A program made the position numbers and the translations under genes. From Clostridia bacterium (GTDB taxonomy: Bacteria > Bacillota > Clostridia > DUPQ01): a DNA stretch of 43,194 bases. Below are positions 1-43,194 of the stretch, piece by piece. The stretch lies in assembly GCA_016938455.1 (NCBI GenBank), contig JAFGUQ010000256.1, positions 1-43,194 on the forward strand. The letters run 5' to 3'. Position 1 is the stretch's first letter; the number at the start of each line of letters is the position of its first letter. The notes beneath the pieces are model-generated. The model saw only the letters and a list, made by a program, of their open reading frames with translations. It did not search any database and was not told the DNA's origin.

Positions 1-68
1 AAGGAGCACTTGTCAGCTTAAGCCAACTCCTTGTTTCAAATTTCATGTATAAAAGGCTGATTCATTAG

Positions 69-1856
69 TTACTTATACAACGGTCCGAAGTTTTTACATG
101 CTCTGTAGTCAGCTCCTTCTGGATCTGCTGTTCCAAAAGCATTCCATGAACTTGGTCTGAAGATTCTGTCGCTTTCAACATTATGCATGCAGACAGGAAT
201 TCTTAAGATAGAAGCTAGTGTAATGAACTCATCTCCAATGTGGCCATAACTGAGCACTCCATGATTGGCTCCCCAGTTGGCCATGACAGAATAGACATCC
301 TTGAAGGCTCCTTCTCCTGTCAATTTCGGAGCGAACCAGGTTGTCGGCCAGGTCGGGTCTGTTCTTAAATTCAATTTGCTGTGCACATCTTCTGGAAGAG
401 CTACAGTATATCCTTCTGCAATCTGCAACACAGGTCCTAATCCGTCCACGATATTGATTCTTGACATTGTGACCGGCATCTTTCCTTCTGTTAGGAAAGT
501 AGAGGAATATCCGCCTCCTCTGAAGTAACCGATATTAGCAGGTCCCCAGCTGGTATTATCAAGACATGCCTTCATTTCATTGTCAGTGATTTCATAGAAT
601 GGTTTCATTGCAGGTTGTCCGTTTATCTGCTGCTGTCCGGTTCCGTCAAGTGCTGCAGCTCCAGAATTAATCAGATGAATGATACCGTCTTTAGCCAAAC
701 CTGTAAGTTCTTTCCCTGTCACTCTTTTGACAGCTTCAGGACTCCAGTATGTTCTTACATCAGCAAAAATCTGAGCAGTTCCTGAAAGAAGATGACCGAA
801 TAGCATGGCAGTTCCGTTTAAACCATCATTTTCAGTGGCTACTATATATGGTTGTCTCAATCCATTCCAGTCAAATGAAGAATTAAGGATCGCTTCCAGA
901 TAATCTCCGTTAGGCATGAAATCTGTCCACATTCTCTGTCCCTGGAACCCTGATAAGATGGCATTTCTTCCTAATGCTTCTTCACCGAACCCTATTTTCT
1001 CAAGATTTTCATTTCCAACCATGATGTCTCTTGCAATCATTGCCATTTTTACGCAGGTTTCCCAGTCTTTATCTTTCTGCTCTCTTGATCTCTGCACTTC
1101 TTTTGGATTTCTGTCTTCTCCTTCTTTACAGTTTACTTTAGTCCATTTTAATGCTTTTTCGTATTCATCTTTATCATATATTTCTTCCTGCATTCTTCTG
1201 ATGAATTCCACCATGTCAACATATTCATTCCTGATACCAAGATATTTCTGGAAAAAGTTTTCATCAGTAATCGACCCTGCAATCCCCATGGATACAGAAC
1301 CAAACGAAACATATGATTTACCTTTCATGTATGAAGCAGCAATTCCTGCTTTGACAAATTTAAGTATTTTTTCTTTGACATCTTCAGGCATGGATGAATC
1401 ATTCATGTCCTGAACATCTTTTCCATAAATTCCAAATGCAGGCAATCCTTTTTGAGAATGTGCTGCCAGTACCGCTGCCAGATACACAGCTCCTGGTCTT
1501 TCTGTTCCATTAAAGCCCCAGATGGCTTTAGGCATATGAGGATCCATGTCCATGGTTTCAGAACCATAGCACCAGCTTGGGGTAACTGTCAGTGTAATCC
1601 CGACCCCTTCTTTTCTGAACTTTTCAGCACAGGCTGCCGCTTCTGCCACACCACCGATGCAAGTATCAGCAATGACACATTCAACTGGTTGTCCGTTTGG
1701 ATATTTTAAACTATCTGAAATCAGCTTTGCCGCTGCTTTTGCCATATTCATTGTTATAGGTTCAATTGATTCTCTGACCCCTCTTCTTCTGCCATCAACT
1801 GTAGGTCTGATTCCTACCTTTGGCAATGTCCCTTTTAATCGCTCTTTACCAGCCAT
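69..1856 (-). CDS. fucI: L-fucose isomerase
   Basis: 595 aa ORF; motifs such as [55 protein letters not shown] and [19 protein letters not shown] are typical of FucI. Confidence 0.95.
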
Positions 1857-1922
1857 TTTACACCTCCAAGTTAATATTACCGTTAGCTATATTTTATCAA
1901 ACTACGTGATTAAAAACAAACA

Positions 1923-1949
1923 AAAGCCACAACATTTTGTTGTGGCTTT
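1923..1949 (-). terminator. Rho-independent terminator
   Basis: AAAGCCACAAC-AAAAT-GTTGTGGCTTT followed by a T-rich tract on the minus strand, just downstream of the 1971 stop. Confidence 0.8.
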
Positions 1950-1970
1950 AGTTTGTTTTATCATTATATG

Positions 1971-3077
1971 CTAAAATTCATAATAGGCATCAAAATAACC
2001 GATGGCATATTCATCTCTTGATTCTATCTCTTCCAGAATCTTTGCCATTTCTCCATAGGCCACATTATATTTCGCTGTGTCTTTCAGGTCTTCATAATCA
2101 GTTCTGTCCATGAGTTCAACAATATGATAACCGATATATGACTCAATTAACCCAATGTCGCCTACTTCAGCTGCAAATGCCCAATCAGCAAATTCAGTCA
2201 AATCAGTTTCATCTTTCTTGAACTGATAGATAGCTTCATTATCTGCCACTCCAGGATCTGCAGAATACTCAATCGCCAATTCCAGGAAGTCACCGCCGTC
2301 AAGTACTTTCTGATATACCTCTTCTGCCAGAGTTTTAGCTGCTGCCAATTGCTCTTCGGTATAGTCAGCTCCTGTTTCAACATCAAATGTAGCAATCAGT
2401 ATATGTCTGACTGTAACAGTATCCATTGACTCCTTAAAGGTGTTATAATATTCAAGCTGCTGCTCTTCAGTCACTTTGCTTTCAAATTCAGCAATTTTAT
2501 CTTCCTGATACTTATTGGCAACCCAAGACATTTCATATGCCTTCAAAAGAGACTTATAGCTGCATCCATATAACCCCTGTGCGACTTCATCCAGTTTCAT
2601 GTCGTTTTCTTTTGCATAATTTTCAAACTCTTCTTTAAAGGATGCAAGTGCTTCATCAAGTTCAACTTTGTCATATGCATAATCAGGGTCGTCTCCGTTG
2701 GCCAGGTCAAATACCACATATGTTTCAAGAATGGTTCCTAAAGCTCGCTGTGCCGCTGCCTGTGAATAGGTATATCCATTAGTATATTCTGACATCAGAA
2801 AATCATAGTCTGCCACATCAGGGGCAACGCTGTTTTTATAGTTGATAATCAAATCTGCCTGGTATTTGTAGTAATACAGGAATTCATCCTGTGTGATCTT
2901 GTTTTTACCGATAGCCACGGCTTTTTTAGGAATGGAAGATATGATTACAAAAGCAGCAATACTGAGGGCTAATACGATTCCCAAAGTAATGAAAGCATAC
3001 TTTATAATCGTTTCTTCTCTCCCTTTAATGACTACCTTTTCTTCCACTTCAGTTTTATTCTCAATCTCCTTGGTCAT
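1971..3077 (-). CDS. Membrane-anchored PpiC/PrsA-like peptidylprolyl isomerase (foldase)
   Basis: Single N-terminal TM segment; parvulin-like region VRHILIATFDVETGADYTEEQLAAAKTLAEEVYQKVLDGGDFLELAIEYSADPGV. Confidence 0.8.
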   Translation of the reverse strand: MTKEIENKTEVEEKVVIKGREETIIKYAFITLGIVLALSIAAFVIISSIPKKAVAIGKNKITQDEFLYYYKYQADLIINYKNSVAPDVADYDFLMSEYTNGYTYSQAAAQRALGTILETYVVFDLANGDDPDYAYDKVELDEALASFKEEFENYAKENDMKLDEVAQGLYGCSYKSLLKAYEMSWVANKYQEDKIAEFESKVTEEQQLEYYNTFKESMDTVTVRHILIATFDVETGADYTEEQLAAAKTLAEEVYQKVLDGGDFLELAIEYSADPGVADNEAIYQFKKDETDLTEFADWAFAAEVGDIGLIESYIGYHIVELMDRTDYEDLKDTAKYNVAYGEMAKILEEIESRDEYAIGYFDAYYEF

Positions 3078-3128
3078 AAATTACTCCTTCTTTCACTAAC
3101 CCCATTATGAAACATTATACTAGGTATA

Positions 3129-6100
3129 TTATACTATTTCAAACATATTTATCATATCAAGTATTTTTTTTGTAAATTGCAGTAACAAAGCTCCTTCTTT
3201 TTGTGTATAGAGGGCAATCCCCATATTCTTGTCTGCTTTTAGAATCATTTTCTCGTCTATTTTTCCTGCTATTTGTGTAATCATATTTAAATCAGGTGTT
3301 GCCTTTTTACTGTATAACAGTTCCAACCCATACCTTTTCTGAGTGACACTGATAAACTGGTTGTCTTCTGCATAGTGCTTGATGATGGCAATATCCAGAA
3401 GATTTTCACATTCTTTCGGAATATCACCAAATCTGTCAATCAGTTCATCTATCAGATCATTTTTCTCTTTTTCATTGGAAATATCAGCTATTCTCTTATA
3501 AACGTCCATCCGCTGGAGGTCATTTGGAATAAAGGTATCTTTGATGAAAGCATCTACAGAGATATCAACACTGGCTTCTTCAAGCAGTTCCTCTTTATCA
3601 TGTTCTCCGCCCAGTTCTTTTATAGCGCTGTTTAGCAGTCTGATGTACATGTCATAACCTACTTTTTCAAGATGCCCATGCTGATTTGCTCCTAAGAGAT
3701 TGCCTGCGCCTCTTATTTCAAGATCTCTCATAGCAATTTTAAAACCACTGCCGAATTCAGTGAATTCTCTGATGGCTTCCAGTCTTTTAGCTGCATCTTC
3801 TGTAATGACCTTGCCTTTCTGATAGGTAATATAGGCATAGGCTACTTTATCTGATCTTCCTACTCTTCCCCTGATCTGATAAAGCTGTGCCAATCCCATG
3901 CGATTGGCATCTTCTACAATGATGGTGTTGACGTTCGCCATATCAAGTCCAGATTCAATAATAGTAGTGCATAATAAAATATCATATTTATGATTGATGA
4001 AATCTTTCATGACATTTTCCAGTTTCTTTTCTTCCATCTGGCCATGAGCAACAGCAATTCTGATGTCTTCTCCCAGCAGTCCTGTCAGTTTTGAATATTT
4101 AAGATCCATTTCTTTGACACTGTTAAAAAGATAAAAAACCTGACCATTTCTAGCCACTTCTCTGTCTATGGCATCTCTGATGACATCATAGTCATATTCC
4201 ATGACATATGTTTGAACAGGAAACCTCTTTCCTGGAGGATCTTCGATGACGCTGATATCTCGAATACCGCTTAAAGACATATTCAGCGTTCTTGGAATAG
4301 GTGTTGCCGTCAATGTCAGAACATCAATATTATTCTTATAGTTCTTGATTTTTTCCTTGTGCTCTACTCCAAACCGCTGTTCTTCGTCAATGACAAGAAG
4401 ACCAAGATCATGATATTGCACATCCTTCTGCAGCAGCCGGTGGGTACCCACTACAATATCAATGCTCCCTGCTTTCAGAAGAGAAGTGGTTTTCTCCTGC
4501 TGCTTCTTGTTTCTGAAACGGCAAAGCAAATCCACTTTCACCGGAAAATCCTTGAGTCGCTCAACAAAGTTATTATAGTGCTGATAAGCAAGAATAGTAG
4601 TCGGAACCAGGAATGCCACCTGCTTGCCATCCATCACAGCTTTAAAAGCAGCTCTGATGGCTACTTCTGTTTTACCATATCCCACATCTCCGCATAAAAG
4701 CCTGTCCATGACAGTCCCCGACTCCATGTCACTTTTAATTTCCTCAACACATCGAAGCTGATCTTTTGTTTCTTCATAGGGAAACTGATCTTCAAATGCC
4801 ATCTGCCAGACAGTGTCCTCTGAATAGGTGTGACCGATAATTTCTTTTCTTCTTGCATAGAGTTCAATGAGTTCTTTTGCGATGTCCTTGACATTGGCTT
4901 TCACTTTTTTCTTGGTATTTTCCCATTCAGTACCCCCTAATTTGGACAATTTGGGACGATTCCCATCTGATCCGATATATTTCTGGATCATTTCCATTTT
5001 AGAGACAGGGATATAGACACTGTCATCATTTCTGTAAATGATATGAAGATAATCTTTAGTGATGCCGGCCACTTCCATTTTTTTTAATCCGACATACTGA
5101 CCGATCCCATGCACATCATGGACCACATAATCGAACACTTTTAAAGTGGCAAATAAATCAAGATCTCGGCCGCTCTTTCTTCTCCCGCTATCTTTTTCAG
5201 TTTTTCTGAAAATCTTACTGCTTCCCACAATGCAGAGCTTGGCATCTAAAAACTCAAACCCCTCATAAATACCTTTATCAACCACTGTGACTGCACTTAA
5301 AGTATCGATCTCATCCAGATTCTCCACATGACTGGAATAAATGTGATTTTCCTCAAGGTAATCTGCCAGAATACCCCCGCTTTTTTTAGTTGGTGTGAAC
5401 AGAACAATTTTACGGTCATGTTCTTTCCATTTTGTGATGTCTTCCAGAAGCAGGTCCATCCTCCCCCTGTAAGCAATGTTCTCTCTTGTCAGAAAGCCAA
5501 ACTCAATTTGCGGCTTGAAGTTCATATCATAATTCTGTACCTCAGGCATGATGATTGACACCTGCCGTTTTTTTGAAGCTTCAAAAAAATCCGTGACGAT
5601 ATTCATCCCCTCAGGTAAAATCTTCTTATTAGCCAGCAGCTTTTCACACATGATTCCATATTCATTCAGTATATTATCAAGTTTCCCTAATGACCGGCTG
5701 TCATTGTCTAGGATAATCATTGCTTTTTTTTCAATGTATTCAAAAGCTGAAGTCGCATGAGGAAGCAATGAAAAATACTTGTCGATTGGCAGATTATAGG
5801 TACCTGCAAGAAGCTTTTCCTTATCTTCTTTTAAAGGTTCAGAGAGATTAGTGTCATGCAGGAAAGTATCACAAAGGTATCTGATATCCTCATCACTGAC
5901 AATCTGCTCATTGCATGGAAGAACTTTTATGTCATCAATGCTTTCAATAGAACGTTGAGTGTCCGCATCGAAATATCTGATCAAGTCAAGAGTATCATCA
6001 AAGAACTCTATTCTCACAGGGTTTGATTCACCTGGTGAAAAGACATCTATGATGTCACCCCTTGAAGAGAATTGTCCGACATATTCAACCATGTCGCATT

Positions 6101-6587
6101 TCTCATAGCCGATGGAAACAAGACGTTTTATTAATTCCTCAATCTGGTAGGTGTCTCCTTTTTTCAAGTCAATAACTGACTGATTAAATCTGCTGCTATC
6201 TGAAACCTTAATACAGAGAGCTTCAATAGGGGCTACCGCAATGGTGTAGTCGTTGTTAAGAAGTCTGTAAAGACTTTTTACTCTCTCTATTTCATCAATA
6301 TGGCTTTTTGCCTCGATATCATGCAGGATAAGTTCCCGTGCAGGAATATGTATGACCCTGTCATCCAGAAATGTGGTCAGTTGTTCGTAGATGGCTTTAG
6401 CTCTTACCCTGCTGTGTGTAATGATGACTCCACGCTTATCTGCTTCATTTAGCAGACTGTAAATGAAGAATGGTCGTGAACACTCTACCAGCCCTTTGAT
6501 TCCGATCGGAAATTTTCTGTCTTTGATGCATTTCAGAACGCCGTCGAACTGCGGCATTTTTAAAAGCTGTTTTGCTAATATTTTCAT
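3129..6587 (-). CDS. mfd: Transcription-repair coupling factor
   Basis: 1152 aa; LCGDVGYGKTEVAIRAAFKAVMDGKQVAFLVPTTILAYQHY, DEEQRFGVEHKEKIK, GRVGRSDKVAYAY; follows pth. Confidence 0.97.
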   Translation of the reverse strand: MKILAKQLLKMPQFDGVLKCIKDRKFPIGIKGLVECSRPFFIYSLLNEADKRGVIITHSRVRAKAIYEQLTTFLDDRVIHIPARELILHDIEAKSHIDEIERVKSLYRLLNNDYTIAVAPIEALCIKVSDSSRFNQSVIDLKKGDTYQIEELIKRLVSIGYEKCDMVEYVGQFSSRGDIIDVFSPGESNPVRIEFFDDTLDLIRYFDADTQRSIESIDDIKVLPCNEQIVSDEDIRYLCDTFLHDTNLSEPLKEDKEKLLAGTYNLPIDKYFSLLPHATSAFEYIEKKAMIILDNDSRSLGKLDNILNEYGIMCEKLLANKKILPEGMNIVTDFFEASKKRQVSIIMPEVQNYDMNFKPQIEFGFLTRENIAYRGRMDLLLEDITKWKEHDRKIVLFTPTKKSGGILADYLEENHIYSSHVENLDEIDTLSAVTVVDKGIYEGFEFLDAKLCIVGSSKIFRKTEKDSGRRKSGRDLDLFATLKVFDYVVHDVHGIGQYVGLKKMEVAGITKDYLHIIYRNDDSVYIPVSKMEMIQKYIGSDGNRPKLSKLGGTEWENTKKKVKANVKDIAKELIELYARRKEIIGHTYSEDTVWQMAFEDQFPYEETKDQLRCVEEIKSDMESGTVMDRLLCGDVGYGKTEVAIRAAFKAVMDGKQVAFLVPTTILAYQHYNNFVERLKDFPVKVDLLCRFRNKKQQEKTTSLLKAGSIDIVVGTHRLLQKDVQYHDLGLLVIDEEQRFGVEHKEKIKNYKNNIDVLTLTATPIPRTLNMSLSGIRDISVIEDPPGKRFPVQTYVMEYDYDVIRDAIDREVARNGQVFYLFNSVKEMDLKYSKLTGLLGEDIRIAVAHGQMEEKKLENVMKDFINHKYDILLCTTIIESGLDMANVNTIIVEDANRMGLAQLYQIRGRVGRSDKVAYAYITYQKGKVITEDAAKRLEAIREFTEFGSGFKIAMRDLEIRGAGNLLGANQHGHLEKVGYDMYIRLLNSAIKELGGEHDKEELLEEASVDISVDAFIKDTFIPNDLQRMDVYKRIADISNEKEKNDLIDELIDRFGDIPKECENLLDIAIIKHYAEDNQFISVTQKRYGLELLYSKKATPDLNMITQIAGKIDEKMILKADKNMGIALYTQKEGALLLQFTKKILDMINMFEIV

Positions 6588-7147
6588 GGATTAAACCTGT
6601 TCATTGCAGTATCAATCTGACCTTGAATGATATAAACAGCTGATTCCGCACTGTTTTTTATTGATTCAAACGCCACTTCTCTTTCTTCTTTTCTGATTTT
6701 TGAAAGTACATGGTTTTTTGCGTCAGCTTCCTTTTTTTCACCGATTCCCACTCTTATCCTGGGGAATTCCTCATTTTTCAGATGGTACATGATTGACCTC
6801 ATCCCATTATGTGTCCCGCTGCTTCCTTTTTTTCTGATTCTGATTTTCCCCAGATCAATATCCATATCATCATAAATGACAATCAGGTTAGATAATTGAA
6901 TCTGATGATAACTGACAAGTTCACGAACACTCTCACCTGAATTATTCATATAGGTCTGAGGTTTAGCAAGGATCACATTCACACCTTCAATGATTCCTTC
7001 TCCAATAACGGCTTTTCCGTTAGTCTTATTTACCTTGATATTGTATTTTTGAGACAGGAAATCAACCACCATAAAACCCATGTTATGGCGTGTGTGCTTG
7101 AATCTCAACCCTGGATTGCCTAACCCTACTACTAAGAATTTTTCCAT
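6584..7147 (-). CDS. pth: Peptidyl-tRNA hydrolase
   Basis: FLVVGLGNPGLRFKHTRHNMGFMVVD, KPQTYMNNSGESV, GSSGTHNGMRSI; overlaps the mfd start by 4 nt. Confidence 0.97.
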   Translation of the reverse strand: MEKFLVVGLGNPGLRFKHTRHNMGFMVVDFLSQKYNIKVNKTNGKAVIGEGIIEGVNVILAKPQTYMNNSGESVRELVSYHQIQLSNLIVIYDDMDIDLGKIRIRKKGSSGTHNGMRSIMYHLKNEEFPRIRVGIGEKKEADAKNHVLSKIRKEEREVAFESIKNSAESAVYIIQGQIDTAMNRFNP

Positions 7148-7169
7148 GAATCCACCTTTTAGACATCAA

Positions 7170-7199
7170 TAAGGGCTACATGTCAGCATGTAGCCCTTA
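7170..7199. other. Perfect 13-bp stem, 4-nt loop hairpin
   Basis: TAAGGGCTACATG-TCAG-CATGTAGCCCTTA between pth and the PRPP synthetase-like gene; no strong U tract on the minus strand. Confidence 0.8.
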
Positions 7200-7217
7200 C
7201 AGTATACCATTATTTCT

Positions 7218-8330
7218 TTATTTTTTTAAGACTTTTTCCAATTCTTTAAGCCGATGTCCCACATCAAACATCTCACTTAATGAAATGTCGTAGTTCAGCC
7301 GGTCTATGACCTCAGAGATCATATATGACATATCTACCTCTTCATACCATTCTTTCTTTTTAATTTCTTCCGGAATATATGATAAATTGGAGCAGTAAAT
7401 TCTTTTGATAATCCCGTCTTCATAAGCTTTATCAAATTTGGCAGTTCCCTCTGTGAAAAAAGCAAAGGAAACGATACAGTAAACATTGTTCGCTTTTCTT
7501 TTTTTCGCTTCAATGGCAATGTCAAGGACTGATTCCCCGGAGGATAGCATATCATCGACTATGATGATGTTTTTATTCTCAATGGGACCACCAAGATAAG
7601 CATGTTCAACAATAGGATTCTTACCATTGACGACTTTTGAATAATCTCTTCTTTTATAGAACATCCCCACATCAACACCAATGGCTTCTGCATAATATAT
7701 GGCTCTGTCCATGGCTCCTGTATCCGGGCTCACGATCATCATCTCACTGACATCGCCTTCCACTTTGTTGTCTCCCATTAAAATGGCTTTTAACATATCA
7801 AAGGTAGGATACATGTTTTCAAATCCATAAAGTGGAATGGCATTTTCTACTCTGGGATCATGTGCATCAACCGTGATGATATTATGGACACCTAATCTGA
7901 CAAGTTCCTGAAGCGCAACAGCACAGTCCAGTGATTCTCTTCCTTTTCTTTTATGCTGTCTTCCGGAGTATAACAAAGGCATGATGACATTGACTCTTCT
8001 GGCGTTACCGCCGATGGCAGAAATTGTTCTTTTAATACTCTGGAAATGCTCATCCGGACCCATCCTGTTTTCATACCCGAACATATCATAAGTACAACCA
8101 TAATTCCCGACATCAGCAATGATATAGATATCTTTTCCTCTTGCTGTTTCTTTAAGGACCACTTTCCCTTCACCATTTGAAAATCGGATATCATCAACCT
8201 TGAGAACATAAGTCTTGTTTTCTGCACGTCTCATGGCAACCAGATCCTGGTCAACCAGGCTACCGAATTCGCTGCTTCCGTTTAACAGAATAATTCCTAA
8301 TTCTCCAACTGCCTCTCTTTTACTAAACAT
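7218..8330 (-). CDS. Divergent ribose-phosphate pyrophosphokinase paralog
   Basis: 370 aa; IIIVDDMLSSGESVLDIA (PRPP-binding loop) and ITVDAHDPRVENAIP; directly downstream of canonical prs. Confidence 0.85.
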   Translation of the reverse strand: MFSKREAVGELGIILLNGSSEFGSLVDQDLVAMRRAENKTYVLKVDDIRFSNGEGKVVLKETARGKDIYIIADVGNYGCTYDMFGYENRMGPDEHFQSIKRTISAIGGNARRVNVIMPLLYSGRQHKRKGRESLDCAVALQELVRLGVHNIITVDAHDPRVENAIPLYGFENMYPTFDMLKAILMGDNKVEGDVSEMMIVSPDTGAMDRAIYYAEAIGVDVGMFYKRRDYSKVVNGKNPIVEHAYLGGPIENKNIIIVDDMLSSGESVLDIAIEAKKRKANNVYCIVSFAFFTEGTAKFDKAYEDGIIKRIYCSNLSYIPEEIKKKEWYEEVDMSYMISEVIDRLNYDISLSEMFDVGHRLKELEKVLKK

Positions 8331-8370
8331 ATGATTTTCTGCCCCCTAAAATTATATTCTAATTATATCA

Positions 8371-8399
8371 AAAAAAAACTTATCTTTTTAGATAAGTTT
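8371..8399 (-). terminator. Rho-independent terminator after prs
   Basis: AAACTTATC-TAAAAA-GATAAGTTT followed by poly-T on the minus strand. Confidence 0.8.
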
Positions 8400-9393
8400 A
8401 ACTTTTTTCGTCAAATAGTGCACTGACAGAGTTGTCATTATAGATTCTTTCTATGGCCATCATAAAAATTTTATCAACAGAAAGTACTTTTATTTTATCA
8501 ATCTGTTTTTCCTCTGGAAGCTGGATAGTATCCAGACAGTAAAGTTTTGATATAGCTGAGTTTTCAATGTTGCTGATGGCCTTTCCTGAAAGCACACTGT
8601 GTGTGCAGCAGGCAATGACTTCTTTGGCCCCCAGATTAATCAGCTGAGTGGCGGCATTAGTCAATGTCCCTGCTGTATCAACAAGGTCATCTACTAGTAT
8701 TGCTCTCTTGCCCTCTACATCTCCAACTATGTTCAGAATTTCACAGCAGTTTGCCTGCGGTCTTCTCTTATCGATAATGGCAATCGGAATATCCAGTCTT
8801 CTTGCAAAATTTCTGGCTCTTGCCACAGAACCGATATCAGGAGAGACTGCCACATACTCTTCTCCGGTCATTTCATTGTTGAGAAAATATTCTGCAAGAA
8901 TGGGTACTCCCTGCAGATGATCCACCGGGATATCAAAAAAGCCTTCCAGCTGCGGAACATGAAGATCCATGGTCAGAATTCGATTAGCGCCTGCTTCTGT
9001 TAACAGATTGGCCACAAGCTTCGCTGAGATCGGATCTCTTGCTTTTGATTTTCTGTCTTGTCTGGCATAGCCGAAATAGGGAATCACCGCTGTGATTCTG
9101 CCTGCGGATGCTCTTTTTAAAGCATCTATCATTATAAGAAGTTCCATTAAATGATCATTTACCGGGTGAGAAGTGGATTGAATGATATACACATCATCTC
9201 CCCTGACAGAAGTGTTAATATCAATCATGCATTCTCCGTCAGAGAATCGCCCTACATGAGATTTCGATATTTCAATTCCCAGATTCTTTGCAATTAATCC
9301 TGCTAATTGAGGATTGGCATTACCAGCAAAAATCTTGATTTCTTTTCTTCTACCATTCATTAAAAAACTCCTGTTTCGTTTTAGGTCTTTCAT
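8398..9393 (-). CDS. prs: Ribose-phosphate pyrophosphokinase
   Basis: VIPYFGYARQDRKSKARDPISAKLVANLL, LTMDLHVPQLEGFFDIPVDHL, AILVDDLVDTAGTL. Confidence 0.97.
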   Translation of the reverse strand: MKDLKRNRSFLMNGRRKEIKIFAGNANPQLAGLIAKNLGIEISKSHVGRFSDGECMIDINTSVRGDDVYIIQSTSHPVNDHLMELLIMIDALKRASAGRITAVIPYFGYARQDRKSKARDPISAKLVANLLTEAGANRILTMDLHVPQLEGFFDIPVDHLQGVPILAEYFLNNEMTGEEYVAVSPDIGSVARARNFARRLDIPIAIIDKRRPQANCCEILNIVGDVEGKRAILVDDLVDTAGTLTNAATQLINLGAKEVIACCTHSVLSGKAISNIENSAISKLYCLDTIQLPEEKQIDKIKVLSVDKIFMMAIERIYNDNSVSALFDEKS

Positions 9394-9418
9394 ATTATAC
9401 TAATAAATCATTCTGTTT

Positions 9419-10327
9419 TCAATCTTTTTTAAAGCCTTTTTTAATGACCCAGTCTTCTTTGTTTGTCTGTCTTTCTCTTGCGATTGCCAGTGAATTACTT
9501 TTTACAGTTTCAGTGATGGTTGACCCGGCAGCTATATAGGTGTCGCTTTCGATTGTCACAGGTGCGACCATGGTAACATTGCATCCGATGAAGGCATTAT
9601 CTCCGATAGTGGTCTTGTATTTTCTCTTTCCGTCATAATTTGCTGTAATGACTCCGCAGGAAATATTACAGCCTCTGCCCACTTCACTGTCACCGATATA
9701 GGCAAGGTGTGAAATTTTGGTATTCTCTTTGATGACAGATTTTTTGATTTCAACGAAATCTCCTATTTTAACATGATCTCCTATATTGCTTTCCGGTCTG
9801 ATATAGGCAAATGGTCCAATATTACAGTGACTTCCGATGACACTTTCCATTATAACAGACTTCAGTACATTCGTGTCGCTATTAATAGTACTATTTACGA
9901 TTTTGCTTTCCGGGCCGATGACGCAATTGTCTCCTACTTCGCATTTCCCTTCAAGATAGGTGTTAGGATAGATCATTGTCTCTTTTCCGATGATTACATT
10001 CTCATCAATATATGTGTCAGACAGACTAAGAAACTTGACACCGTTTTTCAAATGTCTGCTGTTAATCTGAGATTTTATTTCTGATGCCGCATGATAAAAA
10101 TCGCACTCATCTCTGACTGGTTTATAATTGAAATTAATATTTTTCAATAGTCTGCTTAGGTCTTCTTCAGAAAGATAAAAAGCATCCTCACTGATGCTTT
10201 GGTTCTCATCATCATTGACTTCAACTCCTATGTTTTTCAACTTTTTACTAAGATAATAAGCTGCTTTTTCTCCGAAAATGACTCTGTCTCTGAAGCCATT
10301 GAAATATTCCTGTTTTTTAATAATCAT
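9419..10327 (-). CDS. GlmU C-terminal-type left-handed beta-helix acetyltransferase lacking the uridyltransferase domain
   Basis: NSRHLKNGVKFLSLSDTYIDENVIIGKETMIYPNTYLEGKCEVG, GPFAYIRPESNIGDHVKIGDFVEIKKS, SHLAYIGDSEVGRGCNISCGVITANYDGK; only about 90 aa N-terminal to this. Confidence 0.85.
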   Translation of the reverse strand: MIIKKQEYFNGFRDRVIFGEKAAYYLSKKLKNIGVEVNDDENQSISEDAFYLSEEDLSRLLKNINFNYKPVRDECDFYHAASEIKSQINSRHLKNGVKFLSLSDTYIDENVIIGKETMIYPNTYLEGKCEVGDNCVIGPESKIVNSTINSDTNVLKSVIMESVIGSHCNIGPFAYIRPESNIGDHVKIGDFVEIKKSVIKENTKISHLAYIGDSEVGRGCNISCGVITANYDGKRKYKTTIGDNAFIGCNVTMVAPVTIESDTYIAAGSTITETVKSNSLAIARERQTNKEDWVIKKGFKKD

Positions 10328-10340
10328 GTTTTCACTCCAA

Positions 10341-11036
10341 TCATGTTCTGCTATATATCATATAAGTGCTTTCAAAAGTGTAAAGCGGATAAAAAGAACC
10401 GAAGACATACTTCCCTTTGAGTCCTTCATTCTTAAATCGTTCTATGGCAAAGGTTTCATGCTTGACATCACTGGTGTCAAAATATACCTTATCTCCACCT
10501 GTAAAAGATGTCTTCATCTCCAGAACTTCAAAAGATTTCAAATTCAGAACATAAATCTCATTTTCATATCTGTTTTTAAGGATCTCTTCTATCTCTTTAG
10601 TGTCTGGCAGAGACTGTCTGATGATATGGTCAAGTCTGATATCACCCATTCTATACGATATGAATAATTTTTTCCTGTTTTCTTTCACCATGTGAAGAAA
10701 TTCATCAAAAGAGTTTCCTGACAAATCAAATCCATGGATGGATGGATAAATGCGTATCCCTTCATATTCAAAACTTTCATTGGCCTTTTTTATGTCTCTT
10801 TCTATATAAGGTAAAGAAAGATTCAGACTGATGACCATTTTATTCTCTGTCTTCTTCAGTTTTTCAGCCAGCTCTTTGTCTCCTTCAAAAGGGTCATGAT
10901 AGAAAATACTGTCAAGACTGGAAATATATCCATACTCGATTTCATACTTTTCATAGAGGAGTTTCAACTCCTCGAGAGACTGCTTTCTGATTTTTCTGAA
11001 TGGCCAGTGGCCAATAAGGCAATTATAATCTATCAT
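10341..11036 (-). CDS. Amidohydrolase-2-like protein with degenerate metal site
   Basis: N-terminus MIDYNCLIGHWPFR replaces the expected DxHxH; C-terminus KYVFGSFYPLYTFES resembles the FGSDyP end of the fold; paired with the 11033 gene by a 4-nt overlap. Confidence 0.6.
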   Translation of the reverse strand: MIDYNCLIGHWPFRKIRKQSLEELKLLYEKYEIEYGYISSLDSIFYHDPFEGDKELAEKLKKTENKMVISLNLSLPYIERDIKKANESFEYEGIRIYPSIHGFDLSGNSFDEFLHMVKENRKKLFISYRMGDIRLDHIIRQSLPDTKEIEEILKNRYENEIYVLNLKSFEVLEMKTSFTGGDKVYFDTSDVKHETFAIERFKNEGLKGKYVFGSFYPLYTFESTYMIYSRT

Positions 11037-11782
11037 ATTCTTTCTCCCAGCAATGAAATAATATTTTCAGAATAGATCATTCGTTTCTCAGCTTCTGTCA
11101 GTTTTGCACCTTCCACTTGCCCGATGCACTGAACACACCCGGTTGGCAGGTCAGTTCCGAAAAGCACTCTTTTTGCTCCGATCAGCTCTACTGTGTAATC
11201 GAGGTCATCTGCTCTGTATATTGTTCCGCTTATGTCTGTGTATACATTGTCAAGATCCTCAATACAACGAATCCCGTCATAGCAGTTTCCCCCTAAATGA
11301 GCCATAATGATTTTCAGTTCAGGATATCTAAGCGCCATGTTTCTTACATGAATGGCTGTTGTCTCATAATTCAGCTGTCCTGTCGCTTTTTTGAAAGCAT
11401 GTGTCAGCACCGGTAAATGATTTGCTATGCAAAATTCTGCAATCTGGTTGACATGGAAATCATCGAAAAAACAGGACACCCATAACTTCACCGCTGACAT
11501 GTTACTGTCAAGCCCTTTTTTAATCACATCAATACAGTTGTCATGCAATGGATCCACATAAATGAAACCACCGATTCTCTGATCCATCATCATAAATTCA
11601 AGTGTCAGCTGATTGTAGTTTTTAACATCCTCTTTGTCAGGATAATATTTCAAGAGTGTCGATACATAGACTTTGTCTATTGAAAAACGGTCAAGTACCT
11701 TTAATATTGTATTTCTGTTTTCAATATAGTGATCTTCCCATAAATGAGCATGCATATCTATAATCATCATATTCCCTTTCAT
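11033..11782 (-). CDS. Metal-dependent amidohydrolase (amidohydrolase 2 family)
   Basis: MIIDMHAHLWED (HxH), IIMAHLGGNCYDGI, RVLFGTDLPTG; likely start at an internal Met (MMIIDMHAHL). Confidence 0.85.
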   Translation of the reverse strand: MKGNMMIIDMHAHLWEDHYIENRNTILKVLDRFSIDKVYVSTLLKYYPDKEDVKNYNQLTLEFMMMDQRIGGFIYVDPLHDNCIDVIKKGLDSNMSAVKLWVSCFFDDFHVNQIAEFCIANHLPVLTHAFKKATGQLNYETTAIHVRNMALRYPELKIIMAHLGGNCYDGIRCIEDLDNVYTDISGTIYRADDLDYTVELIGAKRVLFGTDLPTGCVQCIGQVEGAKLTEAEKRMIYSENIISLLGERI

Positions 11783-11788
11783 AAAAAA

Positions 11789-11809
11789 GTCGCAAGTAAA
11801 ACTTACGAC
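11789..11809 (-). terminator. Rho-independent terminator downstream of spoVG
   Basis: GTCGTAAGT-TTT-ACTTGCGAC followed by TTTTTT on the minus strand (stem includes a G.U pair). Confidence 0.7.
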
Positions 11810-11858
11810 AAATTATATCATACTAGACTACATTTTTTCATGATTTTTCACCATCTAA

Positions 11859-12134
11859 CTATTGTTCTTCTACCGGTTCTTCTTCAAGCTCATTGTATTT
11901 CTCTATGATGAGCTCCTCAATCGCCTTTCTAGTTTCAGAGTTAATAGGATGTGCAATGTCCTTAAACTGTCCATCGGGAGTTTTTCTGCTAGGCATTGCA
12001 ATAAACAATCCGTTCTGGCTTTCAATAACTTTAATGTCATGAACTGCAAAGCAATCATCGATCGTTAAAGAAACTACTGCCTTCATCTTGCCACCAGTTG
12101 TGATTTTTCTTATACGCACGTCCGTAATATTCAT
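11859..12134 (-). CDS. spoVG: Septation/regulatory protein SpoVG
   Basis: [64 protein letters not shown]. Confidence 0.97.
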
Positions 12135-12324
12135 GCTCTTCCCCTTCCTGTTGATGTTTAATGATTATATGACAAACATATAATTACATTCCCTATTTGA
12201 TTTTTAAAAAATTTTCACCCGTTAATCACATTATACACTATTTTTACAATATTTTCATCATTTTGAAACTTTTTATGAAATTTTCAACTCATATTAGTAG
12301 ATATATCATTAAAGGAGAGAAAAA

Positions 12325-12633
12325 ATGATCAGTAATTTTGATAACAGCCTTAGTAAATCAGGTTCCACACAATTGAATGGGTTCGTCACCACCAGTACTA
12401 CCAGCACAGTGGAAAGCATAGAGTATGCAATGTACTTTCAGCAGGAAGTCAGTGGAAACTGGTCAACGATTGCCACCAGAACAGGAATCATGTACAATAC
12501 AAACCTTCAGACAGCATATGAATATCTTACAGTTTCTTCCGGATATTATTATAGAATCAGAACAATACACACAGCAAGGAATTTAGGTGATGTTGAAACA
12601 AGAACAGTACTTTCCTCAGCAGTTTATGTTTAA
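12325..12633 (+). CDS. Small hypothetical protein with beta-sandwich-like sequence
   Basis: 102 aa with RBS AAAGGAGAG; YYYRIRTIHTARNLGDVETRTVLSSAVYV resembles small secreted Firmicute proteins, but no signal peptide is visible. Confidence 0.6.
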   Translation: MISNFDNSLSKSGSTQLNGFVTTSTTSTVESIEYAMYFQQEVSGNWSTIATRTGIMYNTNLQTAYEYLTVSSGYYYRIRTIHTARNLGDVETRTVLSSAVYV

Positions 12634-13382
12634 TTAAAAATAGACTCGACAACTTTAATCAGATCGCTTTCAGTGAGATTCCCTTCAACGGTAAACTGAA
12701 TGTTGTCATAGACGAATGTCAGATTCTTTAATTTATGGTCGTCACTTTCGAACATAACCATTTCAATGTTGTTAATCTTGACTTCTTTTACTAAATTCAT
12801 CTGAAAATTAGCTCCGCCATCATTGCCATTGTTTAAATACAGCATGATGACTCGTAAAAAATTGCCACTCAGGTCTTTATAAAAGATATATATGCTGTTT
12901 GTCCCTATTTTATCTTTATGCCAGTTGATTTTATCAAATCTGAACTGCTCCGGAACATATGTAGGGTAGTATAGTGTAGTGTCTATTCTATCTTTAGCAC
13001 TGATGACATCATAAAACTCTATTTCAAGCTGGTTCTCATCATTTTTCAAAATGGTATAATTATCATTTTCAGTTGTATCTATTTTAAATGTTCCGCCTTC
13101 GTAATTATATTTCATTTTAAAGATATCAAATTTTATAGCATTGACGAAAGGTGAATCGCTTAACATGATGGCTAAAAAAGCGACCGTTAAAAAAGCAAGC
13201 AGAATCACCAGCGGTCTGATGACATTGGTAACGATCTGCTTTCTTCTTTTCAGCCTGATTCTTGATTTTATCTCACTTAATGGAGTAATCTCAAGATTGG
13301 AGTTCCCGACGTCCTTGGTATCCTTCATGCTGGTTTCTATTAAGTTTTCCAGATTATTCTTTTCTTTCATATTTCCTGTCAC
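12630..13382 (-). CDS. DUF4367-type membrane protein, putative anti-sigma factor
   Basis: One TM segment (VIRPLVILLAFLTVAFLAIML), C-terminal YYPTYVPEQFRFDKI domain; overlaps the sigma factor gene by 4 nt. Confidence 0.7.
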   Translation of the reverse strand: MTGNMKEKNNLENLIETSMKDTKDVGNSNLEITPLSEIKSRIRLKRRKQIVTNVIRPLVILLAFLTVAFLAIMLSDSPFVNAIKFDIFKMKYNYEGGTFKIDTTENDNYTILKNDENQLEIEFYDVISAKDRIDTTLYYPTYVPEQFRFDKINWHKDKIGTNSIYIFYKDLSGNFLRVIMLYLNNGNDGGANFQMNLVKEVKINNIEMVMFESDDHKLKNLTFVYDNIQFTVEGNLTESDLIKVVESIFN

Positions 13383-13873
13383 TCTTTTTCAAATTTCTGC
13401 TTTAATGTTAGCAGCGCCCTTCTATGCCAGGTTTTTGCTGTATTGATGTTTATGCCCATCGCCTTGGCAATTTCATCAAATGTCAATTCGTAATAGTACC
13501 TGTGTTTTAAAAGCTCTTTCTCATTTTCATCAAGTTCATCAATATATTGCAGCACTCTTGACTTGTTTTCGCTGTCAATAATAAGGCTCTCCACATCAAT
13601 AACATCATTGTCAATATATTCTTCAAAACTTTCAACGCTGACTTCTCTTCCATACTTCTGCAGATGAGAAAAACATAAATGCTTTCCAATGGTGAAAATC
13701 CATGATTTGAATTTCTCGTCTGACTTCAGACTCCTGAAGTTTTTCAATCCAGCCAGTATCGTATTCATTATCACATCATCACTGGCACTTTTATTGCCAA
13801 TAATGCTGTAAATAAAGCGATATAACTCGTCATATACTATTTCAAGTTCTGCGTCAAACTGCCTTCTATTCAT
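13379..13873 (-). CDS. RNA polymerase ECF-type sigma factor
   Basis: Sigma-70 region 2 (FIYSIIGNKSASDDVIMNTILAGLKNFRSLKSDEKFKSWIFTIGKHLC) and region 4 (LLKHRYYYELTFDEIAKAMGININTAKTWHRRALLTLK). Confidence 0.9.
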   Translation of the reverse strand: MNRRQFDAELEIVYDELYRFIYSIIGNKSASDDVIMNTILAGLKNFRSLKSDEKFKSWIFTIGKHLCFSHLQKYGREVSVESFEEYIDNDVIDVESLIIDSENKSRVLQYIDELDENEKELLKHRYYYELTFDEIAKAMGININTAKTWHRRALLTLKQKFEKE

Positions 13874-13918
13874 TCAATCCTCTATCATAAATCTATAATA
13901 GAGAAAGTATATCATATT

Positions 13919-14016
13919 ATGAAAAGGGAACCAAATAATTTTTTGGTTGGAAAGAACCGTTGAACTAATTTTTAAGAAGATTAAATTTCATAATAATCTG
14001 CTGGTTCCCTTTTCAT
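13919..14016. repeat. Long inverted repeat (15-bp perfect arms)
   Basis: ATGAAAAGGGAACCA at 13919-13933 and TGGTTCCCTTTTCAT at 14002-14016, 68 nt apart. Confidence 0.85.
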
Positions 14017-14204
14017 GTTCCGTGTTACATATATAAGAGCATCAATAATACAGAAAAGTTTCAAATTTTCGAATTATTTTTGATTATTATCTTTTATATT
14101 CTAATTTTGCTATTGCACCTGATCAATTTATGCTGCTATTTTCTTTTTCTTGTTCTGATTGCTTAGGAATTCATGTAATTGTCATCATAAGAGGTTTGGA
14201 AAAT

Positions 14205-14330
14205 GCACATTATACTTAAATCAACATACCGATACTAGCCAAATCTCTTTAGATATTGGTGATAAATCTTCACTCATGCAGTGGTGTTGTTTTCCCTACC
14301 CGTCTTATTCCAGTCACGATTAGTTATAAA
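14205..14330 (-). pseudogene. Remnant of an AAA ATPase (DUF4143-type) gene
   Basis: Minus-strand translation gives LIVTGIRRVGKTTPLHE*RFITNI*RDLASIG, a Walker A of the ITGxRRVGKTTLL type interrupted by stops. Confidence 0.5.
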
Positions 14331-14580
14331 AAATCAAAAGAACTCGTTCAATTTAAAATATGGTTTTAAATTAAACGGCAATTTAACTTTTTTTAATAAT
14401 ATTTACTACCTGATATCCTGCTTCATACCTGTTATCTTATCGGTCTTAAAATCATCTTTGCTTATGTGGGATACTAGTGATTTCATCAAATACAACAGTT
14501 TGCTGTCATTAGCTTTTATGGATCTCTAATTACCAAAAAAAATTCACTCTTAACTGGGATAACTTCTTATATTCATTTTT

Positions 14581-15192
14581 TTATTTGCGGCTTTTTATGA
14601 CTTTTAACCGGGTAAAGTCTTCTCTGTCTTTTTCTTCCAAAGAATCCTGGATTGTCTTTGTCAGTAGTTCATATCTGGGTATTAAAATATTTTTCAAGGC
14701 ATTGGCTCTCTTTTGAGTACGCTTGATGTTAATCGCCAGCCTGAAAACCGCATTTTCAATTTCAGCCAGTTTAAATGTCATTTTCTTGGCTTTTTCAAAT
14801 TGCTCATATGCTTCATCAAGGGCAATATTTGTTCTGGAAAATCCATATTGAGGTTTCAGTTTTTTATCATCAAAAGAAACCATAGGAATTTCCACCCCCA
14901 TGACATGCCGTATTTTTATATCAACGCTGTCTTCTTCCTTAATGGCAAATCCGATCTGTTCCACATTCTTGATTCCCAGGACAATATTGGCATTCTGAAG
15001 CTGTGCATACGCCAGCTTATAAACATCTGCAATTTCACTCTGCAGTTTTTTAGCATCCTCAATCAGAGACATCATTTCTCTGATGAGAATATTTCTTTTT
15101 TTGTCAAGCAGATCATAACCCTGTCTTGAAAGGATCAGTGTATTTTTCGATTTAATTAAATTCCCCTTTGTTGGAAAAGAATTGTTATCCAT
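14581..15192 (-). CDS. V-type ATP synthase subunit D
   Basis: PTKGNLIKSKNTLILSRQGYDLLDKKRNILIREM, TQKRANALKNILIPRYE; last gene of the ATPase operon. Confidence 0.95.
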   Translation of the reverse strand: MDNNSFPTKGNLIKSKNTLILSRQGYDLLDKKRNILIREMMSLIEDAKKLQSEIADVYKLAYAQLQNANIVLGIKNVEQIGFAIKEEDSVDIKIRHVMGVEIPMVSFDDKKLKPQYGFSRTNIALDEAYEQFEKAKKMTFKLAEIENAVFRLAINIKRTQKRANALKNILIPRYELLTKTIQDSLEEKDREDFTRLKVIKSRK

Positions 15193-15194
15193 TT

Positions 15195-16589
15195 CTAAAA
15201 TCCTTTAACTTGAATAGATCGTTCATCTACCTCTTTATAATGTTCTTCAATCAGTCCAGCATTCAACCTGTCAAGCTCCCCTTTTGGAAGTAATCCCAGC
15301 AAGGTCCATCCGAGGTCAAGTGTCTGCTCTATGTCACGTTCTTCATCATGATCCTGAGCAATGAAGTAATCTTCAAAATGTTTCCCGAAACGCATGTAAT
15401 TCTTGTCAATCTCTGAAAGTTCATCTTCGCCGATAACCGAAGCCAGTGCTCTGATTTCCTGGACTTTGGCATAGGAGGCAAACAGCTGATTTGCAAGATC
15501 AGGATGATCGTTTCTTGTAAATCCTTCACCGATACCGTCTTTCATCAGACGTGACAAAGAAGGTAAAATAGTGACAGGCGGATAAACACCTCTCTGGTGA
15601 AGTTCTCTGCCAAGGACAATCTGCCCTTCTGTAATATAAGCAGTCAAGTCAGGAACCGGATGAGTAATGTCATCGTTAGGCATAGTCAGAATCGGTATCT
15701 GTGTGATTGATCCTTCCCTGTCCTTAAGCATCCCCGCTCTTTCATATAATGAAGCCAAATCACTGTAAAGATATCCAGGGAATCCTTTTCTCGAAGGAAT
15801 TTCATTTTTTGAAGAAGATATCTCTCTTAAAGCCTCTGAATAAGATGTCATATCTGTCATGATGACCAGAACATGCATATTCATTTCAAAAGCCAGATAT
15901 TCTGCAACAGTCAACCCGCAACGTGGTGTGATGATTCTTTCCACAACAGGGTCATTGGCAAGATTCAGGAACATGACCACTTTCTCAAGTACTCCACTCT
16001 CCTGAAAACTTTGTTTAAAATATTCAGCGACATCATACTGCACACCCATGGCAATAAAGACAACCGCGAAATTCTCTCCTGATATTTTTGCCTGTCTGAC
16101 AATCTGTGCCGCAAGTTTATTATGTGGAAGTCCGTTCCCGGAAAAGATAGGAAGTTTCTGCCCTCTGATTAAGGTTGTCAAACCGTCAATCGAGGAGATT
16201 CCTGTCTGGATATAGTTCCTCGGATATTTTCTTGAGGCAGGATTCAAAGGCATTCCGTTAATGTCTCTTTTATCCTCTGCATAAACTTCGCCTAATCCGT
16301 CAATCGGTTTTCCAGTTCCGTTTAATATTCTCCCCAGTATTTCTTCAGACAACGGCATCATCATCGGATATCCTGTAAATTTCGTGGTAGTGTTGGTCAA
16401 GGATAAATCACTGGTTCCTTCAAAAACCTGTATGATAACGGCATCTTCTTTAATCTGTACAATTTTTCCAAGGCGCTTTTTGCCGTTTGAAGTGATCTCC
16501 ACAATTTCTTCGTTGGCTGCTCCCTTAATCCCATCTAAAACTACCAGAGGACCATTTATTTCGTTTAAACCCATATATTCCAGTTTCAT
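15195..16589 (-). CDS. V-type ATP synthase subunit B
   Basis: [74 protein letters not shown]. Confidence 0.97.
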
Positions 16590-16595
16590 ACTACT

Positions 16596-18380
16596 TTACC
16601 TTTCATACTTCATGGACAACTCATTTAATTTATTAAAGATTGAAGTCTCAAGTTCTTTGAATTTTTCAAGATGTGTATTATCAATAGAATATTTCATTTT
16701 TATCAAATCATTGAAAACTTCCGTTTTTCTGATTACAGAGACCGGAATTCCTTTTGCTACCAATGTTTTTGCTTTTTCATGCATTTTAAGGATCAGGTCC
16801 ATCATCAGATACTGTTTTTTAATCGGTACATAAGTATCATCTTCATGGAATGCATTCTGCTGTAAAAAACCCTGTCTTAATACTTTACAGCTTTCAAGTA
16901 CCAGTTTCTGCTCATCTGGTAATATATCGCTTCCTATCAGTTTGACGATTTCCATCAGCTTTGATTCTTCCTGTAATAATGCTGATACCATCGTTCTTTT
17001 TTCCATGAAGTCAGGTGCCACATTATTCTTATAGTAAAGAGCCAGTTCATCAATATATTCGCTGTAGCTGTTGCTCCAGTTGACTGCAGGGTAATGTCTT
17101 TCATAGGCCAGCTGCTTGTCAAGTGCCCAGAAACATCTGACAAAGCGCTTCGTATTCATGGTGACAGGTTCAGAGAAGTCACTCCCCTGAGGTGAGACTG
17201 CTCCGATGACAGTTAAAGATCCTTCCGATTCATTTAGATTTGTGACAAATCCGGCTCTTTCATAGAACTCAGACAATCTGGATGACAGATAAGCAGGAAA
17301 TCCTTCTTCTGCAGGCATTTCCTCCAGTCTTCCGGAAATCTCTCTTAAAGCTTCTGCCCATCTTGAGGTAGAATCTGCCATGATGGCTACATGATATCCC
17401 ATATCTCTGTAATATTCAGCCAGTGTGGTTCCTGTATAAATTGACGCTTCTCTGGCAGCAACAGGCATATTTGATGTATTGGCTATCAGGATAGTTCTTT
17501 CCATCAGCGGTCTTTTTGTTTTAGGGTCAATCAGTTCAGGAAAATCTTCCAGTACCTCTGTAATCTCATTACCTCTTTCTCCACAGCCGATGTACACAAT
17601 GATATCTGCATCAGACCACTTGGCGAACTGATGCTGTGTCATTGTTTTTCCGGTACCGAAACCACCCGGAATAGCTCCTGTTCCCCCTTTTGCAATCGGG
17701 AACATAGTATCAAAAACCCTTTGTCCTGTAATTAAAGGTTGCTTAGGTGTCTGTCTGTCTTTATAGGGTCTGGCTTCTCTGACAGGCCACTCCTGAAGCA
17801 TCCTGATTTCGTTTTCATGTCGTTTATCTTTTAAAACGGCAAGCACCTCATTAATGGTGTAGCTGCCGCTTTCTTTTAACTTTATTACTTCACCTTCAAC
17901 AAACGGAGGAACCATCACTTTATGAATGACAGCTTCACTTTCCTGGATTTCACCAATAACACTGCCACCAGTCAGGTAATCCCCTTTTTTCACTTTTATC
18001 TCAATATCCCATTTTTTATCTGTGTCGAGTCTGTCCACAGTCAGTCCGCGGTTGATATAGGCTCCAGAAAGATCTCTGATTTTTTCAAGCGGTCTCTGAA
18101 TCCCATCAAAGATATTACCGATGATTCCAGGTCCTAACGTCACGGAAAGAGGTTTCTTTGTTCCGATGACCGGCTCATTGAGTTTTAATCCTGTTGTGAT
18201 TTCATAAACCTGAGCAATGACATCCTCACCCCTGATTGCAATGACTTCGCCAATCAGCTTTGAATTCCCGACGATGACCATTTCCCGCATTTTAAAGTCA
18301 GGACTTCCGTTGATTGTTATGACTGAACCATTTATACCATTAATATATCCTACTGTTTTATCTTCCATTACTCCTACCAT
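16596..18380 (-). CDS. V-type ATP synthase subunit A (catalytic)
   Basis: [77 protein letters not shown]. Confidence 0.97.
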
Positions 18381-18976
18381 CTGTTAACACACAATCCGCA
18401 ATAGCACATAAAGTCTGCTTTTGCCTCCACAATCATTTCCTTGACAGTTAAGTCCAGTAATAAACCTTTTTGTTTACATTCCAGAATAACGCCGCCATAA
18501 ACCTCTTCGAGATCACTTATTATCTTAGCTTTCATATTCAGCTGTTTAACCGCTTTTTCAACGATTTTCTGATCCACCTGCTCACAGAAAACAAGATACT
18601 CATCGCTATTGATTTTTTCGGCTCCGTCTTTCAATAATTTTTCAAGCCATTTTTCGTATTCGTCACTTTCTCTGAATTTTTCAAATCGTTTTAAAACACT
18701 GTCAAAAACATCCTCCATGATTTTAGTTCTTGTCATCAGCAAAGTTTTCTTGCTTTCAAGCATGGCTTTTGAATAGTCTTCGTTCCGTATTCGTTTTGTT
18801 TCCTTCACAGCATCTTGTACTTTGATATAGGCTTTTTCCAGAAACTCTCTTTCCTTCTGATCCAGCAAGTCCTTTTTCTCTTTTGTGACTTCATCAATAA
18901 TATGCTGCCTTTTATCAGAAGCTTCTTTCATCACTAGTCTTGTAAAACCATGTATTATATCATCTCTGCCTGCCAT
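18374..18976 (-). CDS. V-type ATP synthase subunit E
   Basis: Helical stalk protein, position between F and A, C-terminal GGVILECKQKGLLLDLTVKEMI. Confidence 0.85.
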   Translation of the reverse strand: MAGRDDIIHGFTRLVMKEASDKRQHIIDEVTKEKKDLLDQKEREFLEKAYIKVQDAVKETKRIRNEDYSKAMLESKKTLLMTRTKIMEDVFDSVLKRFEKFRESDEYEKWLEKLLKDGAEKINSDEYLVFCEQVDQKIVEKAVKQLNMKAKIISDLEEVYGGVILECKQKGLLLDLTVKEMIVEAKADFMCYCGLCVNRW

Positions 18977-18987
18977 TTTACTTTCTC

Positions 18988-19296
18988 CTAAATTTTCAAA
19001 CCGATGGCTTCTCTAATATATTTTGTAATATAATCGCCACCTTTATGGGAACCATGCCTGTCAGGAATTTCAACAATAAGCGGTCTGCTGATACTGATTT
19101 TCAGTTCGGCAATTCGTTCCGGGATAAGGTCCACCAGTTTTTCAGTAATCAGAATAATTCCGATGGTCTGATCGCTGATTGCTTTTTCAAGCGCTTCTTT
19201 CACTTCATCAATCTGATGAACAACCGTCCCTTCAACACCAGCCAGGCGCATCCCTGTTCTGGTGTCAATATTGTCACTGATTAGGAACATTCTCAT
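18988..19296 (-). CDS. V-type ATP synthase subunit F
   Basis: FLISDNIDTRTGMRLAGVEGTVV, TIGIILITEKLVDLIPERI. Confidence 0.92.
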   Translation of the reverse strand: MRMFLISDNIDTRTGMRLAGVEGTVVHQIDEVKEALEKAISDQTIGIILITEKLVDLIPERIAELKISISRPLIVEIPDRHGSHKGGDYITKYIREAIGLKI

Positions 19297-19305
19297 TTTC
19301 TACTC

Positions 19306-19746
19306 CTACTGATTCAATATCAGGATGGTGACGATCAGACCATAAATGGCAATACCTTCTGCCAACCCGACGAATATCAGTGTTTTACCTAACAAGCTTG
19401 AATCTTCAGATATTGCCCCTAAAGCAGCTGAACCTGTAGCTGCAACAGCAATCCCAGCTCCTATACTGGCAAGACCGGTTGATAAAGCGGCTGCCAGGTA
19501 CTTTAATCCATCAGCACTTGCTGTGGCAGTTGTCGCTGCTGTGGCGGTTGTTGCGGTTGCTGCATAGGCAGCTGAATTGGATAAAAGCACTATAGTTGCT
19601 ACAATCAGCATGCCAAACAGTGAAACAATATTGATTCCCAATATCTTTCTGGCATTCTTCCCATTGGCTTTCTTAAACACAATGGCCAATCCTAATCCTA
19701 CGACACTTAATACCAAACCTAACGATACGATTAATACAAAATCCAT
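19306..19746 (-). CDS. V-type ATP synthase subunit K (c-ring)
   Basis: ALSTGLASIGAGIAVAATGSAALGAISEDSSLLGKTLIFVGLAEGIAIYGLIVTILIL, with an atypical N-terminal hydrophobic pair and Ala/Thr linker. Confidence 0.93.
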   Translation of the reverse strand: MDFVLIVSLGLVLSVVGLGLAIVFKKANGKNARKILGINIVSLFGMLIVATIVLLSNSAAYAATATTATAATTATASADGLKYLAAALSTGLASIGAGIAVAATGSAALGAISEDSSLLGKTLIFVGLAEGIAIYGLIVTILILNQ

Positions 19747-19759
19747 AATTTCTCTCCTT

Positions 19760-21679
19760 TTAGTTGTCCTCTCCTATATTTTGTGAAACAAATTTACGTC
19801 CATTGATACTGAAAAATCGACTGAACATTTCATAGTACTGCAATCTTAAACATTGAATGCCTACTATTAACCCTTCTAAACCAATAATCAATAGATTCCC
19901 TATGATTAAAACGATCACTTTACCTCCCGCCGAGGTATTCATGTTATATAAAGTCCAAACCGCAAGAGATAATCCTGCATGGTTCAGAGCAAACGCACCT
20001 ACTCTGACAAATGATATAGTATTGCTTAAAAACCCGAGAAGCGCTTCAAAAAGTTCAAAGAAAGCTTCAACAAAGCTGTGCTTCTCCTGATGTTCTTTTT
20101 TAACTTTTACAATTTTCTCACTGAGTTGTTTTTCGAAGAAAATCGCCACGATCGGTAAAACAAAAAACAGCACAATCAGCACAATAGACCCGATGGCTTT
20201 ACCAGTAATAACAAAATTCAGGATGAAAAGAATAGCTCCAAGATACAGGACAAACCCCGCTATACCGTTTTTACTGAAAAAAAGCTGTCCATAATCCTTT
20301 GTTCTTATTTTATTGATGATGTTAATCACCATGGCTACAAGGATCATGAAAACTCCCATTCCCACAGACATATAAAGTATGGTGTTTATGCTGTGAAGCG
20401 GTGAACTCCAGATCGGTCTGATGATTTCTTCATTACCGAAGAAACTGCCATATAGAAATCCGAAAATCATTGAGAAAATACCGATGTTGAGAACAATTAA
20501 TCCGAACGATTTCTTTTTTACGAATTTAAAATATATTCCGGCAAGAAGGAACAGGAAACCCTGTCCGATGTCACCGAACATGATTCCAAACATGACAGTA
20601 TAAGTAATGGCCACAAAAGATGTAGGATCGATTGTATTGTACTGTGGTAACCCATACATGGTAATCAGCATCTCATAAGGGGCAATCATTTTTCTGTTTT
20701 TCAATTTAGTAGGAGGATTGGTATTCTTCACATCATCAGCGTCTTCTTCAATATACATCATTTCAAGATCACTTGACAGTGCTCTCTTGATTTCCTCAGC
20801 TTTCTTTTCAGGAACCCAGCCCACAATATAAAAGCTTTCCATGGTATGACCTGCATAGACTTTTATCTCATTTGCCCTTTGAAGATAGTGGATTTCAGTA
20901 AAAGCTTTCTGGAAATTACTTTTTTCAGCGCGTATAAACTCATCAAACTCTTTTTGCTCTTTTTCAATTTTCAGATTCAGCTGATTGATTTCCATGTTCA
21001 GTACTTCCTGCACATGTTTCGGAGTTCCTTCAATCCCTCCGGCAAGTCTGATTCTTTCAAAGAACAGTGAAGCAAAAATGGAATCGATTTTTTCTGCAAT
21101 GATGGCAGGCATGAAGTACGAAAGCCATACAGTATCTTCTGTGACCTGGTTCGTGATTAATATGACATCAAGATCTCTGATGTATCTTTTCAGTTTCCTG
21201 TAATTGTCTGAGGACAGTTTTCCGAATCTGAATTTAACATAATCAAAATGGAAGAGATTATCAATATTGATATCAAGTTCCATAATCGGAATCATCTGGT
21301 TCATCACCTGCTGTTTTTCTCCGATTTTAGAAGTGCTCTCATCAATAATTGAATGGTGCAGGTTCACTCTGTCCTGAATTGTTTTAATATAGGCATCAAG
21401 TGTTTCTGCTTTTTGATTTTCTCCCAGGATGTCATTGATTTTACTTATCGAGAGCTTTTTAGTCGTCACATTGAAATGCTTGTTCAAATCTTCAATCGAA
21501 AAAAGCTTGTTATCATATTGGTTTTCATCCATGAAAGGAAACAGTCCATGAATTGATTCAAGAACTAGCTGTGCGTCTTCGAGATGGACATCATTGTTAA
21601 TGATGTGCTTTAAGATGATTTCTTCAAATTTTCTGATTGGTCCTGCAATATTAACCAATTTCATTTTTTCAACTGACAT
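19760..21679 (-). CDS. V-type ATP synthase subunit I (a-subunit)
   Basis: 639 aa, long cytoplasmic domain plus multi-TM C-terminal half; GDIGQGFLFLLAG, SFVRVGAFALNHAGLSLAV, GLEGLIVGIQCLRLQYYEMFSRFF. Confidence 0.95.
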   Translation of the reverse strand: MSVEKMKLVNIAGPIRKFEEIILKHIINNDVHLEDAQLVLESIHGLFPFMDENQYDNKLFSIEDLNKHFNVTTKKLSISKINDILGENQKAETLDAYIKTIQDRVNLHHSIIDESTSKIGEKQQVMNQMIPIMELDINIDNLFHFDYVKFRFGKLSSDNYRKLKRYIRDLDVILITNQVTEDTVWLSYFMPAIIAEKIDSIFASLFFERIRLAGGIEGTPKHVQEVLNMEINQLNLKIEKEQKEFDEFIRAEKSNFQKAFTEIHYLQRANEIKVYAGHTMESFYIVGWVPEKKAEEIKRALSSDLEMMYIEEDADDVKNTNPPTKLKNRKMIAPYEMLITMYGLPQYNTIDPTSFVAITYTVMFGIMFGDIGQGFLFLLAGIYFKFVKKKSFGLIVLNIGIFSMIFGFLYGSFFGNEEIIRPIWSSPLHSINTILYMSVGMGVFMILVAMVINIINKIRTKDYGQLFFSKNGIAGFVLYLGAILFILNFVITGKAIGSIVLIVLFFVLPIVAIFFEKQLSEKIVKVKKEHQEKHSFVEAFFELFEALLGFLSNTISFVRVGAFALNHAGLSLAVWTLYNMNTSAGGKVIVLIIGNLLIIGLEGLIVGIQCLRLQYYEMFSRFFSINGRKFVSQNIGEDN

Positions 21680-21693
21680 GTATCCACCTTTTC

Positions 21694-22734
21694 TTAAATT
21701 ACTACGAACTGCTTAATGTTCTCCTTATCAATATTATATCTTATTCCTTCAACAATCGATATGACATTGGATATTTCAAACTCCTTTAAATGGATATAAG
21801 CAACAATCGCACCAATACTGAAATTATCTCTCCTTAAATTGTTCAAATGCATTTTATAGATGAACCGGTTATAGTTTCTTTCAAAGGAACTTTGATTGCT
21901 GGTTTCAAAGATGTCTTTATATCTGGTGTTTTTTATAAGGACATTAAACTGTTTCTCATCTTTGCTGTCAACCAGTTCCTTGATTGTCTCTCTGTTCAGT
22001 TTTGATTTGTTCTGTATCATATTATTGAAAATCTCTTCTCGATCCATGGTGAAATATTTTTTACTTCTGTAAATCCAGAGAAGATTCATGATGTCTATCT
22101 GTACAATCAGAGCATCATTAATGATTTTTTCGTCCTGACCCTCCAGAAGTTTCTTTTTCTTTCTGGTAAGAAGAGAGAAATAGTACTGATCGAGTGAGGT
22201 TTCTATATTGAAAAGATTTAAAAATGTGCTGTTATTTTCATAGTCTTTTAGAATATCATAATAAATGGATCCTTTTAGGTTAGCAATCAGTTGTCTTGAA
22301 TTCCTGCTCTCCTTCAGTTTTGATATATTCAATGATTCATTTTTACTCAGGAAAGCAAATGAATCTTCGTCAAGTTCAGTAAGTTGACCTGCTTCTAATA
22401 TTCTGAAAACCACCTTCAGACTTTCTATTTCATATTTATCATATAATAATTGAATAAACTGTTTGATATTTCCGTTGACATGATGGAATATCTTATCATA
22501 ATCATTGATCATCTGTTTAATCAGTATACTTTCCAGCTGTCCCCTGTGTATTGAAGATACATTGACTTTACTTAACAGTTCGTTGTAATTTGTTCTGTTT
22601 TTAAGATATTCAGCTACATCAGCAACACTTTTCTTTTCTATTAGATTTTTATAGTCATCTTCATCAAGCAACTTTTTATACATTGCTCTGATTTTAGTAG
22701 ATATGCTGCTGTATTTGAAAATCTCAGAGAACAT
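21694..22734 (-). CDS. V-type ATP synthase subunit C (d-like)
   Basis: 346 aa V-ATPase d/AC39-like: FSIGAIVAYIHLKEFEISNVISIVEGIRYNI. Confidence 0.9.
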   Translation of the reverse strand: MFSEIFKYSSISTKIRAMYKKLLDEDDYKNLIEKKSVADVAEYLKNRTNYNELLSKVNVSSIHRGQLESILIKQMINDYDKIFHHVNGNIKQFIQLLYDKYEIESLKVVFRILEAGQLTELDEDSFAFLSKNESLNISKLKESRNSRQLIANLKGSIYYDILKDYENNSTFLNLFNIETSLDQYYFSLLTRKKKKLLEGQDEKIINDALIVQIDIMNLLWIYRSKKYFTMDREEIFNNMIQNKSKLNRETIKELVDSKDEKQFNVLIKNTRYKDIFETSNQSSFERNYNRFIYKMHLNNLRRDNFSIGAIVAYIHLKEFEISNVISIVEGIRYNIDKENIKQFVVI

Positions 22735-22737
22735 TGA

Positions 22738-23052
22738 TCATACTCTTTCCACAATACTGTCGTAGATGCTGTCTTCCCACATTTTCATATTTTTTTTAGC
22801 ATCTTCAAGCATTTTCTGTAATTTTTCTTCTGTTGTCTCATTTAACTTGACAATCTTTTCTTCAGCTTCATCATGAGCTTTTTGGATAAGCTGTTCTTTT
22901 TTAATCTCAACCATTTTCATGATTTTCTTTTCCAGCTCATCAACCTGGCCCTGCAGTTCTTTTTCAATGCCCAGTTTTTCATTCTCAGCTTCTTTGACAA
23001 TCTGCTGCGCTCTTTCTTCTACTTTAATGATTTTACTAATTAATGAGTCCAT
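22738..23052 (-). CDS. V-type ATP synthase G/H-like peripheral stalk subunit
   Basis: 104 aa coiled-coil; first gene of the V-ATPase operon. Confidence 0.75.
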   Translation of the reverse strand: MDSLISKIIKVEERAQQIVKEAENEKLGIEKELQGQVDELEKKIMKMVEIKKEQLIQKAHDEAEEKIVKLNETTEEKLQKMLEDAKKNMKMWEDSIYDSIVERV

Positions 23053-23259
23053 TCAATTCACCTTCTTAATGAATAATTATACCATCTTATACAATTCAGC
23101 TCAACTTTATATATACCCGTCTGATAAGATTTATAGCATTATCACTGATTTTTTTCCTGATTGGCTTTTATATTATGATAACCCTGGCTCTGCAAGGTAG
23201 TAACCACAGTCAATATCGATTATAATATAGATATGATATTTTAGAAAGGTAAAACATTC

Positions 23260-24558
23260 ATGAGCACAGAGCAAAGCAGTCTCTGGTATCGTCTTGATAC
23301 ATCAGCGAACATCTATCCGGGAATAGAGTCTTCCAGAGATACCGCTATTTTCAGGGTGTCTCTTACACTAAAAGAAGATGTCATACCGTCGATATTGCTT
23401 CAGGCAATGGAGAACTGCAGGAAGCGGTTTCCATATTATAATGTTCATTTAAAAAAAGGATTGTTCTGGAATTATCTTCAGGAAAACCATAACAGTTTTA
23501 TTCTTTGGCCAGATACACCATACCCCTGTGAAAGAATGTATCCTTTTCTTAACAACGGTTATCTGTATAAAATCAAATATTTCAATAAACGAATTGCGCT
23601 GGAAGTTTTCCATGTACTGACAGATGGTTACGGAGCTATGGAATTTTTAAAAACCGTTCTGCAGGAATATCTGATCCTGTCAGGAAAGCTAAGTTCTCCT
23701 CTTCATGGAATTCTTCATAAAGAGGAAATCCCACCGGAAGAGGAATATGAAGATGCTTTTCTAAAAGTATTAGAAAATCAGAAGGAAATGACTATTGAAA
23801 AAAAAAGGTCTCTATTTGGTAATAAGGGGATCTATCAGCTGCATGACAAGCTGGAGCCTCATGGTGTCTATCATGTGGTGACCGGAGTAGTGTCAGTGGA
23901 TCAGTTGCGAAAAGCGGCAAGAGAACATGATGCCACCATAACAGAGCTGTTAGCAGCTTTATATATGGAAGCACTCATTCATATCCAGGCCGAGCAGGTC
24001 AAGGTCCAGAAAAACCATAAGGAAATCGCTATTCAAATCCCAGTCAACATGCGAAAATATTACCCTTACAAATGTATGAGAAACTTTTCCCTCTTTGTCA
24101 TCCCCTTTATCGATCCCAGAAAAGTGTTTAATCTGGAAGATATCATTGTACAAATAAAGAGTTTTTTAAAAAGCCATCTGACCTCAAAGCATCTTCTGAC
24201 CATGATTCAGGATAACTGTTCTCTGGCTACCAATAAAGTAGTCAGGCACATTCCTGTAGACTTTAAAAACATGTTTATCAGTTTCATCAACAATACGCTG
24301 GGATCATCTCAGTTTTCCGGAACCCTGACAAATCTGGGGCAGCTGTCCATGCCTGATGAAATGGCTGCATTCATAGAAGATGCTACGATTATCGCAGGCC
24401 CTTCTCCCCATGGGAAAACAACCTGCGGCATTGTCAGTTACCTTGACCACCTGAATATCACATTCGGAAGAAGTATCAATGACACAAAGGTGGAAGAATA
24501 TGTATTCACAAAACTTGTTAAAATGGGTGTCCATGTGAAAATAAAGAGCAACACTTAA
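23260..24558 (+). CDS. Alcohol acetyltransferase-like / condensation-domain superfamily protein
   Basis: HVLTDGYGA (HxxxDG-type) and ELLAALYMEALI, VNMRKYYP, TLTNLGQLSMP motifs. Confidence 0.75.
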   Translation: MSTEQSSLWYRLDTSANIYPGIESSRDTAIFRVSLTLKEDVIPSILLQAMENCRKRFPYYNVHLKKGLFWNYLQENHNSFILWPDTPYPCERMYPFLNNGYLYKIKYFNKRIALEVFHVLTDGYGAMEFLKTVLQEYLILSGKLSSPLHGILHKEEIPPEEEYEDAFLKVLENQKEMTIEKKRSLFGNKGIYQLHDKLEPHGVYHVVTGVVSVDQLRKAAREHDATITELLAALYMEALIHIQAEQVKVQKNHKEIAIQIPVNMRKYYPYKCMRNFSLFVIPFIDPRKVFNLEDIIVQIKSFLKSHLTSKHLLTMIQDNCSLATNKVVRHIPVDFKNMFISFINNTLGSSQFSGTLTNLGQLSMPDEMAAFIEDATIIAGPSPHGKTTCGIVSYLDHLNITFGRSINDTKVEEYVFTKLVKMGVHVKIKSNT

Positions 24559-24568
24559 GGAGGTTATC

Positions 24569-25447
24569 ATGTCTTATTGCGTACAGTGCGGTGTTGAATT
24601 ATCAGATTATCATACTGAGTGTCCCTTATGTCACACTAAGGTAGTCAATCCAAACTCAACTGAAGCTGTCAGGGAAAAAGATTATCCTGATTACAGATCA
24701 TTACCTGTGACAGGAGGGAAAAGAGCCAATAAAATTTTTACAGGCATCATTTTAAGCCTGTTGCTGTTTATTTATGCTATTGTCCCGCTTTTCATCAATC
24801 TAATTGTCTCAAGAAACATCACCTGGTCACTTTACCCACTTATCTCAGTGGTTCTTGTATGGTTTGGAGTAGCCTATCCCTTTTTCAGAGAAAAAAACTC
24901 TTTTTTCAGATTATTCACCTATGATAGTCTCGCCGTCATTCTTTATCTTCTTTTATTGAATTTCATCATATCCGGCAATTTATTGTGGGCCAGATACGCC
25001 TGCTTATCCATCATTATCGTCTGGGTGATTTTATCTGGTATTTTCATACCTGAAAAAATCAGAGCAATCCTTCCGCTGACTTTTTATTTCATTTTGAATG
25101 CCATCATCATCTCTGTGTTTTTCGCTTTATTCTTTGATACAGAGCTGTCAATCATCAGATTATTGCTGCCGGCCAATGTCATTTTGTTTGTCCTAGTCAT
25201 CTTATCTTACTTTATCATTACTTCTAAAGTGTATGATTTTCTGGGGTTACTCATGGTGCTGCTATCTGATATTACCCTCTTCAGTATTTCGCTTGATTTA
25301 CTGCTGACAAGGTTTCTGCAAGGCAGCTCTTCATTTACCTGGTCCATCATTGTGGTTGTTGCGACTCTCCCAATCATCGCCATTGCCCATGCCATCAGGA
25401 AAGGCAAAAAAATAAGAAGCATTGTTTCAAAAAAGCTTCATCGTTAA
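24569..25447 (+). CDS. DUF6320-type membrane protein with N-terminal zinc ribbon
   Basis: YCVQCGVELSDYHTECPLCHTKVVNP then multiple TM segments; RBS AAGGAGG. Confidence 0.75.
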   Translation: MSYCVQCGVELSDYHTECPLCHTKVVNPNSTEAVREKDYPDYRSLPVTGGKRANKIFTGIILSLLLFIYAIVPLFINLIVSRNITWSLYPLISVVLVWFGVAYPFFREKNSFFRLFTYDSLAVILYLLLLNFIISGNLLWARYACLSIIIVWVILSGIFIPEKIRAILPLTFYFILNAIIISVFFALFFDTELSIIRLLLPANVILFVLVILSYFIITSKVYDFLGLLMVLLSDITLFSISLDLLLTRFLQGSSSFTWSIIVVVATLPIIAIAHAIRKGKKIRSIVSKKLHR

Positions 25448-26145
25448 TATCGGTTGAAACTGACTTCCAGCCCTTCAAAGGAAAAAGACTTAGCTGTCTG
25501 GTCAAAAGAATATGTTTTGCTGTTTATAATTTCCCTGTTGCAGAAAAGGTAAGTATGAACTTCTCTGATAGAAGCATCGACTATCCAATACTCAGTCACT
25601 CCGCAATTCAAGTACAAGTCAAGTTTTTTGACATAATCAATGCTTTTTGTTGACTTAGAAGTAATTTCAACAATGAATGTCGGAACGCCAAGATAATAAT
25701 CCTCATCATTCAATTGATCATCTAAATCACATATGACCATTAAATCTGGTTGAACCACATTAATGCTACCATTTGATCTGATAAGTTTAATATCATATGG
25801 AGCCATCATCGGAGTACATTTTTTTTCTTTAAAATATGGATGGAATGTACCTGCCATATCAAACAGGATTTTCTGATGAGTTGTTTTTGGCGAAGCCAGC
25901 TGATAGATTTCTTCATCAATATATTCAAATTGTTTCTCGTTATCTCTGCTCATTTTTAAAAATTCATCATAGGACTTTATTTTCCGGTTAGTTTCATATT
26001 TTGCCTCTGAATCATTTAAATATGAAGTAGAAGCTGTCAGCTTTCCCACTTCTTTCCCATTTTTCGTAATAACAATATCTTCTTTTATCGCCAGCCTAAT
26101 GTATTTTCCAAAGTTATTCTTGATATCAGTAGAAGTGACTTTCAT
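25444..26145 (-). CDS. Fusion of Phd/YefM-like antitoxin domain to Uma2-family (PD-(D/E)xK-like) endonuclease domain
   Basis: N-terminus MKVTSTDIKNNFGKYIRLAIKEDIVITKNGKEVGKL; C-terminal VVQPDLMVICDL...PTFIVEITSKSTKSIDYVKKLDLYLNCGVTEYWIVD; start set to ATG at 26145 because GGAGG lies just upstream. Confidence 0.85.
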   Translation of the reverse strand: MKVTSTDIKNNFGKYIRLAIKEDIVITKNGKEVGKLTASTSYLNDSEAKYETNRKIKSYDEFLKMSRDNEKQFEYIDEEIYQLASPKTTHQKILFDMAGTFHPYFKEKKCTPMMAPYDIKLIRSNGSINVVQPDLMVICDLDDQLNDEDYYLGVPTFIVEITSKSTKSIDYVKKLDLYLNCGVTEYWIVDASIREVHTYLFCNREIINSKTYSFDQTAKSFSFEGLEVSFNRY

Positions 26146-26165
26146 TTTGTCCTCCAACATCTTTA

Positions 26166-26215
26166 TTAGCTAATTTAGCTAATATTATTGTACAAATATT
26201 GGCCATTGTTGTCAA
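26166..26215 (-). promoter_or_regulatory. Sigma-A-type promoter with palindromic putative operators for the Phd-Uma2 gene
   Basis: Minus strand: TTGACA (26210-26215), 17-nt spacer, TACAAT (26187-26192); palindromes TTGTACAA (26188-26195) and two TTAGCTAA (26166-26173, 26175-26182). Confidence 0.75.
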
Positions 26216-26296
26216 TTGCATTATAAGGCACTATGAAAAACATGTTTAATGGTCATAGTACATTGATCTAAAAAATATTCTTATCAGTATTTGTGG

Positions 26297-27691
26297 TTAA
26301 GCGATAACTTTCGGAAGTAATATTTCTATGGTTGTACCTGATCCTTCTTTACTGAATAACCTGATTTTGCCGTTATGTGCCAAAATAATGGCCCTGGCAA
26401 TTGGAAGTCCAAGTCCTGAACCTCCTGTTTCTTTGGCTCTTGAAGTCTCAACGCGGTAAAAACGGTTGAAAATATTTTTAAGGTGATCTTTGCTGATTCC
26501 GATACCCTTGTCTTTAATAGTGATGATGATATATTTATCACTTTCTTTACAGTTCAAATGAATATCTTTTCCAGGAGGAGTATACTTCAACGAATTATCT
26601 ATGAATATCCGTAAACACTCTTTGATTTTATTGTAATCACCAAGGCAAATCAGTCCTTCTTGTATATCGATTGACAGATGATGATTGTCCTTATCCATCA
26701 GTTTGGTTTCTCTGTAGACATCCTCAAGTAATCCCGAAATATCAAGTTCCTCAGATTCATATTTTATTGAATGATTATCATATCTGGCCAGGAAAAGAAG
26801 CGCTTCTACCAGTTCTTTCATGTTTTTGGTTTCTGACAGAATCGCTTCAATTGATTCATCCAGCACTACCTGATCACTGCTGCCCCATCTTTTAAGCATG
26901 TTCACATATCCGTCAATGACACTGATAGGTGTTCTTAACTCGTGTGAAACGTCAGAAACAAACGTTTTTTGTTTCATATATACTTTTTCAATACGATCAA
27001 GCATGCTGTTCAGCGTAATGCAGAGTTCCTTTAATTCATACCTTGCAGATTCCACATCAATGCGGAGATTCAAGTTATTTTCATTAATAGAGGAAGTCAG
27101 TGCAGTCAGGTCATGAATCGGTTTCAGCGCTTTTTTTGCTTTGGCATTTCCAATAGAAACAAAAAGCAGCACGCCGATAAGATAAATGACTATGAAAGTG
27201 ATCAGTAGAATAAGAAGTTCACCGAAGAACACATTATCCAACGAGTAATTGAACAGATCAAATGTAATAAACATGGTCCTATTATCATCACTGTAGTTTT
27301 TACAGTTGAATATGGTATCTCCGGTTTTGGTGAAATACCTTATGCTGTTGAAAAACTTGAAATTTTTCAGAAAATCATATTCCGGAATCGATCCTTCGCC
27401 ATCTACAAATACTGCATCATCACCTGTGACTCTGTATTCTGCATAGCTTAGTATATATTGCTCATATCCGTCTTTATAGTATTCTCCTGCACTGATGATC
27501 GGTTCTTCATTATGAATCTTTTTATAAACACTGTCGGTAAGATGGTCTCTTGTATTCAGATATTCAGCTTCCACTCTTGTAATCATGATAATTAAAAGCA
27601 AAAGAAAATATACAATGGTAAAAATACCCAGATATTGATTGGTGAGTTTTCTTCTCAGTGACTTCGCGACTCCAAGCCTCGGTTTAATCAT
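26297..27691 (-). CDS. Sensor histidine kinase
   Basis: FVSDVSHELRTPISVIDGYVNML H-box; ITIKDKGIGISKDHLKNIFNRFYRVETSRAKETGGSGLGLPIARAI; start set at an internal Met (MIKPRLG). Confidence 0.95.
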   Translation of the reverse strand: MIKPRLGVAKSLRRKLTNQYLGIFTIVYFLLLLIIMITRVEAEYLNTRDHLTDSVYKKIHNEEPIISAGEYYKDGYEQYILSYAEYRVTGDDAVFVDGEGSIPEYDFLKNFKFFNSIRYFTKTGDTIFNCKNYSDDNRTMFITFDLFNYSLDNVFFGELLILLITFIVIYLIGVLLFVSIGNAKAKKALKPIHDLTALTSSINENNLNLRIDVESARYELKELCITLNSMLDRIEKVYMKQKTFVSDVSHELRTPISVIDGYVNMLKRWGSSDQVVLDESIEAILSETKNMKELVEALLFLARYDNHSIKYESEELDISGLLEDVYRETKLMDKDNHHLSIDIQEGLICLGDYNKIKECLRIFIDNSLKYTPPGKDIHLNCKESDKYIIITIKDKGIGISKDHLKNIFNRFYRVETSRAKETGGSGLGLPIARAIILAHNGKIRLFSKEGSGTTIEILLPKVIA

Positions 27692-28370
27692 TGTCATCCT
27701 CCCTGATGATATAACCGACCCCTCTGATTGTTTTGATGATTTCAACATTATATTTCTGATCAATCTTTGTTCTTATATAAGAGACATAAACATCAACGAT
27801 GTTTGTTTCTCCAATATATTCATAACCCCAGACTTTTGATAAAATGGTTTCTCTCGGAACAACGACATTGATATTATCAAGCAAATAGACAAGCAGTGAA
27901 AATTCTTTTTTTGTCAGAACTATTTTTTCATCATCATATGACACTTCATAATTATCTGCATTAACTGTTAACCCCTTATACTGATAAAGATTGCTCTCAT
28001 CAGTTTTTTTCTTTGCTCTTTTCAGTGCCACTCTGATTCTGGCAAACACTTCTTCAATCGCAAATGGTTTGGTTATATAATCATCTGCTCCCATATCTAA
28101 CCCTGTGACTTTATCTGATATATCATCTTTGGCTGTCAGCATGATAATCGGAACTGAAGAACTGCTTCTGATTCTACGGCATACTTCAATTCCGCTGAGA
28201 CCAGGTAACATTAAATCAAGCAGGATTAAGTCAAAAGACTCCTCACTCCCTTTTTTAAATCCCTCATGTCCATTATAGGCAACGACAACTTCATATCCTT
28301 CATGGATGAGCTCGAGCTGTAAAAAACGCGCAATCTTTATTTCGTCTTCAACTACCAGTATTCTTGCCAT
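27684..28370 (-). CDS. OmpR-family response regulator
   Basis: MARILVVEDEIKIARFLQLEL receiver and winged-helix VWGYEYIGETNIVDVYVSYIRTKID. Confidence 0.96.
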   Translation of the reverse strand: MARILVVEDEIKIARFLQLELIHEGYEVVVAYNGHEGFKKGSEESFDLILLDLMLPGLSGIEVCRRIRSSSSVPIIMLTAKDDISDKVTGLDMGADDYITKPFAIEEVFARIRVALKRAKKKTDESNLYQYKGLTVNADNYEVSYDDEKIVLTKKEFSLLVYLLDNINVVVPRETILSKVWGYEYIGETNIVDVYVSYIRTKIDQKYNVEIIKTIRGVGYIIREDDND

Positions 28371-28891
28371 TATTCATCTACCTCAATGCTGTATTCGCCG
28401 TCTTCATTTTCCTTGACTTCATATTCAAGGTCATCAGTGACAACCTGCCTTACTTTCTTCTGGACGTTTTTCAAACGGATTTTTGCCTCATATTCTTTTT
28501 TGCTGATCAGAACATCACAGCCTGATAATAGCGTAACCAGAATCAGCAGAACAGTAATCAAGGTAATAGCTCCTTCCAGTTCAAAATAATAAAAGCTGGT
28601 ATTTGCTGTTCCTAACATCATGATAATTGCTACAATTCCTACAAGCCATAAAGGGACATTGACAAAAGTCTTGTCACGCTTCTTGATAATGAATTTATAA
28701 AAGAACAATCCGATAAAAGCTCTTCCTGCAATGGCAAATACGGTTCTTCTCTGAGAAACAATCCATCTTGCTGTTTTTTCTTTATCACCTTTATTCCTAT
28801 GTAAAGCTTTTTCAGCCTCTTCATAAGAAACTCCGGTCTGATCAATCACATATTTGACTTTGTCAACTGTGACTTGTTTATCTCTTTTCAT
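28370..28891 (-). CDS. DUF4342-like membrane protein
   Basis: UBA-like N-terminus (VKYVIDQTGVSYEEAEKALHRNKGDKEKTARWI) followed by TM segments; overlaps the response regulator start. Confidence 0.65.
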   Translation of the reverse strand: MKRDKQVTVDKVKYVIDQTGVSYEEAEKALHRNKGDKEKTARWIVSQRRTVFAIAGRAFIGLFFYKFIIKKRDKTFVNVPLWLVGIVAIIMMLGTANTSFYYFELEGAITLITVLLILVTLLSGCDVLISKKEYEAKIRLKNVQKKVRQVVTDDLEYEVKENEDGEYSIEVDE

Positions 28892-29024
28892 TTTGTACCT
28901 ACTTTTCTGATTATGTCTCTATTTTACCATACATTGTTTTATTTGCCCTTAATCCACGATTAAAATTCCATTAAAAATGATTTTATATTCACTTCATTTG
29001 TAGTATTATTATTTTGAGGTAATC

Positions 29025-30416
29025 ATGAAAAAACTTGATAACAGCAAAATCAGAAATATTCATTTCATCGGCATAAACGGGTCAAGCATGTCAGGACTTG
29101 CCGAAATCATGCTTGGACTCGGGTACCATGTTTCAGGGTCAGATATCGAGCAGACAAAAAAGGTAGATTACCTGAGAAGTCTTGGTGCTGTCATTCATGT
29201 TCCGCAAGATGAAAAAAAAGTCGGTCATCCCGATCTCATTGTTTATACTGCAGCCATCAATAAAGAGAACTGTGAATATCAGTATGGTATCAGCAACAAC
29301 ATTGAAATGATGAACCGGAAAGATCTTCTGGCAAAGTTGATGGAACAATATCAGTATGGCATTGGTGTATCAGGAACACATGGAAAAACAACTACTACCA
29401 CTTTTGTCGCTTATCTGCTGGAAAAATGTAATTTTGACCCTACTGTTCATATCGGAGGAGAAGCAAGGTTCCTCAACAGTAATGTCAAGGTGGGAAATTC
29501 ACCGTATTTTGTAACTGAGGCAGACGAGTTTACTGATTCCTTTTTATCTCTTCACCCCTTTATAGGGATTATCCTTAACATCGAACATGACCATGTAGAT
29601 TATTTCCCCACTTTTGATGATATGAAAAAATCCTTTTTGAAATATGCCAAGTTAATTCCTGACAATGGTTATTTAATCATCTGTGATGATGACGAAAATA
29701 CTCACTTCATTTATGATCAGGTAAATTGCCATGTCATTAAATATGGATTGAATAATAAGGAACTTGATTACAGTGCACTCGATATCACCTATAACGGACT
29801 TGGTTTTCCGTCATTTAATCTTTTTATCAACAGGAAATTCAGGGGTAGAGTCACACTTGGTATGCCAGGAAGGCATAATGTTCTTAATGTGCTTTCTGCC
29901 ATTGCTGCAGTCCATGTGCTTGGAGGCAATATCATCGATATCATAGAAGCCATTAAATCCATTGAAGGGGCTAAAAGGCGACTTGATGTCAGAGCGGATA
30001 TAAGAGGGATAAAAGTCATTGCTGACTATGCACACCATCCCACTGAAATTGATGTGACCCTTGAAACGGTCAGCCATATGGATCATCATGAAATATATGC
30101 TGTTTTTGAGCCTCATACTCATTCAAGAGTAAGAAGCCTGTATAAAGAATTCACCGGATGTTTCAGATATGCCGATCATGTCATCATGGCAAAAGTTTAC
30201 GATGACCGTGAAAAAGAAGATTTAATTAATAATTCAGAAAATCTGGCTAAGGATATTGCAAAAACAGGGAAAGATACTGTCTATCTTGACAGCTATGATA
30301 AAATACGGGACCATCTGATCAGGCACATGAAATCAGGTGATATCATCATGATTCTCGGATCTAAATATGTTGAGGGAGTAGCAGATCAGCTTGCAGAGTA
30401 TTTAAACAGCCTCTAA
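29025..30416 (+). CDS. murC: UDP-N-acetylmuramate--L-alanine ligase
   Basis: IHFIGINGSSMSGLAEIML, GVSGTHGKTTTTTFVAYLLE, ADYAHHPTEIDVTL, FEPHTHSRVRSLYKEF. Confidence 0.96.
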   Translation: MKKLDNSKIRNIHFIGINGSSMSGLAEIMLGLGYHVSGSDIEQTKKVDYLRSLGAVIHVPQDEKKVGHPDLIVYTAAINKENCEYQYGISNNIEMMNRKDLLAKLMEQYQYGIGVSGTHGKTTTTTFVAYLLEKCNFDPTVHIGGEARFLNSNVKVGNSPYFVTEADEFTDSFLSLHPFIGIILNIEHDHVDYFPTFDDMKKSFLKYAKLIPDNGYLIICDDDENTHFIYDQVNCHVIKYGLNNKELDYSALDITYNGLGFPSFNLFINRKFRGRVTLGMPGRHNVLNVLSAIAAVHVLGGNIIDIIEAIKSIEGAKRRLDVRADIRGIKVIADYAHHPTEIDVTLETVSHMDHHEIYAVFEPHTHSRVRSLYKEFTGCFRYADHVIMAKVYDDREKEDLINNSENLAKDIAKTGKDTVYLDSYDKIRDHLIRHMKSGDIIMILGSKYVEGVADQLAEYLNSL

Positions 30417-30431
30417 TCTTTTAAAGTTCTG

Positions 30432-31157
30432 TTATTTAAACGCCTGGTTTGACTCTCTTCTTATTTCAATATTCTCAATCACACCGTTATTTCTTCTTGT
30501 CAGCAGAAAAACTATCAAATCTGCAATCTCGTCAGCTTCAATCAGTAATGAAGCATCAAGATCCGGCCGCGTTTTCATCACCATTTCAGTTTTTACACCG
30601 CCTGGAGCAATCAGATGCACTCTGATTCCATCTTGCTGAACTTCTTTGGCAAACGCTTTTGTAAAACCTTCCAGTGCATGTTTGGATGCTGAATACAGGC
30701 TCTGGTTTTCATACCCCTTCTTACCAACTACTGAAGATAAGTTGATAATTGTAGGCACTTCTGATTTTTTTAATAGCGGTACTGCGTTTTTACATATGAC
30801 AAATGGTACTTTCGCATTCAAAGCCATGATGTTATCCCAGTCAGTCATGGTTGATTCAAGGAATGGTTTTGCAAAAGCGATTCCTGCATTATTGATGATG
30901 TAATCAAGTCCATCCATCAATTCAAAGGCTCTTTCAGGTAATGAAGATGAAAAATCCATATCAAGTAAATCCCCGCAGAGATAATATATATTATTTTCAC
31001 CTATTTCTTTTTTCAGTTCATAAAAGCTTTCCTGTTTAGTAGCAACCAGGCAAAGAGTCACTCCTTCTTGATGAAGATAACGGGCAATTTCCCTCCCGAT
31101 TCCTCTGCTGGCTCCTGTAATCAGGCATTTTCTGTTTTTCAAATTCACTTGCTTCAT
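30432..31157 (-). CDS. Short-chain dehydrogenase/reductase
   Basis: CLITGASRGIGREIARYL, YIINNAGIAFAKP, SLYSASKHALEGFTKA. Confidence 0.92.
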   Translation of the reverse strand: MKQVNLKNRKCLITGASRGIGREIARYLHQEGVTLCLVATKQESFYELKKEIGENNIYYLCGDLLDMDFSSSLPERAFELMDGLDYIINNAGIAFAKPFLESTMTDWDNIMALNAKVPFVICKNAVPLLKKSEVPTIINLSSVVGKKGYENQSLYSASKHALEGFTKAFAKEVQQDGIRVHLIAPGGVKTEMVMKTRPDLDASLLIEADEIADLIVFLLTRRNNGVIENIEIRRESNQAFK

Positions 31158-31158
31158 G

Positions 31159-31527
31159 TTATCTTCTCACATCAGTCTGTGAAGTCGCTACAAGATCTGT
31201 CCCTTCTCCATCTATATTCTCATAAAGGACATCACCGATTTTGACAGGTGCATTCACATCAATCGTATATATTTTCTTCATGATATCAAAAATATGCTGT
31301 TTTCTGACTGGTCTCACTGTTTTCACCGGAAGTACCGCCAATTCTCCGTTTTCTACTTTCACCGTACTGGTGACCACTCTTTTAGGAGAAAGGATTTCCT
31401 CTTTTGCATACGCTTCTCCACGTTTACAGAAGTTATTCTCTACTTTCTGTACACTTTTTTCATCATAAGTAACTTCCATTTCACATCCTCTCGGACATAC
31501 AATACAGGTTATTTTCTTATTCATCAT
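31159..31527 (-). CDS. DUF1667 protein
   Basis: ITCIVCPRGCEMEVTYD and NFCKRGEAYAKEE cysteine motifs; follows the FAD oxidoreductase. Confidence 0.88.
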   Translation of the reverse strand: MMNKKITCIVCPRGCEMEVTYDEKSVQKVENNFCKRGEAYAKEEILSPKRVVTSTVKVENGELAVLPVKTVRPVRKQHIFDIMKKIYTIDVNAPVKIGDVLYENIDGEGTDLVATSQTDVRR

Positions 31528-32771
31528 GCATCCACTCCTATATACACAGTATCATCTTTAATATCGTTTGTGTTAACTTCAATAAATTCCATTTCGGCCG
31601 GCAGTAATCGCAAATGTCTTCTCTTGGAAATCCACACATCATCGCATGATGCGAAAGTGCTCACTTCTTTAAAAACTTTTCGGCTTCTGAAATACACCCT
31701 GACAACTTCCTCTTCTTCAGTGATGTCAATATATTGTGGCATGACATATCTGATTCCCGCTGCAGCGACAACAGTAACTCTTCTTATTGTTTTCAGTGCA
31801 TTGTTTTTAATATGTTCAACAGCATGTTCTGCAGCCTTGATGCCTTCAAGGGTCACATAATCCACCAGGTCATGAACATGAAGGACATTCCCGCAGGAAA
31901 ACACTCCTTCCACTGATGTTTCAAGGTTCTGATTAACAAATGCCCCGTTAGTGACACTGTCTATTTTCGCACCCATGGCAAAGGTCAGTTCATTCTCGGG
32001 AATAAGACCTACTGACAGCAGGAGAGTGTCACATGCAATATATTCCTTTGTATTTTCAATGATGTTAAAATGCTCATCAACCATGGCAATGGTGACCCCT
32101 TCCACTCTTTTCTTGCCATGGATACTGAACACTGTATGTGATAATTTAAGTGGAATATCATAATCGTTAAGGCACTGTTCAATGTTTCTGACTAATCCAC
32201 CTGGGTGAGGCATGATTTCGCAGACCGCTTTCACTTTGACACCTTCAAGAGTCAATCTTCTTGCCATGATCAGTCCGATATCTCCCGATCCCAGTATGAC
32301 ACAGCTTGTTCCCGGCAGATACCCGTCAATATTGACAAAACGCTGTGCTGTTCCTGCAGTTAAGACACCACTCGGATTAGATCCCGGAATTCTCAGGTTC
32401 CCCCTTGGCCGTTCTCTGCAGCCCATGGCAAGTATAATCGCCTTTGCCTTGTAAATCACATAGCCGTCTTCCTCGTTTGAAGTATATACCATCTTGTTCC
32501 CATCAACTGACAATACCATGGTATTTAATTTATAGCTGATTTTTAATTCATCAATTTTATCCACGAATTTAGCAGCATATTCCGACCCTGTCAGCTCTTC
32601 ACTGAAGTAATGCAGTCCGAATCCATTGTGAATGCACTGTTTCAGTATGCCACCTAACATGTTCTCTCTTTCAATGATCAGAAGGTCACTGATGCCTCTT
32701 TCCCTTGCAGTTACGGCAGCTGCCATTCCTGCAGGACCTCCTCCGATGATGATAAGTTCATGATAAATCAT
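31524..32771 (-). CDS. FAD/NAD(P)-dependent oxidoreductase of the glp-type operon
   Basis: LIIIGGGPAGMAAAVTARERG, CVILGSGDIGLIMARRLTLEG, GVFSCGNVLHVHDLVDYVTLEG. Confidence 0.9.
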   Translation of the reverse strand: MIYHELIIIGGGPAGMAAAVTARERGISDLLIIERENMLGGILKQCIHNGFGLHYFSEELTGSEYAAKFVDKIDELKISYKLNTMVLSVDGNKMVYTSNEEDGYVIYKAKAIILAMGCRERPRGNLRIPGSNPSGVLTAGTAQRFVNIDGYLPGTSCVILGSGDIGLIMARRLTLEGVKVKAVCEIMPHPGGLVRNIEQCLNDYDIPLKLSHTVFSIHGKKRVEGVTIAMVDEHFNIIENTKEYIACDTLLLSVGLIPENELTFAMGAKIDSVTNGAFVNQNLETSVEGVFSCGNVLHVHDLVDYVTLEGIKAAEHAVEHIKNNALKTIRRVTVVAAAGIRYVMPQYIDITEEEEVVRVYFRSRKVFKEVSTFASCDDVWISKRRHLRLLPAEMEFIEVNTNDIKDDTVYIGVDA

Positions 32772-34201
32772 TGTCTTGTCCTCCCTGTCAGTATATAGGA
32801 ACCCTCGTCCCCTTTTTGAATCTTATCCTTATCTACTTTCAATTCTCTTGACAGGATATCCATGACATGCGGAAGGCAGAATCCCCCCTGGCATCTGCCC
32901 ATACCAGCTCTTGTTCTTCTTTTCACTCCATCAATCGTCACTGCACCTGCTTTCTGATGAATGCTGTCAATGATTTCTCCTTCTGTAACACTTTCACAAC
33001 GGCAGATGATTTTTCCATATAGCGGATTTTTCAGAATAGCTTCTTTTTTTTCTTCTTCATTCATTTCCGAGAAATATTTTTTCTTTTCCAGTGTCATTGA
33101 ATAGTTTTCTTTTTCACTTATATCTCCAATGATTGATTTGACAATCAAGGCCACATGATTTCCTATGGCCGGTGCACTGGAAAGCCCGGGCGATTCAATT
33201 CCTGCCACATTTATGAAACCCTTGCAGTATCTGCTTTCTTCAATAATGAAATCTCCTTTATCAGGAGTTGCTCTGACTCCTGTAAAGATGGTCACTGATT
33301 TATGAAGCAGCAATTTGTCTGTTGTCTGAAGCCCTTTCTTATATACATAATCAATACTGCTTCTATGGGTATCTCTTTCATCCTTATCTTTGATTTCCTT
33401 GGCATCAGGGCCAATAAGAAGATTCCCGTCCACAGTGCTGGTAATCAGTACTCCTTTTCCTTCCATGGTAGGTGCCTGGAAAACCACATGATTCACCAGT
33501 GTCCCTTCAGATTTATCAAGAAGTATGTATTCTCCGCTTCTGGGAATGATTTTAAAGCTGTCATCTCCAACCATTCTGGCAATTTCATCTGCATATAATC
33601 CGGCACAGTTAATCACCATCCTGCAAGTCAGTGTTCCTTTATCAGTTATTACACTGAAAACTTCTTTTTCTTTCTTTATGCCCAGAACAGTGTGCTCACG
33701 TAAAAATTCCACGCCGTTTCTGACAGCATTTTCAAGTGCATTGATGTTCAGTTTATACGGTGAAACAATCGCAGCTGTTTTTGCTAAAAGCGCACCTTTG
33801 ATCTCAGGGCTCAAGTTCGGCTCAAGGGTCAGCACCTGCTCCTTGCTGATCAGACTCATATCCCTGATACCCTCTTTTGTACCATGGTCATACATTTCCT
33901 GAATCTTACTGATTTCCTCATCATTGAAAGCAATGACAAGCGATCCTGTTTTTTTATATGGAACATTAAGTTCCTCACATGTCTTTTCCATCATATCGGA
34001 ACCTTCAATATTGAATTTTGCCTTCAGTGTACCGGGAATAGCGTCATAACCGGCATGGATAATGCCTGAGTTGGCACCCGAAGCACCCATGGCAGCATCA
34101 ATATGCCTGTCAGTTACGCAAATTGAAAGCTGATATTTTGATAAGCTCCTGGCTACAAAAGATCCGATGACCCCTGCTCCTATAATGACTATGTCAACCA
34201 T
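32768..34201 (-). CDS. FAD-dependent glycerol-3-phosphate dehydrogenase/oxidase-like protein with BFD-type [2Fe-2S] domain
   Basis: MVDIVIIGAGVIGSFVARSLSKY; CRCESVTEGEIIDSIHQKAGAVTIDGVKRRTRAGMGRCQGGFCLPHV; start chosen after GGAGG at the end of the leader. Confidence 0.88.
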   Translation of the reverse strand: MVDIVIIGAGVIGSFVARSLSKYQLSICVTDRHIDAAMGASGANSGIIHAGYDAIPGTLKAKFNIEGSDMMEKTCEELNVPYKKTGSLVIAFNDEEISKIQEMYDHGTKEGIRDMSLISKEQVLTLEPNLSPEIKGALLAKTAAIVSPYKLNINALENAVRNGVEFLREHTVLGIKKEKEVFSVITDKGTLTCRMVINCAGLYADEIARMVGDDSFKIIPRSGEYILLDKSEGTLVNHVVFQAPTMEGKGVLITSTVDGNLLIGPDAKEIKDKDERDTHRSSIDYVYKKGLQTTDKLLLHKSVTIFTGVRATPDKGDFIIEESRYCKGFINVAGIESPGLSSAPAIGNHVALIVKSIIGDISEKENYSMTLEKKKYFSEMNEEEKKEAILKNPLYGKIICRCESVTEGEIIDSIHQKAGAVTIDGVKRRTRAGMGRCQGGFCLPHVMDILSRELKVDKDKIQKGDEGSYILTGRTRQ

Positions 34202-34216
34202 CTGTTTTCCTCCAAT

Positions 34217-34266
34217 AAAAAAACCGCAATTGCAATAAAAAGAAATTCTTTTTACAATAATTACGG
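34217..34266 (-). terminator. Leader terminator immediately upstream of the glpO-like gene (putative GlpP target)
   Basis: Minus: CCGTAATTATTGTAAAAAGAATTTCTTTTTATTGCAATTGCGG followed by TTTTTTT, then RBS and ATG at 34201. Confidence 0.75.
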
Positions 34267-34300
34267 CTCCAATTCTCCTCGCCATGATTCGATTGATATC

Positions 34301-34329
34301 AGTATATACCTGTTTCTCTAAAATATCAA
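34301..34329 (-). promoter_or_regulatory. Candidate sigma-A promoter of the glp-type operon
   Basis: TTGATA (34324-34329), 17-nt spacer, TATACT (34301-34306) on the minus strand. Confidence 0.6.
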
Positions 34330-34330
34330 A

Positions 34331-34813
34331 TTAATACTCTTTACGAATTCCGAATTCTGCAGACTCAACCCAGTCATTCGGACGGTTGACCAGAATGATG
34401 ATATCCTCAAGTACTCTGAAATGTTCCTGCTCCTGATTGATCAGAAACTTATAAAGAGCTTTTTCTTCTTCACTGACTGCCTTTTCCAGAAATTCGCTGT
34501 ATAAATCAATGCTTTCTTTTTCTTTGGCCAATGCAAGACGATACACATCAAGCTGGTCCATATGAACCTTATACTCGCTATGAAACTGTTTGCTGTCCTT
34601 AAAGATAGATTTACTTTCTTTTAAGGTATGGCTGTCTTTCAGCTCAAATGTCATATTCTCCATTTTGCTCTTGATTATCTCTGCATGTATTTTCTCGTCA
34701 TGTGCAAGAATTGTAAACACCTTTTTGAGTTGACCTTCGTATTTATCTGCCTGTTCAAGATAAAAGGCTTCTCCTTCGTTTTCCATTTTCATCGCATATT
34801 CTAAAGTATTCAT
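34331..34813 (-). CDS. Ferritin-like/rubrerythrin-type diiron protein
   Basis: ENEGEAFYLEQA, AHDEKIHAEII, AKEKESIDLYSEF, NQEQEHFRVLEDI spaced E/ExxH motifs; start set at ATG after GGAGGG. Confidence 0.8.
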   Translation of the reverse strand: MNTLEYAMKMENEGEAFYLEQADKYEGQLKKVFTILAHDEKIHAEIIKSKMENMTFELKDSHTLKESKSIFKDSKQFHSEYKVHMDQLDVYRLALAKEKESIDLYSEFLEKAVSEEEKALYKFLINQEQEHFRVLEDIIILVNRPNDWVESAEFGIRKEY

Positions 34814-34915
34814 AAATCCCTCCACTTAAATAGTTTCTCTTATCCTATTATACCTTAATAAACCATTGTTATTCAAACAACGGATAAAATCATATAAACA
34901 AATCAGTTATGGTAA

Positions 34916-36655
34916 CTATATCTTGTCATGATTATAATTCCCGATCACCTCTGAAGTCATCAATGCCACTCCATAGATTTTTACAACCCTTGCCGATGCA
35001 CTGACTTCAGCTGTTTGTGCTCCGTTAGCCTCTCTGAAATAGGGGCTGAATCGGCCGAAACCAAATTCCCTGACCTCTCCGCCGTCATTATATCTCCCGT
35101 CAATGATAAATGAAATGATTCTAGGTCCCCCATCAATAACGACTGCGATATGATGTGTTGAATTTACTCTCAGCACCTCATCATCACTCTGCCATGAGCA
35201 TTGCATCAACCCATCATTCAGCACAATGGAAACTCCATGATTCAAGTTGGTTTCGATCAGAATTCCCTTATGATTTTTATCTCTGCTGTCAAAAAGAATC
35301 TGCCTGTTTACTTTCTCTTTGAATTCACACCACATTTCAATGGTCAGTCCATGGCCGAGATTCTTTGAATTGTATGTTGAATTCACTACTTCTCTTTCAG
35401 TGAAATATGGAAGATCAGGCATTATCAGTTTTCCTCCATCACTGCTTTCATATTCCATAAGAAGTCCTCTTTTTGAAACATCAGCATTATCAAACTGATT
35501 AAGCAGATTTATCATGAATTCTTCTTTTATTTCATGACATCGAGCTTCAGTTTTCATTGTCTCCGTGATATAGAAACGATTGCCATCTTCGATAAAATCA
35601 GGATAACTGATAATGGTGTATGGATCTCTGTCATATAATATAAGTTCAGGTTGTGACCATTTTATGGTTTTCCCTTTATCGGTATCAGCTTCAATCCCTG
35701 AAGAAACGAAAACAGGATTTCTGTTTTCATACCACCTTCCGCCATTATTGTGAAACCAGTACAGGAATTTACCGTTTTTCAGTTTCCAGATGAAATTTGC
35801 GGCTCTTGGGTTTTTCATAAGTCGGCCATCAGCATAAGCCTGGTACTGCGGTTTTGAAAAAGTATGTCCGCCATCTCTGCTTATTGAATAAGCAGGATGT
35901 CCATCTACCGTTCGATAGACACAGTAGAGGCTGCCGTCGCTAATACTGACTATGCTTTGTTCTTCAGCGATCAACCCTCCTCCTTCAGGAGTTTTTAATC
36001 CCTCCTCTCCATCAGGGAGTGTTTCAAATATAAGTTTTGAAACCTCTTTTTCTACCCCGATATTCGGAGAATGTATGAACCAACCTTCGGAGACGGTCAG
36101 CATATCCTGTATTTTATGAATGGGAAAATAGCATGAGTCTCTTATTAACAGTGGTTTCCCTACAGTCCAGAAAAGGCGGATTTTCCCCTGATAAGCATTG
36201 TTTCTGTCCACTTTTGTTTCTCTGACCGGCACTTCATAACGGTCAGACCATGTAACACCATGATCATCGCTGAATCTGAATACAAAATAACCTTGCATAT
36301 CAACACGATGGTGCAGGCCTTCCGATGATTCAATGAAGCGGACATCATCTTTGTTGAAATTGTAAAAACAGTATATTCTTCCATATGGTACTTTTAAAAG
36401 AACACCATATGCAGATTCAGGTTCCTGTGCATTTTCTAAGAATAAAAGCGGTGTCCAGGAGTCACCTTTATCAGCGCTTCTTGTAATTCCAATATGTTCT
36501 CCCCTGGCACCTTCGTCACCTTTTACAGTAGTAATCACACATACCCAGTCTCTGTTATCTGCTATGACCACATATGGCTGATCGCTGTACTGCTCTCTTG
36601 GAATTTGCTTTCCCTGACTGATGTTTCGAAAATCATTCATCTGATTCACTTCCAT
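34916..36655 (-). CDS. Sialidase/BNR-repeat family glycosidase-like protein with C-terminal LamG-like domain
   Basis: Asp boxes SADKGDSWT, SDDHGVTWS, SRDGGHTFS; C-terminal GLTIEMWCEFKEKVNRQILFDSRD; no signal peptide. Confidence 0.75.
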   Translation of the reverse strand: MEVNQMNDFRNISQGKQIPREQYSDQPYVVIADNRDWVCVITTVKGDEGARGEHIGITRSADKGDSWTPLLFLENAQEPESAYGVLLKVPYGRIYCFYNFNKDDVRFIESSEGLHHRVDMQGYFVFRFSDDHGVTWSDRYEVPVRETKVDRNNAYQGKIRLFWTVGKPLLIRDSCYFPIHKIQDMLTVSEGWFIHSPNIGVEKEVSKLIFETLPDGEEGLKTPEGGGLIAEEQSIVSISDGSLYCVYRTVDGHPAYSISRDGGHTFSKPQYQAYADGRLMKNPRAANFIWKLKNGKFLYWFHNNGGRWYENRNPVFVSSGIEADTDKGKTIKWSQPELILYDRDPYTIISYPDFIEDGNRFYITETMKTEARCHEIKEEFMINLLNQFDNADVSKRGLLMEYESSDGGKLIMPDLPYFTEREVVNSTYNSKNLGHGLTIEMWCEFKEKVNRQILFDSRDKNHKGILIETNLNHGVSIVLNDGLMQCSWQSDDEVLRVNSTHHIAVVIDGGPRIISFIIDGRYNDGGEVREFGFGRFSPYFREANGAQTAEVSASARVVKIYGVALMTSEVIGNYNHDKI

Positions 36656-37206
36656 AAAAGAGTATTTCCGGTTGAAATTCCTATGGCTCCGCTATTCATC
36701 ATCAATGTGACATCCTCTTGCTTAGAAATCAGTCCTCCGGCGATGATAGGTGTAGTCATGGTACCTGAGAGGTCTTTCACCACCTGCGGCATGATTCCCG
36801 GCATGATTTCTATCAGATCAGACTGGACATTCAATACCGTCTTGATACAGGTTTCCAGGGATTGAGAATCCACTATGAAAAATCGCTGTATAGCATAAAG
36901 ACTGCAATCTTTTGCATACTTGATCAAATTACTCCTTGTGGTGATGATCCCATCAGGTTTTATTTTTTTAGCGATAAACTCAATCGCTTTTTTGTCTTTA
37001 CCCAGACCTTCGAGAAAATCAATATGCACAAAAGACAGTTTTCCCGCTTCTCTGATATGATGAATATAGGCTGAGATATTGAAAATGTCAGCAGCCAGTA
37101 TGAATATAATCTTCACATCAGACTGAAGTGCCATGCTCAAATGACCGGTGTCTCTGATTGCGGCAATCACAGGATTGATTTTTAATGCTTCTCTTATATT
37201 CATCAT
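36646..37206 (-). CDS. glpP: Glycerol-3-phosphate-responsive antiterminator
   Basis: GIITTRSNLIKYAKDCSLYAIQRFFIVDSQSLETCIKTV, IEIMPGIMPQVV, IAGGLISKQED closely resemble remembered B. subtilis GlpP. Confidence 0.93.
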   Translation of the reverse strand: MMNIREALKINPVIAAIRDTGHLSMALQSDVKIIFILAADIFNISAYIHHIREAGKLSFVHIDFLEGLGKDKKAIEFIAKKIKPDGIITTRSNLIKYAKDCSLYAIQRFFIVDSQSLETCIKTVLNVQSDLIEIMPGIMPQVVKDLSGTMTTPIIAGGLISKQEDVTLMMNSGAIGISTGNTLLWK

Positions 37207-37490
37207 AATGTGATCCGTCCCGTGAAAATCCCAAGAAGAAACGGGAAAATGACTAGAATGGCAAACATGGTGATGATATATCTGATTGTCAGTGCTCCTT
37301 TTTTCAAGGAGGTATAAAACAGATAAAGGAATATTCCAGTACAGACAATTGATAAGTAATTATATCCCTGAGAGCTGTTAAAGAAAAGTATGCTTTTTGA
37401 TACGATAATACTGATTAAATTAATGATATAGTAGATGAATCCCACCACGAAGGCAGCTCTTACATAAGTACCTTTTCCAATTTCCTTCAT
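37203..37490 (-). CDS. Small membrane protein, hypothetical
   Basis: 95 aa with about three hydrophobic segments; contiguous with neighbours. Confidence 0.6.
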   Translation of the reverse strand: MKEIGKGTYVRAAFVVGFIYYIINLISIIVSKSILFFNSSQGYNYLSIVCTGIFLYLFYTSLKKGALTIRYIITMFAILVIFPFLLGIFTGRITL

Positions 37491-37748
37491 TTATTTCTCC
37501 AAATGTTTTTTTATTGCTTTTGCTAACTGATCAGGGCATGATGTGTCTTTTTTACCGCAAGTCACTCCTTCAAGCGCTTCCATTACTTTTGTCGCTTCCA
37601 TTCCTTCTGCTAAAATTGATATCCCTTTTAAGTTTCCGTCACATCCGTTTTCAAATTTAAGATTTCTCACTTTTCCCTCAATAATGGTAAATGAGATTTC
37701 TTTTGAACATGTTCCCTTAGTTTTATATTTTACTGCTTTGCTGTCCAT
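37491..37748 (-). CDS. TSCPD domain protein (TIGR03905-like)
   Basis: YKTKGTCSKEISFTIIEGKVRNLKFENGCDGNLKGISILAEGM, GVTCGKKDTSCPDQLAKAI. Confidence 0.88.
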   Translation of the reverse strand: MDSKAVKYKTKGTCSKEISFTIIEGKVRNLKFENGCDGNLKGISILAEGMEATKVMEALEGVTCGKKDTSCPDQLAKAIKKHLEK

Positions 37749-37764
37749 TTTCTTCCCTACCCTT

Positions 37765-38355
37765 TTATTTTAACATAATTTTACCTGTTGAAATCATTTT
37801 TAGTGTTTCAAGATATATTTTATGCTCTTCTGTTAAAACACGTGCTGCTAATGACTCAGGTGTATCGTCTTTCATCACTTTGACTTTAATCTGATGCAGG
37901 ATATCTCCTTCATCATAATTTTCATTTACAAGATGAACAGTCACTCCGGTGTATTCCTCTTTAGCCTCTATCACGGCTCTATGCACATTCAGACCGTACA
38001 TTCCCTTTCCTCCGAATCCGGGTAAAAGCGCCGGATGAATATTTAATATATGATTTCTGTACTCATCAATGACCTTATCGGGTAGTTTTTTCATATAACC
38101 GGCAAGTACGATGATGTTAATATCATACATGTGCATCAGTTCAAGAATTTTTTCATCTACCTTTTCATGAGTATAAGCACTGATATGAAAATGCGGGATG
38201 TTTTCTCTTGCTGCTCTTATCAATGCAAAACTGTCTGAATTATTACTGATGACCACCTTGATCTGACCATCAAGCTGTCCTTTTTTAATACCATCAATAA
38301 TAGCCTGTAAATTGCTGCCTCCATGAGAAGCAAATGCAGCGATGTTCAGCTTCAT
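37765..38355 (-). CDS. purN: Phosphoribosylglycinamide formyltransferase
   Basis: IAAFASHGGSNLQAIIDGIKKGQL, LAGYMKKLPDKVIDEYRNHILNIHPALLPGFGGKGMYGLNVHRAVIEA. Confidence 0.93.
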   Translation of the reverse strand: MKLNIAAFASHGGSNLQAIIDGIKKGQLDGQIKVVISNNSDSFALIRAARENIPHFHISAYTHEKVDEKILELMHMYDINIIVLAGYMKKLPDKVIDEYRNHILNIHPALLPGFGGKGMYGLNVHRAVIEAKEEYTGVTVHLVNENYDEGDILHQIKVKVMKDDTPESLAARVLTEEHKIYLETLKMISTGKIMLK

Positions 38356-39317
38356 AACATTACAGCCTTTTTACCAAATTCGATGACTTCCTGTAAGGAA
38401 GGCATAGCAGGAACACCACCTTTTTTCATGGCAGTCAGTGACCCTGCCAGATTGGCGAATCGGTTAATCTCATCCAGCTCATCCTTTGACAGATGTTCAA
38501 GTCTTTGCTCACGAGTCATGATCTTAGAAAGCACCGCTCCTACAAAGCTGTCTCCGCATCCTGTTGTGTCAACCACTTTGACATCGTATGTCTTCTGGCT
38601 GCCTGTAATATCCTTATATAGATACATCGCTCCCTTTTTACCAAGCGTTGCAAAAATCAAAGACACCCCCAGTTTCTGAATAATTCTGCATCCTTTAAGA
38701 AGATCATTTTCACCTGTCAGAAAAAGAAGTTCCTCTTCTGATATTTTTAAAATATCTGCATAGGTAAGCATGCTTTGAATCACTTCTTTTGCTTCTGATA
38801 AGCTGTTCCATAAAGGTTCTCTTAAATTAGGATCAAATGAAATCAGCTTTCCTTTTTCTTTTGCATATTTTACAGCATTGACGGTAGTGGTTCTTGAAGG
38901 TTCATCAGTCATGGAGACAGATGAAAAATGAAGCAGTTCACAGTCGTCAATCAGATGGTAATCCACTTCGCTGTCTGTGATGGTGATATCCGCTCCCGGT
39001 TTACGGTAAAAAGAAAAACTCCTGTCATTGTTTTCATCTAAATGAACAAAAGCAAGTGTTGTGTTGACATTATCAGAAAAAACCAGCCCTTTCATGTTCA
39101 CTTTTTTATCAGTAAGTGCTTTTTGAAGCGCCATTCCGAATCTGTCTTTCCCTACTTTTCCGATAAAAGCAGTATCAATCCCCAGCATGGAGGTAGCAAC
39201 TGCCACATTAGCAGGTCCGCCTCCTGGATTCTGTTCAAAAAGATTATTCCCCTGATCAGATTTCCCGACTGGTGTAAAATCTATGAGTAATTCACCAATG
39301 GCACATATTTTAATCAT
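38352..39317 (-). CDS. PfkB-family sugar kinase (fructokinase-like)
   Basis: GELLIDFTPVG, NPGGGPANVAVATSMLG, VDTTGCGDSFVGAVLS. Confidence 0.92.
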   Translation of the reverse strand: MIKICAIGELLIDFTPVGKSDQGNNLFEQNPGGGPANVAVATSMLGIDTAFIGKVGKDRFGMALQKALTDKKVNMKGLVFSDNVNTTLAFVHLDENNDRSFSFYRKPGADITITDSEVDYHLIDDCELLHFSSVSMTDEPSRTTTVNAVKYAKEKGKLISFDPNLREPLWNSLSEAKEVIQSMLTYADILKISEEELLFLTGENDLLKGCRIIQKLGVSLIFATLGKKGAMYLYKDITGSQKTYDVKVVDTTGCGDSFVGAVLSKIMTREQRLEHLSKDELDEINRFANLAGSLTAMKKGGVPAMPSLQEVIEFGKKAVML

Positions 39318-39371
39318 TTCTTTCTCCTGTATTATTTTTCTTCATTATATTATATTTTGACACATAAAAAA

Positions 39372-39391
39372 AGAACGGTTTTACCCGTTCT
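39372..39391. terminator. Bidirectional Rho-independent terminator
   Basis: AGAACGG-TTTTAC-CCGTTCT flanked by A and T tracts. Confidence 0.75.
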
Positions 39392-39410
39392 CTTTTTTTA
39401 CTGACGGTTT

Positions 39411-39998
39411 TTAATCATTATCCTGATTTCTGAATCCTCTTCCTGAGTTTCCTCTCATATTCCCTTCAGCCATCAGTCCCTGTGAAACCATATCTGCTCT
39501 TACTGCTGTCATATAATCATGGATTTCATCCATTGCTGCTTCAACAGCATCACACTGCTCATCTGTCAGATCTTCATTTAGAGTACTTTCTACTCTGAAT
39601 CCCTTTCCTCTTTCGAAAACATTAACCTGGTCAGCCTGTTCCTGTGTCAGAATACCATCTGTGACAAGCTTATTGAATACTTCATCTACCTTTACCTGAA
39701 CTGCTGCAGTATAAGTGTTAAGAGCGTCCGAATTCGCAAGCTGTCCAGTGCTTCCCCTACCGCCGAACATACCGCCTCTTTGCATCATAAGTCCATCAGT
39801 AGCTTCTATTGCTTCGAATACTTTATTGAAAGTATCCACTTCTGCCTGTGTCAATTCACCATTACTCACTTTCTCGCTTAATACTGTGGTAAAGGGATTG
39901 ACAAAGTTCCCGTTTTCATCAAAACTGGCCATGGCCACTCCGCCTACTAATAACAGCGATACTACCACTGCTGCAATGACTAATTTCTTGTTTTTCAT
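39411..39998 (-). CDS. Secreted small protein with LTxxQ-like motifs, paralog 1
   Basis: Signal peptide MKNKKLVIAAVVVSLLLVGGVAMA; NGELTQAEVDTF, DGILTQEQADQV, EDLTDEQCDAVEAAM. Confidence 0.8.
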   Translation of the reverse strand: MKNKKLVIAAVVVSLLLVGGVAMASFDENGNFVNPFTTVLSEKVSNGELTQAEVDTFNKVFEAIEATDGLMMQRGGMFGGRGSTGQLANSDALNTYTAAVQVKVDEVFNKLVTDGILTQEQADQVNVFERGKGFRVESTLNEDLTDEQCDAVEAAMDEIHDYMTAVRADMVSQGLMAEGNMRGNSGRGFRNQDND

Positions 39999-40191
39999 TT
40001 TTTTGTCTCCTTTTCTTTCGTTATCTTAATCATAGTCTTCACATTTGTATGTCCTATGAAGATTCTGTATTAAAATGTGTTTTTATTTCACTTAATTTCT
40101 CCACAAGTAGGTACTGTCATTTAGTTTCCTTACTAAAACTTAATTAATTCCTTGTTTTATATTTCTTTACATAGTATATGAGGTATAAAAA

Positions 40192-40212
40192 AAGAGCAGT
40201 ATTTCTGCTCTT
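40192..40212 (-). terminator. Rho-independent terminator
   Basis: AAGAGCAG-AAATA-CTGCTCTT followed by a T run on the minus strand, after the 40233 gene. Confidence 0.75.
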
Positions 40213-40232
40213 CTTCTATATGGTTATGATTC

Positions 40233-40820
40233 TTAGTTGCGTCTTCCTTTTACTCCGCCACCTTTGTTACTGCCATCTAAAGTCATTCTCGGGTTTGATC
40301 CGATGATTCCAGCTTCTGATAAATCAGATTTAAGCTCACCCATGTACTCATGTACATCAGCCATAGCAGCTTCAACTGCATCACATTGTTCATCTGTCAA
40401 ATCACCTAACGCACCTTCTACATTGAATCCTGCACCTCTTTCAAATGGGTTAAGGCTATCTACCTGTGCTTGAGTCAATATCCCATCATTGACAAGTCCT
40501 TGAAAAACCTCATCAATCTTCACTTGAAGTTTTGCAGTATACTCTGCCATTGCTTCAGAATTCATAAAAAGACCTCTTTTGCTGTTGTTTGTGTTATTGA
40601 ATCTTTGCATAAGTTCATTATTCTCTTCACAAAGTTCCTCATACAGCTGATAAAAAGCATCTGCCTCTGCCTGGGTGATATCTCCACTTTCCACTCTATC
40701 TGCTAAAGTGCTCTGATATAAGTTAGTGTTTCCATTACCATTATAGCCTGCCATGGCAACACCACCTACTAATAACAGTGAAATCGCAATAGCGGCAATG
40801 ATCATTTTCTTGTTTCTCAT
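40233..40820 (-). CDS. Secreted small protein with LTxxQ-like motifs, paralog 2
   Basis: MRNKKMIIAAIAISLLLVGGVAMA signal; SGDITQAEADAF, DGILTQAQVDSL, GDLTDEQCDAVEAAM. Confidence 0.8.
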   Translation of the reverse strand: MRNKKMIIAAIAISLLLVGGVAMAGYNGNGNTNLYQSTLADRVESGDITQAEADAFYQLYEELCEENNELMQRFNNTNNSKRGLFMNSEAMAEYTAKLQVKIDEVFQGLVNDGILTQAQVDSLNPFERGAGFNVEGALGDLTDEQCDAVEAAMADVHEYMGELKSDLSEAGIIGSNPRMTLDGSNKGGGVKGRRN

Positions 40821-40959
40821 TTTTTTTCTCCTTTTCTTTCGTTATCTTAATCATGACCTTCACATCTGTATATCTTGTGCATTTTTTGTATGAAAAATAA
40901 ATGTCATTTAACATATTTTCTCCATAATTGAATGATATACTTTCTATATATTAAAATTT

Positions 40960-41793
40960 GTGAGGAAAAAAATGAAAAAATTTAAAATTCGTCATGTCAT
41001 CCAGGCCATATTCTTCATAGTGATTACTCTGTTTGCAGTGAATCACTCTCTGTCTGAAGCTGGAAAAGCTTTTTTACCTGAGATATCATTACATGCCATT
41101 TGTCCTTTTGGCGGAGTGGAAACCTTTTATACACTGGTCACTTTGGGCATACTGGTAAAGAAAGTGAAGACTGCTTCAATTGTATTGATGGTATTAGTCT
41201 TTATCCTGACATTGTTTTTAGGACCTGTCTTCTGCGGTTGGATCTGCCCTCTTGGAAGCCTGCAGGAATGGATCGGGAAACTTGGGAAGAAACTTTTCAA
41301 GAAAAGATATAACCATATGATGCCGGTGAAACTTGATAAATATTTACGGTTTCTAAGGTATTTTGTATTGATTGCCGTCATTTATGTCACCGCAAGATCT
41401 TTGACGCTTATCTTTGCTGACTATGACCCGTATTACGCCTTATTCAACTTCTGGACCGGCGAAGTTGCCATCACTGCCATCATTATATTAGTTGTCACCA
41501 TATTGCTCTCTCTTATCATGGAGCGGCCATGGTGTAAATATCTTTGTCCATATGGTGCATTGCTTGGTATTTTCAATCTATTCAGCATATTCAAGATTCA
41601 CAGAAATGAAACTTCATGCATCAGCTGTAAAAAATGTACTAAGGTATGTCCGATGAACATCACTGTTGATAACAAGAAAAAAGTGACAGATCATCAGTGC
41701 ATCCGATGTCTTGAATGCACTTCAGAATACGCTTGTCCTGTTGATGACACACTTGACTTAAAACTGCCAGGAGGTAAGAAGAATGAAAATTAA
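40960..41793 (+). CDS. NapH/NosR-type membrane 4Fe-4S ferredoxin protein
   Basis: HAICPFGGVETFY, GPVFCGWICPLGSLQEW, CKYLCPYGALLGIF, two clusters CISCKKCTKVCP and CIRCLECTSEYACP. Confidence 0.9.
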   Translation: MRKKMKKFKIRHVIQAIFFIVITLFAVNHSLSEAGKAFLPEISLHAICPFGGVETFYTLVTLGILVKKVKTASIVLMVLVFILTLFLGPVFCGWICPLGSLQEWIGKLGKKLFKKRYNHMMPVKLDKYLRFLRYFVLIAVIYVTARSLTLIFADYDPYYALFNFWTGEVAITAIIILVVTILLSLIMERPWCKYLCPYGALLGIFNLFSIFKIHRNETSCISCKKCTKVCPMNITVDNKKKVTDHQCIRCLECTSEYACPVDDTLDLKLPGGKKNEN

Positions 41794-42487
41794 CTCAAAA
41801 ATCATAGCGGTAGTCATTGCCGTAATCATGGTTGGCGGAATCATTCTCTCAGATGCTTTAGGTTTCTGGGAAACTGAAACAGTAAAACAGCCGAATAAAC
41901 TGGTCTCCGGTGAATATGATGCAGAAGATATCCGCGGTTCATATACCTTCCTGGATATAGAAAACTCTTTTGACATTACCAGTGAAACACTGGCGCAGGC
42001 TTTCGGAATAGTCACCGAGAATCCTGATGAAGTAGCTGTCAACTCATTTGAAAGCATTTTTACCAATCTTGGTGAGGATATTGAAATAGGGACTTCCTCA
42101 GTCGCTTTCTTCGTCGCTTTATATACTGATACCCCTTTCACTGTATATGCTTATTTGCCGCAATCTGCTTATGATTTGCTGATCAGCGAAAACAGGCTAA
42201 GCAGTGAGCGTGCAGAAATTCTGAAAGATTATATTGTTCCGACCGAACTTGTCTATTATGATAATCTGACAATCACAGAAGAAACTGAAGAAGAAGAGGA
42301 AATTGGTGTCAAGGGAAAAACCACTTACAACGATCTACTTGATTATGGTTTGACAAGCGAGGAAATCGATCCCATATTAGGTGGTGCTGTCAGTGTAAAA
42401 GGGATGCTGATCAGAGATATCTGCACCGATAGAGGATTATCGTTCTCAGTGGTAAAAGAACAGATAAATGCTTTACTAACCAACTGA
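41783..42487 (+). CDS. Exported/membrane-anchored protein of unknown function, partner of the 4Fe-4S protein
   Basis: N-terminal TM (IIAVVIAVIMVGGIIL); IRGSYTFLDIENSFDITSETLAQAFG and VKGMLIRDICTDRGLSFSVVKEQINALL segments; overlaps the preceding CDS. Confidence 0.7.
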   Translation: MKINSKIIAVVIAVIMVGGIILSDALGFWETETVKQPNKLVSGEYDAEDIRGSYTFLDIENSFDITSETLAQAFGIVTENPDEVAVNSFESIFTNLGEDIEIGTSSVAFFVALYTDTPFTVYAYLPQSAYDLLISENRLSSERAEILKDYIVPTELVYYDNLTITEETEEEEEIGVKGKTTYNDLLDYGLTSEEIDPILGGAVSVKGMLIRDICTDRGLSFSVVKEQINALLTN

Positions 42488-42505
42488 ATAAAAGAGTAGC
42501 ATTAA

Positions 42506-42540
42506 AAAAGGGGTGTTTCATTTTCTGAAATACCCCTTTT
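42506..42540. terminator. Bidirectional Rho-independent terminator
   Basis: AAAAGGGGTGTTTCA-TTTTC-TGAAATACCCCTTTT between convergent genes. Confidence 0.9.
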
Positions 42541-42563
42541 CTTATGATAAGAATATGTTCTTA

Positions 42564-43130
42564 CTAGTCGTTTGATTCAAAAGCAGAAAATCCTCTTCCG
42601 CCTCTTTTAGCTCCCATCATGCCTTTTGATGCAAAATCTCTTAACGGAGCACATTGTTCTCTTACTTTAGCTAGTGCGTCTTTCAATGAGGCTATCTGCT
42701 CATCAGACAAATTCGCCCAGGCTTCTTTATCAATTCCTCCTGCACAATATTCGTTTAATAATGCAGCTTGCTCAGAAGTGATTATTCCGTCTTCAACCAT
42801 TTGTGAAATTCTATCAGTCAGTCTTGTTCTCAGAAGTTCCTTGTCCTGAAGCATGGTTCTGTCTCTGTCCATGATACCTTTTCCGCCTGCAATAAACGCT
42901 TCATCCTGATGAATAGCATCAAATACTTTATAGAATGTATCCACTTCTGCCTGTGTAAGTTCTCCGTTTTGTACCTTTTGACTTAATATATTCGTAAAAG
43001 GATTAACAAAGTTTCCATTTTCATCAAAGCTGGCTGCTGCGATTCCGCCAACTAAAAGAATGGCCACTACCATTAAAACAATGATTACTTTCTTATTCTT
43101 CATTAAAACACCGTCGAGTAGACAGCCCAC
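42564..43130 (-). CDS. Secreted small protein with LTxxQ-like motifs, paralog 3
   Basis: MKNKKVIIVLMVVAILLVGGIAAASFDENGNFVNPFTNILSQKVQNGELTQAEVDTFYKVFDAI; GTG start with upstream AAGGGAAAGA, or internal ATG at 43103. Confidence 0.78.
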   Translation of the reverse strand: MGCLLDGVLMKNKKVIIVLMVVAILLVGGIAAASFDENGNFVNPFTNILSQKVQNGELTQAEVDTFYKVFDAIHQDEAFIAGGKGIMDRDRTMLQDKELLRTRLTDRISQMVEDGIITSEQAALLNEYCAGGIDKEAWANLSDEQIASLKDALAKVREQCAPLRDFASKGMMGAKRGGRGFSAFESND

Positions 43131-43194
43131 TACTCTTTCCCTTTCTTAATATTTATCACATCAAGCGAGGAGTAGCTGCTGCCCCTCACAGAAC

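Follow-up and report, generated by a model that had tools for sequence, protein, structure and literature searches.

An antitoxin-type DNA-binding head fused to a predicted Uma2 nuclease, with operator-like palindromes that track the head

Uma2 (DUF820, COG4636; 1wdj, 3ot2, 6okh, 9y1l) is a large family of predicted nucleases whose described members are chiefly cyanobacterial, and whose genes stand alone, often occur several to a genome and are horizontally moved. Feder and Bujnicki (2005) described its active site as a PD-EXX-K motif in which the lysine has migrated, joined by an additional histidine (PMC551604), and the 2009 survey of Makarova et al. found Uma2 to be rarely associated with known antitoxins (PMC2701414). 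The Phd-Uma2 fusion described here resembles this family in fold, length, PD-EXX-K residues and mode of occurrence, but adds an antitoxin head in the same chain and a matching operator. The head, in turn, shares its sequence, its predicted beta-alpha-beta-beta fold and its two operator kinds with the Phd/YefM antitoxins of Phd-PIN loci from the same class; these have a toxin gene as partner and an SLxGIL... tail, whereas the fusion has no partner and its tail is replaced by Uma2. Paired palindromes near the -10 element and start site of the gene's own promoter are also known from YefM-YoeB and Axe-Txe (PMC7730913), where the core is TGTACA and the spacing 12 bp centre to centre. The Rpn (YhgA-like) PD-(D/E)XK proteins are likewise horizontally mobile single-gene nucleases with built-in control (PMC10327210); however, their inhibitor is C-terminal and separately translated, while in the fusion the DNA-binding head is N-terminal and nothing points to an internal start. 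Finally, PDC-S03 of PADLOC, a candidate family only, shares the Uma2 half with the fusion, the match being without the Phd head, and a literature search found no paper naming it.

The preliminary description had allowed that the fusion might already be characterised with another role. We found no paper on it in the open-access literature, most subscription journals lying outside the search, although the architecture may already be on record in domain databases. The parts are known, but the combination is apparently both widespread and undescribed, and the operator argument given below is new.

The window (the whole stretch of 43,194 nucleotides that was analysed) comes from a 2.99 Mb clostridial genome in which the fusion is the single Uma2 protein. 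The open reading frame, first described with no strand, is a real minus-strand gene (Table 1); on the plus strand of the same interval stops interrupt the reading frame (ORF check). Its GGAGG lies five bases upstream of the ATG at 26145, and an alternative ATG in the same frame, at 26160, is the less probable start codon.

Table 1. Features of the phd-uma2 locus, in positions of the window
Feature	Position	Strand	Basis or remarks
Predicted promoter TTGACA-17-TACAAT, directly upstream of operator	26187..26215	-	11/12 consensus positions
Predicted operator, 21-nt perfect inverted repeat TATTAGCTAAATTAGCTAATA	26164..26184	-	Sequence; type conserved across relatives
Shine-Dalgarno GGAGG	26151..26155	-	Sequence
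phd-uma2 fusion gene	25444..26145	-	233 aa, stop codon 25446-25444
Phd/YefM DNA-binding head, residues 1-38, beta-alpha-beta-beta	26032..26145	-	PF02604, TIGR01552, AlphaFold2, Foldseek
Linker, residues 39-57, low model confidence, E-x4-Y at 45-50	25975..26031	-	Model and alignment
Uma2 (DUF820, COG4636) PD-(D/E)XK nuclease domain, residues 58-233	25447..25974	-	PF05685, 88 bits; Foldseek
His90 codon, conserved His near active site	25876..25878	-	57/57 fusions; family role proposed in PMC551604
Asp134 codon (PD of PD-EXX-K)	25744..25746	-	57/57 fusions, 30/30 solo Uma2
Glu160 codon (E of EXX)	25666..25668	-	57/57 fusions
Lys174 codon (migrated catalytic Lys)	25624..25626	-	57/57 fusions, 30/30 solo Uma2

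Both halves of the protein were recognised by profiles. The Pfam antitoxin family PhdYeFM_antitox scored 29.8 bits (E 5e-7) over residues 2-38, which equals its curated cut-off, and NCBIfam phd_fam (TIGR01552) independently scored 29.2 bits (cut-off 20.8), with 25.4-33.8 bits on four relatives; we regard the Phd head of the window protein as real. Since the Pfam match spans only profile positions 3-41 of 74, the head corresponds to just the DNA-binding part of an antitoxin, and the C-terminal toxin-neutralising segment is absent from the fusion, judged by the Pfam profile and by the missing tails of solo Phd proteins. The "complete Phd/YefM-like DNA-binding domain" of the preliminary description therefore holds for the beta-alpha-beta-beta head seen by Pfam and NCBIfam, but not for the toxin-binding half. 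After a linker of about 15-20 aa comes the Uma2 domain (PF05685, residues 60-205, 88 bits, cut-off 27), in which the motifs first quoted (PD..., VEITSKS, GVTEYWIVD) are present and the catalytic residues kept, so that neither of the initial doubts, an N-terminus unlike Phd or an unconserved nuclease site, applied.

An AlphaFold2 model built from 12 sequences (mean pLDDT 79.9) places the beta-alpha-beta-beta unit at residues 2-36 and is confident for the Uma2 domain, while residues 40-54 fall below 50; confidence in the head is only moderate (block means 61-77) because few sequences were usable. With Foldseek, the head resembled the N-terminal domain of the VapB46 antitoxin (rmsd 1.5 A over 41 columns, TM 0.78 on the target, E-value only 0.15), and the Uma2 half, which by both methods has the restriction-endonuclease-like fold of its family, matched 6okh, 9y1l, 1wdj and 3ot2 with E-values of 6e-12 to 1e-8. 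Solo Phd antitoxins gave no sequence match to solved structures at E 0.01. The segment found after beta-3 in many Phd proteins is missing from the fusion head, and dimerisation might therefore depend on Uma2. A near-invariant E-x4-Y lies in the poorly modelled linker (residues 45 and 50; window 26031-25975), with E45 in 55 and Y50 in 54 of the 57 fusions; the window copy has D45.

All 57 fusions share H90, P133, D134, E160, S163, D170 and K174 without exception. As H90, P133, D134, E160 and K174 correspond to the site of Feder and Bujnicki, the nuclease is predicted to be catalytically competent, and the Uma2 half is probably an active Mg2+-dependent DNase with a PD-EXX-K site.

Upstream of the window gene we found a candidate operator of the form TTAGCTAA-A-TTAGCTAA, i.e., two TTAGCTAA palindromes 9 bp apart, that covers the expected transcription start. 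Two such octamers anywhere in the window are unremarkable by themselves, and it is the comparative test that carries weight; in the whole genome, two TTAGCTAA palindromes separated by no more than 25 bases occur only once. The number of promoter-like matches in the region of the gene was not above chance. A TGTACA at about 26188-26193 was considered as a YefM operator and rejected, being part of an extended -10 element and rare in relatives (2/25). Rfam gave no matches near the fusion gene.

For the comparison, 57 fusions were assigned to two head types by a motif rule based on the protein only, and the 100 nt upstream were scanned for the palindromes TAGCTA and CGYRCG. TAGCTA precedes 26 of the 29 genes with type A heads and CGYRCG none of them, whereas CGYRCG precedes 19 of the 28 genes with type B heads and TAGCTA none; an exact palindrome of either kind is missing in 12 of the 57 copies. 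Of 100-nt stretches drawn at random from the same loci, promoters included, 2.2% contain TAGCTA and 3.1% CGYRCG. Neither palindrome was found in 28 upstream regions of headless (solo) Uma2 genes, whose starts were guessed from Shine-Dalgarno matches; the Fisher p of 2e-13 for fusion versus solo genes is overstated, the sequences being related. The first 25 promoters had been inspected before the head rule was written, so the clean test consists of the 32 later fusions and the solo antitoxins. The preferred spacing is 9 bp in type A and 21-22 bp in type B, both unlike that of the TGTACA pairs of YefM-YoeB and Axe-Txe. In eight genomes with matches, 13 of the 17 places with TAGCTA-N3-18-TAGCTA precede a fusion gene, one of them from about 270 bp upstream. 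Identical TAGCTA pairs also occur 3.8 kb apart (L143; G450:C22:3037 and 6854); no Phd gene lies at the pair that was examined, and they are probably an unrelated repeat.

Two loci separate the head from the nuclease. L039 and L051 fall on the type B side of the Uma2 tree, yet have type A heads; TAGCTA is found upstream of L051 and the variants TAGCCA/GGCTA upstream of L039. Because these operators match the head, the operator kind appears to go with the head and not with the nuclease, as far as two loci can tell. The preliminary description had suggested a self-repressing nuclease, and the palindromes argue for it: their type tracks the type of Phd head, headless Uma2 genes lack them, and the window pair occurs once in its genome. 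Autorepression by the Phd head is, as a prediction from sequence, well supported.

The same palindromes are found at ordinary antitoxin genes. Among 15 solo Phd antitoxins of the same class, seven have TAGCTA, two have CGYRCG (as CGTGCG) and none has both, and several further ones have near variants. A downstream partner was located for six of seven solo antitoxins, and the four scanned are PIN_3 toxins. No split phd and uma2 gene pairs were seen at the solo Uma2 loci examined. In the simplest history, a Phd antitoxin would have exchanged its toxin-binding tail for Uma2 while its head and operator were retained.

The fusion is a widespread family and not a rare oddity. Counted as lower bounds from the matches listed, with a limited number of candidates scored in each genome, full-length Phd-Uma2 fusions are present in at least 55 of the 398 other genomes sampled in the phylum and in at least 14 other genomes among 391 sampled in the class, with up to at least six copies in a single genome. 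The 57 distinct full-length relatives read have the same domain order and a similar length. In a maximum-likelihood tree of Uma2 domains all 57 fall on one side of a branch with support 88/90, so a single origin is likely, if not certain. Copies from the same genome lie in distant branches, which fits horizontal spread, and the repetition of paralogues at unrelated sites also suggests a gene that spreads horizontally. A dN/dS of about 0.05-0.15 for both domains in most computable pairs indicates that each is under purifying selection. Seven Uma2 relatives were found on viral contigs, all of them headless; fusions were looked for on phage contigs, and only solo Uma2 was found. Two solo genes (L119 and L120) lie on the same viral contig (IMGVR_UViG_3300043932_000246), and thus the nuclease travels on phages without the head. 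Plasmid matches in other phyla cover chiefly the Uma2 part.

At locus L036, three Phd-Uma2 fusions lie within 5 kb (4077-4808 on the plus strand, 4848-5612 on the minus strand and 7961-8677 on the plus strand); one type A copy and one type B copy converge with 40 bp between them, and each has its own kind of operator.

No conserved partner or toxin gene stands beside the fusion across the 57 loci, and no neighbour recurs widely, the biggest neighbour cluster being other Uma2 proteins. A same-strand gene lies within 60 bp upstream at one of 53 loci and downstream at six of 54. The loci lack the two adjacent genes of a type II toxin-antitoxin system. The defence-island setting contemplated at first was not seen: 94 neighbours searched with Pfam and PADLOC are mostly ordinary housekeeping genes, with scattered matches to defence models, many of them to ATPase models. 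The broader idea of a defence element is weak as well; the Uma2 half does match PDC-S03 (residues 53-231, 169.8 bits, the Phd head outside the match), but the neighbours are ordinary and no partner is shared. In the window, with neighbour names read from translations, the gene is flanked by a V-ATPase/acyltransferase/zinc-ribbon stretch on one side and a histidine kinase-response regulator pair on the other. In the nearest sister genome another gene occupies the place between V-ATPase block and histidine kinase, and the fusion is missing there; a clean empty insertion site was sought and rejected, as the region is variable and the exact junction was not found. Since the window copy is the sole Uma2 of its genome and is missing from the sister site, it is dispensable.

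Considering these results, we favour, with a probability of about 60%, a stand-alone, autoregulated nuclease module in which the Phd tail has been replaced by Uma2, probably an active DNase. The Phd/YefM head would bind paired palindromes (TTAGCTAA in the window copy) over its own transcription start and, once bound, would repress its own promoter as in ordinary Phd-type antitoxin operons, with the Uma2 nuclease domain taking the place of the toxin-binding part. Given head-matched operators and autorepression, expression would be held low and homeostatic, with release upon depletion or displacement of the protein. Against this reading count the 12 copies without an exact palindrome, the moderate model confidence for the head, the missing segment after beta-3 and the dispensability of the window copy. 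The sequences themselves show the fusion, its complete catalytic site, purifying selection, the match of operator to head and the want of a constant partner gene; DNA binding, repression and nuclease activity are what we infer from them, and that the fusion acts as a selfish or anti-foreign-DNA element is our conjecture. The clade ties Uma2 to antitoxins through a shared head and operators. With operator, regulator and nuclease united in a single short gene whose promoter is defined, function is testable, and the two head-operator types provide a built-in specificity-swap control. If the autoregulated module is real, the heads of type II antitoxins can be reused as parts for autoregulation and joined to a nuclease directly.

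The foremost alternative, which we consider doubtful, is a one-chain toxin-antitoxin in which head and linker inhibit Uma2 in cis until proteolysis or displacement frees a toxic nuclease. It would account for the conservation of E45 and Y50 in a segment that looks unstructured, it has one-chain or gene-within-gene precedents in EzeT (PMC4803016) and Rpn (PMC10327210), and Makarova et al. listed Uma2 as a likely solo toxin (PMC2701414). However, headless Uma2 is common, viable and also phage-borne, so the domain alone is not obviously toxic, and the linker is not placed by the model. An internal start giving free Uma2 in the manner of Rpn was rejected, as such starts are no more frequent at the domain border than in a control stretch (13/57 versus 14/57).

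Unlikely, in our estimate, is a transcription regulator with a non-cutting Uma2 as dimerisation or sensor domain. The strong operator evidence and the existence of another DNA-binding head on Uma2 (HTH_17, at L089 and L092) agree with it, but the catalytic residues, needless for a non-catalytic role, are invariant in 57/57 fusions, and the operator occurs in the window genome only before the fusion gene, which leaves no visible regulon. We give little credence to a one-gene module whose head would repress the gene and also target or gate the nuclease at cognate operators, the types coexisting and same-type rivals being excluded. Very improbable is an operator-guided nuclease that the head would steer to TTAGCTAA-type sites, where it would cut rival loci or incoming copies with the same operator: solo Phd loci (those tested with PIN toxins) share the operator kinds and would be targets, and several fusions with different heads accumulate per genome, but the gene's own promoter would be cut unless bound DNA were spared, and copies with the same operator do coexist, e.g., two type A loci each in G711 and G450. 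An annotation, frameshift or assembly error, for which only the position of the window copy's Phd score exactly on the Pfam cut-off could speak, can practically be dismissed, being ruled out by 57 distinct full-length copies, clade-wide conservation and low dN/dS.

The HTH_17 (excisionase/MerR-like)-Uma2 proteins are encoded at L089:289-1059 (minus strand) and L092:2949-3722 (plus strand), two genes from a Phd-Uma2 fusion, and are a second, independent head-Uma2 architecture.
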